Below, in pieces: positions 1 to 64,000 of a stretch of DNA of 64,000 nucleotides. The position numbers were made by a program, and so were the translations under genes. Source of the DNA: Pseudomonadota bacterium (lineage in GTDB: Bacteria > Pseudomonadota > Alphaproteobacteria > Micropepsales > Micropepsaceae); the NCBI GenBank assembly GCA_018241025.1, contig JAFEEQ010000018.1, positions 1 to 64,000 on the forward strand, read 5' to 3'. The notes under the pieces are model-generated. The model had not been told where the DNA came from. It did not search any database and saw only the letters and a list, made by a program, of their open reading frames with translations. Each line of letters begins with the position of its first letter. The first letter of the stretch is position 1.

Positions 1-61
1 CGGCCTGGTGCTGCTTCAATATTCCGATGATCTGTTCTTCCGTGAACCGGCTACGCTTCAT
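1..61 (-). CDS. IS3-family transposase OrfA, N-terminal fragment (runs off window)
   Basis: Twenty residues are visible, beginning MKRSRFTEEQIIGILKQ, the standard start of OrfA in the IS51/IS407-like part of the IS3 family. OrfA carries the helix-turn-helix that binds the element ends. It is normally joined to the DDE integrase OrfB by programmed -1 frameshifting; neither the frameshift site nor OrfB is in view. The start codon is at 61-59, preceded by GGAGAC on the coding strand. Confidence 0.85.
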   Translation of the reverse strand, partial: MKRSRFTEEQIIGILKQHQA

Positions 62-120
62 CGTCCGTCTCCTCAGTGGAACGGACTCTAGCCTCTAAAC
101 GGGGACATTTCCGGGGAGCA
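1..120 (-). mobile_element. End of an IS3-family insertion sequence (truncated by window edge)
   Basis: The first 120 bases read as the upstream end of an IS3-family element on the minus strand. The OrfA start lies at 61. The sequence up to 120 ends in CA, which is 5'-TG on the element strand, the usual IS3-family terminus. The boundary at 120 is supported because the reading frame of a P-loop ATPase stops making sense exactly there. The rest of the element and its other end lie outside the window, so the target duplication cannot be checked. Confidence 0.75.
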
Positions 121-316
121 CGTCATTATCAGTGACGCCAAGCTCATCAATGGCTTTTGTGATGACGGTGGTCTTGCCGATTCCAGAAGGCCCCTCAAGC
201 ACCATGCAGCGGCCAGCCGTGCGAACAGACACTTTAATAGCGTCGTATCTCACCGGTTCGACAAAAGTGAACGTAGGTACGCCCGACAACCGAAATACTT
301 GCTCCAGGAGAGGCAT
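121..316 (-). pseudogene. P-loop (STAND/AAA-like) ATPase, 5' fragment cut by the IS
   Basis: Sixty-five native codons start with MPLLEQVFRLSGVPTFTFVE and contain a Walker A motif GPSGIGKTT at about residues 42-50. The next codons, read into the IS (VLPGNVPV), are element sequence, so the gene is interrupted at 120/121. The N-terminal pattern, a short lead, FxxSGVPTxTFVEP and then a P-loop, resembles predicted ATPases found with effector domains in bacterial conflict systems; this likeness is from memory and is inference. The remainder of the gene may lie beyond the IS outside the window. It is probably inactive unless the element is excised. Confidence 0.6.
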
Positions 317-401
317 TTACTACTCGCGTCAGTGAGAGTACCCCCAAGACAATACTTGTCGTCGGATGTAAAGACTAGTTGCTGCTGCAAGACAGGATTG
401 C

Positions 402-2879
<2,478 letters not shown>

Positions 2880-2910
2880 GGCAGCAATATAGAGCGTCCC
2901 GCCCGCGAAT

Positions 2911-3594
2911 TCAGCCGCTTGTCTGCCCGATCCTGTCAGCAACCGGCGGGCGGCGGCGGAAATACCAGGTCGCGGCCGCGATGACCGGCAGGCCGAGTGT
3001 GATCGGCCATAGCCATACGACGAGCCCTGGCAGGAATTCGCCCAGCACCACAGCGGAAAACGCCGTCAGGATCGCGACATAGCTGGCGAGGAACTTCTGC
3101 AAATGAACCCTGATCCAGAAGGCGGGATCGGCGGGACGGCGCAGGAAGCGGCTGAGGTCGCCGCCGGATGCGAGCATGCCCGCGGCGCCCAGCACGATGG
3201 AGATCGCGCCGCGCTCGACACCGGCATGCGCCGCGCCGGTTGCTGCCAGCGCGGCACTCGCCGCGAAGGCCGCAAGCGCCGCCAGCCAGTCGAACGCGCC
3301 AGGCGAACCGCCACGCGCCAGCGCCTTGAGCGACAGCACGCGGTAGCCGGAGAAAGCGAGATAGAAGCTCAGCACCGCGAGCAAGGCGAGGAACGGGATC
3401 CGGCGGTAGAGGGCGGCGGTCAGCGCCGTCGCCGCCACCACCATCATCGACCAGAAATAGATCTTGCCCCAGCGCCGGTGGCGCGGACTGCCCTTGGTCA
3501 TGGCGAGCGCGACCGGTGCGGCGAGGAGGCAGATGCCGCTAGACGCGACATGCGCCGCGAGCACCGCGTCGAGCCAGAGCGGATCGGATGTCAT
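2911..3594 (-). CDS. DUF2306-like multi-pass membrane protein
   Basis: About 227 residues with six to seven hydrophobic segments. The first is [31 protein letters not shown] motif follows in the first loop, typical of the DUF2306 group of predicted membrane proteins of unknown function. The start at 3594 ([12 protein letters not shown]) begins immediately before the first membrane helix and avoids running into the divergent gene. It lies 31 bp upstream of uvrB on the same strand and could be cotranscribed with it, but nothing links it functionally to repair. Confidence 0.7.
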
Positions 3595-3689
3595 GGATGG
3601 CCTCGCCTGTCTTGTCTGCCTCTCACGCCTCGGCCAGATTGGCCGCGAAGAAAAGCGCGGATGCGCGAGTGAACGGCGGAAATGCGCGA

Positions 3690-4457
3690 ATGACCGGCGC
3701 GGCGCTTCACGCAGCGCCAAATGCCATGCGCCGCGGCGTGCCGGAGATGGCCGGGCTGGTGGCGATTGCGGCCCTGTTCCTCACCCTCAGCGAAGCGTTC
3801 GGCCTCGATGTGCTGCCTGTGCTGCCGCGGCTTCTCTATTGGCTGGTGCTGCTGGCGAGCGGTCAGCTGCTCGGCACGGTGTTCTGGCGGCTGACGGAGC
3901 AAATGCCGCTCGCCGCGTCGCATCCCTATCTCATGGCGTCCCTGAATTGCCTGGCCCTGAGCCTGCCCTGGACGGTGATCGCCTGGGCGGTGACGGCCTA
4001 TACGCTCGATCAGCCGCTGCGCTGGGCGCGCCTGCCGGGGTTCTTCCTGCCGGTACTCGTGGTGGCGGGCGCGATGGCGGCGCTCAATGCGATGCGCAAC
4101 CGTCAGCCGGTCGAGACACATGCTGCGAGCCCTTCGGCGGCGCGCCCGGCGATCTTCGCGCGCTTTCCGGCCAAGCTGCGCGGTGCGGCGCTGCATGCGG
4201 TGCAGGCCGAGGATCACTACATCCGGCTGCATACCAGCGCGGGCAGCGACCTCATGCTTCTACGGTTCTCCGACGCAATGGCCGAGCTCGACGGCATCGA
4301 GGGCGCGCAGATTCATCGGTCCTGGTGGGTGGCGCGCGATGCCGTTGCGGGTGCGTCCCGCGAGGACGGCCGCCTCGTTCTTGTCCTGCCCGGCAATCTG
4401 AGGGCGCCGGTCAGCCGAAGCTTTGCCCGTGCCCTCCGGGCCAAAGGCTGGTTCTGA
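3690..4457 (+). CDS. Membrane-anchored LytTR-type DNA-binding regulator
   Basis: About 255 residues. The N-terminal half holds four hydrophobic segments (for example LVAIAALFLTLSEAF, LLYWLVLLASGQLLG, LPWTVIAWAVTAYTL and FFLPVLVVAGAMAAL). The C-terminal 100 residues match the LytTR fold: LHAVQAEDHYIRLHT, then IHRSWWVARDAV and a final SRSFARALRAKGW strand. LytTR domains bind short direct repeats with beta-strand loops. The membrane part probably senses a signal or anchors the protein; no receiver domain is present. It is divergent from the DUF2306-like gene. The start at 3690 is the first that clears that gene; 3588 would overlap its 5' end. Confidence 0.85.
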   Translation: MTGAALHAAPNAMRRGVPEMAGLVAIAALFLTLSEAFGLDVLPVLPRLLYWLVLLASGQLLGTVFWRLTEQMPLAASHPYLMASLNCLALSLPWTVIAWAVTAYTLDQPLRWARLPGFFLPVLVVAGAMAALNAMRNRQPVETHAASPSAARPAIFARFPAKLRGAALHAVQAEDHYIRLHTSAGSDLMLLRFSDAMAELDGIEGAQIHRSWWVARDAVAGASREDGRLVLVLPGNLRAPVSRSFARALRAKGWF

Positions 4458-4558
4458 GCATCGGGGTTCCATCTCTACGGTTCGTTGCGCCCACCGGCTG
4501 ACAATGTAGTCTTGCCGACATGTTGTGGCTGTCGATGCGCGGCCGTTGAGGGTGAGGC

Positions 4559-6337
4559 ATGACAGGTTGCGACATATGTTTTGTCGTTCCGGCGTTCAGT
4601 TCGGTTCAGCACACGCCGATCGGCGTTTCGGTCCTGACCGCGGCGTGCCGCGCCAAAGGCCTCCGCGTTGCGACCGTCTATGCCAATCTGATGCTCGCCG
4701 CGCGCGTCGGCTACGAGGTCTATGAAGAGATCAGCGCGGTCCTGCCGACCAAGCAGACCGGCGAATACATTTTCAAGCCGCATGCCTATCCGCCCGACGT
4801 GCTGGCGCGGATCCCGGCGGGTGTCGACGCACCCCGGAAGGCCGAGCTGACCGCTGCTGTTGCGCCGGCGATCGACGGCCATCTCGACGAGGCCGCTGCC
4901 GCCGTCGCCGCGACGCGGCCGCGCATCGTCGCGCTCACCAGCACGTTCCAGCAGAATCTCGGGGCCATTGCCGTCGCGCGGCGGGTGCGGGCGACCTTGC
5001 CCGAGGTGCTGATCGTGCTGGGCGGTGGCAATGTCGCCGGCGTGATGGCGGACGGGCTCGCCCGCACCTTCGACTGTGTCGACCACTTCTTCGACGGCGA
5101 GGGCGATGTCGTGTTCCCCGTCTTCTGCGCCGATTATCTGCGCGACGGGACGCGGCCGCCGTCGCGTGTCGTGCCCTGCGAGCCGGTTGCCGATCTCGCC
5201 GCCGTGCCGTTGCAGGATGACAGCGACTTCGCCGCGGCGCTCGCCGTCTATCAGGCGGATGGAAGGCTGCCGGCGAGCCTGCCGCATTATGCCGATTACG
5301 AGTCCTCGCGCGGCTGCTGGTGGGGCGCCAAGCATCACTGCACGTTCTGCGGACTCAACGGCCAGGGCATGACGTTTCGCGAGAAGACGGCGGATCGCGT
5401 CGTGGAGGAAATCGACACGGTGGCGCGGCAGTGGCCCGACCGGCTGATCCGCACGACCGACAACATCATGCCGACCAGCTTTTTCGACGGCGTGCTGCCG
5501 CGCCTGGCGGCGCGCGAAAAGCGCCCAGCGCTGTTCTACGAGGTCAAGGCCAACCTCAAGGACGAACAGATCGCGGCGATGCGGCGCGCCGGCATCGTCT
5601 CGATCCAGCCCGGCATCGAGGCGCTCTCGACGCCGGTGCTCAAGCTGATGCGCAAGGGCGTGTCGGCGCAGCAGAACATCATGCTGCTGCGGATGTGCGC
5701 GAAGCACGGCATGCACGTAGGCTGGAACCTGATCTACGGTTTTCCGGGCGAGGAGTTGCAGCACTATCGCGACGTGCTCGCGCTCCTGCCGTCGCTCACG
5801 CATCTGCGGCCGCCGGACGGATTCTCGCGCATCATGCTTGATCGCTTCAGCCCCTATCACAGCGATCCCGGGCAGTTCGGGATTTCGGGGGTCCATGCCT
5901 TCGAAAGCTATCGCGGGCTCTATCCGCAGGATGCGCCGCTCGACGACATCGCCTATCACTTCCGGGGCCGCTACACGACGCCGCTGCTCGACGACACGGA
6001 TTTTCTTGCCGAGTTCAGCGGGGCGGTGAAACGCTGGCAGTCGCTGTGGCGCAAGCGCGGTGCCGAGCCCCGGCTCGAGCTCGTGCAGACCGAAGGCGGC
6101 CGGACGGTGGTGAGCGACAGCCGCGGGCCGAAACCGGCCATCGCGATGCTGTCGCGCGGCGCGGTCGATGCTCTGGCGTTCTTCGAGCGTCCGCGCCGTC
6201 CAGGCGAAGTGCCCGAGGCCGTTGCCGGGCATCTCGACGAGCTGCTCGCGCGCCGCTTCGTGGTCGATCATGAAGGGCTGCTGCTCAGCCTCGTCGTGCG
6301 CGAGGCCGTCGTCTCCCGGGTTTTCGAGAGCGCTTAG
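4559..6337 (+). CDS. RiPP maturation radical SAM protein 1 (B12-binding type)
   Basis: This 592-residue protein matches the family of radical SAM enzymes acting on ribosomally made peptides (rSAM_ocin_1 type). Residues 1-220 form a cobalamin-binding-like Rossmann part (VVPAFSSVQHTPIGVSVLT, VLGGGN, FDGEGD). The radical SAM core follows, with the cluster cysteines at C253, C261 and C264 in RGCWWGAKHHCTFCGLNG, a CX7CX2C spacing typical of this family rather than CX3CX2C. GIEALS and NLIYGFPGE are further core motifs. No precursor-peptide gene is recognisable in the 100 bp on either side, so the substrate is unknown. Neighbours are a LytTR regulator upstream and a BlaI/M56 pair downstream. Confidence 0.9.
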   Translation: MTGCDICFVVPAFSSVQHTPIGVSVLTAACRAKGLRVATVYANLMLAARVGYEVYEEISAVLPTKQTGEYIFKPHAYPPDVLARIPAGVDAPRKAELTAAVAPAIDGHLDEAAAAVAATRPRIVALTSTFQQNLGAIAVARRVRATLPEVLIVLGGGNVAGVMADGLARTFDCVDHFFDGEGDVVFPVFCADYLRDGTRPPSRVVPCEPVADLAAVPLQDDSDFAAALAVYQADGRLPASLPHYADYESSRGCWWGAKHHCTFCGLNGQGMTFREKTADRVVEEIDTVARQWPDRLIRTTDNIMPTSFFDGVLPRLAAREKRPALFYEVKANLKDEQIAAMRRAGIVSIQPGIEALSTPVLKLMRKGVSAQQNIMLLRMCAKHGMHVGWNLIYGFPGEELQHYRDVLALLPSLTHLRPPDGFSRIMLDRFSPYHSDPGQFGISGVHAFESYRGLYPQDAPLDDIAYHFRGRYTTPLLDDTDFLAEFSGAVKRWQSLWRKRGAEPRLELVQTEGGRTVVSDSRGPKPAIAMLSRGAVDALAFFERPRRPGEVPEAVAGHLDELLARRFVVDHEGLLLSLVVREAVVSRVFESA

Positions 6338-6432
6338 GCATACCGCGCCAATTCGGTTCGGCGGCCCGGGCCTGACGCGCCGTTCATCCTCTTCACGAAT
6401 TTGCGCGGGGCGTTGACGGCGGCGGCGATAGG

Positions 6433-6448
6433 TGCCAATTTTTTGGCA
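6433..6448. promoter_or_regulatory. Inverted repeat TGCCAA-TTTT-TTGGCA at the blaI-like start
   Basis: A perfect 6-bp inverted repeat with a T4 spacer ends on the A of the ATG of the BlaI-like gene. It replaces any recognisable Shine-Dalgarno sequence. Position and symmetry suit an autoregulatory operator of a BlaI-type dimeric repressor, or a leaderless start. It does not match the staphylococcal TACA/TGTA operator. Confidence 0.45.
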
Positions 6449-6855
6449 TGGTTCGCAAGGCACGCAGCCGCGACGGCGGCACCGACGGTTTCTCGCGCCG
6501 CGAGCGCGAGATCATGGACGCGCTCTACAAGCTGGGCAAAGCCACCGCGGCGCAGATTCTCGAGCAGATCCCCGATCCGCCGACCTATACGGCGATCCGC
6601 ACCCAGCTCACCATTCTCGAGAAGAAGGGCCATGTGCGGCACAAGAGCGACGGCACACGCTATATCTACGAGCCTTCGGTGGCGCGCGAGCAGATGGGCC
6701 GGCGCGCGATCGACTCGCTGCTCTCGACCTTCTTCGACAATTCGGTGGAACGCGCCGTCGCCGCGCTGATCACGCGCGACGATGCCGACATCTCGGCCGA
6801 CGAGCTCGAAAGCCTGTCGCGCCTGATCGAAAAAGCCAAACGGGAGGGACGATGA
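6448..6855 (+). CDS. BlaI/MecI/CopY-family transcriptional repressor
   Basis: A 135-residue winged-helix repressor: FSRREREIMDALYKLGKATA, recognition region YTAIRTQLTILEKKGHV, wing HKSDGTRYIYEP, then a helical dimerisation tail. Such repressors are inactivated by cleavage triggered by a partner M56 membrane peptidase. That partner is the next gene, overlapping by 4 bp (ATGA). No obvious ribosome site precedes the ATG; an inverted repeat occupies that place instead. The regulated genes are not evident; its own operon is the simplest target. Confidence 0.93.
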   Translation: MVRKARSRDGGTDGFSRREREIMDALYKLGKATAAQILEQIPDPPTYTAIRTQLTILEKKGHVRHKSDGTRYIYEPSVAREQMGRRAIDSLLSTFFDNSVERAVAALITRDDADISADELESLSRLIEKAKREGR

Positions 6856-8366
6856 GCGAGATCGCGATCCTCAATATGCTGCTGTTTTCCGGCGAGCTGT
6901 TCGCCGCCTCCAGCCTTGTCGTGGCCGTGGCCTATGCCGCGACGCGGCGCGGACCGGCGGCGCGGCGTCACCTGATCTGGTGCGCCGCTCTCGCATCGCT
7001 TCTCCTGCTTCCGCTCCTCGCGGCGGCGATCCCCGGCCGCGCGATCGCCACACTGCCCGCGCCGGCGGTGGCCGCAGACGTTCCGGCCAACCTCGCGCTT
7101 GCCGCGCTGCCGGCGGTTCAGGCGCCGCCGGCGACCGAAAGCTTCCACATCGATGCCGCGACGGTGATCGTTGTGTTGGCGGAATTGTGGGCGGCGGGCG
7201 CGTTGCTGATCCTGCTGCGGAGCGGGATCGCCACGCTGGTGCTGCGGCTTTTCCTGCGCGACAGCAGCGAGGCGCCGTTCGAACCGGTCGAGTTGCCCGA
7301 AGTCGCGCGCCTGTCGCGGGTGCGTCTGCGCGTATCCAATCGCGAGCGCGGACCGATCACCTGGGGCCTGTTCCGGCCGGTGATCCTCCTGCCGCGCCAG
7401 TCGCTCTATTGGCCGTGTGAAAGATTGCAGGCGGTGATGCGCCACGAATTCGCGCATGTGCAGCGCCACGATGGCCTCACCCAGGCGCTGTCGCTGCTGG
7501 TCTGCGCGCTCTACTGGCCCAATCCGCTGGTCTGGCTCGGCTTCCGCGAGCAGCGCCGCGCAGCCGAGATGGCGGCCGACGACGCGGTGATCGTCTCGGG
7601 CATGACGCCGTCCGAATATGCCGGCGAACTGCTCCAGGTCGCGGCTGAATTCAAAGGCCGCGCGCCGGCCGCGGCGCTGCTGATGGCGGCGCCCTCGACG
7701 CTCGGCAACCGCGTGCAATCGATCCTGTCTCCATCCCAGAACCGAAGGGGAGTAACCGCCATGGATATCCTGAAGACGGCCGGCATCGCGCTCCTGGCCA
7801 CGACGGCGCTCGTCGTTGCGCGCCCGTCGTTCGCGCAGGAAGCGCCGCCGCCGGTGCCCAACGTCGCCGCACCGATTCCGCCGGCGCCCGATGCACCGGC
7901 CACGCTGCCGGCGCCCGCCGCCATGCCGGAGCCCGCCGCCATGCCGGCGCCCGAAGCGCCGCCCGCGCCGCCGGCACCGCCGGTGATCGACCGCAAGGTG
8001 CGTATCATCCGGATCGGCGACGCACCGGATGCGAAGGGCCATCATCACCGGACGATCCGCGTCGAAGTCGATACGCCCGATGCCGATGCGATCCGCGCCG
8101 AAATTCAGCCCGACCTCGACCGCGCCATGGCCGACGTCAAGGCGCATCAGGCGGAGATCTATCGCATCAAGCTGGTAATGCCGAAGGTGAAGGCCGATGT
8201 CGCCAAGGCGCTCGCCGAGGTCCGCGCGCAGCTGGCGCAGATCGACGACCCGAAGATCCGCGCCAAGGTCGAAGCCGCGCTCGCCCGCGCGCAGAAGAGC
8301 ATCGAGACCTCAGGCCCGAGCTGGGACTCGCTACCGGATGCGCCCGACGCGCCCGATGCGCCTTAA
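6852..8366 (+). CDS. BlaR1/MecR1-like M56 peptidase with non-standard C-terminal sensor
   Basis: 504 residues. Three N-terminal membrane helices precede an M56 zinc-peptidase domain with HEFAH at 198-202 and a downstream Glu at about 239 (RRAAEMAADDAVI). A fourth hydrophobic stretch (GIALLATTALVVARPSFA) leads into a long Pro/Ala linker and a charged, helical tail with KVKADVAKALAEVRAQLAQI-like heptads. No penicillin-binding domain follows, unlike true BlaR1, so the stimulus is probably not a beta-lactam bound covalently. It presumably relieves repression by the overlapping BlaI-like protein. The last codons overlap the convergent DinB gene by 4 bp. Confidence 0.85.
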   Translation: MSEIAILNMLLFSGELFAASSLVVAVAYAATRRGPAARRHLIWCAALASLLLLPLLAAAIPGRAIATLPAPAVAADVPANLALAALPAVQAPPATESFHIDAATVIVVLAELWAAGALLILLRSGIATLVLRLFLRDSSEAPFEPVELPEVARLSRVRLRVSNRERGPITWGLFRPVILLPRQSLYWPCERLQAVMRHEFAHVQRHDGLTQALSLLVCALYWPNPLVWLGFREQRRAAEMAADDAVIVSGMTPSEYAGELLQVAAEFKGRAPAAALLMAAPSTLGNRVQSILSPSQNRRGVTAMDILKTAGIALLATTALVVARPSFAQEAPPPVPNVAAPIPPAPDAPATLPAPAAMPEPAAMPAPEAPPAPPAPPVIDRKVRIIRIGDAPDAKGHHHRTIRVEVDTPDADAIRAEIQPDLDRAMADVKAHQAEIYRIKLVMPKVKADVAKALAEVRAQLAQIDDPKIRAKVEAALARAQKSIETSGPSWDSLPDAPDAPDAP

Positions 8367-8851
8367 GCGCCGGGACGTCGGAAGGTCGTCATCATGTCCG
8401 ATGCGCCGCGCAGCTTGAGCTCCGCCAGCATCCGGCCGATGGCGCCGCGATGCGAGGCGCCGTGGGTGATGAGATGGCCGAGCATGTCGGCCTTGGTCAT
8501 CCGGCCCGGCTCGCCATCGATGATGTAGGTGAAGTCGACGATCCGCGCGAGTTCGTCCGCCGTCACCTTGCCGGCATAATCGACAAACCAGGCATCGGTC
8601 TCCGCCATCGCCGGGATGAGCGAATCGAGATCGGCCATGCGGTCGCCGACCACGGCCGGCAGATCGGGCGCGACGCCTTCGAGACGCGCCTTGAAGGCGC
8701 GATCGACGAGATGGGTATGCTCGAAGGTGCCGAGGATTAGGCCGCGGGTTTTCCGGTCGAGATCGGCAGGCAATGCGCGCAACGCCTCGGCCAGCCCGGC
8801 ATTGCACCAGGCCTTGTGCTCGAAGAGGGAGACGAGGATCGCATTCGACAT
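8363..8851 (-). CDS. DinB-family metal-binding four-helix protein
   Basis: 162 residues with the DinB/YfiT four-helix-bundle pattern: early LFEHKAWCNAGL, middle GTFEHTHLVDRAFKARL, and late HLITHGASHRGAIGRML. The histidines fit the usual His3 metal site. Members of this family include mycothiol-, bacillithiol- or glutathione-linked transferases, but the substrate is not predictable here. The start at 8851 (MSNAILVSLFEHK) is chosen over an upstream in-frame ATG because the family begins at this point. It is convergent with the M56 gene. Confidence 0.85.
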   Translation of the reverse strand: MSNAILVSLFEHKAWCNAGLAEALRALPADLDRKTRGLILGTFEHTHLVDRAFKARLEGVAPDLPAVVGDRMADLDSLIPAMAETDAWFVDYAGKVTADELARIVDFTYIIDGEPGRMTKADMLGHLITHGASHRGAIGRMLAELKLRGASDMMTTFRRPGA

Positions 8852-8886
8852 GGGTGGCAGGGGACACCCGTGGCCCCGCCAAAGCA

Positions 8887-8916
8887 ATGGCCGCCGGCGT
8901 TGCCGCCGACGGCCAT
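8887..8916 (-). terminator. Hairpin downstream of the secreted two-gene unit
   Basis: The arms ATGGCCG and CGGCCAT, extended by GC pairs with one mismatch, enclose TTGC. The hairpin lies directly after the stop of the minus-strand gene at 8937 and before dinB. The minus-strand side continues TGCTTT, a weak T-tract. Confidence 0.5.
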
Positions 8917-8936
8917 CTTTCGCGCGGATTCTGGAA

Positions 8937-10655
8937 TCAGAGACCTTCCCCGAACAGGTTGAACGGCCCGCCCGGAGAGTAGCTGAGCGAGATCATCGCC
9001 GTCTTGTCGTCGATCGTCGTTCCCGTCCCGCCCGACGAGCCATAGCTGACATTGACCCAGACCCCGTTCTGCGGCGGCTCGCCGGACTTGTCGTCGAGCA
9101 GCGCGCCGGTAAGCAGGCCGCCGTTCAACAAGCCTCCGAACAGCTTGTCGGCGCGCAGCGATGCCGTGACCAGCCAGCGCGTGCCGGAACGATTGAACGT
9201 CTTGAGCGTCGGATCGTTCGCTTCGACGTCAATGTAGCCGACCTGTGCCGCGATGCGCGAGCTGGCTGAGTAACGCTCGAGTCCGATCCAGGCATCGAAT
9301 ACATCGGCCTTGATTGACGGCGTTGCTGTATTGCCGGTCGTCACCGGCTGGCCGAACGTCGCGCGCAGCGCGCCGCCGAGCATCAGGCTGGCCGTGCTCG
9401 AGTCCAGCTTGAGACTGTCCGGATCGAAAATTCCGACCGGCAACCGGCCCGAGATCCAGACCGCGCCATTGGCGTCCGCGAAGTGCTCTGCCTTGCCGGG
9501 CGTGCCTGACCAGACCACACCGGCGCCGACATCGAGATCCGCGCCCAGCCGGGCCGCGGCATTGGCCTTGGCCGTGCAGGCGTTGAGCGCCTTGGTGATG
9601 CCGAGCTTGTCGGCCAAGGCCGTCGACGAAACCCTGACATCCTGATTGGCGACGCTGTTGAGCTGGTTAAGCGCCGCATCGACGGCATTGACCTTCGTCT
9701 CGAGGTCGGAGGTCGCAGCGTCGAAATTCTGCTGCGCGGATGAGTTTCCGGGAGCGGCCTTTTGCGCCGCCCAGGCCGCGCGCCACGCATCCGCAGCCGT
9801 CCTGAGTTCGCCTTGTGCCGAGGCCAGCGTCTTGCCCGTATCGTATTTGCTGCATGCGTTGCCGTTGGCGAGACAAGTCGTGATCAGGATGTCTGCGTTC
9901 CGCAGGTCGTTATCGAGATAAGTATAGCTGTCGGTCGCTATGTCGGCGATCGCGCCATTGATCGGTGCATTCGCCTTCGTGATCATGCCCGCGACATTCA
10001 GGGTCGGATCGTTGTTGAACGTATCGATATATTCCTGGTTCGCTTTGCTCGAAAAGACGCCGTCGACGCAAGTATCCCAGACGTTGTCGCCATCCTTGTC
10101 GGTGACCGTGACCGGGTCCGAACTGGACAGGATGGAAGCGCTGAAGCCCAGCGCAAGCCGTGAAGCCTTGGCCTTCGATGGATCGCCGGCGCCGTCATCG
10201 CCGAGCTCGAGCGCTCCCTCGAACCGCGTGCGATAGGCGAGGCGCGTCAACTCTCCGGTCTTTGCGTCGTCGATGAAGTCCTCGAACGATACCCGCTGCG
10301 AAGCGCCAATTGACTGTGCGAGCCAAGCCACCGACGCATCCGCCGTGAAGGCCTGGGCATCCTTCGACCCGCCGAACGATGCGGGAAGCGAAAAGACATA
10401 GGGCTTCATCGCGGCCGACGGCGACGAGATTGCCGTCGACGTGCCGATCAGGGCCAGAGCCGGTGAAGTCGGAATGCCGAAATCGAAGCTGAAGGAATCG
10501 GCCTCTTTCGGCAGTGTGCGGTATTTCGCGAGCCAATTGTTGATATCGGTGATGGGCGCATCGTCCGCCAGGGCCGGTCCGGCGATGCAAAGTGCCAGAC
10601 CGCAGGCGCCGGCAAGGGCCTTCAGGCGCATAATTTTCAGGACCGCGTGTCTCAT
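8937..10655 (-). CDS. Secreted, probably outer-membrane beta-barrel protein of unknown function
   Basis: 572 residues. A signal peptide (LKALAGACGLALCIAGPALA, then DDAP) is followed by long stretches of alternating hydrophobic and polar residues. The last 150 residues (ALRATFGQPV, AWIGLERYSASSRIAAQVGY, VWVNVSYG, AMISLSYSP) look like transmembrane beta-strands. An internal charged helical part near residues 290-350 carries a CLANGNAC pair. I do not recognise the family. It overlaps the upstream small gene by 4 bp (ATGA), so the two are translationally coupled. An export or surface role is inferred only from the signal and strand pattern. Confidence 0.7.
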   Translation of the reverse strand: MRHAVLKIMRLKALAGACGLALCIAGPALADDAPITDINNWLAKYRTLPKEADSFSFDFGIPTSPALALIGTSTAISSPSAAMKPYVFSLPASFGGSKDAQAFTADASVAWLAQSIGASQRVSFEDFIDDAKTGELTRLAYRTRFEGALELGDDGAGDPSKAKASRLALGFSASILSSSDPVTVTDKDGDNVWDTCVDGVFSSKANQEYIDTFNNDPTLNVAGMITKANAPINGAIADIATDSYTYLDNDLRNADILITTCLANGNACSKYDTGKTLASAQGELRTAADAWRAAWAAQKAAPGNSSAQQNFDAATSDLETKVNAVDAALNQLNSVANQDVRVSSTALADKLGITKALNACTAKANAAARLGADLDVGAGVVWSGTPGKAEHFADANGAVWISGRLPVGIFDPDSLKLDSSTASLMLGGALRATFGQPVTTGNTATPSIKADVFDAWIGLERYSASSRIAAQVGYIDVEANDPTLKTFNRSGTRWLVTASLRADKLFGGLLNGGLLTGALLDDKSGEPPQNGVWVNVSYGSSGGTGTTIDDKTAMISLSYSPGGPFNLFGEGL

Positions 10656-11065
10656 GACGGGCTCCCGACCTTGTGCGGAGGAGCTGATCGTGCCGCGATG
10701 AAGAGCTGGTCCACACTGATGGCGCCATTTGCCGTGCCGGCCGGAATCGTGAAAAGCCAATCCGGATCGGCAGGATTTTTCGGCTTGAAGTTGGGAAGCT
10801 TCACGCCGCCCTGCGTGGCGGTGACATAGACGTCTCCAGCCGTCGGATTCATCGCGGTCGATTCCACGTTCACGCGGACCGCGGTTGTGTCACCGTCCTT
10901 GCCGGGCGGAATATTGGTCGTCCCGTCTGCGCTTGGTGGGATGTTTTTGTCTGGCGCGCCGACGATGGTGAACCAGACCTTGGCCTTGAACGCCACGCTG
11001 TCTTTGCCGATCACTTTCGGTGTCAGCACGACGTCAGGCGTGTTCGGTTTTGCGATGAACAGCAT
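10652..11065 (-). CDS. Hypothetical small protein coupled to the barrel-like gene
   Basis: 137 residues, MLFIAKPNTPDVVLTPKVIG onward, rich in Val, Thr, Pro and Gly, with beta-sandwich-like alternation and no signal peptide or membrane helix. It has a strong ribosome site (GGAGGAGAT) just before the ATG at 11065. Its stop overlaps the start of the following secreted protein. I do not recognise it. Lacking a signal while its partner has one, it could be a cytoplasmic companion or a substrate exported another way; that is speculation. Confidence 0.7.
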   Translation of the reverse strand: MLFIAKPNTPDVVLTPKVIGKDSVAFKAKVWFTIVGAPDKNIPPSADGTTNIPPGKDGDTTAVRVNVESTAMNPTAGDVYVTATQGGVKLPNFKPKNPADPDWLFTIPAGTANGAISVDQLFIAARSAPPHKVGSPS

Positions 11066-11326
11066 GGCATCTCCTCCAAAGTGCTGCTCGACCGTAGGGA
11101 GAGTCGCGAATTCAATAAAATGCTGAGTTCAATTATGCACAGCAAAGTACTGGCATGTGTCGAAGGATAGTTCGAAGAAATATGCAGAAAATTCATCGCC
11201 GCGAGAATTTGCGTTATTTGACGATGTCTTTGTGGCCGCACCGCGTGGCGACTCTTCCCCGGCCGCCCTGTCTTGCGTGTCCGAAAGTCGTGCTTTACTC
11301 GATCCAGACGATTCGCCGAGGGCCCC

Positions 11327-11878
11327 ATGCACGCACGCAATCCGTTCGAGAAGGCGCTGGAATGGCTGCTGTTCCAGTCGCGCTGGCTGATGGCGCCGGT
11401 TTACGTCGGGCTGGTGATCTCGCTCGGCATGCTGCTCTACGCCTTCGTCGGCGAGATCGTCGAAGCGGTGCCGCATGTCCCCGGGATGAAGACCGAGGAA
11501 GTGCTGCTCACCGTCCTGTCGCTGATCGACCTGTCGCTCGGGCTCAACCTGGTGTTGATCGTGGTGTTCTCGGGCTATGAGAACTTCGTCTCCAAGATCG
11601 ACACCGGCGGCAGTGAAGACCGGCCGGACTGGATGGGCACGCTCGATTTCTCGGGCATGAAGATGAAGCTGATCGGCTCCATCGTCGCGATCAGCGCGAT
11701 CTCGCTGCTGCGCGCCTTCATGACGCTGATCGAGGGCGACAAGACGATCGACGACAATCACCTGCGCTGGATGGTGATCCTGCATGTCACCTTCCTCGCC
11801 TCCGGCGTGCTCTTCGCGCTGATGGACTGGATCGCCTCGCTGACCGAAAAGAACGAGCACGCCGGCCATGGCGGCTGA
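11327..11878 (+). CDS. UPF0114/TIGR00645 (YqhA-like) membrane protein
   Basis: 183 residues beginning MHARNPFEKALEWLLFQSRW, the standard opening of the YqhA family. Four membrane helices are visible: APVYVGLVISLGMLLYAF, LSLIDLSLGLNLVLIVVF, LIGSIVAISAISLLRAF and MVILHVTFLASGVLFALMD. SGYENFVS and DFSGMKMKLIGSI are family signatures. Function is unknown. The start at 11327 follows the family; an upstream in-frame ATG would add an implausible basic lead. The 260 bp upstream hold no gene I can support. Confidence 0.92.
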   Translation: MHARNPFEKALEWLLFQSRWLMAPVYVGLVISLGMLLYAFVGEIVEAVPHVPGMKTEEVLLTVLSLIDLSLGLNLVLIVVFSGYENFVSKIDTGGSEDRPDWMGTLDFSGMKMKLIGSIVAISAISLLRAFMTLIEGDKTIDDNHLRWMVILHVTFLASGVLFALMDWIASLTEKNEHAGHGG

Positions 11879-11880
11879 GG

Positions 11881-12585
11881 TCAGGCCGCCGCGCTGAGGA
11901 AATCCGGGTAGTAGCGCGCCATCATGCGGCTCGAATAGGCGCGCAGATTGACGAAGCTCTCGGCGCATTCGCGCAGCGGCGAGGCGAAGAACGGCGTCAG
12001 GATGCCGGCAAGCATGGCGAAGGCCGTCGCATCGGTGCCGCAGGGCGCGTCGCCGAAAAGATAGGGGCTGGTCCCGAGCACGGCCGAGAGGCTCTCGAGA
12101 TCGCGGCGTGCCAGATAGGTTTGTTCGTCGGGGCGGTGGCGGCCGAGACCCTGGCCGTGGACATAACCGCGGGTCCGCTCGCGCGCCGCCTCGCGCACCC
12201 CGTCCGGCGCGCCGTCGAAGAAATGCGCCGGGCCCTTGGCGAAATTGGCGTCGTCGAGCCAGCGCGAAGAGAGTAGCGCCCAATAGAGATGATCTTCGAG
12301 CATGCGCTCGATGGACCAGGCGAGGGCCTTCTGCTCGCCGCTCAGCCCGGCGTCGAACGCCGCGCCATGGACAGTTTCGAGATGGCGGCGGATGAAGGTG
12401 CTGTCCGCGACCACGGCGTCGCCATCGGCGATCCACGGCACCTTGCCCTTGGGCGCCTGGGGCGGGGCGCCGCGCTCGCGGCGGTAGGGGACGTCCGCCA
12501 TGCGCAGCAGGACTTCGATCTTCATCACGAAGGGGCTGGGATCGGGCAGGCCGAAGGCCGGGCCGAAACCGTAAAGCGTGATCAT
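11881..12585 (-). CDS. Glutathione S-transferase, metaxin-like family
   Basis: 234 residues. The thioredoxin-like N-terminal half reads LYGFGPAFGLPDPSPFVMKIEV, APKGKVPWI and DSTFIRRHLE. The all-helical C-terminal half includes YVHGQGLGRH and LGTSPYLFGDAPCGTDAT. The PSPFVMK opening and the PYLFGD...D signature match the metaxin/Tom37-like bacterial GST group. The substrate is unknown. It is divergent from a YafY-type regulator across a 97-bp gap containing a palindrome, so it is the likely regulatory target. Confidence 0.85.
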   Translation of the reverse strand: MITLYGFGPAFGLPDPSPFVMKIEVLLRMADVPYRRERGAPPQAPKGKVPWIADGDAVVADSTFIRRHLETVHGAAFDAGLSGEQKALAWSIERMLEDHLYWALLSSRWLDDANFAKGPAHFFDGAPDGVREAARERTRGYVHGQGLGRHRPDEQTYLARRDLESLSAVLGTSPYLFGDAPCGTDATAFAMLAGILTPFFASPLRECAESFVNLRAYSSRMMARYYPDFLSAAA

Positions 12586-12631
12586 CGCGGAGCTCCCATG
12601 TCCTGGCGGCGCTTCACATAGGGCGACACTC

Positions 12632-12649
12632 CTGACAGCATGATGTCAG
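12632..12649. promoter_or_regulatory. Palindromic operator CTGACA-N6-TGTCAG between GST and YafY genes
   Basis: A perfect 6-bp inverted repeat with a 6-bp spacer is centred in the divergent promoter region. Core TGACA-N6-TGTCA palindromes are a usual arrangement for dimeric HTH/WYL regulators beside the gene they control. Assignment to the neighbouring regulator is by position only. Confidence 0.6.
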
Positions 12650-12682
12650 CAGTCTGGCAGCAGGATGGAGGCCCCTAAGACG

Positions 12683-13429
12683 ATGGCGGCCATGCGACGG
12701 GCGGAACGGCTCTTTCAGATCATCCAGATTCTCAGGCGCTCGAAGCGCCACCCGATCCGCGCGCACGACATCGCGTCGGAGCTGGAGACTTCGCTGCGCA
12801 CCGTCTATCGCGACATCTCGCAGCTCCTGGCCGAGCGGGTGCCGATCCGCGGCGAGGCCGGCATCGGCTATGTCCTGGAAGACGGCTTCGACATGCCGCC
12901 GCTCATGCTCACCGCCGACGAGATCGAGGCGGCGATGCTGGGCGCGCAATGGGTGATGGGACGCGGCGATCTGGCGCTGGCGCGGGCGGCGCGCGACATG
13001 GTCGCCAAGATCGGCCAGGTGGTGCCGCCGCATCTGAAGCCGCTGGCGCTCGACTCGACGCTGGTCTCGCCCAACTGGCGGCGGATCGAAAACGACACGA
13101 TCGACGTCGCCAAAGTGCGCGCTTCGATCCACGCCCAGACCAAGATCGCCATCGCCTATGGCGACGAGCAGGGCCAGCAGACCGAACGCACGATCTGGCC
13201 GATCGCGGTCAGCTATTGGGACATGGTGCGGGTGATCGTGGCGTGGTGCGAGATGCGCAAGTCCTTCCGCAGCTTCCGCACCGATCGTGTGCGCGCGGCC
13301 GACTTCCTGCCCGAGCGCTATCCGGTGCCGCGCACGCGGCTGACGGCGCAATGGCGCAAGGAGATGCAGGATGCGGCCGAACGCGGGTCCTATCGCAAGC
13401 GCATCGAAGCGCAGCAGAACCGGACGTGA
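12683..13429 (+). CDS. YafY/PafBC-like HTH-WYL transcriptional regulator
   Basis: About 248 residues. The N-terminal HTH_11 domain reads RLFQIIQILRRSKRHPIRAH, SLRTVYRDISQL. The WYL-type ligand domain follows, with ERTIWPIAVSYWDMVRVIVA and SFRSFRTDRV. The family usually represses a neighbouring enzyme gene and responds to small ligands or nucleic acid. Three in-frame ATGs exist (12665, 12683, 12692). 12683 has GGAGG 11 bases upstream; the family often begins at the 12692 equivalent (MRRAERLF). It is divergent from the GST gene with a shared palindrome. Confidence 0.9.
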   Translation: MAAMRRAERLFQIIQILRRSKRHPIRAHDIASELETSLRTVYRDISQLLAERVPIRGEAGIGYVLEDGFDMPPLMLTADEIEAAMLGAQWVMGRGDLALARAARDMVAKIGQVVPPHLKPLALDSTLVSPNWRRIENDTIDVAKVRASIHAQTKIAIAYGDEQGQQTERTIWPIAVSYWDMVRVIVAWCEMRKSFRSFRTDRVRAADFLPERYPVPRTRLTAQWRKEMQDAAERGSYRKRIEAQQNRT

Positions 13430-13496
13430 TGCTGCCCGTCACGATGGTTTTCCAAGGGATCCGCCGCCCCGTCCCGTTCCACAACGAAGGCGGAAC

Positions 13497-14606
13497 CTAC
13501 GCGAAGACGCTGTCCGAATTCGCCGCGAAGCTCGAGTTGAAGTCGCGGAAGATCGCCGACAGCTCTTCGGCATCGACGGTCATGCTCTTGCCTTCGGGAA
13601 AGCGGTAGCGCCAGAAGCTGACGATGTGCGAGATCACGCCCATCTTCTCGCCGAGATCGACGAAGAGATGCGGCGCACTGAGCAGGAAGTCGCGGAAGGT
13701 CTTGGGCGTGCCGTTGCGCACGAGGTCGTCATAGGCCGCGTCGTAGACCTTGAGAATCTTCTGCACCTTCAGGCCGGCATCGCGCACGCGCTCGACGATC
13801 TTCTGCTGGCTGTCGCGCAGGAAGCTGCGGGTTTCGCCGTCCATCGCGCCGCTCGGCTGCATGGACCGGATCGCCTTGAGCACGCCGATGATGTCGGGCC
13901 AGGTCCGCTCCATGTTCCACTTGTAGTAGAGGAAGCCGCGCCAGCTGAACACGCCTTCGCGGAAGTCGTCGGGCTCGAGCATCAGCGTCTTGCGCAGCGG
14001 CTCGAGCCGCTCGCCGATCTCGCTGGAAAGAAGGGCTCCGGCCATGCGCGCAGCGGATGCGAAGCCGCCGTCGCCGGACGCAAGCTGCGTCAGCTTGCGG
14101 ATCTCCATCTGCACATAGGCGTGCATCTGCTGGCGGTCCGATTGCGAGATCGCGAAATAGCAGTCGGCGCAATCCATGCCGTGGCCGCGCATGTGTTCGC
14201 GCAGCAGGAAGGGATCGAGAGAGGGCAGGGCGTCGACGGTGGCAAGAAGCTGAAGGTCGCGCTCCATCGACTTGCTGGTGTAGTTGCCGAGCTCGCGCAG
14301 GCTGTCGTGGTAGCCGCGCTGCTGCACGAAGAGCGAACGGCCGCCCGATTTCAGGTCATGGATCGAGAACGGCACGATGATCTTGGTCGCGACCGAGCGC
14401 GTGCCGGCGAACATGTAGGATTCGTCGGAGCGGACGCGATGCTTGAGCAGGATCGCGGCGTTCAGGATCGGCGATTCGAAGAACGGCGCCTTGGCGTGCT
14501 CCGGATTGTCGGCTTGGGCGAGGGCGATGGCCGCAAGATTGAGAACGCGGCTGGTCGAGGCGCCGGACAGCGCCGTCAGCGGACGGTTGGAACGATCGAC
14601 GGCCAA
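13497..14606 (-). CDS. Conserved-looking hypothetical cytoplasmic protein
   Basis: 369 residues with no signal peptide or membrane segment, largely helical. Notable stretches are NAAILLKHRVRSDESYMFAG, RSVATKIIVPFSIHDLKSGG, a DCADCYFAIS cysteine pair, and WRGFLYYKWNMERTWPDII. I do not recognise a family. The clean codon use and long length make it a real gene. The start is TTG at 14606 because an in-frame stop lies just upstream; the ribosome site is weak, so the start is uncertain. It is convergent with the YafY-type regulator. Confidence 0.7.
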   Translation of the reverse strand: MAVDRSNRPLTALSGASTSRVLNLAAIALAQADNPEHAKAPFFESPILNAAILLKHRVRSDESYMFAGTRSVATKIIVPFSIHDLKSGGRSLFVQQRGYHDSLRELGNYTSKSMERDLQLLATVDALPSLDPFLLREHMRGHGMDCADCYFAISQSDRQQMHAYVQMEIRKLTQLASGDGGFASAARMAGALLSSEIGERLEPLRKTLMLEPDDFREGVFSWRGFLYYKWNMERTWPDIIGVLKAIRSMQPSGAMDGETRSFLRDSQQKIVERVRDAGLKVQKILKVYDAAYDDLVRNGTPKTFRDFLLSAPHLFVDLGEKMGVISHIVSFWRYRFPEGKSMTVDAEELSAIFRDFNSSFAANSDSVFA

Positions 14607-14674
14607 AGCGACTCACACCTGAGGGAGCCGCAAGGTGAACCGGCTTACGTAAATATCCCGTATCTGCGCGGGCT

Positions 14675-14791
14675 TCAGCCGACGAACTGGAGCGTCAGCG
14701 CCGCGCCCCAAAGCAGCACGATGAAGCCGATCAGGCCGGGATGGGGCAGCCACAGGGGGCGGCCGGCGAATCTGGTTTCCTGCAGCGACAT
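14675..14791 (-). CDS. 38-residue single-helix membrane protein
   Basis: A small ORF, MSLQETRFAGRPLWLPHPGL followed by one hydrophobic helix (IGFIVLLWGAALTLQFVG). It is preceded by AGAAGGGG at a proper distance from the ATG at 14791. It sits divergently upstream of the winged-helix pair. Short proteins of this look are easily missed. Function is unknown. A longer in-frame extension to 14920 has no membrane logic and was not used. Confidence 0.55.
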   Translation of the reverse strand: MSLQETRFAGRPLWLPHPGLIGFIVLLWGAALTLQFVG

Positions 14792-15009
14792 TGGCCCCTT
14801 CTGTGCCCGATAACTTCGATGGCAGCGCGCGAAATCGCTCTTGGTTCCAGATAATACCCTGAATTTTTCATGGCCATGGAACCTGGAATACCCGGCATGG
14901 GTAGCGTCGCCGTGGCGCACCCGACGCTAAGTAATACCGCTAGTTGTATTTCTCCCGTAATCTGGCACCTCTTGAGCGCAGACGGGCGAAACACAATCTG
15001 GAGCAGGGC

Positions 15010-15423
15010 ATGGGGGCTGACGATGCACGCATCGCCGGCAGGCTGACGATTGCATACCTGATGAGTCTGGCGAGCGCGGTTCTGCGCAGCGTTCCAATCG
15101 ACCTGCTCGATCTGCTGCTCGTCACCAGCGTGGCCAACTTCAACACCATGGCGCCCGACAATGGCCGGGCGGGCAACGGGCCACCCTACGGCATCAGCCG
15201 CAACGCGATCAGCCGGTCGCTCAACATTCCGCTGGAGACGGTTCGCCGCCGCGTCGCGCGGCTGATCGAGCGCGATCTGCTGGACGAGCAGTCCGACGGG
15301 CTGGTGTTCAAGGCGAATGAGAGCATCGGGCTGGGCAACAACAGCACGCTCAACGTCCTCAATCTCGAACTGCTGCGCGAGCTGTTCGGGCAGATGAAAG
15401 AGGCCGGCATCAAGCTCGACTAG
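15010..15423 (+). CDS. Winged-helix DNA-binding protein (first of a tandem pair)
   Basis: 137 residues. An N-terminal helical part (LTIAYLMSLASAVLRSVPID) is followed by a helix-turn-helix: YGISRNAISRSLNIPLETVR, RRVARLIERDLL, and a short wing DEQSDGLVFKAN. The next gene has the same order, including PLETVRRRVARLIE versus PRETVRRKVGRLVE, so the two are diverged paralogues. ATG at 15010 with GGAG about 8 bases upstream is preferred over a TTG at 14944. The family name is not certain; the domain resembles GntR/MarR-type winged helices. Confidence 0.75.
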   Translation: MGADDARIAGRLTIAYLMSLASAVLRSVPIDLLDLLLVTSVANFNTMAPDNGRAGNGPPYGISRNAISRSLNIPLETVRRRVARLIERDLLDEQSDGLVFKANESIGLGNNSTLNVLNLELLRELFGQMKEAGIKLD

Positions 15424-15479
15424 CGCCTGTTCTGCGTTATTGTCGCTCCCCGGCGGAGCGTCGGCGTATCGGGTGGAGC

Positions 15480-16019
15480 ATGACGGTGAAGAAGGCGCGC
15501 GCGCGCCGTGTCGCGGTGGAGATTCCGCAGGCGCCGCCGGAGATGCCGGATCCGGGTCCCTCGGCACGCGACCATCCTCATTCCCGCGCCATCGCGCATT
15601 TCATCACCGAGTTCATCCTGCGCTGTGCCCACACGATCAGCGGCGCGTTCCAGAACGACTATGAGGCCGCGATCCTCTTCCTCACCATCTCGAACCGGAA
15701 TTCGGAGAAGGTGATGAGCGACCCGGCGCTGCGTCAGCGCTATGGAAGCTACACCGCGACGATTCCGGACGAGCATGTATTGCTGATCAATCGCATGGCG
15801 CTCGCCCGTGCCACCGGTCTGCCGCGCGAGACCGTGCGCCGCAAGGTCGGCAGGCTGGTGGAAAAAGGTTGGGTTATCGAACAGGCAGGCGGATTGCGCA
15901 TCCGGCCCGACATCAACCGCGACGCCGGCTACATCGCCATCCTGGAACCGCAGGCGCAGAATCTGCGCCGCCTGTTCACGATGCTGGTGACGAGCGGCGC
16001 GCTCAATCCGGGCGGATAG
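15480..16019 (+). CDS. Winged-helix DNA-binding protein (second of a tandem pair)
   Basis: 179 residues. A basic, Pro-rich lead (MTVKKARARRVAVEIPQAPP) precedes a helical region (AIAHFITEFILRCAHTI) and a winged-helix domain: INRMALARATGLPRETVRRK, VGRLVEKGWVIEQAGGLRIR. It is 56 bp downstream of its paralogue and followed by a strong hairpin terminator. Both proteins may bind the same kind of site or form a heterodimer; this is inference. No ligand domain is obvious, and no target is indicated by the surroundings. Confidence 0.78.
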   Translation: MTVKKARARRVAVEIPQAPPEMPDPGPSARDHPHSRAIAHFITEFILRCAHTISGAFQNDYEAAILFLTISNRNSEKVMSDPALRQRYGSYTATIPDEHVLLINRMALARATGLPRETVRRKVGRLVEKGWVIEQAGGLRIRPDINRDAGYIAILEPQAQNLRRLFTMLVTSGALNPGG

Positions 16020-16025
16020 AAAAAA

Positions 16026-16053
16026 GCCTCCCCCGGCAGTGCCCGGGGGAGGC
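16026..16053. terminator. Bidirectional terminator between convergent genes
   Basis: An 11-bp perfect GC-rich stem (GCCTCCCCCGG / CCGGGGGAGGC) has loop CAGTGC, flanked by A5 before and TTT after. It lies between the plus-strand winged-helix pair and the minus-strand secreted genes, so it can serve both. Confidence 0.85.
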
Positions 16054-16075
16054 CTTTGACGAATCCGCTTGCGGC

Positions 16076-16471
16076 TTACTTGATCGCCATCAGCGCCTTG
16101 GCCGTGTCCGCGGCGTCCTTCTGGGCGACGGCCAGATCGGCAGCGGCGATACCGGCGCGCGCGGTCGCGGCGGCGGCTTCGAGGGCGGCCTTCTGCATCT
16201 TGTCGGTCGAATCCGGAATCGCGCCGGTGCCCGAATTCGCGCAGGGGTTGATGTTCTTAGGATCGAAGCCCTCGCCGCCGGGACCGACGAGGCAGTTCAG
16301 CGTGTGATGCAGGTGCATGTGCACGCCGTCGATCGCGCCGGCCTTGGCGGCGAGATCGGCATGGGTCGCCGCCGTCGTGATCTCGTCGGCAGCGCCGGCG
16401 GCGAGCACCTGGACCGGCGCGAGCAGGAGTGCGGCAACCGCCGCACCCTTGAGCATGTTGAGTGCCTTCAT
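16076..16471 (-). CDS. Secreted small protein with HxHxHH motif
   Basis: 131 residues. A signal peptide (LKGAAVAALLLAPVQVLAAG) is followed by a mature part with GVHMHLHHTLNCLVGPGGEG and a second cysteine in NPCANSG, then an Ala-rich helical tail. The His cluster and two cysteines suggest metal binding or a disulfide in the periplasm, but I do not know the family's role. A strong ribosome site (AGGAGG) precedes the ATG. It lies 13 bp downstream of the SYLF gene on the same strand, so they are probably cotranscribed. Confidence 0.8.
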   Translation of the reverse strand: MKALNMLKGAAVAALLLAPVQVLAAGAADEITTAATHADLAAKAGAIDGVHMHLHHTLNCLVGPGGEGFDPKNINPCANSGTGAIPDSTDKMQKAALEAAAATARAGIAAADLAVAQKDAADTAKALMAIK

Positions 16472-16484
16472 CTTTGTTTCCTCC

Positions 16485-17153
16485 TTACCAGACGTTCTTC
16501 AGATTGCGCTGAAGCGAGCGCGTGCCGGGATTGCTGAAGCGGCTCGACAGGATGCCCGACACGGTGGCGCGGCGGCCGTAGTAGTCGCTGTTCCAATCGT
16601 CGAGCGCCTTGACGATCGAGCCGTTGAAAGTCAGGCCGCCATAGGCACCGGTGCCCGAGCTCCACACCACGATGTCGCCGCCGCGTACGGTGGTGGCGCC
16701 TTCGGCACCCGAGGACAGTGTGACGACGGTGATACCGGCGCCGGCGCCGAGCTTGGTCTCACCCTGCTGGATACCGCGCAGCGCCCGGTCGCTCATGATG
16801 ATGAAGACGAGCTCGGCCTTCTGCAGGCCGATCTGCAGGCCGAACGAAGCGGAGGCGAGACGGAAGAAGGCCGGCGAACTCCAGTTGCGGCCATTGCGCT
16901 TCAGCAGCACACCGTCGCCGCCCTCGGCGCCGAAGATGAAGCCGCCCTTGATCAGCCGCGGCACGATCAGCACGGCGCGGGCGCTGTGGATCATGCGCGC
17001 GGCCTGGGCAAAGGCCGGATCGCTGCGCAGATGATCGACGGTGCGGTTGGCGCGCGACAGCAGTTCGGATTGATCGCTGGCCTGCGCTGCGGGGGCCGCA
17101 AAAAGACCCAGGGCAAGTGCCGCAACAGCGGCAACACGTGCAAATGTGAACAT
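16485..17153 (-). CDS. Secreted SYLF (Ysc84/DUF500) domain protein
   Basis: 222 residues. A signal peptide (MFTFARVAAVAALALGLFAA) is followed by a SYLF lipid-binding-type domain: LIVPRLIKGGFIFGAEGGDG, SSPAFFRLASASFGLQIGLQ, KAELVFIIMSDRAL, LGAGAGI, VVWSSGTGAYGGLTFNGSIV. Bacterial members are exported proteins of unknown function; the domain binds phosphoinositides in eukaryotes. It is the first gene of a likely two-gene operon with the His-rich secreted protein. Ribosome site GAGAGGAT. Confidence 0.9.
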   Translation of the reverse strand: MFTFARVAAVAALALGLFAAPAAQASDQSELLSRANRTVDHLRSDPAFAQAARMIHSARAVLIVPRLIKGGFIFGAEGGDGVLLKRNGRNWSSPAFFRLASASFGLQIGLQKAELVFIIMSDRALRGIQQGETKLGAGAGITVVTLSSGAEGATTVRGGDIVVWSSGTGAYGGLTFNGSIVKALDDWNSDYYGRRATVSGILSSRFSNPGTRSLQRNLKNVW

Positions 17154-17339
17154 GGAAATCCTCTCTCGGAAGGGACCTTCAGCCTACCCGATTTGGCAGG
17201 AGGCGGCGAGGCAAAGGCCGGAGGCAGGCCCGATTTCAGTCCCATGGCCCGCACCCCCGAATCGCGGACCATTTTGCGGCGCCGTGCCTAAGACCGTGTG
17301 TCCACTGTCTTGTTTGGCACTACCGCCAGGACAACAACG

Positions 17340-17361
17340 CGCAACCCGGTACCGGGTTGCG
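17340..17361. promoter_or_regulatory. 22-bp perfect palindrome upstream of the DUF4870-like pair
   Basis: CGCAACCCGGT followed immediately by its exact reverse complement ACCGGGTTGCG. It lies 58 bp before the first start codon of the downstream pair, in a 266-bp gap between divergent genes. The zero-spacer symmetry and position suggest an operator for a dimeric regulator. The gap holds no other supported gene. Confidence 0.55.
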
Positions 17362-17419
17362 TCCGGCCCCCGTGACTTGAACCACGCGGTTGCCGACCCT
17401 ACGTAAGAAGGGGATTTCC

Positions 17420-17779
17420 ATGGAGAGAACAGCAATGGCCTCGCAGAGCCTGCCCGGCGTGTCTTCGACCGATACGCGTACCCTCGCGATCGTGGTCTAT
17501 GGTCTCTACATCGCCGCGGTGTTCACCTGCGGCATCGCCGGGATCGCCGGCGTGATCCTCGCTTATGTGAAGCGCGAGGAGGTGCGCGGCACGATATGGG
17601 AAAGCCATTTCGAGAACGCGATCCAGGCCTTCTGGGCCTGGGCGATCATGATGGTGATCGGCGTCGCGACGCTCTGGCTCGTGATCGGCTTCGTCGTGAT
17701 CGGCGCGGCGTTCCTCTATTTCCTCTATCGCTCGATCAAGGGCTTGGTCGCGGCCGTCGAGAATCGCGCCTATGTCTGA
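17420..17779 (+). CDS. DUF4870-like small membrane protein (first of pair)
   Basis: 119 residues with three hydrophobic helices: LAIVVYGLYIAAVFTCGIAG, GVILAYVKREEVRGTIWESH as a loop, then AFWAWAIMMVIGVATLWLVI and a third helix. The K-R-E/G-E...GT-WESHF loop is shared with the next gene. This layout matches DUF4870/Tic20-like bacterial membrane proteins of unknown function. ATG at 17420 follows AGAAGGGG. The last 8 bases overlap the second paralogue. Confidence 0.75.
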   Translation: MERTAMASQSLPGVSSTDTRTLAIVVYGLYIAAVFTCGIAGIAGVILAYVKREEVRGTIWESHFENAIQAFWAWAIMMVIGVATLWLVIGFVVIGAAFLYFLYRSIKGLVAAVENRAYV

Positions 17780-18191
17780 TGCCGCGGCCCGGATGGACGA
17801 GGACGGCCTGCGCGTTCCGGCGCTGATCGCCTATGGCCTCTATCTGATCGCACCGCTCAACGGCGCGACGGCGATTGCCGGCGTGATCCTCGCCTATATC
17901 AAGCGCGGCGAGGCGCGCGGCACGGTGTGGGAAAGCCACTACCGCAACCTGATCCGCGTGTTCTGGATCAGCCTGATCGTGCTCGCGATCGCATTCGGAA
18001 TCGTGATCGAAGCTTTCGGCGGGATGATCTTCACGCTCGTTACCACCGACGGCAATCCGCCGCCGGCGATGGTCGGATCGCTCTTCCTGTTCCTGCCGGC
18101 GCTGTGGATGGGCGGGCTTTTCCTGACCGTCTGGTACTACTACCGCACGGTGCGCGGCTTCATCCGCGCGATCGACGGCAAGGCGTATTGA
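17772..18191 (+). CDS. DUF4870-like small membrane protein (second of pair)
   Basis: 139 residues, paralogous to the preceding gene: ALIAYGLYLIAPLNGATAIA, GVILAYIKRGEARGTVWESH, then two further helices and a conserved YYRTVRGFIRAIDGKAY end that mirrors SIKGLVAAVENRAYV. It overlaps its partner by 8 bp, so the two are translated together and may form a heteromer. No catalytic motif is visible. Confidence 0.75.
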   Translation: MSDAAARMDEDGLRVPALIAYGLYLIAPLNGATAIAGVILAYIKRGEARGTVWESHYRNLIRVFWISLIVLAIAFGIVIEAFGGMIFTLVTTDGNPPPAMVGSLFLFLPALWMGGLFLTVWYYYRTVRGFIRAIDGKAY

Positions 18192-18195
18192 CGCC

Positions 18196-18798
18196 TCAGT
18201 GGCGGTCGAAGCGGTCGTCCGGAATGCGGAAGGGATTGGCGGTGGCGTGGCCCATGGGCTTGGGCCGCGCGAAGAACCAGCCGAGAATGCCGAGCATCAG
18301 CGCCAGCGCGAAGGAATAAGGCGCGAAGGACAGGATCTGCCAGTTCACGCTCGCCGCTTCGTGGAAGCTCATGCCCATCTGCGCGCCCCACAGGGTGCAG
18401 TCGCCGATACCGGCCTCGCTGATCTGGCAGCCCGGGTAACTCGCCGAGAACACCGCCGCCATCGGCAGCATCAGCGCAGCGAGCGGCAGCAGCAGCAGCG
18501 TGGTCGCACCGAGCAGCGGACGGCGCGCGAACAATCCGGCGATGCAGGCGATCAGCGAGACGAGGATCAGCGGCAGCGTGTTGGTGCCGATGGCCCAGGC
18601 GAGCGCGAGCGTGTCGCGCAATCCGCCGCCAAGCGTCATGCCGCGGCAGAGATCGGGACCCGGCGCGCATTGCGCCGCCAGCGCGACGCCGCGCACGATC
18701 CACACCATTGCGGAAGGACCGAGCAGGAGCACGAGGCACGCGCTCCAAATCAGGAGCGCGGTGCGGTGGTGCGATGCGCTGGGATGATCGTCATCCAT
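18196..18798 (-). CDS. Multi-pass membrane protein of unknown function
   Basis: 200 residues with about five hydrophobic helices, such as LLIWSACLVLLLGPSAMVWI, LPLILVSLIACIAGLFA, LLLPLAALMLPMAAVFSA and YSFALALMLGILGWFF. Two pairs of cysteines sit in the loops (CAPGPDLC and YPGCQISEAGIGDC), compatible with periplasmic disulfides. I do not recognise the family. It ends 5 bp from the convergent DUF4870-like gene. Confidence 0.7.
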   Translation of the reverse strand: MDDDHPSASHHRTALLIWSACLVLLLGPSAMVWIVRGVALAAQCAPGPDLCRGMTLGGGLRDTLALAWAIGTNTLPLILVSLIACIAGLFARRPLLGATTLLLLPLAALMLPMAAVFSASYPGCQISEAGIGDCTLWGAQMGMSFHEAASVNWQILSFAPYSFALALMLGILGWFFARPKPMGHATANPFRIPDDRFDRH

Positions 18799-18893
18799 CC
18801 ACCGATGTTAAGCATGGCACGCGGGCGCAGACTTGCACTTTCTGGTGCCTTGCTTAACGGCGGAACCTTTACCGGGTAACGGACGGAACTCCG

Positions 18894-19505
18894 TTACGCC
18901 TTGGTCGAGGAACGGTCCTTCACCCGCGCGAACCAGGCCGTCAGGTTCTTGAACTCCGGATTGAGCGGCTGGCCGACCTGGCCGCCGAACTCGACAAAGG
19001 AGAACAGCAGGACATCGGCAATCGTAAAGCGCTTGCCGCAGACATAGTCCTTGCCTTCCATCTGTCCGTCGAGCCACTTCAGCCGGTCCTGCGCGATCTT
19101 CTTCAGGCCGTCGGCGGCTTCCGGCACCGTGACGATGCGGTTCTGGAACAGCGGCAGGCCCTGGCTGAAGCGGAAGCCCGCGGCCATCGGTTCGCAGATG
19201 TTGAGATCGATGCGGCGGGTCCACATCCGCGCCTCGGCCTTCTCTTCCGCCGTCGCGCCGATCAGCGGCGGGTTCGGGTTCTTGTCTTCGAGATATTCGC
19301 AGATCGCGAGAATCTCGGAGACGAACTGGCCGTTGTCGAGCTCGAGGCAGGGCATCTGGCCGTGCGGGTTGCGCTTCAGGTGCTCGTCCTGGCGGTTCTC
19401 GCCCGCCATCAGGTTCACGTCCTGGCTCGGGATGGTGACGCCCTTCTCCGCCATGAACATGCGCACCATGCGCGGATTGGGGCCGACGGAATTGTAGAAT
19501 TTCAT
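18894..19505 (-). CDS. Glutathione S-transferase family protein
   Basis: 203 residues. The N-terminal thioredoxin fold reads MKFYNSVGPNPRMVRMFMAE, NPHGQMPCLELDNG and SEILAICEYLE; it lacks an obvious catalytic Cys and uses a Ser/Asn-type N-terminus. The helical C-terminal domain has the usual FTIADVLLFSFVEFGG capping motif. GGGAGAAG precedes the start. The neighbouring genes give no substrate clue. An 8-bp inverted repeat (GTAACGGA / TCCGTTAC) overlaps the stop codon and may act as a weak terminator. Confidence 0.92.
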   Translation of the reverse strand: MKFYNSVGPNPRMVRMFMAEKGVTIPSQDVNLMAGENRQDEHLKRNPHGQMPCLELDNGQFVSEILAICEYLEDKNPNPPLIGATAEEKAEARMWTRRIDLNICEPMAAGFRFSQGLPLFQNRIVTVPEAADGLKKIAQDRLKWLDGQMEGKDYVCGKRFTIADVLLFSFVEFGGQVGQPLNPEFKNLTAWFARVKDRSSTKA

Positions 19506-19674
19506 GGGGCTTCTCCCGGGTGTCTTTTCTGGCGCGGGACGTTAGGCAAGCGCTCGCGGGCGGTCAAACACGCCGCTGCGGAAACAGCAATGGTGCCGGC
19601 GAAGCGCGGGATGCTAAGCTCCGGCGTCGGCGGAATCGGGCGCCTCCCGTTCCGTCACCAAGGGCGGCCCGGTT

Positions 19675-19989
19675 TTGCGCAAGGTACTTATTCTCACGGC
19701 GGGTTGGGTCCTGACCCTGGCGGGCATCCTGATCACCCCGATGCCGATCCCGATTCCGCTGATCGGCATCTTCCCGCTGCTCGCCGGCCTCGCCATCCTG
19801 ATCAACCATTCGCGGACCATGCGCCGGATGATCCAGCGCATCCGCCACCGCGTGCGCTGGCTTTCCTATATGATCGAGCATGGCGCGCACCGGCTGCCGA
19901 AGAAGATCGGCAGGATCCTGCACCGCTCGCATCCGGCTCCGATCGCGCGCCATGAGCGCATCCGTACCCGCGACCGCGACGAACCCTGA
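19675..19989 (+). CDS. Small membrane protein, PGPGW-like
   Basis: 104 residues. One or two helices at the N-terminus (LILTAGWVLTLAGILITPMP, IPLIGIFPLLAGLAILIN) are followed by a basic tail rich in Arg and His. The Gly/Pro pattern of the helical hairpin resembles PGPGW-type predicted membrane proteins. The start is TTG at 19675 with AAGGGCGG upstream; the next ATG lies inside the helix. It ends 9 bp before the MBL hydrolase and is probably in its operon. Confidence 0.65.
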   Translation: MRKVLILTAGWVLTLAGILITPMPIPIPLIGIFPLLAGLAILINHSRTMRRMIQRIRHRVRWLSYMIEHGAHRLPKKIGRILHRSHPAPIARHERIRTRDRDEP

Positions 19990-19998
19990 CGAGGCAGT

Positions 19999-20880
19999 AT
20001 GGCCATTCCCTTCATCCGTGAGTTCGAGCCGCGCTATGGCGAGCGCGTTCAGGTGACGCCGCGGATCGCGCGCGTGGTGGCGAACAATCCGGGGCCGTTC
20101 ACCTTCATGGGCACCGGCGTCTATCTCATCGGCGAAGGCGATGTGGCGGTGATCGATCCGGGCCCGGACATGCCGGAGCATATCGACGCGCTGAAGCGCG
20201 CGCTCGAGGGCCGGCGGGTCTCGCACATCCTGGTCACGCACACCCACAGCGACCACTCGCCGGCAGCGAAGCCGCTCAAGGAATGGTCGGGGGCGAAAAC
20301 CTATGCGCTCGCAGGCCACGGTTCCGGGAGCGACGACGGCCCGAAGGTCGAAGCCGGCGGGGACATGGATTTCGTGCCGGATGTGCGGGTGAAGGACGGC
20401 GAGATCATCGCAGGCGACGGCTTCAGCATCGAATGCGTCCACACGCCCGGCCACACCTCCAACCACATGTGCTTCGCGCTCCGCGAAGAGAAGGCGCTGT
20501 TCACCGGCGATCACGTGATGGGCTGGTCGACCACGGTGGTGACGCCGCCCGACGGCGACATGGCGTCCTATATGGCCAGCGTGCAGAAGCTTCAGGCGCG
20601 CGACGATGCGATCCTCTATCCGACCCATGGCGCGCCGGTGACCGATCCGAAGCCGTTCCTCGCCGAATATCTCGCGCACCGCTACGACCGCGAGAACCAG
20701 GTGCTGGCCGCCATCGGTGACGGGCTCGACACGATCCCCACGATGGTCGCGCGGATGTATGCCGCAGTCGACAAGCGCCTGCATCCCGCCGCGGCGCGCT
20801 CGGTCGAGGCGCATCTGATCAAGCTGGTGCGGGAGGGGCGCGTGGTGCGCGACGGCACGCGCTACCGGCTGGCGGCGTGA
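19999..20880 (+). CDS. MBL-fold metallo-hydrolase (LACTB2-like)
   Basis: 293 residues. The zinc motif THTHSDHSP (H81, H83, D85, H86) is followed by HTPGHTSNHMC, FTGDHVMGW and a terminal YPTHG. The C-terminal 80 residues form the small winged-helix extension typical of LACTB2-like proteins (HLIKLVREGRVVRDGTRYRL). Activity may be toward thioesters or RNA; the substrate is not determinable. The stop overlaps the GTG start of the following amidohydrolase. Confidence 0.92.
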   Translation: MAIPFIREFEPRYGERVQVTPRIARVVANNPGPFTFMGTGVYLIGEGDVAVIDPGPDMPEHIDALKRALEGRRVSHILVTHTHSDHSPAAKPLKEWSGAKTYALAGHGSGSDDGPKVEAGGDMDFVPDVRVKDGEIIAGDGFSIECVHTPGHTSNHMCFALREEKALFTGDHVMGWSTTVVTPPDGDMASYMASVQKLQARDDAILYPTHGAPVTDPKPFLAEYLAHRYDRENQVLAAIGDGLDTIPTMVARMYAAVDKRLHPAAARSVEAHLIKLVREGRVVRDGTRYRLAA

Positions 20881-22079
20881 GCCTTGCGCTGCATCCCGCG
20901 CGGATCTGGAGCGCCGGCGACGGTGTGCGCGAAGGGCTGTCGCTGCGCATCGAAGGCGCACACATTGCGCAAGTCGCGCCGCGCGCAGAACTGGGCGCGG
21001 CGGAGGACGAGATCGACCTGCCGGGCTGCACGCTCCTGCCCGGATTGATGGACCTGCATTCGCATCTGTTTCTCTATCCCTACGACCAGACCCCGTGGGA
21101 CGATCAGGTGCTGAAGGAAGCCGAGGCCTATCGCACCGTGCGCGCAGTAAATCATGCGCGCGCGACGCTCGCCGCCGGCTTCACGACGCTGCGCGATCTC
21201 GGTACCGAGGGTGCGGGCTATGCCGATGTCGCGCTCAAGCGGGCGATAAACGAGGGTCTCACGCCGGGGCCGCGGCTCTTCGTGGCGGCGCGCGCCATCG
21301 TCGCGACCGGGTCTTATGGCCCGGCGCGGAAGAACTTCCGGCCCGATTGCTGCTTTCCGCAAGGCGCGGAGGAGGCGAGCGGAATCGACGAGATCGTGCG
21401 CGCGGTGCGCCATCAGGCGGCGCATGGTGCCGACTGGATCAAGCTCTATGCCGACTATCGCGCCGGGCCGAATGGCGAGACGGTGCCCACCTTCACCATC
21501 GACGAGATGCGCGCCGCGACCGACGTCGCCCACGCGCTCGGCCGGCCCGTCGCGGTGCATGCGACGAGCGACGAGGCGATGCGGCGCGCCATCCTCGCCG
21601 GCGTCGACACCATCGAGCACGGCTATGGCGGTTCGCCGGCGACCTTCGAATTGATGAAGCTGAAGGGCATCGCTTTCCTGCCGACGCTGATGGCGGTCGA
21701 GTCGATCAGCCGCTATCGCGGCGACTATGTGCCGGGCGGTACGCCCAGCGCGCGCATGGCCGAAGCGGCGCGCGCCTTCGGCTTCGCCCGTGCCGCCGGT
21801 ACGACCATCGGCCTCGGCAGCGATGTCGGTGTGTTCGCACATGGCACGAACCTCGACGAGCTGAAGGCGATGGTGCGTCTCGGGATGAGCGCCGAAGAGG
21901 CGCTGACCGCGGCGACGGCGGTGAACGCCGCGATCCTGCGCCGCGCGAACGATCTCGGCCGCGTGCGCGAGGGCTTTCTCGCCGATCTCGTCGCGGTCCA
22001 GGGCGATCCGCTAAACGATCTCTCGGTGCTGGCACGGATGAATCTGGTGATGAAGAGTGGGCAGCCGTACGGTAATTAA
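20877..22079 (+). CDS. Metal-dependent amidohydrolase (prolidase/imidazolonepropionase-like)
   Basis: 400 residues, amidohydrolase superfamily. HSH sits at 61-63 (GLMDLHSHLF), followed by the bridging-lysine region DWIKLYADYR, metal histidines in AVHATS and IEHGYGG, and the catalytic Asp in LGSDVG. Related enzymes include Xaa-Pro/Xaa-Arg dipeptidases. The GTG start overlaps the stop of the MBL gene (GTGA), so the two hydrolases are coupled and may act on successive substrates; that is inference. Confidence 0.92.
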   Translation: MSLALHPARIWSAGDGVREGLSLRIEGAHIAQVAPRAELGAAEDEIDLPGCTLLPGLMDLHSHLFLYPYDQTPWDDQVLKEAEAYRTVRAVNHARATLAAGFTTLRDLGTEGAGYADVALKRAINEGLTPGPRLFVAARAIVATGSYGPARKNFRPDCCFPQGAEEASGIDEIVRAVRHQAAHGADWIKLYADYRAGPNGETVPTFTIDEMRAATDVAHALGRPVAVHATSDEAMRRAILAGVDTIEHGYGGSPATFELMKLKGIAFLPTLMAVESISRYRGDYVPGGTPSARMAEAARAFGFARAAGTTIGLGSDVGVFAHGTNLDELKAMVRLGMSAEEALTAATAVNAAILRRANDLGRVREGFLADLVAVQGDPLNDLSVLARMNLVMKSGQPYGN

Positions 22080-22086
22080 ATCCAAC

Positions 22087-22133
22087 TTGTCATCCCCTTC
22101 TCTCGCCGCTGCGCGGCTCGCCGGGGATGACAA
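22087..22133. repeat. Extragenic inverted repeat / bidirectional terminator
   Basis: The arms TTGTCATCCCC and GGGGATGACAA (11 bp, perfect) enclose 25 bases. TGTCATCCC...GGGATGACA palindromes are a frequent intergenic form in alphaproteobacteria. It lies between the convergent amidohydrolase and ABM genes and can terminate both. Confidence 0.65.
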
Positions 22134-22139
22134 TTGTGT

Positions 22140-22469
22140 TTATGGGCGAAAATCCCCCGGAACCTGCATCCGATCATTCATCCCGTAGTCGCGCACCACG
22201 CTCGCAATCCGCAGGCGATAATCCTCGAACACATGTGCGCGCCCGGCCGCCTGCGCGTTCCGGTGTTCCGTGTTGTTGCGCCACGCCGCCACCGCGTCCT
22301 CGTCGCGCCAGAAGGAGAGCGAGAGCAGCTTGCCCGGCTCGATGAGACTCTCGAAGCGTTCGATCGAGAGGAAGCCGTCGATGCCGTCGAGCAGCGGGCG
22401 CAGGTCGGCGGCGAGACCGAGATAGGCGTCGCGGTCGCGCGGCACCGCTTCGAAGATCACCGCGATCAT
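22140..22469 (-). CDS. ABM-domain (antibiotic biosynthesis monooxygenase-like) protein
   Basis: 109 residues with the ferredoxin-like ABM pattern: [60 protein letters not shown]. The SFW and AWR..EH motifs are typical of YgiN/heme-degrading-like small dimers. Its start overlaps the stop of the upstream NIPSNAP-like gene by 4 bp (ATGA), so they form a two-gene unit. The substrate is unknown. Confidence 0.88.
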
Positions 22470-22774
22470 GCTTCGACCTTGCGCAGGAAGGTCCGCTCTT
22501 CGCTGAGGATGAAACGCTCGCTCTGCGCCATGCGGAAATTCGCCATTCCAGCCTCGTCGGCCTTCAGCCGCGCGCGGTATTGCTCGTAGGCGGCAAGTGA
22601 GGGGAAGGAGATCAGGGCGAGGGCGATGTTGTCCGTCCCCTCATGCGGCATCCAATAGCCGACGAGATCGCCGCCGCAGGCCGGAATAATGGTCAGCCAG
22701 TTCTTGGCATAGGCCTCGAAGCCGTCCCGCTTGTAGGGATCGATTGTATAGCGGATGCAGCAGGTCACGGTCAT
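22466..22774 (-). CDS. NIPSNAP-family protein
   Basis: 102 residues, [40 protein letters not shown] and [13 protein letters not shown], matching the dimeric alpha/beta barrel NIPSNAP fold. It is first in a coupled pair with the ABM gene and divergent from an ArsR-type regulator, which is the likely controller. The biochemical role of bacterial members is unclear. Confidence 0.88.
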
Positions 22775-22786
22775 CTTGCGATCTCC

Positions 22787-22835
22787 ATCGAAATGTCCGC
22801 ACAGGATAACGCTGGCCGGACGGGCATGTTTCGAT
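22787..22835. promoter_or_regulatory. Widely spaced inverted repeat ATCGAAA ... TTTCGAT in divergent promoter
   Basis: Two 7-bp arms at 22787-22793 and 22829-22835 are 42 bp centre to centre, about four helical turns. They lie in the 73-bp gap between the NIPSNAP-like and ArsR-like genes. They could be paired operator half-sites; chance is not excluded. Confidence 0.35.
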
Positions 22836-22847
22836 TAGGGTCGAAGG

Positions 22848-23525
22848 ATGAAAAGCGGCCCCGACATCGCTCCGCTCGCTGCGCTGATCGGCGATCCCGC
22901 CCGCGCCAACATGCTGACGGCGCTGATCGGCGGCGAGGCGCTGACCGCGGGCGAACTGGCGCGCGAGGCGGGCGTGACGGCGCAGACCGCGAGTTCCCAT
23001 CTCGCCAGGCTGGCGGCCGGCGGGCTGATCGCACCGCGCCGGCAGGGCCGGCACATCTATTATGCGCTGGCGGGCAGCGACATCGCCGCGTTGCTCGAAA
23101 AGCTGATGCATCTCGCCGAGCGCACCGGCCATCGCCGCACGCGCACCGGCCCGGCGGAACCGGCGCTGCGCAAGGCGCGGGTCTGCTACGACCACCTTGC
23201 GGGCGAGCTCGGCGTCGCGCTGTTCGACGGGCTGATTGCGCGGCGCATCCTGGCGCGGCGCGGCGATGTACTCGTGCTGACGCGCAAGGGCGAAGACTTT
23301 GCGCAGAAATTTGGAATCGATCTCGCGGCACTCGGGCGCCGCGCGCTGTGCAAGGATTGCCTCGACTGGAGCGTGCGGCGCAGCCATCTCGCCGGCGCGC
23401 TGGGCGCGGCGCTCCTGAACCGGTTCTACGAACTCGGCTGGGCGCGGCGCGAGAAGAATTCGCGGATCGTGCGCTTCACGCCGCCGGGTCTGCGCGCCTT
23501 CGAGCGGCTGGTCGCCGCCGCCTGA
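22848..23525 (+). CDS. ArsR-family transcriptional regulator with C-terminal extension
   Basis: 225 residues. The N-terminal winged helix reads LAALIGDPARANMLTALIGG, LTAGELAREAGVTAQTASSH and LARLAAGGLIAPRRQGRHIY. A second half has ARVCYDHLAGELGVALFDGL and CKDCLDWSVRRSHLAGALGA, a known long form of ArsR regulators. The metal-type Cys motif ELCVC is absent, while CKDC lies in the C-terminal half. It is divergent from the NIPSNAP/ABM pair, its probable target. Confidence 0.92.
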   Translation: MKSGPDIAPLAALIGDPARANMLTALIGGEALTAGELAREAGVTAQTASSHLARLAAGGLIAPRRQGRHIYYALAGSDIAALLEKLMHLAERTGHRRTRTGPAEPALRKARVCYDHLAGELGVALFDGLIARRILARRGDVLVLTRKGEDFAQKFGIDLAALGRRALCKDCLDWSVRRSHLAGALGAALLNRFYELGWARREKNSRIVRFTPPGLRAFERLVAAA

Positions 23526-23592
23526 CGTCAAACTGACCATACGGCAGGCGATGTTTGGGCTATTGTCTCGCCCGCGACATCAGGAGACGCCC

Positions 23593-24495
23593 ATGGCCTA
23601 CAAGGAAATCCTCACCGAGATTTCGGACAACATCCTCACCATCACACTCAATCGCCCGGAAAAGCTCAACGCCTTCACCGGCACGATGATGGCCGAGATG
23701 ATCGACGCCTTCCGCGAAGCCAACACGAATGACGAGGTCCGCGCGATCATCGTCACCGGCGCGGGCCGCGCCTTCTGCGCCGGCGCCGATCTCTCGGCGG
23801 GCGCCGCGACCTTCGACGCGACCAAGCGCACCGACCGGCCGGAGCGCAACGCCGGCTCGATCGACGATCCCGATTTCAACTGGTCGGACGAGCGCGTGCG
23901 CGACGGCGGCGGACGCGTGACGCTCGAGATCTACGAAAGCCTGAAGCCGGTGATCTGCGCCGTGAACGGTCCGTCGGTCGGCATCGGCACCACGATGCAG
24001 CTCGCGATGGACATCCGCATCGCCTCGGAGGCCGCGAAATTCGGCTTCGTCTTCTCGCGCCGCGGCATCGTGCCGGAAGCGTGCTCGAGCTGGTTCCTGC
24101 CGCGCCTCGTCGGCATCCAGCAGGCGCTCGCCTGGTGCTATTCGGGCAAGGTGTTCGACGCGAAGGAAGCCAAGGAGGGCGGGCTTGTGCACGAGGTCGT
24201 GGCGCCCGACCAGCTCATCCCGCGCGCCCGCGCCATCGCCAAGGAGATCATCGACAACACCGCGCCGGTCTCGATCGCGCTCATCCGGCAAATGATGTGG
24301 CGCGGCCTGGGGATGGATCACCCGATGGAAGCGCACAAGGTCGACTCCAGAGGCATCTATGCCCGGGGCGCGTCGGACGACGTGAAGGAAGGCGTAGTCT
24401 CGTTCCTCGAAAAACGTCCGGCGAAATTCCCGCAGAAGGTCTCGAACGGGATGCCGAAGTATTTCCCGTGGTGGAAGGCGCGGAAATATTCGTAG
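23593..24495 (+). CDS. Enoyl-CoA hydratase/isomerase (crotonase) family protein
   Basis: 300 residues. The crotonase pattern is clear: ILTITLNRPEKLNAFTG, the first oxyanion-hole segment AFCAGADL, a second in NGPSVGIGTTMQLAMDIRIA, the catalytic Glu region RRGIVPEACSSWFLPRLVG, and a C-terminal trimerisation helix part. An insert of about 30 residues after AGADL (TKRTDRPERNAGSI) is typical of some acyl-CoA hydratases. Ribosome site AGGAGA precedes the ATG at 23593. Confidence 0.93.
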   Translation: MAYKEILTEISDNILTITLNRPEKLNAFTGTMMAEMIDAFREANTNDEVRAIIVTGAGRAFCAGADLSAGAATFDATKRTDRPERNAGSIDDPDFNWSDERVRDGGGRVTLEIYESLKPVICAVNGPSVGIGTTMQLAMDIRIASEAAKFGFVFSRRGIVPEACSSWFLPRLVGIQQALAWCYSGKVFDAKEAKEGGLVHEVVAPDQLIPRARAIAKEIIDNTAPVSIALIRQMMWRGLGMDHPMEAHKVDSRGIYARGASDDVKEGVVSFLEKRPAKFPQKVSNGMPKYFPWWKARKYS

Positions 24496-24575
24496 GGGGA
24501 GGAACGGCGGCGCTCCACATTGATTTGTGCCCGCGGTTCGGGTCGACTGGCATCGATTTCGATCTGGGGATTTCG

Positions 24576-25583
24576 ATGAAGACCGTTCTGCGGGCGCTAT
24601 TCTGCGCCGCCGCCCTGGCCGCCGTGCCGGCCGCGCTGGCCGACGATTCCTCGGCGATGATCGGCGCCGGCGGCGTCGTGGTCCTGACCAAAAACAACGA
24701 CGTCCGCATGGCGTCGGAGGATCTCTACATCAGCCCCAATCAGGTGAAGGTGCGTTATGCCTTCACCAACGACAGCGCGCATGACGTCGATGTCGTCGTC
24801 GCCTTTCCGTTGCCCGATATCGACAATTACGAGCTCGCCGAGTCGCCCATCGGCACCACCACCGACACCACGCCCAACTTCGTCGGGTTCAAGCTGACGG
24901 TCGACGGCAAGCCGGTGACGCCGGTCGCCGAGGAACGCGCGGTGCTGAACGGCAGGGACGTCACCGACAAGGTCCGCGCCGCGGGCGCGCCGCTCAACGT
25001 CGTGATCGGCAGCGGCTACGACAAGATGCAGAAGCTGAGCGCCGGCCAGCGCGCGATGCTGAAGAGGGCCGGGCTCACCGAAGGCGACGGCAGCGATCAG
25101 CTCTACGCCAAGTGGACGACGACGACCAAGTTCTGGTGGAAGCAGCACTTCCCGGCTGGCAAGACCGTGATCATCGAGCACAGCTACCAGCCGGTCACCG
25201 GGCAGACCTTCTTCACACGCTATTCGCTGACCCAGAAGGAACAGCGGGACGACTACACCAAGACGTTCTGTCTGGACTCGCCGACCGCCGCCGGGATAGC
25301 GAAGCGGCTCGACGCGCTCAAAGGCGCGAGCGGCAATGACGGCCTGCTGAACCAGTTCACGACCGAGTTCGTGATCCTGACGGCGAAGAACTGGAAGGGT
25401 CCCATCGGCCGATTCCACCTGACGGTCGACAAGCTGAAGCAGGACAGCATCCTCTCGATGTGCTGGCCGGGCGACCTGAAGAAGACGGCGCCGACGCGGT
25501 TCGAGTCGACGCTCACCGACTTCATGCCGAAGTCGGACATCCAGTTCATGGTTCTGGAGATGCCGCCGCCCGGCGCCTACTAG
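24576..25583 (+). CDS. Secreted DUF4424-family protein
   Basis: 335 residues. A signal peptide (LRALFCAAALAAVPAALADD) is followed by DUF4424 features: SSAMIGAGGVVVLTKNNDVR, MASEDLYISPNQVKVRYAF, VVVAFPLPDID, and a late IGRFHLTVDKLKQDSILSMC. Periplasmic localisation is expected; function is unknown. The start codon at 24576 is the one that yields the signal peptide. The TAG stop is also the first three bases of the RIME-like repeat that follows. Confidence 0.88.
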   Translation: MKTVLRALFCAAALAAVPAALADDSSAMIGAGGVVVLTKNNDVRMASEDLYISPNQVKVRYAFTNDSAHDVDVVVAFPLPDIDNYELAESPIGTTTDTTPNFVGFKLTVDGKPVTPVAEERAVLNGRDVTDKVRAAGAPLNVVIGSGYDKMQKLSAGQRAMLKRAGLTEGDGSDQLYAKWTTTTKFWWKQHFPAGKTVIIEHSYQPVTGQTFFTRYSLTQKEQRDDYTKTFCLDSPTAAGIAKRLDALKGASGNDGLLNQFTTEFVILTAKNWKGPIGRFHLTVDKLKQDSILSMCWPGDLKKTAPTRFESTLTDFMPKSDIQFMVLEMPPPGAY

Positions 25584-25684
25584 AGCGGTTCCAGGAAAAG
25601 CGTGTAGCGATTTTCCGTCCGGAACCGGGACAAATCAAAGAGCTGGAGTATTTTCGCGATTCGAAGAAACGTGAAAATGCTCTA
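25581..25684. repeat. RIME-like extragenic palindromic element
   Basis: 104 bp bounded by TAGAGC and GCTCTA. Inside are two hairpins (GGTTCC with GGAACC, and TTTTCGCG with CGTGAAAA) joined by a linker containing CAAATCAAAGAGCT. The layout is that of the rhizobial intergenic mosaic element class. It overlaps the stop codon of the DUF4424 gene at one end and the stop of a small minus-strand ORF at the other, and probably terminates both. With that ORF disregarded, the gap 25584-25918 contains only this repeat and a CtrA-type box. Confidence 0.8.
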
Positions 25685-25864
25685 GTGTTTGCGGAACAGG
25701 GCGACGAGCGCCCGGCGCAGGAAGCCGGGCAGGATCGGCTGCGCGTAATGGACGGGCTGCGGTTCGCCCCGGACGGGAATCAGGTGACCCAGCATCGCAA
25801 AACGCTCCCTATAAAGAGCAACTGCAACGTACACGGAATGTGTGACAGTTTGCCCATCGGGCAT
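25682..25864 (-). CDS. Small hypothetical protein (60 residues)
   Basis: MPDGQTVTHSVYVAVALYRE opens a basic, partly hydrophobic 60-residue protein ending PGFLRRALVALFRKH. There is no clear ribosome site, but a perfect TTAA-N7-TTAA box lies 33 bp upstream of the ATG, and the stop falls in the edge of the RIME-like repeat. This positional logic, not homology, supports it. It may instead be noncoding. Confidence 0.4.
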   Translation of the reverse strand: MPDGQTVTHSVYVAVALYRERFAMLGHLIPVRGEPQPVHYAQPILPGFLRRALVALFRKH

Positions 25865-25896
25865 GGTTGTCAAGGATTCACTGTCCGCTCGCGTGG

Positions 25897-25911
25897 TTAA
25901 CGGCGGGTTAA
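25897..25911 (-). promoter_or_regulatory. CtrA-type box (TTAA-N7-TTAA)
   Basis: On the minus strand it reads TTAACCCGCCGTTAACC, a perfect TTAA-N7-TTAA with the favoured AACC after the second half. CtrA is the cell-cycle master response regulator of alphaproteobacteria. It lies just upstream of the small ORF ending at 25682. Confidence 0.6.
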
Positions 25912-25918
25912 CGCGCGC

Positions 25919-26176
25919 TCACCAGTAATGCGCGATGCGCTCGCCCCAGGAGTCGAGCAGGCCGCCGGCACAGGAAGCAGTCGTCATCTGGCTGGTCTGC
26001 ATCCGCGCGATGCGCTCGGCGAGCGCGCCGAAATCGCTGCGCCGCGCCTTCTCCACAGCCAGCGCGCGGCAGGGATCGGCCTGGCCATAGGCGAGATAGA
26101 GCGATCCGAACACCGCCACCAGAACGGCGAACAGCGTGAGCAGCAGGCCGCGCGGATTGAGAAGGCCCGCGATCAT
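25919..26176 (-). CDS. Small membrane-anchored protein
   Basis: 85 residues. An N-terminal helix (LLLTLFAVLVAVFGSLYLAY) is followed by a short soluble part with CRALAVEKARRSDFGALAER and a second cysteine in TTASCAGGLLDSW. The two cysteines may pair in the periplasm. The start at 26176 overlaps the stop of the upstream lipoprotein gene (ATGA). Family unknown. Confidence 0.7.
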   Translation of the reverse strand: MIAGLLNPRGLLLTLFAVLVAVFGSLYLAYGQADPCRALAVEKARRSDFGALAERIARMQTSQMTTASCAGGLLDSWGERIAHYW

Positions 26177-26496
26177 GGATTGCGCCGCTGATCGGGCATG
26201 CCGTTGATGTCGGGGCTGAGATTGGGATTGAGCTGGTTGTTGCAGGCCGAATAGCCCGCCGACCATCCCGCGCGATAGGGCTTGGAGGTGGCGAAAAGCT
26301 GGTCGTCGCGCACCTGGCCGCCTTCGCGATAGTCGGTGCCGCGCGCATTGGCGGTGGCGCAGCCGTCGGAATAGCCGGCCTGGAAATTCGGATCCTTGCG
26401 CATCGCGCGCTCGCGCGGCGACTCGAAGAAGATGCAGCCGGACAGCGCCAGAGCGAGGGCAGCGAAGGCGACGATGCGGGTGAACAGCTTTGTCAT
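26173..26496 (-). CDS. Small lipoprotein
   Basis: 107 residues with a lipoprotein signal peptide and lipobox LSGC (FAALALALSGCIFFESP). The mature part contains KDPNFQAGYSDGCATANARG and KPYRAGWSAGYSACNNQLNP, two Gly-Tyr-(Ser)-x-C repeats seen in small alphaproteobacterial lipoproteins. It is coupled to the next small membrane protein by a 4-bp overlap. A CtrA-type box sits 53 bp upstream. Envelope function unknown. Confidence 0.8.
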   Translation of the reverse strand: MTKLFTRIVAFAALALALSGCIFFESPRERAMRKDPNFQAGYSDGCATANARGTDYREGGQVRDDQLFATSKPYRAGWSAGYSACNNQLNPNLSPDINGMPDQRRNP

Positions 26497-26548
26497 GGCC
26501 GCGACTGTATCAGGCCGGCACGTCCCGCCCAATGCGCGTGGCGACGGA

Positions 26549-26563
26549 TTAACGCCGGTTTAA
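26549..26563. promoter_or_regulatory. CtrA-type box (TTAA-N7-TTAA) in divergent promoter
   Basis: TTAA CGCCGGT TTAA lies between the divergent lipoprotein gene (start 26496) and the receiver-like gene (start 26602), 39 bp from the latter. A further TTAACG half-site follows at 26574. Confidence 0.6.
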
Positions 26564-26601
26564 GCGCGCAGCCTTAACGTCGGGGGCGGGTTGGCGGTGA
26601 C

Positions 26602-27147
26602 ATGGAAAAGCAACAGGACCTTCGCAATCTGCGGGTGCTGGTGGTCGGCGGAAAGCCGGGCGGCATCCAGATATTGCGGACGGCATTCGGTCTTCTCTGC
26701 ATGAAGTACGTTGCCGTCGTGCCGGAATCGGCGCGCGCGATCGATGCGCTGCGCAGCCAGACTTTCGCGGCGATCTTCTGCGACGCCGCGGCCGAGCCCT
26801 ACAAGTCGATGAGCTTTCCGGTCGCCGCGCGCCGCGCCCATGGCGTGCTCAATCCGATGACGCCGCTCTTCATCGTCTACAACGAGGCGCGCCGGCGCCA
26901 GGTCGAACAGGCACGCGATGTCGGCGTCACCGATGTCCTGACCCATCCGGTGAGCGCCGCAGTGATCGCCCGCAAGCTGCAGGGCGCGCTCAGCCAGCCG
27001 CGTTCCTTCATCGTGGCGCCGAGCTTCGTCGGCCCGGACCGCAGGACCGAGCGGCCGTCGAACTGGGGCGGGTCCGATCGCCGCCGCCGGGCCGCACGCA
27101 AGGCGCGGTTGGCGGTCCCGTCCGATCCCGATGCGGCTTTCGTCTGA
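26602..27147 (+). CDS. Divergent receiver-like (CheY-fold) protein with DRR tail
   Basis: 181 residues. A receiver-like fold is seen in LRVLVVGGKPGGIQILRTAF, FAAIFCDAAAEP with D61 as the likely phosphoacceptor, and PLFIVYNEARRRQVEQARDV, GVTDVLTHPVS. The acidic pair normally at the end of the first strand is replaced by GG, and the usual Lys by His, so phosphorylation chemistry may be lost or altered. The C-terminus carries FVGPDRRTERP and SDRRRRAAR, a basic motif common in alphaproteobacterial receiver-like proteins. A CtrA-type box precedes it. Confidence 0.75.
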   Translation: MEKQQDLRNLRVLVVGGKPGGIQILRTAFGLLCMKYVAVVPESARAIDALRSQTFAAIFCDAAAEPYKSMSFPVAARRAHGVLNPMTPLFIVYNEARRRQVEQARDVGVTDVLTHPVSAAVIARKLQGALSQPRSFIVAPSFVGPDRRTERPSNWGGSDRRRRAARKARLAVPSDPDAAFV

Positions 27148-27276
27148 GATTATTCTCCGAAGCGGGACTTCGATCCCACAACCTGCAATGACAGTCATGC
27201 GACATATGACGATTCGTCAGGATTTCGCCGTGGCAATCGTTAACTCTAGTATTTGAGCAGGCCTCAGTCCGTCCGG

Positions 27277-27285
27277 CGTGGATAA
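27277..27285 (-). promoter_or_regulatory. DnaA-box-like nonamer upstream of the DnaA-IV gene
   Basis: The minus strand reads TTATCCACG, eight of nine matching TTATCCACA. It lies 134 bp before a gene encoding a DnaA-type DNA-binding domain. A single near-match can occur by chance. Confidence 0.35.
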
Positions 27286-27418
27286 GATCGCCCGTTTTGG
27301 CGAATTTTCACCGCAAATCTCCACTTTGGGTTGCATCCTTATCCGACACCGCTGCAAACTAGGATAGCATTCCTTCAATACGGCAACTTAAAGCTGTATC
27401 TGACAAAGGGGTGCTCTC

Positions 27419-27754
27419 ATGGATTTGCCGGAGTGTGTAACCGATAGCGTCTTCCTGCGCGCCGGAATCGCGCAGATCGTCGTCGCCCATGCCTATGGCA
27501 TCGCGGTCGAGGATATCCGCGCATCGCGGCGCGGCGTGCCGCAGACCGCGCTCGCGCGCCAGGTCGCGATGTATCTCACGCATGTCGTGTTCTCGATCCG
27601 GGTCAGCGACGTCGCGCGGAGTTTCCGCCGCGACCGCTCGACCTGCTTCTACGCGATACAGAAGGTCGAGGACCTGCGCGACGATCCCGAACTCAACCGC
27701 ATGCTCGGCTGGCTCGAAGCCACGCTGCGCGGCGTCGCCGGAGAACGGCCGTGA
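27419..27754 (+). CDS. DnaA domain IV-like DNA-binding protein
   Basis: 111 residues, essentially only the DnaA C-terminal HTH: IVVAHAYGIAVEDIRASRRG, ALARQVAMYLTHVVFSIRVS and FRRDRSTCFYAIQKVEDLRD. These correspond to the DnaA signature around RxxAMYL...FGRDHSTV. There is no AAA+ ATPase part, so it is not the initiator; it may compete for or use DnaA-type sites. The stop overlaps the GTG start of the DUF6456 gene, a pairing also known in other alphaproteobacteria. Confidence 0.9.
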   Translation: MDLPECVTDSVFLRAGIAQIVVAHAYGIAVEDIRASRRGVPQTALARQVAMYLTHVVFSIRVSDVARSFRRDRSTCFYAIQKVEDLRDDPELNRMLGWLEATLRGVAGERP

Positions 27755-28539
27755 GCGCGCTCGGCGAACAGGAGATCGCGCGCGAGGCGCGCCGCGTCTT
27801 CCGCAGCCTCGACCATGAAGGCGCGTTCCTGATGCCCGACGGCAAGGGCGGACATTGTGTCGTGCGCCGCACGGGAAGGGGCAAGCAGACCGGTGCCGTC
27901 GTTGCCGCGCCCTTGATCGAAGCATTCCGGCGGCGCGGCTGGCTGGTGCGGGCCGGCGCCGCCGATTGCTTTGTCCTGAGCGATGCCGGACAGGGCTGGA
28001 TCCGGCGCGCCTTTGCGCAGGACGACGCCTTCGCGGCCCAGCACCAGCTTCGCCGCCGCCGGCGGCGGGAGATCGAAGGCCGCGAGCAGACCGTGACGCT
28101 GAACGAGGGCGAGAGCCCGCTGGCCCGGCTGAAGACGCGCGGGCTGATCGATGGCGTGCAATTCGATGCCGGTGAAAAGCTGCGTGTCGACTTCACGCTG
28201 GCCGGATTGACGCCGCGTCTCGGCGTCGACCTGTCGGCGCCGCTGCTCACGGGCAGCCGCGCGGCACCGTCGCGGCAGATGTTGAGCGACACGGTGCTCG
28301 CCGCGAAGCAGCGCTTCACCCAGGCGATGCGCGCGGTGGGACCGGGACTGAACACGCTGCTGTTCGACATCTGCTGTCACCTGCGCGGGCTCGAGGAGGC
28401 GGAGGCGGCGCGCGCCTGGCCAAGCCGCTCGGCCCGCGTGGTGCTCGCCATCGCGCTCGAAAGGCTGGCACAGCATTACGGCATGCGCGTCACCGGAACG
28501 ACCCGGCTGCGGGGCTGGCAGATGGAAGGTGGCGAGTAG
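27751..28539 (+). CDS. DUF6456-family protein
   Basis: 262 residues. The N-terminal half looks like a degenerate winged helix (IEAFRRRGWLVRAGAADCFV, LSDAGQGWIRRAF). The C-terminal half matches DUF6456: NEGESPLARLKTRGLIDGVQ, FDAGEKLRVDFTLAGLTPRL and FDICCHLRGLEEAE. A basic stretch RRRRRREIEG lies between. Coupled to the DnaA-IV gene by GTGA. A DNA-associated regulatory role is likely but unproven. Confidence 0.88.
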   Translation: MSALGEQEIAREARRVFRSLDHEGAFLMPDGKGGHCVVRRTGRGKQTGAVVAAPLIEAFRRRGWLVRAGAADCFVLSDAGQGWIRRAFAQDDAFAAQHQLRRRRRREIEGREQTVTLNEGESPLARLKTRGLIDGVQFDAGEKLRVDFTLAGLTPRLGVDLSAPLLTGSRAAPSRQMLSDTVLAAKQRFTQAMRAVGPGLNTLLFDICCHLRGLEEAEAARAWPSRSARVVLAIALERLAQHYGMRVTGTTRLRGWQMEGGE

Positions 28540-28660
28540 CAGGAGACAAGCGCCAAATGGTGCAAAATCTCAGAGCGAGAGTCGCCTTAAGGAGTCTCCG
28601 TCTGAACCACAGTTTGCGCCCCAGTTCAGAGAGGAGTTAGAGTTTTACTTAGTGGCATAA

Positions 28661-29266
28661 ATGGGGGCGCGGTTGGCGGGCATCGGGCATAGAGCACACT
28701 TGCTGACCAGGGTGGCATTCCCTGCTGCGGCCCTAGTTTTCTGCATGACAGCCCATCGTGCATCTGCGGAGACATCGACGACATTCCAACCGCTCTCCAG
28801 GCCGGATATTGCTTCCATCACAACACCAAAACTGGAGACGACATCAAGCGACGAGTATTTCTTTTTCAACAAGGTCGGGACGACATACGAAGGGGCATTC
28901 TCGGATTTAGACGAATGTCGAATATATTCGCTCCAGGCGCGCGTTGCTACCACCGCTGCAATTCCAAGATTCGTTCCCCTCGGGTCTACTGCGGTTCGGA
29001 GCGAAGAAGTGACGCCATCTTCGATGTTCATTGCGACGTTTGGACCGATTGGCCTCTTCGTTGCGGCGCCCTTCGTACATAGCGCCGAACGTGATGCCGC
29101 GGATGCAGCTGACAGGCGCTGCATGATGTACAAGGGCTACAAGCGCTTCGGCACGACGCGCAAGATTTGGGAAGAGATTGCGGCGGGCACAGAAACAGAA
29201 ACGCTGGCGAGGTTGGCGCTCATTGCTTCCGGGCCACAACCGCTTACTGGAGCTGTAGGGCCTTGA
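28661..29266 (+). CDS. Secreted hypothetical protein in a lower-GC insert
   Basis: 201 residues. A signal-like segment (LTRVAFPAAALVFCMTAHRA, then SAETS) is followed by YFFFNKVGTTYEGAFSDLDE and a second hydrophobic stretch MFIATFGPIGLFVAAPFVHS, then AADRRCMMYKGYKRFGTT. Codon use and base composition are visibly more AT-rich than the flanks. The ribosome site is weak and the start uncertain. The stop overlaps the start of the next secreted protein. No family recognised; probably acquired horizontally with it. Confidence 0.65.
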   Translation: MGARLAGIGHRAHLLTRVAFPAAALVFCMTAHRASAETSTTFQPLSRPDIASITTPKLETTSSDEYFFFNKVGTTYEGAFSDLDECRIYSLQARVATTAAIPRFVPLGSTAVRSEEVTPSSMFIATFGPIGLFVAAPFVHSAERDAADAADRRCMMYKGYKRFGTTRKIWEEIAAGTETETLARLALIASGPQPLTGAVGP

Positions 29267-30006
29267 ATTTGCGTGCGGCAATACTCATCGCGCTCATGTC
29301 GCTTTTTGCACCTTTCTTGGCTGACACGAGCCAAGCTGCAGATGGGCCGACTATCAGCTTAAGGTCTGACAGTGCGTACGTTCTTGTCCGCGTCGCCGGA
29401 AAAAACTGTGGCTTTCTAAATTGCTTTCCGATCTTTCCGTTTTTCATTCGCACTCTAAATGCCGATGAACTGACGCAGGCGGCCCTCTTGGCTCGAGAGG
29501 ACCCCGATCATTGGAAGGATAATGTGGGGCCCAACGTTGTGGTGCCGTCAGCTGACCAACCTCTTGAAGAAAATGGCTCCGAAAGACTCTACCTACTGTC
29601 GCTAGCACCAGGAACCTACATACTTGGTGGTCTCGCGATCCCCAACCTTGTGATCGCCAGCTTCTGTATGGGTACGGTAAAATTCGAGGCAAAACCCGGA
29701 ACGATCACTGACCTGGGCACAATCGTAACCACGCGCGACGATCGGCCAACGGCGGTTCCAGAGCTTTCGAATTATGTGACCGGCAAGACCTTGGGCGATG
29801 GCATTGCTCCATATGCAGCGGCAATTCTGCGCACGGGGGTAACCGACCTGCCTATAGCGCTTCGGTCTCTGCCAGTCGTTTCAGCCGACTACCGGGCCGT
29901 TTCGGCCTTTCCAAATTATGTTGGCGCGCCGCTCATGCGTCTTGCACCGCTTGTGGGCGTTCTGGCCTACGGCAGCGATGGTCGAGTAGTTGACCCCAAA
30001 CCCTGA
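29263..30006 (+). CDS. Secreted hypothetical protein, second gene of the lower-GC insert
   Basis: About 247 residues starting at a TTG that overlaps the previous stop (TTGA). A signal peptide (LRAAILIALMSLFAPFLADT, then SQAADG) precedes a beta-rich region with LRSDSAYVLVRVAGKNCGFL, LYLLSLAPGTYILGGLAIPN and FEAKPGTITDLGTI. The YxLxLxPGTYxL...KPG pattern resembles exported lipoprotein-like beta domains that read out a value, but the family is not recognised. Base composition is low-GC like its partner. Confidence 0.65.
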   Translation: MNLRAAILIALMSLFAPFLADTSQAADGPTISLRSDSAYVLVRVAGKNCGFLNCFPIFPFFIRTLNADELTQAALLAREDPDHWKDNVGPNVVVPSADQPLEENGSERLYLLSLAPGTYILGGLAIPNLVIASFCMGTVKFEAKPGTITDLGTIVTTRDDRPTAVPELSNYVTGKTLGDGIAPYAAAILRTGVTDLPIALRSLPVVSADYRAVSAFPNYVGAPLMRLAPLVGVLAYGSDGRVVDPKP

Positions 30007-30085
30007 CAAGCGAGCGCATTTGAGAGGCCAATGAAGTGGGCACTTCCTCAGTGCACTTCGGCGCGCTCATTCATAGTAGCTTGCT

Positions 30086-30307
30086 TTGAAATCCGATCCC
30101 GAATTGGTTCTGACAGTCGACCAAAGGCGTAAAGCTAACACGTCTTATCTTCCGCGATATGTTTCGCCAGTGCGTGTGCCCTACGCAAAATGCCTCAAGA
30201 CCCTGTGCGGCCTTACGCCCTACGAAGCCATGTGCGACGTATGGACGGACGAACCGAACCGCTTCACACTCGATCTAATCCACTTCGTTTCGGGACTAAA
30301 CACTTAG
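30086..30307 (+). pseudogene. IS481-family transposase, C-terminal remnant
   Basis: The frame ends KTLCGLTPYEAMCDVWTDEP, then NRFTLDLIHFVSGLNT. This is the degraded form of the IS481 transposase C-terminus (usually LTPYE.IC..W...P.RF..dP.HQMPGLNT). The catalytic DDE core and both element ends are missing. It borders the lower-GC insert and its stop overlaps the stop of the convergent beta-lactamase-like gene. It marks a past insertion or recombination event. Confidence 0.8.
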
Positions 30308-31440
30308 ATCGCGCCCAGCGCCGTCCACATCGCCATGGCGAGGCCGAGCGCGCGCATGTCGCCGGTCGTCGTCGGTGCCATCTTGTTCATCGCGTAGCCG
30401 AAGGTCGTGCGCGCATCCATGTCGATGATCGCGAGCGAACCGCCATAGCCGCCCCAGAAGATGGTGTTCGGATTGGGCAGCGGAAGCAGACCGCCGGCGA
30501 GGCCGAAGCCCATGCCGAAACGTGCCGGCACCGCCATCACCAGATCGGGCCCTTCGACCTGGAGCTCGAGTGCCTTGCGCACGCCTTTCTCCGACATGAA
30601 GCGCTTGCCCCGGGCGACGCCGCCATTGGCGAGGATGGCGTGAATCTCCGCGACCGAACGTGCATTGCCGGTGCCGCCGGCCGCCGGAATCTCTGCGCCG
30701 CGCCAGGCGCGGGTCCTGGTCTCGGCGACATCGATCCCGGGATTGGTCGCCATGTTGCGCATCACCTCGCTCATGCCTTCGAGGTTGTCGCCCACCCCGG
30801 CGCCCGGCGGCGGCGGAATCAGTTCGGCGACGCGTTCGTCTTCGGAGGCCGGAAGACCGATCCAGAAATCGGCGCCGAGCGGTTCGGCGATTTCCTTGCG
30901 GAACACGGTGCCGACGCTTTGTCCCGCGACGCGGCGGATCACTTCGCCGACGAGATAGCCCTGGGTCAGCGCATGATAGCCGGGCGCGGTACCCGGCTCC
31001 CAGAACGGCGCCTGGGCGGCGAGCAGCGCCACGGCCTTGTCCCAGTCGTAGAGCGTCTCCTTGGTGATGGGCTCCTTCCATCCGGAAAGGCCCGCGGAAT
31101 GGCTCATCAGATGGCTGACCTTGATGTTCGCCTTGCCGTTGGCGGCGAACTCCGGCCAGTACTTCGCGACCGGAGCGTCGAAGTCGATCAGACCGCGGTC
31201 GGCGAGCAGCAGCGCGGTCAGCGCCGTCATCGTCTTGGTCGTCGAATAGACGTTGACGATGGTGTCCGTCACCCAGGGCTTCGTCTTCGCCGCGTCGGCA
31301 TGACCGCCCCAGATGTCGACGACGGTTTCGCCCTCCAGGGTGGCGCAGAACGAAGCGCCGATATCGTCGCCGCTGGCGAGATTGCCGTCGAATGTCTCGC
31401 GCACGGACGCGAATTTGTCATGCGTGAAACCTTCGGACAT
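30304..31440 (-). CDS. Serine hydrolase, class C beta-lactamase/esterase VIII family
   Basis: 378 residues. The SxxK motif is STTK (S66, K69). The second motif is PGYHALTQGYLVGEV (Y155), typical of family VIII esterases rather than YxN AmpC. No signal peptide is present, so it is cytoplasmic. GGYGGSLAIID near the end fills the third-motif position. An esterase or peptidase role is more likely than antibiotic resistance. The last codons abut an IS481 remnant. Confidence 0.9.
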   Translation of the reverse strand: MSEGFTHDKFASVRETFDGNLASGDDIGASFCATLEGETVVDIWGGHADAAKTKPWVTDTIVNVYSTTKTMTALTALLLADRGLIDFDAPVAKYWPEFAANGKANIKVSHLMSHSAGLSGWKEPITKETLYDWDKAVALLAAQAPFWEPGTAPGYHALTQGYLVGEVIRRVAGQSVGTVFRKEIAEPLGADFWIGLPASEDERVAELIPPPPGAGVGDNLEGMSEVMRNMATNPGIDVAETRTRAWRGAEIPAAGGTGNARSVAEIHAILANGGVARGKRFMSEKGVRKALELQVEGPDLVMAVPARFGMGFGLAGGLLPLPNPNTIFWGGYGGSLAIIDMDARTTFGYAMNKMAPTTTGDMRALGLAMAMWTALGAI

Positions 31441-31523
31441 GCCCTCTCCCCTGCGCGCACCGCGCTGTCGTTTTCGCCAGCCTGCCCAAAAAGCGCGTCT
31501 TCTGCAAAAGCGCCGGGCGCGGA

Positions 31524-32408
31524 TCAGTATTGCAGCGCGGCTTCCGCAACGGCCGCAGGGTCCGCGATCATGGCGATCTCGGCAATCGCATCGCCGTCGA
31601 ACACGAAGGTGACCAGCAGGCGCGGAACGCCGTCCGGCAGGAAGACAAGTCCGGCCTCGCCATCGACGGTGGCCGGCCTGGCGGCCCTGGCGCGATTGCG
31701 GAAGATCTCGGCCACGGCTTCGCGGCCCCTGAGCTCCGGCGGCAATGCCGGCACGTCCCGGCTTGCCCGCGCGCGGCTGCCCGCAACCGCCGCTGCGTCG
31801 GCACGCAGCACGACATCGGGATCGAGCAAAGCGAGAAGCGCCGCGAAATCTCCGCTCTGCGATGCGATCAGGAAAGCTTCGACAAGCTGGCGCTGGCGCG
31901 CGCGGTCGGCTTCGGGTTCGGAGGTCGACCCGCGGATCCGCCGCCGGCCCCGGCTGGCAAGCTGGCGCGCGGCGGCGGGCGAGCGGCCGACCACCGGCGC
32001 GATGACATCGAAAGACACGTCGAAGAGATCGTGCAGCACGAAGGCAACGCGCTCTGCGGGCGGAAGGGTTTCGAGTACGACCAGCATCGCGACGCCGACG
32101 GAATCGGCGATCAGCGTCTCACGCTCGGTATCGCCCGGCGCCACGACACCCTCGGCCTCGCCATCGACCGGAACCTCATGGCGCGAGTTGCGCGCGCGCA
32201 GCATGTCGAGACAGACCCGCGCCAGCGCGGTCGTGAGCCAGCCGGTGAGGTTGGCGATGCCCGAGGTGTCGGCGCGCATCAGGCGTAGGAACGTCTCCTG
32301 CACGGCGTCGTCGGCGGCGCTGCGCGAACCGAGCATGCGCAAAGCCACCGCGCGCAGATGCGCGCGATCGGCTTCGAACCGTTCCGCCAGAAAATCTCCT
32401 GCCGTCAT
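31524..32408 (-). CDS. ECF sigma factor, SigJ/ECF41 type with SnoaL-like tail
   Basis: About 294 residues. Sigma region 2 reads LRAVALRMLGSRSAADDAVQ, ETFLRLM. Region 4 reads LETLPPAERVAFVLHDLFDV, SFDVIAPVVGRSPAAARQLA and SRGRRR. A C-terminal SnoaL/NTF2-like domain (LVEAFLIASQSGDFAALLAL to FVFDGDAIAEIAMI) is the ECF41 hallmark and controls activity without a classic anti-sigma factor. It is divergent from the VOC/membrane/ArsC operon, a probable target. ATG at 32408 has GGGA upstream; a GTG at 32414 is possible. Confidence 0.92.
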   Translation of the reverse strand: MTAGDFLAERFEADRAHLRAVALRMLGSRSAADDAVQETFLRLMRADTSGIANLTGWLTTALARVCLDMLRARNSRHEVPVDGEAEGVVAPGDTERETLIADSVGVAMLVVLETLPPAERVAFVLHDLFDVSFDVIAPVVGRSPAAARQLASRGRRRIRGSTSEPEADRARQRQLVEAFLIASQSGDFAALLALLDPDVVLRADAAAVAGSRARASRDVPALPPELRGREAVAEIFRNRARAARPATVDGEAGLVFLPDGVPRLLVTFVFDGDAIAEIAMIADPAAVAEAALQY

Positions 32409-32539
32409 CGTCACATTCCCGAGGCGCAGTCCGTCATACCCATGACGTGTGCGAGCATGCCGATGTGACGGCCGGAGCGGAAGAATGCCGCCGCCGGTCC
32501 CGCGAAAAATGGGAGAAGCCTACGATCGACCCCCGTGAG

Positions 32540-32911
32540 ATGGTCAGCGTCCGCTACCTCGTCGACAATGTCGACGACGCGGTCGCCTTCTACACGACGC
32601 ATCTCGGATTCGAGGTATTGAACCATTTCCCGCCTTTCGCGGATGTCGCCCGCGGCCGACTGCGCCTGCTGTTGAGCGGCCCGACGAGCTCGGCCGGACG
32701 GGCCATGCCGGACGGCGCCAGGCCCGGCCCGGGCGGCTGGAACCGCATCCACCTTATTGTCGAGGACATCGGCGCCGAGGTCGCGCGGCTTCGGGCTGCC
32801 GGCGTCCAGTTTCGCAACGACATCCTCGAAGGGCCGGGCGGAAAGCAGATCCTGCTCCAGGATCCCTCGGGCAATGTCGTCGAGCTGTTTCAGCCGGCCG
32901 TGCTCCAATGA
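32540..32911 (+). CDS. VOC-family (glyoxalase-like) protein
   Basis: 123 residues: VSVRYLVDNVDDAVAFYTTH, LGFEVLNHF, GGWNRIHLIVEDIGAEVARL and GKQILLQDPSGNVVELFQP, the paired beta-alpha-beta-beta-beta modules of the VOC fold with a metal-ligand His and Glu. The substrate is unknown. The start at 32540 begins at the domain; a GTG at 32447 would crowd the divergent sigma gene. Its stop overlaps the next start (ATGA). Confidence 0.88.
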   Translation: MVSVRYLVDNVDDAVAFYTTHLGFEVLNHFPPFADVARGRLRLLLSGPTSSAGRAMPDGARPGPGGWNRIHLIVEDIGAEVARLRAAGVQFRNDILEGPGGKQILLQDPSGNVVELFQPAVLQ

Positions 32912-33294
32912 CCGCCACAGCGCCGCTGCGCTGGTGGCGCGTCGTCACGGCACTGCTGGCGCTCGCAGTCTTCAGCGAGGCCGTCTTCGCCGGCGCGATG
33001 CTGTCGGGCTTCGCAGGGGCCATGAGGGCACATGGTACGACCGCCGCCGTCGTGACCGCCTGCACCCTCATCGCGGCACTGGTTGCGTTCGTTGCGCTGC
33101 GCCGTCAGCGGAACGGACGGCGGCTGGCCTGGTGGCTTCTGACCCTGGCCGCGGCACTCATCGTTCAAGCCGTGTTGGGTATCCTGTCGATGAAAGGCGA
33201 CAATGTCCTCTGGGCGCATGTTCCGCTCGGGGTCGCCTTGTTCGGCTTCGCCGTTCTGGCGGTCGCCGACATCGGCCGGGGATCGTCGCAATGA
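32908..33294 (+). CDS. Four-helix membrane protein
   Basis: 128 residues with four hydrophobic segments: VVTALLALAVFSEAVFAGAM, VVTACTLIAALVAFVAL, LAWWLLTLAAALIVQAVLGI and VPLGVALFGFAVLAVADIG. Short loops and no charged active-site motif. It sits between the VOC and ArsC genes with 4-bp overlaps on both sides, so it is translated as part of that operon. Similar small proteins accompany ECF41 systems, but the role is unknown. Confidence 0.8.
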   Translation: MTATAPLRWWRVVTALLALAVFSEAVFAGAMLSGFAGAMRAHGTTAAVVTACTLIAALVAFVALRRQRNGRRLAWWLLTLAAALIVQAVLGILSMKGDNVLWAHVPLGVALFGFAVLAVADIGRGSSQ

Positions 33295-33695
33295 GCGCGG
33301 ACCGCCGCCGCGATGTGCTGTTTCTTTGCACCGGCAATTCGGCGCGTTCGATCATCGCCGAGGCGATCCTGAATCACATCGGTGCCTCGCATTTCCGGGC
33401 TTTCAGCGCAGGCAGTCACCCGAAGGGTTACATACATCCGGAGGCGCTCCGTCTGCTTGCGGCACACGGGTATGACACGTCGGTCTTGCGCTCGAAGACG
33501 TGGGATGCGTTCGCCAAAGACACCGTCTTCGATATCGTCGTCACGGTGTGCGGTGCGCTCTCGGCCTGTCCCAACTTTCCGGGTGCGCCGACGACCATAA
33601 GCTGGGACATTCCCGATCCGGCGCAGGGGGAAGTCGATGCATTCGCACGAACGCACGATGCGCTTCGGTCGCGGATCGAGATGCTAATAAGGTGA
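33291..33695 (+). CDS. Arsenate reductase / low-molecular-weight phosphatase-like protein
   Basis: 134 residues. The phosphatase P-loop CTGNSARS (C13 to R19) follows the first strand VLFLC, as in thioredoxin-coupled ArsC and LMW-PTP folds. Later features are FSAGSHPKGYIHPEALRLLA and WDIPDPAQGEVDAFA with the general-acid Asp. Only one further cysteine region (VTVCGALSACPNFPG) could act as the redox relay. It is last in the VOC operon and is followed by a hairpin. Confidence 0.88.
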   Translation: MSADRRRDVLFLCTGNSARSIIAEAILNHIGASHFRAFSAGSHPKGYIHPEALRLLAAHGYDTSVLRSKTWDAFAKDTVFDIVVTVCGALSACPNFPGAPTTISWDIPDPAQGEVDAFARTHDALRSRIEMLIR

Positions 33696-33696
33696 A

Positions 33697-33722
33697 CGGG
33701 CTCCCGCTTTACCGGGAGCCCG
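33697..33722. terminator. Hairpin terminator between convergent arsC-like and MerR genes
   Basis: A perfect 10-bp stem (CGGGCTCCCG / CGGGAGCCCG) with loop CTTTAC lies between the two convergent stops. A clear T-tract is missing on both sides, so termination may be partial. Confidence 0.65.
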
Positions 33723-33728
33723 GGACCA

Positions 33729-34151
33729 CTATTCCGCCGCGACGCGATGGCTCTCGACCGACGGGGCCGTGAGCTTGCCGTCGGCGATTGCCGAGTCGAT
33801 GGCGCCGATCGCGCGGCGCAACTCGACCAGCGAGTCCTCTATATCGACCTTCTGGCGCTCGAGCTTGTGGAGCTGTTCTTCGAACTTGCGCCGGGCATGA
33901 AGCGTCTGCTTCACGCCGCCATCGTGATGGGTGTCGTAGAGATCGAGGATCTCGCGGATCTCGGCGAGGCTGAAGCCGACGCGGCGGCCGCGCAGGATGA
34001 GGATGATGCGGGCGCGGTCGCGGTTCGAATAGATGCGGGTCTGGCCGCGGCGCTCGGGGGCGATCAGGCCCTCGTCTTCATAGAAGCGCAGCGTGCGCGC
34101 GGTAACGTCGAACTCCTTGGTGAGCTGACGGATCGTGTAGGTGCGTTGCAT
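33729..34151 (-). CDS. MerR-family regulator, LiuR-like
   Basis: 140 residues. The MerR HTH and wing read TYTIRQLTKEFDVTARTLRF, YEDEGLIAPERRGQTRIYSN. A GFSLAEIREILDLYD helix and a long coiled coil (FEEQLHKLERQKVDIEDSLV) follow. There are no metal cysteines. The sequence matches the LiuR-type regulators that control branched-chain amino-acid or acyl-CoA catabolism in proteobacteria, but no liu genes are next to it here. A candidate operator lies upstream. Confidence 0.88.
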   Translation of the reverse strand: MQRTYTIRQLTKEFDVTARTLRFYEDEGLIAPERRGQTRIYSNRDRARIILILRGRRVGFSLAEIREILDLYDTHHDGGVKQTLHARRKFEEQLHKLERQKVDIEDSLVELRRAIGAIDSAIADGKLTAPSVESHRVAAE

Positions 34152-34234
34152 TCGTCTTTAACCCGGGTCGCTCGGCTTGATGCCTTGTCGCCCGGCCTCC
34201 CTGACAATTTCTCAGTTTGGGAAGAATGCATAAC

Positions 34235-34253
34235 GCTTACGTCAACGTCAAGC
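34235..34253. promoter_or_regulatory. Imperfect palindrome upstream of the MerR gene
   Basis: GCTTACGT-CA-ACGTCAAGC shows near-dyad symmetry with the TTACG/CGTAA cores seen in LiuR-type MerR operators. It lies 84-102 bp upstream of the start codon, a place for autoregulation. Confidence 0.4.
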
Positions 34254-34440
34254 GCGATTTGGTCGATCCCGCTGCGACGGCCGCCCGAAATAACATAGTG
34301 AATTCAAAGGACTGACACGCTAACCGGCCCAGATCGCGCCTTTTGGGCGGGCTGTCGGTCGAAATCGCCGCCAGGCCGGGACCCCCGTAGCGCAGGCCAC
34401 GGGGTCCGGCGTGCTTCCAGGGCGGCGCGAAGAGCGACGC

Positions 34441-35061
34441 CTATTCCGCCGCCGCGCGCACCGTGCCGCCGGCGAGATTGGCTTCGGCGAAGTCCCAGTT
34501 CAGCAGGTTGTCGAGCACCGATTTCAGATATTTCGGCCGGGCGTTCTGATAGTCGAGATAGTAGGCGTGTTCCCAGACATCGACGCAGAGCAGGCAGGTC
34601 GTGCCTTTGGCCATCGGCGTCATCGCGTTCGCAGTCTTCTCGATCGCGAGCTTGTCGCCGGTGGACACCAGCCACACCCAGCCGGAGCCGAACTGTGCGG
34701 CGCCGGCCTCGGCCAGCTTGTCGGTCAGCGTATCGCCGAAATCGCGTTCGATGCGCTTGGCGAGTTCACCGCTGGGCTTGTGCGTCTTCGGCGTCAGCGA
34801 GTGCCAGTAAAAATCGTGATTCCAGACCTGGCCGGCGTTGTTGAAGATCTTGCCTTCGTCGCCCGACGCATTTGCCGTCGCGCGCACGATCTCCTCGAGC
34901 GGCTGATCGGCAAAGCGCGTGCCGTCGACAAGCTTGTTCAGCGTCTCGACATAGGTTTTGTGATGCTTGCCGTAATGAAAGCCGATGGTGTGGGCCGAGA
35001 TGTGCGGTTCCAGCGCGTCTTCCTTCCACGGCAGAGGCGCAAGCGTGAACGGACCGGTCAT
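34441..35061 (-). CDS. sodB: Superoxide dismutase, Fe/Mn type
   Basis: 206 residues. Metal ligands are visible at H29 (FHYGKHHKTYV), H82 (VWNHDFYWHSL), D161 and H165 (DVWEHAYYLDY). AQFGSGWVW at about 122-130 is more iron-type than manganese-type. An unusual CLLC pair sits at residues 156-159, right before the ligand Asp. There is no signal peptide, so it is cytosolic. The start at 35061 is fixed by AAGGAGGAC just upstream. Confidence 0.95.
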   Translation of the reverse strand: MTGPFTLAPLPWKEDALEPHISAHTIGFHYGKHHKTYVETLNKLVDGTRFADQPLEEIVRATANASGDEGKIFNNAGQVWNHDFYWHSLTPKTHKPSGELAKRIERDFGDTLTDKLAEAGAAQFGSGWVWLVSTGDKLAIEKTANAMTPMAKGTTCLLCVDVWEHAYYLDYQNARPKYLKSVLDNLLNWDFAEANLAGGTVRAAAE

Positions 35062-35215
35062 GGGGCGTCCTCCTTCGGGTGGGTTCAATCCGGTAAAGCC
35101 CCGGCGCGAATATCGTTCCCGCCATAAATCGTGATCCCACCTTCGTTTTTGTCACTCGACTGGCACAGAGCGGCGGTAGACAAACGGCGTTGCGGGGACA
35201 TGTTCGGAGGACCCG

Positions 35216-35458
35216 ATGCCGGCCTATGAAATCTGCTACCTGGCTGAAGACGGCGCACTGGTCTGCGCCTTCACCGTGCGCTTCGAAAGCGCGATGCGCG
35301 CCAAGATCCTTGCCCATGCGATGAAGCCGGCCGAGTGCCATCGCATGGAAGTGTGGCACGACCGCGAACTCGTCTATCGCCGGCCCGAGCTTGACGTCGA
35401 CGCCGTCTTGCCGCACACGCGGCGCCATGGCGCTGGAAACTTCGCAATCCCTGCTTGA
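35216..35458 (+). CDS. Small conserved-looking hypothetical protein
   Basis: 80 residues, MPAYEICYLAEDGALVCAFT, AMRAKILAHAMKPAECHRME, then VWHDRELVYRRP. It resembles short alphaproteobacterial proteins of unknown role that begin MPAYEICYL. A good ribosome site (GGAGGA) precedes the ATG. Its 3' end overlaps the start of the following nucleotidyltransferase by 32 bp in another frame. Confidence 0.72.
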   Translation: MPAYEICYLAEDGALVCAFTVRFESAMRAKILAHAMKPAECHRMEVWHDRELVYRRPELDVDAVLPHTRRHGAGNFAIPA

Positions 35459-36281
35459 TCGCATCGTCGCGGCCTTTGCGGACGTGGACGGCGTGCGTGC
35501 CGTCGCGCTCGGCGGCTCACGCGGACGCGGCAGCCATCATGCCGGCTCGGATTACGACATCGGGCTCTACTATCGCGGTACGCTCGATCTCGAGGCGGTG
35601 GAGCGCGCGGCGCAGGCGCTGAACGATCCGGGCGTCTCGCGGGATTACGCCGGCCGCAGCGGCGGACCGCTGACGACGCCGGTCGGCGGCTGGGGCCCCT
35701 GGGTGAACGGCGGCGGCTGGCTGACCATCGGCGGCGAGCCGGTCGACATCCTCTATCGCGATCTCGACCGGGTCGATCAGGTCATCGATGAGGCGTGTGC
35801 GGGCAAATTCTCCTGCACCTATCACGCCGGCCATCCGCACGCCTTTGTCTCGACGATCTATGCCGGCGAGGTTGCGCTTGGCCGTGCGCTGCACGATCCG
35901 AATGGCGAGTTTGCTGCAGCGAAGGCGATGCTCTCGCCCTATCCGGAGACGCTGCGCGCCGCGGCCGTCGCGCGTTTCGCCGACGAAGCGCGCTTCTTCC
36001 TTGCCGTGGCGCAGAAGGCGGCAGGTAAAGGCGACGTGGTCTATGTCTCGGGCTGCGCCTTCCGCGCCGCATCCTGTCTTCTGCAGGTGGTGTTCGCGCG
36101 CAACGGCGAATGGCTGATCAACGAGAAAGGCGCCGTGGCGCTGGCCGACAAGTTCGCGATCAAGCCGAAGGATCTCCGCCTCGAGCTGGAAGGTGCCTTC
36201 GCCGAACTCGCCTCGGGTCCGCAGGGCCTGCTCTCCTGCCTCCGCGCCATCGGCGCGTTGATCGATGAGGCTGTGCCCTAG
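35427..36281 (+). CDS. Nucleotidyltransferase (DUF4037-like)
   Basis: 284 residues. The polymerase-beta nucleotidyltransferase signature GGSRGRGSHHAGSDYDIGLY gives G-S and the DxD metal pair. A later EPVDILYRDLDRV supplies the third acidic position. The C-terminal half is helical. Members transfer a nucleotide to a small molecule or protein; aminoglycoside-type activity is possible but not shown. The start at 35427 lies within the previous gene's end and fits the domain start. Confidence 0.85.
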   Translation: MALETSQSLLDRIVAAFADVDGVRAVALGGSRGRGSHHAGSDYDIGLYYRGTLDLEAVERAAQALNDPGVSRDYAGRSGGPLTTPVGGWGPWVNGGGWLTIGGEPVDILYRDLDRVDQVIDEACAGKFSCTYHAGHPHAFVSTIYAGEVALGRALHDPNGEFAAAKAMLSPYPETLRAAAVARFADEARFFLAVAQKAAGKGDVVYVSGCAFRAASCLLQVVFARNGEWLINEKGAVALADKFAIKPKDLRLELEGAFAELASGPQGLLSCLRAIGALIDEAVP

Positions 36282-36718
36282 CCGCGCCTGGCCGGATCGG
36301 CCAGCCAGCGGTCGCGATGGGCGTTCAGCAGCGCAGCGATCTCCGTCAGCAGAAGGGCGAAGCGGCCGGAGATGAATGTCTTGCCGACCGTGCCGTCATC
36401 CGGATCGCGATAGTCGAAGACGATGCGGCCGCTCTCGACCGTGAAGGGGCCTGCTTCGTCCCAGCGGATGCGATAGGCGCCGTTCCAGCTGTTGCGATGG
36501 GTGAAGCTGCCGCGCCCGATGACGAGCTGGTTCGGTCCGCGCATCTGCCAATAGAACAGCGCCGTTGCCGGCGTGAACAGCACGACATCGACCACCGGCC
36601 AGAGCCCCGGCGTGTGCGTCATCAACGCATAGACCCCGCCGGCCGTGAGCACGACGCTGATCGACAGCAGCAGGACAAGACGAAAGGGCGGCCGCTCGGC
36701 GATGACACTGTTTTCCAT
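36278..36718 (-). CDS. Membrane protein with PH-like C-terminal domain
   Basis: 146 residues. Two helices (LVLLLSISVVLTAGGVYALM, LWPVVDVVLFTPATALFYWQ) precede a soluble part with RGPNQLVIGRGSFTHRNSWN and RIRWDEAGPFTVESGRIVFD, resembling bacterial PH-type domains. It ends with a helix. Convergent with the nucleotidyltransferase with a 4-bp overlap. Family unknown. Confidence 0.7.
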   Translation of the reverse strand: MENSVIAERPPFRLVLLLSISVVLTAGGVYALMTHTPGLWPVVDVVLFTPATALFYWQMRGPNQLVIGRGSFTHRNSWNGAYRIRWDEAGPFTVESGRIVFDYRDPDDGTVGKTFISGRFALLLTEIAALLNAHRDRWLADPARRG

Positions 36719-36812
36719 GAATTCTTTGTACAGCCTACAGCGCAGAACCGCACGGGCCCGTGCCTCGCGAATGGCCGTCTCGCATCGGTGGTGGGGCCTG
36801 ATAAACTAAGAC

Positions 36813-37694
36813 ATGTTTGCAAGGCTTCTCGACCTGTTTAAACGTCCCGCGCCGCCCGAGCCAGGGCCGGAAAGCTATCACGCCTTCACGACTCGATATG
36901 ACCGCGTCGTTGGCCCCGATAAGCTGGGCCATCCGCCAGATGATGCCTTCCGCAAGTCCGTGGCCGCGTTCGATGAAGCCATGGAACGCTGGCTGACGGT
37001 CACGAGCATTTCGGCGATCGAATCCATCGGCCGGCTCATCGCGCTGCGCGGACAGGATCCGCTGGGCGATACCGTCGTAACCCTGCTGCTCGATCATTCC
37101 GGCTCGATGAAAGGACAGCGTGCTATTGTCGCGGCGGCGATGGCAACCTTGATCTGCGAGTATTGCCTAAGGCTCGGCGCCAAGGTCGAAGTCCTCGGCT
37201 TCACCACCCTGAGCTGGAAGGGCGGCCATTCACGCGCCCTATGGCTCGAGCGCCGCATGCCGAAGAACCCGGGAAGGCTCTGCGATCTGCTGCACATCGT
37301 CTATCGCGAAGCGGATGACTCTACGTCGGGAATGCCGTGGCACATCCGGCAGATGCTGCGCGGCGATATCCTGAAGGAGAACGTCGACGGCGAAGCCATT
37401 CTCTGGGCCGCGGACAGACTTCGGGCGCGGTCTGAAAAGCGCAAGGTGATCATTCCGGTCGGCGATGGCGCGCCGGTCGACGATTCCACGCTACTGGCCA
37501 ATGGCGAGGACTATCTCGACAAGCATCTTCGCGAGACGGCGCAGGCAATAGAACAGGAAGGCGCCATCCAGCTCCTCGCGATCGGGATCGACCACGATCC
37601 CAAACGCTACTACCGCCAGAGCGCGACGGTCGCGTCGATCGCGCACTACGCCGAACGGGTATTGCCGTTCCTCGAGCAGGCGTTTGCCGGCTAG
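36813..37694 (+). CDS. Stand-alone CobT-type von Willebrand A domain protein
   Basis: 293 residues. The vWA domain has the MIDAS motif DHSGSM at 94-99 and strings typical of the C-terminal half of aerobic cobaltochelatase CobT: LICEYCLRLGAKVEVLGFTT, WKGGHSRALWLE, ILKENVDGEAILWA, GDGAPVDDSTL and AIGIDHDPKRYYRQ. The long acidic N-terminal half of CobT is absent, and no CobN, CobS or other cobalamin genes are in the window. It could serve a MoxR-type AAA+ partner encoded elsewhere. Confidence 0.85.
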   Translation: MFARLLDLFKRPAPPEPGPESYHAFTTRYDRVVGPDKLGHPPDDAFRKSVAAFDEAMERWLTVTSISAIESIGRLIALRGQDPLGDTVVTLLLDHSGSMKGQRAIVAAAMATLICEYCLRLGAKVEVLGFTTLSWKGGHSRALWLERRMPKNPGRLCDLLHIVYREADDSTSGMPWHIRQMLRGDILKENVDGEAILWAADRLRARSEKRKVIIPVGDGAPVDDSTLLANGEDYLDKHLRETAQAIEQEGAIQLLAIGIDHDPKRYYRQSATVASIAHYAERVLPFLEQAFAG

Positions 37695-39070
37695 ATCAGC
37701 TTTTCCTTTTTCGCCCAGTCGAGCGATTTTGCCAGGGCGCGCTCCAGCCGGTCGAAGAGTTCGCCGATCTCCGCTTCGGTGATGACGAGCGGCGGGCAGA
37801 GCGCGACACGGTCGCCGAGCAGAGCGCGGACGATGAGGCCTTCTTCCTGCGCGAAATTCGCGAGCGTCGCGCCAGCCTGTTTCGCGGGCTCGAAATTCTG
37901 CTTGGTCTTCTTGTCGGCGACGAGTTCGATCGCGCCGATCAGGCCGACGCCGGACGCCTCGCCGACCAGCGGATGCTCGCCGAGCGCTTTCAGCCGCTTC
38001 TGGAACAGCGGCGCCACATGGCGGACATGGCCGGGCAGGTCGCGGCGCTGATAAATCTCGATGGTGCGCAGCGCGACGGCCGACGCCACCGGATGGCCGG
38101 TATAGGTGAAGCCGTGGCCGAAGGTGCCGATCTTGCCGGATTCCTGCTCGACGATGTCGCTGAGCTCGGGCGAGAGCAGCACCGCGCTGATCGGCAGGTA
38201 GGCGGAAGACAGCGCCTTGGCGATCGACATGCTCTCCGGCTCGAAGCCGTAGGTCGTGGCGCCGAACCAGTTGCCGGTGCGGCCGAAGCCGGTGATCACC
38301 TCGTCGGAGATCAGCGGGATGCCGTGCTTCGACAGCACGCGCGTGATCGCATCGAAATAGCCGTCGGGCGGCAGGATCACGCCGCCGGCCCCCATCACCG
38401 GCTCGGCGATCATCGCCGCGATCGTGTCGGCGCCTTCCTTTTCGATCAGCGCGTCGAGGTTCGCGGCCATGCGGGCGGAGAATTGCAGCTCGCTCTCGCC
38501 CGGCTCGGCGTTCCGGTAGTAGTGCGGGCAATCGGCATAGCGCGCGAAATCGAAGGGGAGGTCGAAACTGCGGTGGTTGTTGACGAGGCCGGTGAGCGAG
38601 GCGCTGGCCAGCGTCACGCCGTGATAGGCCTTGGTGCGCGAGACGATCTTCTTTTTCTTCGCCTGGCCGCGGGCATTGGCGGCATACCAGTAGAGCTTCA
38701 CCTGGGTGTCGTTGGCCTCCGAGCCGGAATTGGCGAAGAACACCTTGCCGGTCGGAAAGGGTGATATCTCCTTCAGCTTCTCGGCCAGCGCGATCGCCGG
38801 CTCATGGCTCTTGCCGCCGAAGATGTGACCGAAGGCGAGCTTCTTCATCTGTTCGGCGGCGACCTCGGCGAGCTCGTTTTCGCCCCAGCCGAGCGCAGTG
38901 CACCACAGCCCCGCCATGGCCTCGATGTAATCCTTGCCATGCTCGTCATAGACCCTGACGCCCTGGCCGTGGCTGATGATCATCGGCCCGGTCTCGCGGA
39001 ATTTCACGAGATTGGTGTAGGGATGCAGAACGCTGGCGACGTCGCGCATCTGGGCATTGGAAAGCGGCAT
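37691..39070 (-). CDS. Class III (omega) aminotransferase
   Basis: 459 residues. PLP-enzyme features are NSGSEANDTQ, SRTKAYHGVTLASASLTG, the cofactor Asp in ISDEVITGFGRTGNW (D256) and the Schiff-base lysine K285 in MSIAKALSSAYLP. This is the subgroup annotated as aspartate aminotransferase family or omega-amino acid:pyruvate aminotransferases. It is last in a minus-strand run behind the peptidase-like hydrolase, with a 48-bp gap. Confidence 0.93.
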   Translation of the reverse strand: MPLSNAQMRDVASVLHPYTNLVKFRETGPMIISHGQGVRVYDEHGKDYIEAMAGLWCTALGWGENELAEVAAEQMKKLAFGHIFGGKSHEPAIALAEKLKEISPFPTGKVFFANSGSEANDTQVKLYWYAANARGQAKKKKIVSRTKAYHGVTLASASLTGLVNNHRSFDLPFDFARYADCPHYYRNAEPGESELQFSARMAANLDALIEKEGADTIAAMIAEPVMGAGGVILPPDGYFDAITRVLSKHGIPLISDEVITGFGRTGNWFGATTYGFEPESMSIAKALSSAYLPISAVLLSPELSDIVEQESGKIGTFGHGFTYTGHPVASAVALRTIEIYQRRDLPGHVRHVAPLFQKRLKALGEHPLVGEASGVGLIGAIELVADKKTKQNFEPAKQAGATLANFAQEEGLIVRALLGDRVALCPPLVITEAEIGELFDRLERALAKSLDWAKKEKLI

Positions 39071-39118
39071 GGCAGGGCTCCCGGGTGAGACCCGCTTATA
39101 GCATGCGCGCGGTGCCGG

Positions 39119-39970
39119 TCAGCTTGCGAAGAATTCGCGCAGCAATTTCTCCGCCCGCTCCGGCTCGTCGCGGTAGATGCCGTGGCCGGCGTTTTCGTAG
39201 ACTTCGAGACGGCGCAACGCCGGCGGCAGGGCGTCGTAGATCGCGCGGGCGCAGCTCGGCGGGGTCACTGGGTCGTAGCCGCCGGCCAGAACGAGTGCCG
39301 GCGTCGTCACCCGCGCCAGCGATCCGAGCATGTCCATCGTCTTGATCTCGCCGAGCGAGAAGTGCCGCATCATGTCGAGCCGGGTGATGGCGCGGCCCCG
39401 CGCCGAGGCCTGAAAATCGCCGCCGCCGCCCGGCACGTTGTAGAGCGGAAAGCAGACGCGTTGATATTCGGCGAAGTCGGCGTCTTCCATGACGTTCCAG
39501 AAGCGGTCGGCCACCGCGCGCGCCGCGGCCCCGCCGCGTGCCTCGAAGATGTCGAGCGTCTCGTCGAAGCGCATCTTCGCCGCGGTCGAAGAGAACACGA
39601 TCTTCGCCGCATGTCCGGGATGGCGCACGGCATAAGAGATCGCGACCATGCCGCCGAAGGACTGGCCGAAGACATGCGGCTTCTCGATGCCGAGCGCGTC
39701 GCAGAGGCCCTTCACGTCGTCGCCCCATTGCGCGAGGTTCCAGGTCGCGGGCTCGCCGCCGGAGCGGCCGTTGCCGCGATGGTCGATGTAGAGCACCTGA
39801 TGCGTATCGGCGAAGCGGTCGAAATAGGGCCGCATGGTCGTGTGGTCGAAGCCGGGCCCGCCATGCATGACGATCAGCGTCGGCTTCTCGCGCATGACCG
39901 GTCCGTCGATGGCGAGCTTGTCGCCCACCGTGTCGAAGAAGATGCGGGCGCCGTTGACGGTGACGAACAT
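39119..39970 (-). CDS. Proline iminopeptidase-like alpha/beta hydrolase
   Basis: 283 residues. HGGPGFDH (oxyanion region), DHRGNGRSGG, nucleophile S104 in GQSFGG, Asp233 in GGYDPVTPP and His263 in NAGHGIYRDEP form the catalytic set of the S33 prolyl aminopeptidase type. A cap domain lies between about 130 and 215. No signal peptide. It lies between a POT peptide transporter gene and an aminotransferase gene on the same strand, consistent with intracellular peptide breakdown. Confidence 0.9.
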   Translation of the reverse strand: MFVTVNGARIFFDTVGDKLAIDGPVMREKPTLIVMHGGPGFDHTTMRPYFDRFADTHQVLYIDHRGNGRSGGEPATWNLAQWGDDVKGLCDALGIEKPHVFGQSFGGMVAISYAVRHPGHAAKIVFSSTAAKMRFDETLDIFEARGGAAARAVADRFWNVMEDADFAEYQRVCFPLYNVPGGGGDFQASARGRAITRLDMMRHFSLGEIKTMDMLGSLARVTTPALVLAGGYDPVTPPSCARAIYDALPPALRRLEVYENAGHGIYRDEPERAEKLLREFFAS

Positions 39971-40023
39971 GGCGGATGCTCCCTTCTCAGCCGCCGCAGT
40001 GGTCGCGCGGTGCCGCGGCTCCG

Positions 40024-41367
40024 TCAAGCGCTCTCGAATATCTTTCCAAGCGGGCGCTGTGCCACGAAGGCGAGAATGCCGCCGGCCGCGGCGATGGCGG
40101 CGTTCAGCGCCCAGAACGCCTCCGGCGACATCTGCTCGTAGTACCCACCGAGCCAGCCGAGCGTGATGTTGGAGACGAAGAGCGACAGGAATGCCGTGCC
40201 CATCAGCGTCGATTTCAATGAAAGTGGCGCCGCGCGGCTGACCAGCGCCAGCAGGGTCGGCCAGTAATAGAGAAACGCCACGCCCAGGATGACGTCGTAG
40301 AACACCGGGAACAGCACCGGCACGCGGTCGAAGGCGAGCCCGCCGACAACGAGCAGGAGGTTGGCGCCTGCCGCCATGAAGGCACCGATGGCGATCTTGC
40401 CGATCTCGTTCGGCTCGCGCCCGCGCGCCGCCTGGCGCCGCCACAGCACGACCAGCGGCGGTACTGCGAGGATCGAGACCAGGGGATCGATCGAGTTGAA
40501 CCACGCCACCGGCACGGTCCAGCCGAAGAAGCCGAGATCGACATGGCTGTCGATCCAGACGAGGCCGACATTGCCGTTCTGGTAATAGGCGATGGATTGG
40601 AACACCGTCAGCGCCATCATCGCGATCAGCGCCGCGACGACGCGGAGCTGCGCGGCATCGAGCGGCGGCGCCGCGGCGCGAACGGCGCGCGGCGGCTCTT
40701 CGGCGAGATGGCGGTAGCCGGCGGCATAGGTCGCCAGCCCGATCAGCATCAGGATGCCGGCGAGGCCGAAGCCGTAATGCCAGCCCCAGGTCGCGGCGAG
40801 AAAGCCGCAGGCCAGCGGCCCCGCCGTCGCGCCGACATTGATGCCCATCGAATAGATCGAATAGCCGCGCGTCCGGCCGGCGATGTCGCTGTCGCCATAG
40901 AGCGTGCCGACCTGGGCCGAGATGTTGCCCTTCAAAAGTCCGCAGCCGGTGATAAGCAGGAGAAGGGCAAGCAGGAACGAGGTCTCGAACGCCATCGCGA
41001 GATGGCCCGCGCTCATCAGCGCCGCGCCCAGCATCACGGCGTTGCGCCTGCCGATGAAGCGGTCGGCGATCATCCCGCCGAACACCGGGGTAAAATAGAC
41101 GAAGCCGGTATAGAGTCCGAAAATCTGCGAGGCGAAGCCGAGCGTCGACATCCTGCCGAACACGCTTTCGAGCGCGGCGCGGAATCCGGCCAGACCCGCG
41201 ACATGCTCGGCATGGCCGGGCAGGAGCAATTGCTGGCTCATATAGAGCGTCAGCAGCGCGACCATGCCGTAATAGGAGAAGCGCTCCCAGGTCTCGGTGA
41301 AGGAGAGATAGCCGAGCGCCGAAGGCTCGCCGAAGAAGCCGCGGGAACGCACAGCAGCGTCAGACAT
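40024..41367 (-). CDS. POT/PTR2-family proton-coupled peptide transporter
   Basis: 447 residues with about 12 to 14 helices. The POT signature ETWERFSYYGM (ExxERFxYYG) lies in helix 1, followed by GGMIADRFIGRR and the second family motif region around GCGLLKGNISAQVG, YSIYSMGINVGA. It imports di- or tripeptides with protons. The start at 41367 (ATGTCTGA) overlaps the stop of the third TPR gene by 8 bp, the same junction seen between two of the TPR genes. Confidence 0.93.
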   Translation of the reverse strand: MSDAAVRSRGFFGEPSALGYLSFTETWERFSYYGMVALLTLYMSQQLLLPGHAEHVAGLAGFRAALESVFGRMSTLGFASQIFGLYTGFVYFTPVFGGMIADRFIGRRNAVMLGAALMSAGHLAMAFETSFLLALLLLITGCGLLKGNISAQVGTLYGDSDIAGRTRGYSIYSMGINVGATAGPLACGFLAATWGWHYGFGLAGILMLIGLATYAAGYRHLAEEPPRAVRAAAPPLDAAQLRVVAALIAMMALTVFQSIAYYQNGNVGLVWIDSHVDLGFFGWTVPVAWFNSIDPLVSILAVPPLVVLWRRQAARGREPNEIGKIAIGAFMAAGANLLLVVGGLAFDRVPVLFPVFYDVILGVAFLYYWPTLLALVSRAAPLSLKSTLMGTAFLSLFVSNITLGWLGGYYEQMSPEAFWALNAAIAAAGGILAFVAQRPLGKIFESA

Positions 41368-43315
41368 GCGCAAACCTTCCAAGCTGCGCCTTCTCGGCGG
41401 GCGATAGATCGAGACTCGCGGCCAGGGCGAACTGCTTTGCCGCATCGTCCTTGCGGCCGAGCCAAAGCAGCGCCTCGCCCCATTTGAGATGCAGCCGGCC
41501 CCAGTTCGGCGCGTCGCGTGCGGCCTCTTCGAACTTCGCCAGCGCGAGGTCGGAACGGTTCTTGACGATCAAGGCCTCGCCCCACATCTCCAGCGGATCG
41601 GCGAAGCGCGGACCGGCCTTGTGCGCGGCGTCGAACTTCGCGATGGCGCCGTCGAGATTGCCCTTGCCCAGGAGCATCGCGCCCCAATCGGCAAAGGCGA
41701 AGGGGATGGCGGGCGACTGCGCGGCAGCCTTGGCAAACCAGGCGGCGGCTTCCTCCCAATGCCTCCGCATCGCCGCCAATATGCCGCGCACGCGCAGACA
41801 ATCGTAGCAATCGCGCGGCGTCGCATCGATCAGGGCTTGCGCGCCGGACATGTCGCCGGTTTGCGCTCTGGCCAGCGCCGCGAAGGGCTGGATCTGCACC
41901 GCCAGCTCTGCGTCGAGGCCCGGCTTGATCGGAGGGACCTTGGCGGCGAATGCGGCGAAGCCGGTGCGGGTGCGTGCGTCGTCGGCAAGGACGGCGCGCC
42001 AGTCGCCGAGGGAAGCATCGGTTTCGATGCGGCTGGAATAATAGCTGAGAGTGTTTAGCGTCACGTCCACGGGTTCGGAGATATTTGCCCAGGCCTCCCT
42101 GGCGGCGGACGGGTCGTGCAACCGTGCGAGACAATCGCCCTGCATCATCCGGCTATAGTCGACCATGCCGGCATAGTCCGTCAGTCCGGCGGCCGCGCCA
42201 TAGCGTGCCGCCGCGCCCTGGCAGTCGCCGAGCAGATAGTCGGCATTGCCCTGGTTGACGGCCCACGAAATCGCGAACGCCCGGGCGGTCAGTTGGCCGT
42301 CGGCGCGCTTGTACAGATCCAGCGCGGCGCGAAGGGCGGCGAGCCCGGCACCCGGATGGCCGAGCCCGACCTCCTCGGCAGAGATATTCTGCCAGGCGAG
42401 GACGAAGTCCGGCTTGATGGCGAGCGACTTGCGATTCTCGGCCGGCGCATCGTAGGGCCGAGACAGTTCGTATGCGGATGAAATCCCCATATGCGCCCAC
42501 AGCCTGTCCTCGCGGTCGCCGCCCGAGGCCAGCGCCAAATAGAGCGGCATCGCCTGCGCCATCCGTCCCGTCGAAGCGAGATAGACCGTGTAACGATAGG
42601 GCTGGGTGTGCTGGTAGATCGCCTCGGCGCTCTGTTGCAGCAAGGCGTCGAAATCCGCCTCCGTGCCGGTGGCGGTGGTGCCGCCCGCGCCGTTGCTGCG
42701 CGCGGTGATCGCAATGCCGGTGGGTGTGCGATAGACCTCGCCCGTGATGTGTGTCTGATGGCCGAGCCAGCCGGCGAGCGTGCGATAGAGATCGCCGATC
42801 GAGATGCCGGTGTCCGGGATCATCACCTTGATGCCGTCGTCCCAGTTGTTGGCATAAGACTTCTCCGGCCGGCTCGAATCCGTCGCGTTCTGCATCGAGG
42901 CGAGCTTGTCCTGAAGCTGTGCGGCGACGGCCTGACCGGTGAGGCCGCGCGCGGCGAGATCGGGCGGCACGCTGAAGGCTTCGATCACGAGGCTGTCGTC
43001 GTGGGTGGCGGCCCACACAACCGAGGTGAGACCGGCGACGATGGCGATGACAAGGATGGCGAGCGCGACCTCGAAGGTCACCTTCACCACGTCGCTGATG
43101 TGGCGCACGATGAACGACCAGTGGCGCAGGCTGTCGTCGCGGCGGATATCGTCGGCCTGCAGCCGCGCGACCTCGGCCTGCTCGCGGGCGAGCCGCGTCT
43201 GCTCGTCGAGGAAAGCATCGGCCTTCTCGCGAGAGGCATAGGCAAGCGCCGCAAAGGCCGCGGCGGAAGAGGGGGCGGGACCGGCAGAATCGGATTCCGG
43301 GCGTTCGCTATCCAT
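41360..43315 (-). CDS. Membrane-anchored TPR protein, third of a tandem triplet
   Basis: 651 residues. A charged N-terminus with EQTRLAREQAEVARLQ precedes one helix (about 83-103) and a conserved FSVPPDLAARGLTGQAVAAQ segment. A small domain follows with IPDTGISIGDLYRTL and WLGHQTHITGEV, then a long TPR-like helical region. C503 and C506 form a CxxC. The C-terminal module (FADPLEMWGEALIVKNRSDL, APNWGRLHLKWGEALLWLGR) is shared with both paralogues. Positive charges before the helix suggest the TPR part is periplasmic. No known family function. Confidence 0.8.
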   Translation of the reverse strand: MDSERPESDSAGPAPSSAAAFAALAYASREKADAFLDEQTRLAREQAEVARLQADDIRRDDSLRHWSFIVRHISDVVKVTFEVALAILVIAIVAGLTSVVWAATHDDSLVIEAFSVPPDLAARGLTGQAVAAQLQDKLASMQNATDSSRPEKSYANNWDDGIKVMIPDTGISIGDLYRTLAGWLGHQTHITGEVYRTPTGIAITARSNGAGGTTATGTEADFDALLQQSAEAIYQHTQPYRYTVYLASTGRMAQAMPLYLALASGGDREDRLWAHMGISSAYELSRPYDAPAENRKSLAIKPDFVLAWQNISAEEVGLGHPGAGLAALRAALDLYKRADGQLTARAFAISWAVNQGNADYLLGDCQGAAARYGAAAGLTDYAGMVDYSRMMQGDCLARLHDPSAAREAWANISEPVDVTLNTLSYYSSRIETDASLGDWRAVLADDARTRTGFAAFAAKVPPIKPGLDAELAVQIQPFAALARAQTGDMSGAQALIDATPRDCYDCLRVRGILAAMRRHWEEAAAWFAKAAAQSPAIPFAFADWGAMLLGKGNLDGAIAKFDAAHKAGPRFADPLEMWGEALIVKNRSDLALAKFEEAARDAPNWGRLHLKWGEALLWLGRKDDAAKQFALAASLDLSPAEKAQLGRFAHV

Positions 43316-45224
43316 GCCGGATCCTTGCCAGTTGCGCCGCCTCGGCGGGCGCGAGGAACAGAGACGATGCGATGGCGAACTGCCGGGCTGCATCCGGTTT
43401 GTCGCCGGACCAGAGCAGGGCTTCGCCCCATTTGAGATGCAGACGGCCCCAGTTGGGTGCATAGCGCGCGGCTTCGGCGAATTTCTTTGCCGCGAGATCG
43501 GATCGGTTCTTCACGATCAGCGCCTCGCCCCACAGTTCGAGCGGGTCGGCGAAGCTGGGCCCCTTCTGATGCGCGAGGTCGAATTGCGCGATGGCTCCGT
43601 CGAAGTTTCCATCGCGCAGCAGCATCGTTCCCCAATTGGTGTAGCCGGAGGGAAGCGACGGCGCGAGGCGAACCCCTCGTGCGTACCACGCCCCGGCGTC
43701 GCGCCAATCGTGCCGCAAGGCAGCGACATCGCCGCGCGCCAGCACGCAGTCGAAACAATCCGCCGGCGTTCCGGCAATCGCCTTTTGCGCGCCATTGAAA
43801 TCGCCCTGCGCCGCCAGGGCGCGCGCGAGAAGCGGCATCGCGCGCGTTTGGATGAGCAGACTCTTCAGCCTTTCGCTATAGGGCGCGAAGACATCCGCGT
43901 AGCGTTGGGCGTCTGCGGCCGCCGCGCGCCAGTCGCTGCTGGCCATATCGATGAAATAGGCGACTCGGGCGACACCGGCGGGATCGGTCTGTCCTGCCGC
44001 CGCGGCATCGGTCATTCCTGCGCGGGCGCCGCGCACATCGTGCAGCCGCGCCAGGGCCTCGGCATGGAGCACGGCCGCATCGGCGCGTGAACACAGATGC
44101 AGGCAAGGAAACACCGACAGGGCAGCGAAATCGCCGGTGAACGCGGCGCGCCACATCGCCCCCACATCCTGCACATAGGCGAAGCCGCTGCTCGTCCGCC
44201 ACGATGCGATGTTGTCCTCCGGGTGTAGCGTCGCGATGGTGCGCGCCTGGGCCAACACTTCCTCGTCATAGCCGAGCAGGAGCGCCGAACTGATCGCTTC
44301 CATATGTTGCGGCGCGGCCTTCGGATCGAGCGCGATCGCATAGTGCATGATGGCGAGCGAGCGCCTTGCTTCACCCGTGGCGGCGCGGATCATGTTGCCT
44401 TCAAGCGAATAGGCGCCGGCCAGTTCGCGCGTGCCGCGCGCGATCGTGACGTGGTACGCGGCGGCGGCCACGGCTTCGTCCATGCGCCCCTTGCCGGCGA
44501 AGTACAGCACGATATTGACCGGATCGACCGTCGCGAAGACTTGCTCCGCCGCCTTCTGCTCCAGCGCGTCGAGGTCGCCGGCCTTGCCCGTGAAGGTGAA
44601 GCTTTGCACACCGTCCAGCGATGCCGTGAGCGCGACGCCGCCGCCCGGCAGGGTCCGGACATTGCCGGTCAGATGCCGTTCGTGGCCCAGCCAGAGCTTC
44701 AGGTAACGCCAGGCCTCGGCCAGCGAAACACCGGTCTCGGGAATCTCGACCTTTACGTCCCGCGATCGGTCCTCGCTGACGTTGTTGGATTGGGCAAGTG
44801 AGTTGGCGATGGCGAAATCGCGGACGGCGGCGATCTTCGCCGTCATGTCGTCGGCGATCACGTCGCCGGGCGTGCCGGCCTGGGCAAACCCCGGCGGCAC
44901 GGAGAAGCTGTCGACCACGATGCCGTCGGCCTTGCTCGCATTCCACATCGCCGCGCCGACGCCGATGACGACCACCAGCCCCAGCATCACGACCATGATC
45001 TGGAGCGCGCCGCGCATCTGGTCGTTGAAGCGGCGCCAGCGCAGATGGCTGAGCTCGAAGGCGTTCTGCTCGACCATGTTGTCGATCTGCAGGCGGGCGA
45101 GGCGGGTCTGCTCTTTCAGATAGTCGGCGGCGCGGGGATCGAGCGGGTTGCCGAGCGCGATGGCGTCTGCGGCGGCCGCGAGGCGCGCTTCGGCGCGGAC
45201 ATCGTCCATATCGTCATCAGACAT
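43308..45224 (-). CDS. Membrane-anchored TPR protein, second of a tandem triplet
   Basis: 638 residues, same architecture: helix at about 72-93 after RFNDQMRG, FSVPPGFAQAGTPGDVIADD, IPETGVSLAEAWRYLKLWLG, HERHLTGNV, then TPR-like helices. CxxC is at C490/C493 (DCFDC). The C-terminal module contains the 86-bp block that is identical at DNA level to the first paralogue. It overlaps its neighbours by 8 bp on each side. Function unknown; a membrane complex with its paralogues is inferred. Confidence 0.8.
   Translation of the reverse strand: MSDDDMDDVRAEARLAAAADAIALGNPLDPRAADYLKEQTRLARLQIDNMVEQNAFELSHLRWRRFNDQMRGALQIMVVMLGLVVVIGVGAAMWNASKADGIVVDSFSVPPGFAQAGTPGDVIADDMTAKIAAVRDFAIANSLAQSNNVSEDRSRDVKVEIPETGVSLAEAWRYLKLWLGHERHLTGNVRTLPGGGVALTASLDGVQSFTFTGKAGDLDALEQKAAEQVFATVDPVNIVLYFAGKGRMDEAVAAAAYHVTIARGTRELAGAYSLEGNMIRAATGEARRSLAIMHYAIALDPKAAPQHMEAISSALLLGYDEEVLAQARTIATLHPEDNIASWRTSSGFAYVQDVGAMWRAAFTGDFAALSVFPCLHLCSRADAAVLHAEALARLHDVRGARAGMTDAAAAGQTDPAGVARVAYFIDMASSDWRAAAADAQRYADVFAPYSERLKSLLIQTRAMPLLARALAAQGDFNGAQKAIAGTPADCFDCVLARGDVAALRHDWRDAGAWYARGVRLAPSLPSGYTNWGTMLLRDGNFDGAIAQFDLAHQKGPSFADPLELWGEALIVKNRSDLAAKKFAEAARYAPNWGRLHLKWGEALLWSGDKPDAARQFAIASSLFLAPAEAAQLARIRHG
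43399..43484. repeat. 86-bp direct repeat, copy A (inside second TPR gene)
   Basis: Exactly identical to 45308-45393. It encodes part of the C-terminal TPR module. The flanking sequence on each side diverges quickly, which points to recent gene conversion rather than general similarity. Confidence 0.9.
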
Positions 45225-47118
45225 GCGATACCCGCGTGAGCTCGCCGCGCTCCTGCGGCGTGAGGAAAAGCGCACCGGCAAGCGCGAACTGCTTTGCCGC
45301 GCCGGACTTGTCGCCGGACCAGAGCAGGGCTTCGCCCCATTTGAGATGCAGACGGCCCCAGTTGGGTGCATAGCGCGCGGCTTCGGCGAATTTTTTCGTC
45401 GCGAGATCGGAGCGGTTCTTCACGATCAGCGCCTCGCCCCACAATTCCAGCGGATCCGCGAAGTGCGGACCTTTGCGATGGGCGATCGCAAGACGGTCGA
45501 TGGCGGCGTCAGTCCGGCCCTGGAGCAGCAGCATCTGGCCCCAGTCGGTATCGGCATAGGGGATATGGATCGAGCGGTCCGAGACAAGCTTGAACCAGTG
45601 GGCCGCGACGGCCCAGTTGCGCGCCACCATCTCGATCCGTCCGCGGGCGCGGGCGCAGAGATCGCATCCCACAGGGGTGGTTGCCACGAGGCTGCGCGCC
45701 TCGGCGATGCGCCCGGCGCGCGCCAGGACTTCGGCCTCAAACGGCACGAGGAATATGATGCGGTTCTCCCCGGACCCTGGCACCCGCGCCGCTGCGGCTT
45801 CTGCTTCAGGGAGCGCAACGAGGGCCTGCGGGATGTCGTCTGCAGCCAGTGACGCCTGGACGCGCAGGAAGTACCAGTCGAGATGCGGGACGCCGGACGA
45901 GTCCGCCGACAGGCCCGCATTCAGGATGCGAAAGGCCGACAGTGTGTCGTGAAGCGTGGCATCCAGGCCTGCAATGCCGGAATCGCTGCAAGCCCCATGA
46001 TGGCTTTCGCGGTGGGCGGCACCGCCGCAAGCCGCGATCGCATCCAGGAAATTTCCTTCGGCCTGTAATTTTCCTGCGAGAATGGCTACGCGTGTCTCGT
46101 GCGCCGCTGCCGGATCCATTTCGGCGTCGTTCGCGGAGGACGGCGCGGCGAGGTAGGCGGCGGAGGCTGTATAGATTCCCTCTTCGTGATCGAGATTGTT
46201 CTCGACCGCGATGCGCGTGAAATTCGCGATCGGGTCGGCAGGATTGAGTGCCAGCGCCATCGCGCTCCGCCGTGCGATGCCTTCACTCGAGCCCTGCCAG
46301 TATTCGATGAAGCTCCAACTGTCGAAAGCCGCGGCGCGATGCAGATTGTCGCCGCGCGACGCTTCGCGCGTGACGATCCCCAAGGCTTCGCCCGCACGGT
46401 GATGGGTGGTCAGGTAATCGGCAAAGCGCAGCGGCTTGACCGCGGCAAACATGTTCTCCGCCGATTTCACGATCAGCGCGTCGAGGTCGCCGCCTTCCGC
46501 GGTGACGCCGGGCTCGCCGTCGTAACGCACGGTGAGCGAAAGGCCTTTTGGGGTATGCACCAGCTCGCCCGAAACATGGGTTTCGTGGCCGAGCCAGCGG
46601 CGAAGCAACTGGTCGATCTCGCCCAGCGAGATGCCGGTGTCCGGGATCTCCACCCGCACGGCCTCGCCGGCGCGGTGATAGCTGGAAAAATCCTGCGTGA
46701 AGGTCGCGACCTGCGTGTCCATCGCGCCGAAGCGGTCGAGCACCCGAGCGGCGAGCACATTTCCCGTCATGCCGGACTGGGCGATGTCGGCCGGAACCGA
46801 GAAGGCGTCGACGACAAGATCGTGGTCGCGCGAGGCATCCCATACCATCGTGCCGAGGCCGGCCAGGACGAGGAGCACGACCAGGGCGACCGAAAGCTCG
46901 AGCGCGAATTTCGCCCAGTCTCCGAAGCGGCGGAAACGCAGATGGCTGAGCTCGAAGGCGTTCTGCTCGATCAGGCTTTCGGCCTGGAGGCGGGCAAGCC
47001 GAGTCTGCTCGTCGAGATAGGCCGCGGCTTTGGGATCGAGCGGGTGGCCGAGCGCAATGCCGGACGCGGCCGGATCGCCCGGCGCGCCCATGCGCGCGCT
47101 ATCTCTTTCATCGCTCAC
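45217..47118 (-). CDS. Membrane-anchored TPR protein, first of a tandem triplet
   Basis: 633 residues from a GTG start with AAGGGG upstream. LDEQTRLARLQAESLIEQNA precedes a helix at about 72-93, then FSVPADIAQSGMTGNVLAAR, IPDTGISLGEIDQLLRRWLG and HETHVSGEL. The TPR-like region carries CxxC at C485/C488 (GCDLC), plus extra cysteines near AACGGAAHRESHHGACSD that the paralogues lack. It is the first gene of the minus-strand run ending in the peptide transporter. Family function unknown. Confidence 0.8.
   Translation of the reverse strand: MSDERDSARMGAPGDPAASGIALGHPLDPKAAAYLDEQTRLARLQAESLIEQNAFELSHLRFRRFGDWAKFALELSVALVVLLVLAGLGTMVWDASRDHDLVVDAFSVPADIAQSGMTGNVLAARVLDRFGAMDTQVATFTQDFSSYHRAGEAVRVEIPDTGISLGEIDQLLRRWLGHETHVSGELVHTPKGLSLTVRYDGEPGVTAEGGDLDALIVKSAENMFAAVKPLRFADYLTTHHRAGEALGIVTREASRGDNLHRAAAFDSWSFIEYWQGSSEGIARRSAMALALNPADPIANFTRIAVENNLDHEEGIYTASAAYLAAPSSANDAEMDPAAAHETRVAILAGKLQAEGNFLDAIAACGGAAHRESHHGACSDSGIAGLDATLHDTLSAFRILNAGLSADSSGVPHLDWYFLRVQASLAADDIPQALVALPEAEAAAARVPGSGENRIIFLVPFEAEVLARAGRIAEARSLVATTPVGCDLCARARGRIEMVARNWAVAAHWFKLVSDRSIHIPYADTDWGQMLLLQGRTDAAIDRLAIAHRKGPHFADPLELWGEALIVKNRSDLATKKFAEAARYAPNWGRLHLKWGEALLWSGDKSGAAKQFALAGALFLTPQERGELTRVSHV
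45308..45393. repeat. 86-bp direct repeat, copy B (inside first TPR gene)
   Basis: Exact copy of 43399-43484, 1.9 kb away, in the same frame and position of the paralogous gene. The third paralogue has only a related, diverged version around 41450-41530. Confidence 0.9.
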
Positions 47119-47281
47119 TGAAAAGCCCCCTTGGCGGCATAGAACCGGAGGATGGACCCGGGTTCAACAGCAAGCCCCTGATCCCAAGCCCGAATTCGAT
47201 GTAATTCGACGGCCATCTGCGTTGCCCGGCGTGGCGGCCATTCCTATGATGCAGCCCAGCGACAATATAAGGGGAAACGCC

Positions 47282-48916
<1,635 letters not shown>

Positions 48917-49092
48917 GCGACTTCTCATCCGGCGGGCCGGCCATAATCTGCCTGACGACTGCTTCGCGCGCACGGTCTGCGGACCGGAATGGCATCAAGT
49001 TGACAGTCCGGCCGCCTTATTCCTGACGGCGGGGGCTGGATTTGGCGGCCGCAAAAAACGACAATCGGCCGTCCCCTTGATACCCTTTGGAT

Positions 49093-49878
49093 ATGCTCAC
49101 ACAGCGTAACGCCGCCCTGTTCAGCCTTGTTGCCTTCGTTCTCGGCAGCGCCATCGCACTCACCGCGTCTTACGGCACCCGCCTCGGCAGCTGGGCCTAC
49201 GCCACGGGGCTCGAGATATTGCTGCCGGGCTTCGTGCTCGGCGTCATCGGCGTGGCGCTGGGCGGGCTGTGGCTCGCGCGCGCGCTCAAGATCAACGACA
49301 GCGCCGGCTGGAAATTCGGCGCCGCGGGTCTCGCCGGTTCGCTGCTGCTCGCCGGCATTCCGCTCAACCAGGCGCGGCTCTATTTCGTCTCGCCGCCGAT
49401 CCACGACATCTCGACCGACCCCGAATATCCGCCGCCCTTCATTGCCCTCCTGCCCTTGCGTGCCGGCGCGCAGAACGGCCCCGAATATGACGGCATGAAG
49501 CTCGTGCAGTACGAGGGCCGCGAAACCCATACGGCCGCGGCGCAGAAGAAGGCCTATCCCGACATCAAGCCCTATGTCGCGCTGCTCAATCCGAGCCAGG
49601 ATCCGGCGATCCACCCCGACAAGGTCCTGTTCTGGCGCGCCTTCGAACGCGCCAAGGATGCCGGCTGGGACATCGTCTATTTCGACGAGAAGGAAGGCCG
49701 CATCGAAGCGGTCAACACCAGCTTCTGGTTCGGCCTGAAGCAGGACATCTCGATCCGGGTGAAGCTCGCCGGCCGCATCGGCGCCAAGCTCGACATCCGC
49801 GCCAAAAGCCGCACCGGCCAGAACGACATGGGCGCGACCGCCGAACTCGTGCGCGACTACATCAAGTCGCTGAAATAG
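49093..49878 (+). CDS. DUF1499-family membrane protein
   Basis: 261 residues. Three N-terminal helices (LFSLVAFVLGSAIALTASYG, GLEILLPGFVLGVIGVALGG, FGAAGLAGSLLLAGIPLN) are followed by the DUF1499 domain: AYPDIKPYVALLNPSQDPAI, AKDAGWDIVYFDEKEGRIEA and SFWFGLKQDISIRVK, ending in MGATAELVRDYIKSL. Function unknown. The ATG at 49093 is two codons inside a possible TTG start. It ends 3 bp from the convergent MaoC gene. Confidence 0.9.
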   Translation: MLTQRNAALFSLVAFVLGSAIALTASYGTRLGSWAYATGLEILLPGFVLGVIGVALGGLWLARALKINDSAGWKFGAAGLAGSLLLAGIPLNQARLYFVSPPIHDISTDPEYPPPFIALLPLRAGAQNGPEYDGMKLVQYEGRETHTAAAQKKAYPDIKPYVALLNPSQDPAIHPDKVLFWRAFERAKDAGWDIVYFDEKEGRIEAVNTSFWFGLKQDISIRVKLAGRIGAKLDIRAKSRTGQNDMGATAELVRDYIKSLK

Positions 49879-49881
49879 CGC

Positions 49882-50346
49882 TCACAGCCGCATCAGGTAT
49901 CTGTGCACGCCGTCGAGCACCAGCTCGCTTTTCTGATTGTGCACCGTGGCGCGCATCGCGACGATGCCGGTGGTGCGCTGGCGCGTGAGCTCGCTGATGG
50001 TCAGCGCGGGATAGAGCGTGTCGCCGGGAAAGACCGCCTTGAGGAATTTCGCGTTCACTTCGATGAAGCCGATCAGCTTCTCGCCGATGACATGCGGAAA
50101 AAGGCCCGCGCCCGCGGCGGTGAAGCTCAGCACCTGAAGGCCATGGGCAAGCGGTGCCGGATAGCCGAGGCGCTTGCAGTATTCGGCGTCGTAGTGGATC
50201 GGGTGGTTGTCCAGGCTCACGGCCTGAAAGGCGGCGAAGTTCGCGTCGCCGATGGTGCGCGAGGGCAGGGCATAGACCTCGCCCAACTGGAGGTCGTCGA
50301 AGCCGCGCAGCGGCACGACGCGATGCTGTTCCGGATCGAAGCTCAT
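49882..50346 (-). CDS. MaoC-like dehydratase (hotdog fold)
   Basis: 154 residues. The MaoC/hydratase-2 pattern is FQAVSLDNHPIHYDAEYCKR, with the catalytic D-x4-H pair, followed by AHGLQVLSFTAAG, NAKFLKAVFPGDTLYPALTI and ATVHNQKSELVLDGVHRYLM. It hydrates enoyl-CoA or a related thioester. Neighbouring acyl-CoA synthetase is divergent in orientation, so a shared pathway is plausible but not shown. The start at 50346 gives the family length. Confidence 0.9.
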   Translation of the reverse strand: MSFDPEQHRVVPLRGFDDLQLGEVYALPSRTIGDANFAAFQAVSLDNHPIHYDAEYCKRLGYPAPLAHGLQVLSFTAAGAGLFPHVIGEKLIGFIEVNAKFLKAVFPGDTLYPALTISELTRQRTTGIVAMRATVHNQKSELVLDGVHRYLMRL

Positions 50347-50361
50347 GCCCCTGTGTAACAC

Positions 50362-50453
50362 CGCTTCACCCGTCCCGCCTCCCCCTGCCGGGGGGCGGCA
50401 GGGGGGAGCGAGGGGTGCCACCGGACAGGGGGGACCGGTGTGCGGGTGAAGCG
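50362..50453. repeat. Compound extragenic hairpin
   Basis: Outer arms CGCTTCACCCG and CGGGTGAAGCG (11 bp, perfect) enclose two inner hairpins, CTGCCG-G5-CGGCAG and CACCGG...CCGGTG. It fills the gap between two minus-strand genes and touches the stop of the upstream one. It probably acts as a terminator or mRNA-stabilising structure. Confidence 0.7.
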
Positions 50454-50720
50454 TCAGCGCAGCGGCGTGCGATGGGCCTCGATATCGGCGCGCACCGCAT
50501 CGAGGCTGCGCACGGCATAGCTCTGGAAGCCGTCGATGATCGACAGCCCGCCCGCGCAGGCATCCTGGTGGGCGCTGCAATCGACATGCGTATCGGGCAC
50601 GGACGGGATGAGGCTGGCGATCGATGCCGGTGCCGCGCCGGGACGGCCGAAGCCGAGATCGGGCTCATGCGGCATGAAAAACGAGACAAGTGCGATCCAA
50701 AACGCGGCACGCAAGATCAT
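50454..50720 (-). CDS. Small exported protein, DUF5330-like
   Basis: 88 residues. A short hydrophobic start (MILRAAFWIALVSFFMPHEP) is followed by PDTHVDCSAHQDACAGGLSI, with two cysteines, and a helical end FQSYAVRSLDAVRADIEAH. The MxxRxAFWxxLVxxxxP start is typical of DUF5330 proteins of alphaproteobacteria. Probably anchored in or exported through the inner membrane. Function unknown. Confidence 0.65.
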   Translation of the reverse strand: MILRAAFWIALVSFFMPHEPDLGFGRPGAAPASIASLIPSVPDTHVDCSAHQDACAGGLSIIDGFQSYAVRSLDAVRADIEAHRTPLR

Positions 50721-50925
50721 GAAGACACCCCTGTTATCGGTCTTGTGACCTCTTATGCAGCGATCATGCGCGCGCTCCTTTGCGAGGGGCTGAAACGAAT
50801 CGGTAAAGTTCGAAACAATCGGGTTAATTCAGGGGCTTGGCGTTAATCCGCCTAACGAAAAGCTGAACGAAACGCGCCGATTTTCGGCAAACTTTGTGCG
50901 CTTTCGAGACGAGTTTTCGCAAAGC

Positions 50926-50945
50926 TCGATTCAAATTTGAATCGA
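50926..50945. promoter_or_regulatory. 20-bp perfect palindrome with two GANTC sites
   Basis: TCGATTCAAA followed by its exact reverse complement TTTGAATCGA, ending 19 bp before the ATG at 50965. It contains GATTC and GAATC, the CcrM methylation target of alphaproteobacteria. A regulator operator or methylation-sensitive site is likely. Confidence 0.55.
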
Positions 50946-50964
50946 AGTGTATAGATTTGGGACA

Positions 50965-51684
50965 ATGTTCGGACGCGTCGCAATCGTGCTCTGGCTGCTC
51001 GCCGTGCCGGCGCTGGCCGACACGATTCGCGCGCCGGCGGATGGCGACCATCGAGACGCCGCAACAGCGGCCCTCACGCCGGTTCTGCAATCATCGGGGC
51101 AGAGCGCCGTCGTGTTCTATCCAGGTACTTGCAGACGGATCAGTAGCGGTCTGACCGTGATCGATTTTCCTTCCGTGGCGTTCGGCCGCGCCGCTAGCGA
51201 TACAAGCGGGCTCGCCGCGGTCCGGGATGTATTTCGGAACGATCATGCGGTTTCGGTGCAGGAAGACGGCGGAGTCGTTTGGATTTCGGTGCATGGCGGT
51301 CCGGTGTCCCTGCTCGATAAGAAAATCCGCGATCTCCACTTCGGCGTCGAAGCTCAATATACCTCTCCCCTCGCCCTTATGGCTGCGTTCGACAACACCG
51401 AACTGCGAGCCTCGATCGCCCGTCTTGGTCTTCGTATTATTGTGAAACCGGTGAACATTCTCGTAGCGCCGCCTCAGCCGGATGCGCCGCACATGCCGCC
51501 TGACATGCGCAATGTGAGTCTGCGACAGGTCTTGTCCCGCTTGGCGAAGACATTTCGATCCATTGTCTATGTCGGGAGCTGTGGCAATGCGGCGATGATA
51601 GATTCGACGCTCGACTGGCTTGGCGACGATACGACCGCCGCAAGAAGCACAGATGAACCGCGGCACCACCCGCTGCCGCACTAG
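50965..51684 (+). CDS. Secreted hypothetical protein
   Basis: 239 residues. A signal peptide (MFGRVAIVLWLLAVPALADT) precedes a soluble protein with SGQSAVVFYPGTCRRISSGL, EDGGVVWISVHGGPVSLLDK and a later SLRQVLSRLAKTFRSIVYVG. The SLRQVLSRLA...Y segment recalls the short secretin/STN-type fold but is not conclusive. Two cysteines may pair. The codon bias is milder than its neighbours. The ATG at 50965 is preferred to a GTG at 50947 because of the palindrome placement. Convergent with the histidine kinase. Confidence 0.7.
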   Translation: MFGRVAIVLWLLAVPALADTIRAPADGDHRDAATAALTPVLQSSGQSAVVFYPGTCRRISSGLTVIDFPSVAFGRAASDTSGLAAVRDVFRNDHAVSVQEDGGVVWISVHGGPVSLLDKKIRDLHFGVEAQYTSPLALMAAFDNTELRASIARLGLRIIVKPVNILVAPPQPDAPHMPPDMRNVSLRQVLSRLAKTFRSIVYVGSCGNAAMIDSTLDWLGDDTTAARSTDEPRHHPLPH

Positions 51685-51700
51685 CTTTGCCGGTATTGGC

Positions 51701-53353
51701 TTAAGGCGCCGGCAATTCCACGGTCGCGGTGAAGCCTTCGCCGGCAGTGCTGGCGATGGCGAGCGTGCCGCCGTGGAGTTCGGCGAAGGCCTTGGCGAGG
51801 GTGAGGCCGAGGCCGGTGCCGTGGCTGTGGTCGATCGTCGAGCGGCCGCCCTGCTCGAAGGGTTCGAGGATGCGCTGCAGGTCCTCGGCCGCGACGCCCG
51901 GTCCGTCGTCGCAGATCCGCAGGCGCACCCGCGCGCCGGCGCGTTCGACCGAAAGCCGGATCGTGCCGCCTTCGCGCCCATAGGACACTGCGTTGTCGAC
52001 GAGGTGGTTCACGATCTGCTCGAAGGCGTGCTCGTCGGCATCGACGGTGAAGCCGATCGGGCAGTCGCCGGCATCGATCGTCATGGATTTCGCGGCGGCG
52101 CGCTCGTCGAAGACGTCCCGGGCATTCCACAACGCGCTGCCGACATCGATGGCGCGGCGCTGCGGTTCGTATTTGCCGCCGGCGAGCTTGGTGAGATCGA
52201 GGATGTGGTTGATCAGCCGCAGCAGGTTGTTGCCGCCGGCATGGATCAGCCCGGCATATTCGCGCACCTGGTCGTGGCTGAAGCGCTCGGCCATCTGACC
52301 GAGCAGGTCCGAGAAACCGATGATCGCGTTCAGCGGCGTCTTGAGCTCGTGGCTCATCGTACGCAGCAGCGTCTTCTTGGTCGTGTCGACGCTCTGCGCC
52401 GCGGCATCGAGGCGCTGGGCCAGATCGGCGAGATAGGTTGCCTGTTTTTCCGCCGCGTCGCGCGAATGGGCGAGCTCGGCACGGGTCTTTGCCAGGGTCT
52501 GGCTCTGTTCGGCCAGCGCCGCTTCGGTGCGGCGCTCGTCGGTGATGTCGGTCAGCACACAGACATGGCCGTCGGCGGTACGGCGGTCGCGCACCAGATA
52601 AGCTTCGCCTGAGCGCATCTCCAGCGTCATCGCACCGGCGGTCGAACGGTGCAGGTCGAGGCGGCGCTCGATCCACGCCTCGGTGCCGCTTTCGACACGC
52701 ACGCGTCCGCTCTGCACCGCCTCGCGCACCAGGGCGGCGAATTCGGCGCCGCGCATCTCCTCGACAGCGCGGCCATGCAGTGCCGCATATTCCTTGTTAC
52801 AGACGACCAGGCGGTCGCGCGCGTCGAAGAAGGCGAAGGCATCGGCCGACATCTCGATGGCGGCCTCGAGCCGGGCATAGGAGGCGCGCGCATGGGTCAC
52901 GTCGCTCCACAGCACGATCCATCCGCCATTCGGCGCGCGGCGCGATTTGATCTCGAGGATGCGCCCGTCGGCGAGGTGGATGTCGCGCGGGCGGAAATCG
53001 CCGTCGGTCAGCTGGGCCCGGCGTTCCGCGACGAACGCATCGAGGCCGTCGCGCAGCATGTCGTCGGCGAGTTCCGGCGCTTCCAGCGCGACGATCTCGC
53101 CATAGGCGCAGCCCATCAGCCTGGCGCGCGCCGGCAGGCCGCGGAACAGATAGTCGAAATGCTGGTTGGCGTAGATCAGCCGCTCGTCCGCGTCATACAT
53201 CGTGATCGCGGTCCGCAAGCAGTCGAGACCGCCCAGAAGGGCGGCACCGACGATATCTTCGGGTGCCTCCAGGTTGGAGGTGTGCACTTTCTGTGCGGAC
53301 AGCGACGCCAAAACGCGGTTCCTTTCGCGGGCGCGATCTTTCGCCCAAGGCAT
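51701..53353 (-). CDS. Cytoplasmic PAS-domain sensor histidine kinase
   Basis: 550 residues, no membrane helix. Two PAS-type domains are visible: DCLRTAITMYDADERLIYAN, QHFDYLFRG and then IEMSADAFAFFDARDRLVVC, NKEYAALHG. A coiled coil (ALAEQSQTLAKTRAELAHSR) leads to the phosphoacceptor H335 in [14 protein letters not shown]. The ATPase has N-box VNHLVDNAVSYG, G1 DDGPGV, F-box FEQGG and G2 HGTGLGL. No response regulator is adjacent. It is divergent from a second histidine kinase gene. Confidence 0.93.
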   Translation of the reverse strand: MPWAKDRARERNRVLASLSAQKVHTSNLEAPEDIVGAALLGGLDCLRTAITMYDADERLIYANQHFDYLFRGLPARARLMGCAYGEIVALEAPELADDMLRDGLDAFVAERRAQLTDGDFRPRDIHLADGRILEIKSRRAPNGGWIVLWSDVTHARASYARLEAAIEMSADAFAFFDARDRLVVCNKEYAALHGRAVEEMRGAEFAALVREAVQSGRVRVESGTEAWIERRLDLHRSTAGAMTLEMRSGEAYLVRDRRTADGHVCVLTDITDERRTEAALAEQSQTLAKTRAELAHSRDAAEKQATYLADLAQRLDAAAQSVDTTKKTLLRTMSHELKTPLNAIIGFSDLLGQMAERFSHDQVREYAGLIHAGGNNLLRLINHILDLTKLAGGKYEPQRRAIDVGSALWNARDVFDERAAAKSMTIDAGDCPIGFTVDADEHAFEQIVNHLVDNAVSYGREGGTIRLSVERAGARVRLRICDDGPGVAAEDLQRILEPFEQGGRSTIDHSHGTGLGLTLAKAFAELHGGTLAIASTAGEGFTATVELPAP

Positions 53354-53478
53354 TGCCGATTGGTTTCGCCGCGCCCGAATCGCGTCACTATCCCTAACAA
53401 ATGGTGAATCGGGGCGCCCCAGGTCTTTCCAATTAACGAACGAAGTTGGCCGCCGTTCAATCTTCGTTAAGCTTGCGA

Positions 53479-53502
53479 ACCCACCATGGTTCCATGGTGG
53501 GT
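53479..53502. promoter_or_regulatory. Palindrome ACCCACCATGG-TT-CCATGGTGGGT before the DivJ-like gene
   Basis: 11-bp perfect arms with a 2-bp spacer, ending 22 bp before the start codon at 53525. It could form an mRNA hairpin close to the ribosome site or be an operator. A second inverted pair, TTAACGAA (53433-53440) and TTCGTTAA (53463-53470), lies just upstream. Confidence 0.5.
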
Positions 53503-53524
53503 ATTGCGATTCGGCAAGAGGCTA

Positions 53525-55243
53525 ATGGCCGTTAAGAACAAGATGCCGGTTACCATGGGAGACGGGCGGGCGCTTCGCCGGCTTTTCGTATCCGTGCAGG
53601 TATCGAAAGCGGTTGTCGGCGCGGTTCTCGGCCTCGCCTTCGTTTCCGCGATCGGCCGGCCCGATGCCGCCGAAGCGATCGCCATAGCCGGACTTGTGGC
53701 GCCGGCCGGGCTGGCACTCCTCGCTTTCACCTCGATTCCGCTCAGCGTGCTCGAATCGGCCGCGCTCGCGATCTTCGCCATGCTGATCGGCTATCTCGCG
53801 GCGCTGACCGGCGGCGTGCTGTCGCCGCTCGTGGTCTGGTTCGCACTGGTTCCGGCCGAAGCGGCGCTGGCCGGTGGACGTCCCGCCGTGCTGCGCGCCG
53901 CGGCCGCGGCCTGCGCGGCGCTGATCGTCGTCGCCGCCATCGGCGCGCTCGGGCATCTGCCGGCGTCCCGGCTCAACGTCCCGGTCTGGGAAGTTTATGC
54001 GGTCTCGGTGCTCGCCGCGGTGATCCAGGCCGCCCTCGTCGCTGCCGCGGCGCAGGACCGCCAGCGCGCCGCCGATGCCGCCGCCGCCGAAGGCGCCGCG
54101 ATGTACCGCTTCCTCGCCGACAATGCGATGGACCTGATCACGCGCCATTCCTCGGATGGCCGCATCCGCTTCGCGAGCCCTGCCGCGGTCGCGATCCTCG
54201 ACCGCCAGCCGCACGAGCTGATCGGCGCCGCGCCGGCCGCGCTCGTCCATCCCGACGATCTGAAGGCGATGCAGGCGGCCTTCGTCGAATCCGCCTATTA
54301 CGCCCGTCCCGCCACCGCCGAAGTGCGGATGAAGCGCCGCGACGGCTCCTATGTCTGGGCCGAGATACGCTGCCGTCCCGCGCCGCAGGCCCAGGGCAAC
54401 GATATCGTCGCGGTGACGCGCGACATCACCGAGCGCAAGCGCCACGAAGCCGAGCTGATCGAGGCGCGCGATGCCGCCGAGGGCGCCAACCGCGCCAAGT
54501 CGAGCTTCCTCGCCAATATGAGCCATGAGCTGCGCACGCCGCTGAACGCGATCATCGGTTTCTCCGAAGTGATGACGCATGAGATGTTCGGCCCGGTCGG
54601 CTCGGCGAAATATCTCGAATATTCGCGCCTCATCCACGAATCCGGCAATCACCTGCTCGAGCTGATCAACTCCGTGCTCGACATGTCGAAGATCGAGGCC
54701 GGCAAGCTCGAGCTGTTCGAGGAAATCTTCGATCTGACCGATGCCGCCGAGTCGGCGGTGCGCTTCGTCAAGCTTCAGGCCGAGCGCGGGGGCGTGGTGA
54801 TCCGGCTCGACGTCGGCCCCGGCGCCGGAACGATCTTCGCCGACAAGCGCGCGATCAAGCAGGTGCTGATCAACCTGCTCACCAACGGCGTCAAGTTCAC
54901 GCCGCGCGGCGGAGATGTGCGCCTCAGCGCGACGCGCGACGAGCGCGGCATCGAGATCCGCGTCGCCGATTCCGGCGTCGGTATCGCGCCCAAGGATCTC
55001 GAGCGTCTCGGCAAGCCTTTCGAGCAGGCCGAGACCGAGCATGCGCGCGCCAAGGAAGGCACCGGCCTCGGCCTTGCGCTGGTCAAGGCCTTCGCGCTGA
55101 TGCATGGCGGCGAAGCGACGATCGAGTCGACCCTGGGCGAAGGCACGACCGTTCGTGTGCGCTTGCCGTTCGCGGCCGTCGGCGAGAACGGCGAACGCGT
55201 CATCGCGCGCGAAGCCAAGATCATTCCATTCCGCGCTGCGTAA
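53525..55243 (+). CDS. DivJ-like membrane sensor histidine kinase
   Basis: 572 residues. An N-terminal block of about six hydrophobic helices (residues 20-185) is followed by a PAS domain with PAC end ([20 protein letters not shown] to [15 protein letters not shown]) and the kinase core. H334 lies in [20 protein letters not shown], then [40 protein letters not shown], the region typical of the DivJ/PleC group, and [21 protein letters not shown]. DivJ phosphorylates DivK/PleD in the cell cycle of alphaproteobacteria; orthology is inferred. ATG at 53525 follows AAGAGG. Confidence 0.88.
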
Positions 55244-55327
55244 TTCCGATCGCGAATGTAGCGACGAGATGCGTGCGCATGTGTTGGCATGCGCATCATG
55301 CAAAAACACGCGTTGCAGCTACGTCGA

Positions 55328-55369
55328 ACGCAACATTTGGTTCCGCGCGCACACAAATAAATGTTGCGT
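55328..55369. promoter_or_regulatory. Perfect 11-bp inverted repeat upstream of methyltransferase
   Basis: ACGCAACATTT (55328-55338) and AAATGTTGCGT (55359-55369), 31 bp centre to centre, about three helical turns. They lie about 110-150 bp before the methyltransferase start in a 233-bp gap. A paired operator is likely. Confidence 0.5.
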
Positions 55370-55476
55370 CTGCGATATAAGGTTGTCTCACGGAACTGCG
55401 CGGCCTATAGCCATTGCACGTCCGACAATCTGGAGGAACCCGGCGCGCGCGAGCGCCACTTCGCTGAGAGGAACTG

Positions 55477-56415
55477 ATGAATCTCGAGACGACGAATTTT
55501 CGCAATCTCAATCGCGTCAAGGCCAATTTCGACAGCATCTACACTGCTCCCGATCCACGCGAGTACTACCGCGTCCTGTGTGGCCTCGATTACGTGATCC
55601 CCGATCTCGCCAAGCCCGTCTTCCGCGCGCTGATCGATGCCCAGCGTTATGCGCTGTCGCGTCCGCTCAAGGTGCTCGATATCGGCTGCTCCTACGGGAT
55701 CAATGCCGCGCTGGCGCGCCATCCGCTCGACATCCGCCGCCTGGCACAGCGCTATACCTCCGACGAGATGCGCGCGCTCGATCCCGCTGCGCTGGTGGCG
55801 CTCGACCGGCACTACTTCGCCTCTTGGCCAAGCGCGACCGATGCGCGCTTCGTCGGCCTCGATTCGTCGCAGCCCGCGGTGAACTACGCGCTGCAGGCCG
55901 GCTTGCTCGACGGCGCGGTGTCGACCGATCTCGAGCACATCGATCCGTCCAGCCGCGACGCCGAAGTGCTCGGCGATCTCGATCTGATCGTCTCCACCGG
56001 CTGCGTCGGCTATGTCACCGAACGGACCTTCCGCCGCGTGCTCGACCGCCAGAGCCGCATGCCGTGGATCGCGAATTTCGTGCTGCGCATGTTCCCTTAC
56101 GATCCGATCGAGCGCACCCTCGGCGAATACGGCTACGTCACCGAGAAGTTCTCCGGCGTGACCTTCGTGCAGCGCCGCTTCCGCTCGCGTGAGGAAGCAG
56201 CGGCGACCATCGACCAGCTCGAAGCCAAGGGCATCGACGTGACCGCGAAGGAGACGGAGGGGCTGCTTCATGCCGAGCTCTATCTTTCGCGTCCGGCCGC
56301 CGCCGTCGAGCAGGCGCCGCTCGGCAAGATCGTGTCGGTGACCAGCGGGGCAAGCCGCCGCTTCGGCCGCCGCTTCGCCCGCAGCCGCGGCGGTGAAATC
56401 GATCTGGTGCACTGA
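55477..56415 (+). CDS. Class I SAM-dependent methyltransferase
   Basis: 312 residues. The SAM motif I is VLDIGCSYGINAAL at about 66-79. Other features are ANFDSIYTAPDPREYYRVLC at the N-terminus, FVGLDSSQPAVNYALQAGLL (motif II region), DLIVSTGCVGYVTERTFRRV and a C-terminal RRFGRRFARSRGGEI basic tail. The acceptor substrate is not evident. GAGAGGAACTG precedes the ATG. It has its own hairpin terminator, so it is monocistronic. Confidence 0.88.
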   Translation: MNLETTNFRNLNRVKANFDSIYTAPDPREYYRVLCGLDYVIPDLAKPVFRALIDAQRYALSRPLKVLDIGCSYGINAALARHPLDIRRLAQRYTSDEMRALDPAALVALDRHYFASWPSATDARFVGLDSSQPAVNYALQAGLLDGAVSTDLEHIDPSSRDAEVLGDLDLIVSTGCVGYVTERTFRRVLDRQSRMPWIANFVLRMFPYDPIERTLGEYGYVTEKFSGVTFVQRRFRSREEAAATIDQLEAKGIDVTAKETEGLLHAELYLSRPAAAVEQAPLGKIVSVTSGASRRFGRRFARSRGGEIDLVH

Positions 56416-56423
56416 GGCGCAGG

Positions 56424-56448
56424 GCGGGGAGTAGGTAATACTCCCCGC
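56424..56448 (+). terminator. Hairpin terminator after the methyltransferase gene
   Basis: A perfect 10-bp stem (GCGGGGAGTA / TACTCCCCGC) with loop GGTAA begins 8 bp after the stop codon. The following bases (TGCCATCTT) give only a weak T-tract. Confidence 0.75.
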
Positions 56449-56493
56449 TGCCATCTTCACGCCTTGGTGAGAGGCTGGCGGCATCGTGCCGCG

Positions 56494-57003
56494 ATGACGG
56501 CGCATCATCCGATCGACACCTATGCGGCCCGCGCCCTGCGTGGCGGTTGGCCGACGGCCTGCGATCCACAGCTTGAATTTCGCGCCGGGCAGCTCGTCGA
56601 ACTGCTCGGCATATGGCATTCGGTTCGCGGCGATCGTACGCTGCCCGAGCGGCGGGATTTCAGCGCGCGCACGCTGAAGAGCCATCTGCGCGATCTGGCT
56701 TTCGTCGAGCGCAGCGGCGCGCGCTATCGCGTCGGCTATTATGGCAGCGGTCTCGTGCGCTACAGCGGCGATCTGACCGGAAAGCATCTCGACGAGGTCA
56801 TTCCGGCGCATCAGCTCGAGGCCTGGCATGCGGCCTACGACACGGCGCTGTCCGCCGCGACGCCGTTGCGCTTCGTGTCCCAGCTTCGCGCATTCAGGCT
56901 CGAGCACATGTCGGCCGAGAGTCTCGTTGCGCCGCTCGCGGATGCCGAAGGCAGGGCGGCGGCCCTCTTGATCTCTGTGGTCTACGGTCCGCGCCTAACC
57001 TGA
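56494..57003 (+). CDS. PAS_5-type sensory protein, first of three
   Basis: 169 residues. A PAS-like fold matching PAS_5: LVELLGIWHSVRGDRTLPER, RDFSARTLKSHLRDLAFVER, ARYRVGYYGSGLVRYSGDLT, GKHLDEVIPA, then a C-terminal APLADAEGRAAALLISVVYG strand pair. No output domain is attached. It is followed by two similar proteins. PAS_5 proteins are frequent in alphaproteobacteria with largely unknown roles; a heme or ligand sensing role is possible. Confidence 0.8.
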   Translation: MTAHHPIDTYAARALRGGWPTACDPQLEFRAGQLVELLGIWHSVRGDRTLPERRDFSARTLKSHLRDLAFVERSGARYRVGYYGSGLVRYSGDLTGKHLDEVIPAHQLEAWHAAYDTALSAATPLRFVSQLRAFRLEHMSAESLVAPLADAEGRAAALLISVVYGPRLT

Positions 57004-57071
57004 CAGCTTACGCAAAATTGCGTAGAGCCTGCTTTACCCCGTCTTGACGCTGTCAGCCCAGTCTGGTGCGC

Positions 57072-57602
57072 ATGCCATCGCTCCTGCGCACGCTCCCCGA
57101 ACAGTTCAACCGCCATGTCAGCCATGGCGCCTGGCCGGCACATTGCGATGGCGACCCGGTCTTCGACGATCCCCGTCTGGCCGGCGTCTGCGCCGCCTGG
57201 AGCGCGGCGCGCGGTGCCGCGGCGATGCCCTGGCGCGGCGACGTCTGTCCCCGCCGTTTCGGCGATCTGATGCACGACGTCGCCATTGTCGATTATGTCG
57301 AGCCGCCCTTCGGACTGCGCCGCTACCGCTTCGCCATGGCCGGAAGCGCGCTGGCGGCGCAAATCGGCGAAGTCGCCGGACGCTATCTCGACGAGATGGT
57401 GCCCGAGCCGATGGTCGGGATCTGGCTTCTGGCGCTCGACATGGCGCTGCGCGCCGGAAAGCCCTTGCGCTTCACCGGCCGTTTGCCATTGCCGGCGATG
57501 GCGATGCCGCGCGCCGAAGTGCTGCTCGCCCCGCTCAGCGATCTCGACGGCGAAGCGCAGAGCGTGCTCGGCGCCATCTCTTTCCTGCCGGAGGACAAAT
57601 GA
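57072..57602 (+). CDS. PAS_5-type sensory protein, second of three
   Basis: 176 residues: CAAWSAARGAAAMPWRGDVC, PRRFGDLMHDVAIVDYVEPP, RYRFAMAGSALAAQIGEVAG, RYLDEMVPEPMVGIWLLALD, and a closing LLAPLSDLDGEAQSVLGAIS. Same order of strands as the neighbours but clearly diverged. ATG at 57072; a GTG two codons earlier is possible. Its stop overlaps the start of the third copy (ATGA), so the two are coupled. Confidence 0.8.
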   Translation: MPSLLRTLPEQFNRHVSHGAWPAHCDGDPVFDDPRLAGVCAAWSAARGAAAMPWRGDVCPRRFGDLMHDVAIVDYVEPPFGLRRYRFAMAGSALAAQIGEVAGRYLDEMVPEPMVGIWLLALDMALRAGKPLRFTGRLPLPAMAMPRAEVLLAPLSDLDGEAQSVLGAISFLPEDK

Positions 57603-58114
57603 TATCCGCAGCCGCCGGCGCGCCCTGGGATGGGTTCAACGCACGGGCACGTCAGCTCGGTTGGCCGATGACCTGCGATCCGGGGCTTGCGTTCGAAAGT
57701 CCGCGTCTGATCGAGATCCTGCGGCTCTGGCAACTCGCCTGCGGCCGCCGCGCGGTGCCGCGGCGGACCGACCTGACCACGCGCATCCTCGGCGCCAAGC
57801 TGCATGACTGCGTGGTGATAGATCTCCGCAACAGTCCGACCGCGCCGCGGCGCTATCGCGTTCGTCTCCAGGGCCGCAATGTCGCGCAGCATACCGGCGA
57901 TCTGATGGGCCGCGAAGTCGACGATTTTGTTCCGCTGCATCTGCGCGAGCGCTGGTACACCACCTTCGACACGGTGCTCGCGGCGTGTGCGCCGCTGCGT
58001 TTCCTCATGCGGCTCGAAGCATTCGGGCTCGGCGAAGCGGAGTGCCTGATCGCGCCGCTCGGCGACGGCATGGGCAACCCCGTGGCGCTGCTGGTTTCAT
58101 TCGCGCTCCGCTGA
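57599..58114 (+). CDS. PAS_5-type sensory protein, third of three
   Basis: 171 residues: LIEILRLWQLACGRRAVPRR, TDLTTRILGAKLHDCVVIDL, RYRVRLQGRNVAQHTGDLMG, REVDDFVPLHLRERWYTTFD, and CLIAPLGDGMGNPVALLVSF. Closest in layout to the first copy (WxxxxGxRxVPxRxD, LTGK/LMGR). It is followed by the DUF1491 gene 22 bp downstream, so all may be cotranscribed. Confidence 0.82.
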   Translation: MISAAAGAPWDGFNARARQLGWPMTCDPGLAFESPRLIEILRLWQLACGRRAVPRRTDLTTRILGAKLHDCVVIDLRNSPTAPRRYRVRLQGRNVAQHTGDLMGREVDDFVPLHLRERWYTTFDTVLAACAPLRFLMRLEAFGLGEAECLIAPLGDGMGNPVALLVSFALR

Positions 58115-58136
58115 GCGGATGCGCTAAGCTTCCGGC

Positions 58137-58472
58137 ATGACCGTTCCGCGTCTCAAAGCCGGTATCTTCGTGCGCGCCCTGATCCGGCGCGCAGAGGTTG
58201 CGGGCGCCCATGCCTATGTCCTGCGCAAAGGCTCGGAAGAGGCCGGCGCGGTCGTGCTCAAGCTGCTGCGCCGCGACGGCACTTCGCTTGTGCTCAACCA
58301 GGCGCGAAACGGCGACGGCGCGCTCGTCTGGGTGAAACCGCTCGGCGATGCGAGCGAAGAGGAAAAGTCGCGCATCTGGTTCGACCGGCAGACGCGTTTC
58401 GACCCCGATCTTTGGATCGTCGAGATCGAGGATGCGGATGGCCGCAGCTTCGTCGACGAGCCGATCGTCTGA
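58137..58472 (+). CDS. DUF1491-family protein
   Basis: 111 residues: RLKAGIFVRALIRRAEVAGA, HAYVLRKGSEEAGAVVLKLL, SRIWFDRQTRFDPDLWIVEI and EDADGRSFVDEP, a full match to the DUF1491 pattern of small alphaproteobacterial proteins. Function unknown. Its stop overlaps the ATG of the following secreted protein by one base. Confidence 0.92.
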   Translation: MTVPRLKAGIFVRALIRRAEVAGAHAYVLRKGSEEAGAVVLKLLRRDGTSLVLNQARNGDGALVWVKPLGDASEEEKSRIWFDRQTRFDPDLWIVEIEDADGRSFVDEPIV

Positions 58473-59527
58473 TGCGCCGCGCGCTGGCCGCTCTCGCTCT
58501 CCTGTTTGCCGTTCCGGCGCTGGCCGGCGAAGTGCCGCTCGGCGACAGCGACTTCACCACCTATGTCCGCGACAAGGTCCAGCTCTATTCGCCGGCACCG
58601 GTGCGCAGCATCGCGCCGTTCACGGTCGCCATCGGCAAGCCGGGCCAGGCCAATCTCGTATTCGACTTTTCCGGTCTCCATGCCGATTGCCTGCGCGTCC
58701 CGGATAGCTGTGATTCGAAGACGTATGACTACATCCAGAGCATCGTCGCGCGGTTTTCCGCTGCCGCGAGCGCACCGGAAACGGGCGAGACAGTGCCGGC
58801 CGCGAAAACCGATTTCATGGACTGGATCGCTGTCGAGCTGCGCCGCCGCCTGCCGGGCGACACCATCGCGGCGGACGGGATGACGCTCATGGTCACGCGA
58901 CCCGGCGGAAAGCCGATCCCGTTCGATCAGCGCGCCTACTATCAGCTCTGCCGGAAAATGAACTTCATCTGCGCGACCGGCTTGCGTCTGTCGCTCGACC
59001 GGGCCGCGCAACGGCTTGCGCCGCCCGACGCCGCATTGCTGCGGGTCTCGCTCCATCTGATTGTAGGCTGCGTGCCGTCCGCCTGCGTCTCTTCGCCGTC
59101 TGACGAGCCGATGGCGCCGGTCGTGCGCCACGCCTTCGCCAATCTGGAGGAGGCCTGCTTCAAGGAAAGCGCGACGCGCGTCGGCCCGCTGACCAACGCC
59201 GATCGCGCCGATCTCGGCCTCGATGGCGACGCCGCTATGGCGCTGTGCGAGCATGACACGGTGCTCCCGGCGCTGGCGCCGCCCGCGGCCGGGCGGGTGA
59301 CGGTTGTGACCGCGCCCTACGCGGCGTCGCAGGTCGTGATCGCGCGCGACTGGCCGGTGGGAACGCTGGCTGCCGTACCGGCCCGCGACACACTTCTCTA
59401 TACGGCGGATGCGCGGGCCGAGCTTTCGGAAAAGGCCGAGGCGGCTTTCGCCGCCGCAGGCGATCTTGGCATTGCGCCGGACATCTATCGCTGGAACGGC
59501 AAGACATGGGAGTGGGTTGCGCCATGA
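58472..59527 (+). CDS. Secreted hypothetical protein
   Basis: 351 residues. A clear signal peptide (MRRALAALALLFAVPALAGE) is followed by DFTTYVRDKVQLYSPAPVRS, FDFSGLHADCLRVPDSCDSK and YYQLCRKMNFICATGLRLSL, with several cysteines that may form disulfides. DFMDWIAVELRRRLPGDTIA and PGGKPIPFDQRAYYQL resemble regions of DUF1444-like proteins, but the assignment is weak. Coupled at both ends by overlaps with DUF1491 and SnoaL-like genes. Confidence 0.72.
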   Translation: MRRALAALALLFAVPALAGEVPLGDSDFTTYVRDKVQLYSPAPVRSIAPFTVAIGKPGQANLVFDFSGLHADCLRVPDSCDSKTYDYIQSIVARFSAAASAPETGETVPAAKTDFMDWIAVELRRRLPGDTIAADGMTLMVTRPGGKPIPFDQRAYYQLCRKMNFICATGLRLSLDRAAQRLAPPDAALLRVSLHLIVGCVPSACVSSPSDEPMAPVVRHAFANLEEACFKESATRVGPLTNADRADLGLDGDAAMALCEHDTVLPALAPPAAGRVTVVTAPYAASQVVIARDWPVGTLAAVPARDTLLYTADARAELSEKAEAAFAAAGDLGIAPDIYRWNGKTWEWVAP

Positions 59528-59931
59528 CGAAACCCGACGATGCCATGCTGGTCCCGATTGAAATGGTCGCGCGCTTCATCGGCGGCGGGGGCGACGACAA
59601 TCTCGCCGCCTTTTCACGCGGCGAGGTGACCATCCTCGAGAACTTCGCGCCGCATCTGTTTGCCGGCCCCCATGCGGTGGCGCACTGGGCGCGTTCCATG
59701 CGCCATCATGCCGAAGGCCTTGCCGGCCTCGTCCATCGCTTCGGACCGGCGCAGGATTTTGCGCGCGACGGCGACACGGTGTTCTTCACGCTGCCGACGC
59801 ATTGGCTCGGCACGACGCGCGGCCGCCGCTTCGAGGAAGATGGCGGCTGGTCGTTCCTGCTGGTGCACGAAGCCGGCGCCTGGCGCATCCGCGCCTATGC
59901 CTGGGCGGTGACGGCGTTGGTGCTTCTCTGA
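59524..59931 (+). CDS. SnoaL/NTF2-like fold protein
   Basis: 135 residues. An alpha-plus-beta cone fold is suggested by VARFIGGGGDDNLAAFSRGE, VTILENFAPHLFAGPHAVAH and GDTVFFTLPTHWLGTTRGRR, ending FLLVHEAGAWRIRAYAWAVT, the usual final strand pair of SnoaL-like domains. There is no catalytic assignment. Start overlaps the stop of the secreted protein (ATGA). Last gene of the operon. Confidence 0.8.
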   Translation: MTKPDDAMLVPIEMVARFIGGGGDDNLAAFSRGEVTILENFAPHLFAGPHAVAHWARSMRHHAEGLAGLVHRFGPAQDFARDGDTVFFTLPTHWLGTTRGRRFEEDGGWSFLLVHEAGAWRIRAYAWAVTALVLL

Positions 59932-59941
59932 GGACGCCGCT

Positions 59942-60118
59942 TCAGCGCGCGAGCATCCAAAGGATCGGCATCGTGCTTGCGGCGAGTCCGGCCAGCAGCA
60001 TCGGCGCGCCGAAGCGTTCGGCGGCCGACCAGCGTTGCCAGTCGCGCGCCAGATCGCGCCACGCCACCGCACCGGGATGCCTCTTGAGAGAGGTAACGTG
60101 ACTGTCTCGTGCGATCAT
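59942..60118 (-). CDS. 58-residue protein with C-terminal membrane helix
   Basis: The minus strand from ATG at 60118 reads MIARDSHVTSLKRHPGAVAW, RDLARDWQRWSAAERFGAP, then MLLAGLAASTMPILWMLAR and a TGA at 59942. A basic, amphipathic N-terminus plus a single C-terminal helix is the usual shape of a small tail-anchored protein. It fills the gap between the SnoaL-like gene and a secreted gene. Ribosome site is poor (CGCACC), so confidence is moderate. Confidence 0.5.
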   Translation of the reverse strand: MIARDSHVTSLKRHPGAVAWRDLARDWQRWSAAERFGAPMLLAGLAASTMPILWMLAR

Positions 60119-60209
60119 GGTGCGCGCCTGGCTCCAAGAGGCGCGAAGATGTTGCCGCCATCGGTGCGGTCAAACAATTCGCATCACTTCTTACGCAGAG
60201 TTGCGTAGC

Positions 60210-60737
60210 TCAGGGCACGGCGACGCTGAAGCTGCCCTCGATGTCCGCCTTCACCGAAGGCACGCAGAAATGGATCTTGCCGGGCAGGGTCTTGTCCTTG
60301 CGCATGCCCCACTCGATACGGATCGACGCAACGTCCTCCGTGAAGCTCGTGTCGATCCCGGCATTGTCGAGTTCGATCTCCCAGCCCTGAACCTCGGGCA
60401 CGCCCTCTGCTGCGGCCGGCTGTGCGCCGATGCTGTCGACCGGCAGCACGCGGAAGGTGCGCCCGTCCGGCTTCTTGCCGCCCGGCACCAGCATGTCGAT
60501 CGTTGCTTCGTTGAAGACGCCGTCGACCATCAGCGAGAGCACATAGCGATCGAGATGGACATCGTTCATCACCATGCCGTCCTTGGTGAAATCGAGCCGG
60601 ATCTCCTTGGCCACGAAGGGCTTGCCCGCAACCGTCCCGCCGAGCGGCGTGTCCTTAATCGGTCCGTCACTGCAATCGGCAGCGGTGGCAGGCGCGGTCA
60701 GGATCGTGGCGAGGAAAGCCAGGATTGCGGTCTTCAT
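60210..60737 (-). CDS. Secreted hypothetical protein
   Basis: 175 residues. A signal peptide (MKTAILAFLATILTAPATAA) is followed by CSDGPIKDTPLGGTVAGKPF, VAKEIRLDFTKDGMVMNDVH, DRYVLSLMVDG and KIHFCVPSVKADIEGSFSVA, a beta-rich protein with two cysteines. Proteins with this GGTVxGKPFxAKEI pattern are exported and of unknown role. The ATG at 60737 gives the signal peptide. The divergent DUF433 gene starts 82 bp away. Confidence 0.75.
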   Translation of the reverse strand: MKTAILAFLATILTAPATAADCSDGPIKDTPLGGTVAGKPFVAKEIRLDFTKDGMVMNDVHLDRYVLSLMVDGVFNEATIDMLVPGGKKPDGRTFRVLPVDSIGAQPAAAEGVPEVQGWEIELDNAGIDTSFTEDVASIRIEWGMRKDKTLPGKIHFCVPSVKADIEGSFSVAVP

Positions 60738-60818
60738 GCGATCACCTCCGGTGCAGCCTAGCACGGCTGGAGGCAGCCGGTGGTGTCGTGATAGGATGCA
60801 GACATAGAGGCCGTCGCC

Positions 60819-61034
60819 ATGAAGCATGAACGCATCGAAGTGAACCCCGACGTGATGGTCGGCAAGCCCGTAATCAAGGGGACCCGGATCACGGTCGAAC
60901 AGGTCATGCGCGAGCTCGCTGACGGCATGAGTCACGCGGAAATCATGGCTGCGCATCCACGCCTGAATGAAGCCGATCTCGCAGCTGCGCGAGCATTCGC
61001 CGATGAATACATGACGCTGCCGGCGGCAGAATAG
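60819..61034 (+). CDS. DUF433 antitoxin-like protein
   Basis: 71 residues: ERIEVNPDVMVGKPVIKGTR, ITVEQVMRELADGMSHAEIM, AAHPRLNEADLAAARAFADE. This is the DUF433 winged-helix pattern (GKPxIKGTRI). Such proteins are found immediately before DUF5615 PIN-like proteins, as here with a 7-bp gap, and are predicted antitoxins. Confidence 0.92.
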   Translation: MKHERIEVNPDVMVGKPVIKGTRITVEQVMRELADGMSHAEIMAAHPRLNEADLAAARAFADEYMTLPAAE

Positions 61035-61041
61035 CCGCGCC

Positions 61042-61401
61042 GTGCGTTGGCTCGCGGACGAATGCCTTCATTATGAGATCGTCGAAAGGCTTCGGGAAGC
61101 GGGCGACGACGTGCTGAGCGTCGCCGAAAGCGCGGCACAGGCTACCGATAGCGATCTCGGTCTGCTTGCATTGCGCGAAGGCCGTGTCCTGCTGACTGAG
61201 GACAAGGATTTCGGCGATCTGACGTTTACATCCGGCGCGAGCATGCCCGGTATCGTGCTGTTTCGCATAAGGCCGCGACTGCGTCATCTCAAATGGCCCG
61301 GGCTGGCAGAAGCAATTGCCATGTTCGGCGCCGATCTTCATCGCCGTTTCACGGTCGTCGAGGAAGGTCGAACTCGTTCCCAGTTTCTGTCCGACCTCTG
61401 A
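61042..61401 (+). CDS. DUF5615 PIN-like (VapC-like) protein
   Basis: 119 residues from a GTG start. The PIN-like acidic residues lie in WLADECLHYEIVERLREAGD, TDSDLGLLALREGRVLLTED, KDFGDLTF, matching DUF5615 (D-E...D-x-D-L...T-x-D-x-D-F). Predicted toxin RNase of the DUF433/DUF5615 pair, or a non-toxic RNA-processing variant. It ends 9 bp before the chromate transporter gene. Confidence 0.9.
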   Translation: MRWLADECLHYEIVERLREAGDDVLSVAESAAQATDSDLGLLALREGRVLLTEDKDFGDLTFTSGASMPGIVLFRIRPRLRHLKWPGLAEAIAMFGADLHRRFTVVEEGRTRSQFLSDL

Positions 61402-61410
61402 GCGCCTGTC

Positions 61411-62562
61411 ATGTCTCTCGTACTCGACATCTTCCTGGTTTTCCTGCGGCTCGGGCTGACCAGTTTCGGCGGGCCGGTGGCGCATCTGGGCTATTTCCGC
61501 CGCGAATTCGTCGAGCGGCGGGGCTGGCTCGACGAGCACCGCTATGCCTCGATCGTCGCGCTTTGCCAGGTCCTGCCCGGACCGGCGAGCAGCCAGGTCG
61601 GCATGGCGCTCGGGCTGATGCGCGGCGGCGCGGCGGGTGCGCTCGCCGCCTTTATCGGCTTCACCGCGCCGTCGGCCGCTGTGATGATCGCGTTCGCGCT
61701 CCTGCTCTCGCCCGAGATCGCACAGGCGCCCTGGGTGCATGGCCTGAAGCTCGCCGCAGTCGCGGTCGTGGCGCAGGCGATCTGGAGCATGGCGCAAAGC
61801 CTGACGCCCGATCTCGGACGCAAACTGCTCGCCCTCGCCGCGGCAGTGCTGACTTTGCTGCTACCCGGCGCGGTCAGCCAGATCGCGGCCATCGTCTTCG
61901 GCGGCGCGATCGGCGTTGTCGTTTTCGATGGCATGACAAAGTCGTCCGAGACGCCGGTGGCGGCGACACTCCCACGCAGCGTCGCTGTCATCTGTCTCGT
62001 CCTGTTCGCCGCCCTCTTGTTCGTCCTGCCGCTCGTGGCGCATGGCGGCCGCGGCCTTGCGCTGGTGGACGGCTTCTATCGCAGCGGCGCGCTCGTCTTC
62101 GGCGGCGGTCACGTCGTGCTGCCGCTTCTCCAGCGGGCGACGGCCGGGTGGATCGACAACCAGACATTCCTCGCCGGCTATGGCGCGGCACAGGCGATGC
62201 CGGGACCGCTGTTTTCCTTCGCCGCATTTCTCGGATCGGCGATTGCGCCGAAAGGCATCGGCGGCGGGTTGCTCTGCCTCGCCGCAATCTATCTGCCGTC
62301 TTTCCTGCTGGTGTTTGGCGCGCTGCCGTTCTGGGGCCGGCTGTCTGCGCATCCACGCATGACGGCCGCGCTGGCCGGGATCAATGCCGCGGTGGTCGGG
62401 CTTCTGCTCGCGGCGTTCTACACGCCGGTCTGGACCGGTGCGATCTTCGTGCCGGCCGATCTGGCGATTGCCGCCGCCGGCTTCCTGCTGCTGATCGCGG
62501 CACGCCTGCCGCCCTGGGCGGTCGTGGCGTTCAGCGCCTTGGCGGCGAGCTTCATCAGCTGA
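61411..62562 (+). CDS. chrA: Chromate efflux transporter, ChrA/CHR family
   Basis: 383 residues with about ten to twelve helices in two homologous halves. The first half has FLRLGLTSFGGPVAHLGYFR, LCQVLPGPASSQVGMALGLM; the second has ALVFGGGHVVLPLLQRATAG, YGAAQAMPGPLFSFAAFLGS. The repeated FGGP/FGGGH and LPGP/MPGP motifs define bidomain ChrA proteins that export chromate. No chrB regulator is in view. Confidence 0.93.
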   Translation: MSLVLDIFLVFLRLGLTSFGGPVAHLGYFRREFVERRGWLDEHRYASIVALCQVLPGPASSQVGMALGLMRGGAAGALAAFIGFTAPSAAVMIAFALLLSPEIAQAPWVHGLKLAAVAVVAQAIWSMAQSLTPDLGRKLLALAAAVLTLLLPGAVSQIAAIVFGGAIGVVVFDGMTKSSETPVAATLPRSVAVICLVLFAALLFVLPLVAHGGRGLALVDGFYRSGALVFGGGHVVLPLLQRATAGWIDNQTFLAGYGAAQAMPGPLFSFAAFLGSAIAPKGIGGGLLCLAAIYLPSFLLVFGALPFWGRLSAHPRMTAALAGINAAVVGLLLAAFYTPVWTGAIFVPADLAIAAAGFLLLIAARLPPWAVVAFSALAASFIS

Positions 62563-62567
62563 TCGCG

Positions 62568-63005
62568 TCAGCCTGGCAGAACTTTGCGGAAATAGACCAC
62601 GCGGTCGGTCTCGGCGAAGCCCAGCGCGGCATGCATGCGATGGCTGTCGGCATTGTCGAGCAACGCATCGGAGCCGAGTTCACTGCAGCCTTGCGCGCGG
62701 ACCCAGAGCTCGACCGCTGCAATCAGCGCCCGCGCAATACCGCGTCGGCGCCGGTCGGTCGCGGTATAGATGCCTTCGAGGAATCCAACCGGCGAGGTCT
62801 CGCAGCCATTGACGTAGTCATGCCGGATCGCGGCTTCGGCAAAGCCGATCGCTGCGCCGTCGCGCGCGATGAAGCCGGCGATGCGCTCCGGCGTGGCGAG
62901 GATTCGGGCAACGTCTCCGGCATGATCTCCGGCCTCCGGCCACAATTGGCGGCGCAGCGCGATCCAGTCCGCGATGTCGCCGCTGCCGGCCCTGAAAATG
63001 TCCAT
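62568..63005 (-). CDS. Aminoglycoside 6'-N-acetyltransferase-like GNAT protein
   Basis: 145 residues. The GNAT core FLEGIYTATDRRRRGIARAL contains the acetyl-CoA R-x-x-G-x-A loop. AIRHDYVNGCETSPVGFLEG and LGFAETDRVVYFRKVL are the strings shared by AAC(6') type I enzymes. If active it would acetylate aminoglycosides; a chromosomal housekeeping substrate is equally possible. The start at 63005 (MDIFRAGSGDIADW) matches family length. It is convergent with chrA. Confidence 0.85.
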   Translation of the reverse strand: MDIFRAGSGDIADWIALRRQLWPEAGDHAGDVARILATPERIAGFIARDGAAIGFAEAAIRHDYVNGCETSPVGFLEGIYTATDRRRRGIARALIAAVELWVRAQGCSELGSDALLDNADSHRMHAALGFAETDRVVYFRKVLPG

Positions 63006-63097
63006 GGCGCACTCCCTGTCGCGCAGTCTAAAGGCCGCCCGGCGCGGACGCGAACCACATTGCGCCCGCCGCACCCGCCTGCTACTCCCCCGCCGCC

Positions 63098-64000
63098 ATG
63101 AGCACGCTGCCACAAGAAGCCGGCCGGCGCCGGACCTTTGCGATCATCTCGCACCCCGACGCCGGCAAGACGACGCTGACCGAGCATCTTCTGCTGCTCG
63201 GCGGCGCGATCCATGCCGCCGGCCGGGTCAAGGCGCGCGGCGAGGCGCGGCGCGCGAAATCCGACTGGATGAAGATCGAGCAGGAGCGCGGCATCTCCGT
63301 CACCTCCGCGGTGATGACTTTCGAATACGAGAACGCGGTCTTCAATCTGCTCGACACGCCGGGCCATGAAGACTTCTCCGAAGACACCTACCGCACGCTG
63401 ACCGCCGCCGACAGCGCGGTGATGGTGATCGACGCCGCCAAGGGCATTGAGGCGCAAACCCGCAAGCTGTTCGAGGTGTGTCGTCTGCGCGACATCCCGA
63501 TCATGACCTTCGTCAACAAGATGGACCGCGAGGCGCGCGATCCCTTCGAGCTCCTGGACGAGATTTCCGACCAGCTCCAGCTCGAATGCGCGCCCTTCGT
63601 CTGGCCCGTCGGCATGGGCCTCAACTTCAAGGGCACCATCGATCTTTATACGGAGGAATTCGCGCCCTTCGGCGGCGGCGAGAAGATCGGCGGCAACGCG
63701 CTGGCGGCACTCCTGACCGATGAGGAGCGCGCCAAGTTCGAGGAAGACGTCGAACTCGCCCGCGCCGGCCTGCCGCGCTTCGATCACGGCGCCTATCGCG
63801 AGGGTCATCAGTCGCCGGTCTTCTTCGGCTCGGCACTGAAGAATTTCGGCGTCCGCGACCTGCTCTCGGCCTTGGCGAAGAACGCCCCGCCGCCCGGTCC
63901 TGCCGCGACCAAAGCGAAAACCGTCGAGCCGACCGACAGCGAAGTCTCCGGCTTCGTGTTCAAAGTCCAGGCCAACATGGACCCCAACCACCGCGACCGC
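63098..64000 (+). CDS. prfC: Peptide chain release factor 3 (5' part, runs off window)
   Basis: 301 codons are visible. The GTPase motifs are G1 SHPDAGKTTLTEH at 18-30, switch II LLDTPGHEDFSED and G4 NKMDREARD. The LLLLGGAIHAAGRVKARG and QERGISVTSAVMTFEY strings separate RF3 from EF-G. RF3 promotes RF1/RF2 recycling after termination. The domain continues past the window edge. No strong ribosome site is visible before the ATG at 63098. Confidence 0.96.
   Translation, partial: MSTLPQEAGRRRTFAIISHPDAGKTTLTEHLLLLGGAIHAAGRVKARGEARRAKSDWMKIEQERGISVTSAVMTFEYENAVFNLLDTPGHEDFSEDTYRTLTAADSAVMVIDAAKGIEAQTRKLFEVCRLRDIPIMTFVNKMDREARDPFELLDEISDQLQLECAPFVWPVGMGLNFKGTIDLYTEEFAPFGGGEKIGGNALAALLTDEERAKFEEDVELARAGLPRFDHGAYREGHQSPVFFGSALKNFGVRDLLSALAKNAPPPGPAATKAKTVEPTDSEVSGFVFKVQANMDPNHRDR

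Follow-up and report, generated by a model that had tools for sequence, protein, structure and literature searches.

PoyC is a C-methyltransferase that acts on the beta-carbon of Ile and Val, and CX7CX2C has been named its unique motif; PoyB and PoyC together represent two C-methyltransferases that modify one precursor, that of polytheonamide (PMC11285071, in the sections available). ApyD, a B12 radical SAM enzyme that gives rise to beta-methyltyrosine, is a RiPP C-methyltransferase described as RRE-containing (PMC11117315, in excerpt).

Kinase-type lasso systems, such as paeninodin, SyanK, pseudomycoidin, and bsf, contain genes for B1 (PqqD), B2, a cyclase, and a kinase; pseudomycoidin and bsf have nucleotidyltransferase genes as well, and the paeninodin type has a terminal Ser (excerpts of PMC9266682 and PMC10368454). 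The bsf precursor carries a Y-x-x-P-x-L motif at positions -17 to -12, and exceptions to the leader Thr, with Ile or Val at position -2, have been published (PMC10368454, in excerpt). A 2022 review of lasso modifications has only C-terminal methyl esters in its methylation section (PMC9266682); it adds Asp methylation elsewhere, and side-chain C-methylation is not among the section headings in the parts available (PMC9266682). A search of the open-access literature by title, in which one review dates from 2022, found no side-chain C-methylated lasso peptide. The TIGR03975 family and kinase-type lasso systems are already known; an association of a TIGR03975 clade with lasso precursors, with one member unlinked from them, was not found in print in the open-access literature.

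Here, we analyzed a gene in a 64-kb stretch of DNA (the window; its genome is designated G000) that the first-pass annotation had described as encoding a full-length RiPP-type B12 radical SAM enzyme with a CX7CX2C motif. This description was borne out: the open reading frame is intact, without an internal stop, and its product scores 533 bits against TIGR03975 (RiPP maturation radical SAM C-methyltransferase; cut-off 281.85). The three Cys residues (C253, C261, and C264, located inside RGCWWGAKHHCTFCGLNG) are invariant in 7/7 and 30/30 aligned relatives. The best solved structures for an AlphaFold2 model of the enzyme (pLDDT 90.8) are cobalamin radical SAM enzymes, including OxsB (Z 20.0, rmsd 3.3, 381 aligned), TokK (Z 19.7, rmsd 4.5, 410 aligned), CysS (Z 18.5, rmsd 4.5, 395 aligned), and TsrM (Z 16.7, rmsd 4.2, 408 aligned), so that both the CX7CX2C motif and the cobalamin radical SAM fold are present (Table 1). 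Like other B12 radical SAM families, the enzyme might act on a non-peptide substrate (a lipid, hopanoid, or cofactor), and there are weak cross-matches to the HpnR, HpnJ, and BchE models. However, all three are far below their cut-offs, whereas the TIGR03975 score is far above its own, and we consider a substrate of this kind very improbable.

Table 1. Features of the enzyme gene and its neighbors, with positions in the window
Feature	Position	Strand	Basis
LytTR-domain membrane protein (neighbor, not counted in the system)	3726-4457 (start could be 3588)	+	Pfam LytTR
B12-binding radical SAM RiPP C-methyltransferase, group A	4559-6337	+	592 aa, ATG start, TIGR03975 score
B12-binding-like stretch, residues 110-186	4886-5116	+	Pfam PF02310, 28.1 bits, below cut-off 32.1
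Radical SAM core, residues 249-409	5303-5785	+	Pfam PF04055, 57.6 bits, cut-off 29.5
Iron-sulfur motif C253-x7-C261-x2-C264	5315-5350	+	Read from sequence
C-terminal winged-helix-like domain, residues about 505-580	6071-6298	+	hhalign, model of domain
BlaI (Penicillinase_R; neighbor, not counted in the system)	6448-6855	+	Pfam
Peptidase_M56 (neighbor, not counted in the system)	6852-8366	+	Pfam

The C-terminal winged-helix-like domain is perhaps a built-in leader-binding (RRE-like) module. With hhalign, it matched a PqqD profile derived from lasso loci (probability 61, P 8e-5; 38 and 3.4e-4 in the reverse direction), and three other regions of the enzyme gave at most 0.6. A model of the domain alone aligned with the lasso B1 protein 6jx3 at Z 5.1 (rmsd 2.9, 64 aligned), a score tied by unrelated winged helices, and a Foldseek search with the domain alone returned no match at E <= 0.001.

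The neighbors named in the first-pass annotation, a LytTR protein and a BlaI/M56 pair, were recovered by Pfam; the enzyme is separated by 101 bp from the LytTR ORF upstream and by 110 bp from BlaI downstream. A precursor gene alongside is said to be usual for TIGR03975 enzymes but does not define the family. None of the short frames in the two gaps is precursor-like, none has a ribosome-binding site score in a simple test, and the 64-kb window contains no match to the lasso-gene profiles or to the precursor profile discussed below, in accord with the earlier statement that no precursor lies beside the enzyme. Examination of close homologs, an earlier suggestion, revealed that a precursor is likewise absent from the flanks in the three nearest relatives, and its absence is therefore not peculiar to the window's assembly. 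The earlier interpretation stands with regard to a RiPP-type enzyme whose substrate is encoded elsewhere, which we favor, and falls with regard to a nitrile hydratase-like leader: the NHLP leader model TIGR03793 had no match across the window's genome even at E <= 1.

BlaI and M56 were considered as members of the system and rejected. Relatives of M56 occur in 11 of 41 genomes, and the enzyme is present within the 1.5-kb flanks of only two of these 11 loci, the window's own and that of G002, where the enzyme also adjoins BlaI-M56 and uvrB; G010 has a BlaI-M56-uvrB block without the enzyme and carries its own copy on another contig. These neighbors therefore provide no functional hint.

The 41 genomes searched for the enzyme included the window's own, 24 others from the same genus, and 16 from its class. 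Matches at E <= 1e-20 were detected in five genomes: G000 (two), G002 (two), G004, G005, and G010 (two). The closest to the window enzyme among the matches listed were from Sphingomonas sp. QA11 (60% identity), G010 (59%), and G002 (56%), and these proteins form with it a group, designated group A (support 100/100), that occurs in at least four genomes. In all group A genomes found (at least four), the flanks of the enzyme gene are devoid of a precursor. In QA11, nucleotidyltransferase-like and HprK-like genes are located 5-7 kb downstream of the enzyme, past housekeeping genes. A close plasmid copy was ruled out in the plasmid collection, in which all 38 records were below 60% identity (36.9% for the first among the 15 matches listed).

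Phylogenetic analysis involved 90 enzyme ORFs, of which 85 rows remained in a first tree after duplicate removal and a length filter (L025, L026, and L029, which duplicate L018, L021, and L019, were left out of the trees) and 29 chosen rows entered a second. Group A is nested in a 16-row clade (support 99/98 in the 29-row tree). The quick 85-row tree placed it among lasso rows; since the careful 29-row tree united the lasso rows in 20% of 200 bootstrap trees, we claim clade membership only. The next nearest relatives (from Sphingomonas, Sphingopyxis, Caulobacter, and an acidobacterium) mostly belong to gene clusters that contain, besides a lasso-cyclase-like gene and a precursor of 44-52 aa, various combinations of PqqD (B1), B2, HprK-like kinase, and nucleotidyltransferase genes. 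A lasso-cyclase-like gene was found in the flanks of 8/16 clade rows versus 0/69 other rows of the 85-row tree (one-sided Fisher 2.7e-7, with tree rows that are non-independent and flanks that differ in length). The lasso-gene profiles were built from the clade's own neighbors and could miss divergent genes elsewhere, and 37 of the 60 outside loci cover 15 kb or more. For all eight cyclase-like genes of the clade, the NCBIfam lasso cyclase model was the top match at 216-316 bits, relative to an "exception" cut-off of 525. A ninth clade row is the paralog from the window's genome, which has only precursors, and no cyclase-like gene, in its flanks. Outside the clade, other profiles gave a PqqD match in L070 (33 and 36 bits) and weak FAD-oxidoreductase, TPR, or sulfotransferase matches in L037, L039, L045, L048, and L075. 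In the gaps beside the enzymes of L018, L021, L024, and L027, frames with [WYF]-P spacing could be listed, none of them lasso-precursor-like by eye.

Several other arrangements were observed in this family. Two clade members are organized tail to tail with overlapping ends in Sphingomonas pruni (L031:7845-11713), forming another C-methyltransferase pair. Several adjacent TIGR03975 enzymes are present in each of the stretches L052, L089, L091, L095, and L056, with Eremiobacterota accounting for three of the five; L052 has three such enzymes in 8.5 kb, the last one broken off at the contig end, and L089 has four in 17 kb. In Sphingomonas caeni, a single stretch carries a second cyclase-like gene with a cysteine-bearing candidate precursor ending in GLGTDGASCCSWYLS (L036:13724-15752). 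A distant TIGR03975 member (L023, G005:C57) is part of an operon-like row of genes, whose other members we take to be a TauD-like dioxygenase, a thioesterase-like gene, and an ABC transporter.

The paralog in the window's genome (group B; G000:C9:168062-169801), at 168 kb on the same contig, is 45% identical to the window enzyme, and two tandem lasso-like precursors precede it (G000:C9:167.5-168.0 kb). These precursors end in PWSAPRLLKTTSARDGETGINFGPEILILIS and VWNAPRLIKMTSARDIETNNNVGAEILILIS, with the tails GPEILILIS and GAEILILIS. In their last 32 codons, including the stop, 23 codons encode the same residue; among the codons that differ, 14 are synonymous and 9 are not, and third positions are the least conserved (12/32, versus 23 and 26 of 32 for the other two). 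This pattern indicates that the two ORFs are maintained as peptides. The first has a GTG start; the second lacks a convincing start codon, which counts against the explanation favored below. Homologous precursors are found close to the sister enzymes in both G010 and QA11, together with cyclase-, kinase-, and PqqD-like genes.

A precursor profile was built from four sequences, the two tandem copies and those of G010 and QA11. In the window's genome, it detected two additional, unlinked precursors: one that shares the aliphatic tail type (C7:60.05-60.2 kb, ending in GINLGPEIVLILS, E 1.1e-9) and one on contig C18 (203.9-204.06 kb, ending in GIHLGGVDKGKYS, E 4.8e-4). In G002, which had no row in the profile, it detected a precursor ending in NIEPGPEILILIS, with the tail GPEILILIS (E 1.7e-8). 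Around the C7, C18, and G002 precursors, the profiles detected no core lasso gene in the stretches covered; on C18, the contig ends 0.7 kb beyond the precursor. Two candidates were rejected. A profile match in G028 (E 0.001) was judged to be due to chance, as it falls within a 285-aa frame and the surrounding region, by eye, also encodes an alanyl-tRNA-synthetase-like frame; and a DNA pattern match in G029 ends in TGG rather than a stop codon. The DNA pattern misses the G002 precursor, in which the Ser codon is AGC.

All seven intact precursors of this profile (A2), i.e., four from the window's genome and those of G002, G010:C76, and QA11, have an acidic residue at core position 7 or 8 and a W-x-x-P-x-[L/F] leader motif 16-17 residues before core residue 1. 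At the register chosen, the core is 13 residues long, and its first residue is Gly in five and Asn in two of the seven precursors; this register is a choice, since others also keep the acidic residue within positions 7-9. The leader residue at position -2 is Glu in all seven at this register, and the usual Thr is absent, which is another point against the explanation favored below. In G010:C67 (L137:10160-10583), a second EILIL-type tail, GILFGPEILILLS, continues a frame in overlap with a transposase-like ORF, and a PqqD-like gene adjoins it; the arrangement resembles a lasso locus interrupted by an insertion.

Lasso machinery in the window's genome is spread over several contigs. A locus on contig C8 has cyclase-like, kinase-like, PqqD, B2, and nucleotidyltransferase genes and, by eye, an ABC-transporter-like gene. 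Its B2 (NF033537, 86.1 versus 33 bits) is the sole copy in this genome, and its PqqD and NTP_transf_5 proteins are above their cut-offs. The kinase-like protein is below family cut-offs (34.6 versus 200 and 29.3 versus 33.3), and the cyclase-like gene (G000:C8:93-1766; L106:93-1766) lies at the contig start and lacks its C-terminal part, covering positions 4-272 of 354 in PF00733; both features also count against the explanation favored below. A short perfect palindrome lies directly before the cyclase-like gene, near the contig end, and the truncation may be an assembly effect. NF033535 was the top model for three cyclase-like proteins of this genome, at 258.9 (C8), 318.4 (C2), and 309.7 (C34), relative to an "exception" cut-off of 525. 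The C2 (L114) and C34 (L115) loci are lasso-like clusters with cyclase-like and PqqD-like genes and their own precursors (cores GMIHNGVEPSSPPQVPS and GINPSYTFESRGVNSSTAGS, respectively), without B2, and no radical SAM gene is present in the stretches covered. Their neighbors include genes that we take to be sulfotransferase-like. Near lasso clusters of G000, G010, and G007, small proteins occur two or three in a row (L115:11420-13064, L157:4445-5563, and L158:5883-6959), and these are presumably phage tail-collar-domain-like.

The truncated cyclase-like gene on C8, the lack of linkage of the enzyme, and the fusion of the second G010 tail to a frame overlapping a transposase-like ORF could all be read as signs that the enzyme has no present substrate and is the remnant of a lasso cluster since lost or disrupted. 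This we find quite improbable: the 592-aa frame is intact and retains all invariant residues, and its maintenance in at least four genomes at 56-60% identity points to long selection on the group A enzyme.

Enzyme and precursor had the same distribution within the genus. The group A enzyme was found in 3/25 same-genus genomes (G000, G002, and G010), and profile A2 at E <= 0.01 identified the same three genomes, in addition to the chance-like match in the class genome G028. Because the profile contains rows from G000 and G010, the honest held-out test is G002 alone, which is the only one of 23 genomes with either the enzyme or the precursor (1 in 23 by chance); the QA11 precursor is part of the profile by construction. 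A wider draw of 385 class genomes (five from the same genus), with fewer candidates scored per genome, yielded only the window's own precursors at E <= 1e-4 and none in the 384 others. The lasso B2 gene (PF13471) occurs in all three group A genomes of the genus versus 1 of 22 other same-genus genomes.

This match between the distributions, together with the lasso association across the clade, argues against a reading in which the substrate is a RiPP precursor of another kind or a protein missed by our profiles and the joint presence of the enzyme with lasso genes reflects inherited history. The empty flanks throughout group A are in line with that reading, as is the fact that TIGR03793 is the one leader family excluded genome-wide, and we regard it as unlikely, yet the most serious of the alternatives. 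A different substrate within the same genome is also conceivable: the enzyme could act on another of the lasso precursors (the C2 or C34 core, or the lone C18 precursor) and leave the EILILIS cores to the paralog alone. These three precursors carry the same W-x-x-P leader motif, and the C2 and C34 clusters have cyclase-like and PqqD-like genes with no radical SAM gene of their own in the stretches covered. However, in G002 an EILILIS precursor occurs alongside the group A enzyme in a genome without a group B paralog, and an aliphatic EI[LV]-tail precursor is present in 4/4 of the group A genomes found (at least four), which makes this alternative rather improbable in our judgment.

We lean, by a little, toward the explanation that the window enzyme is a PoyC-type cobalamin-dependent radical SAM C-methyltransferase that acts in trans on lasso-type precursors encoded elsewhere. 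Several observations speak against it, in addition to those already mentioned. The enzyme and precursors are not physically linked, and the paralog alone might methylate these precursors. G007 has lasso genes but neither the enzyme nor an EILILIS-type precursor. Finally, two further clade members, L027 (S. caeni) and L031a (S. pruni), also stand alone, and their genomes gave no good match to the precursor profile (none in G042; best E 0.03 in G044); the substrates of these two enzymes must therefore differ.

From the computed family and clade assignments, precursors, machinery, and co-occurrence, we infer that the window enzyme uses these precursors, along with the positions that it methylates, the order in which the steps occur, and threading. 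The likely substrates would be 13-residue cores in which a 7-residue ring segment ([G/N]1 to E7) is followed by an all-aliphatic tail with Ser at its end; these are the two tandem copies at G000:C9:167.5-168.0 kb and the single copy at G000:C7:60.05-60.2 kb. Binding of the W-x-x-P-x-[L/F] leader would involve either the enzyme's own C-terminal winged-helix domain or a PqqD-type B1 protein, and the enzyme would abstract hydrogen from unactivated carbons of Ile, Leu, or Val in the tail and add a methyl group from methylcobalamin. Methylation would precede the action of the kinase, B2, and cyclase, and the group B paralog may take other positions, as in the PoyB/PoyC split on polytheonamide. The kinase, B1, B2, and cyclase of the scattered lasso loci (C8, C2, and C34) would then finish the peptide, and the added bulk of the tail residues might hold the thread fast in a small ring.

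A further-reaching proposal, which we put forward as speculative and hold to be less probable than its negation, is that these genes constitute a dispersed system for a new lasso type, with 13-residue cores, a 7-residue ring, and an aliphatic tail (I-L-I-L-[I/L]-S or I-V-L-I-L-S) whose unactivated carbons receive methyl groups from two unlinked B12 radical SAM enzymes. The enzymes, precursors, and cyclase would be on different contigs and united by selection alone, and the methyl groups would serve as steric stoppers. If true, lasso peptides would gain side-chain C-methylation, and RiPP mining around single genes would miss systems with scattered parts, which have been reported for lanthipeptide proteases (PMC8960859, in excerpt). 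Orphan TIGR03975 enzymes also receive a concrete substrate hypothesis, i.e., the precursors of their sister enzymes.

With regard to known systems, the window enzyme is, like ApyD, a B12 radical SAM RiPP C-methyltransferase (PMC11117315, in excerpt), but it does not belong to the ApyD family, since it scores 44 bits versus a family cut-off of 750. By motif description, it resembles PoyC in having CX7CX2C and a second methyltransferase, here the paralog (PMC11285071, in the sections available). In contrast to PoyC, which is encoded in the poy cluster and has a core on the scale of 49 residues, the window gene is unlinked and its likely substrates are 13-residue lasso-type cores. The window's genome shares with kinase-type lasso systems the B1, B2, cyclase-like, kinase-like, and nucleotidyltransferase genes and the terminal Ser, and its W-x-x-P-x-[L/F] leader motif is comparable to the Y-x-x-P-x-L motif of bsf. 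It differs from them in the scattering of these genes over contigs, the C-methyltransferases of the TIGR03975 clade, Glu at leader position -2, and the all-aliphatic tail that precedes Ser.
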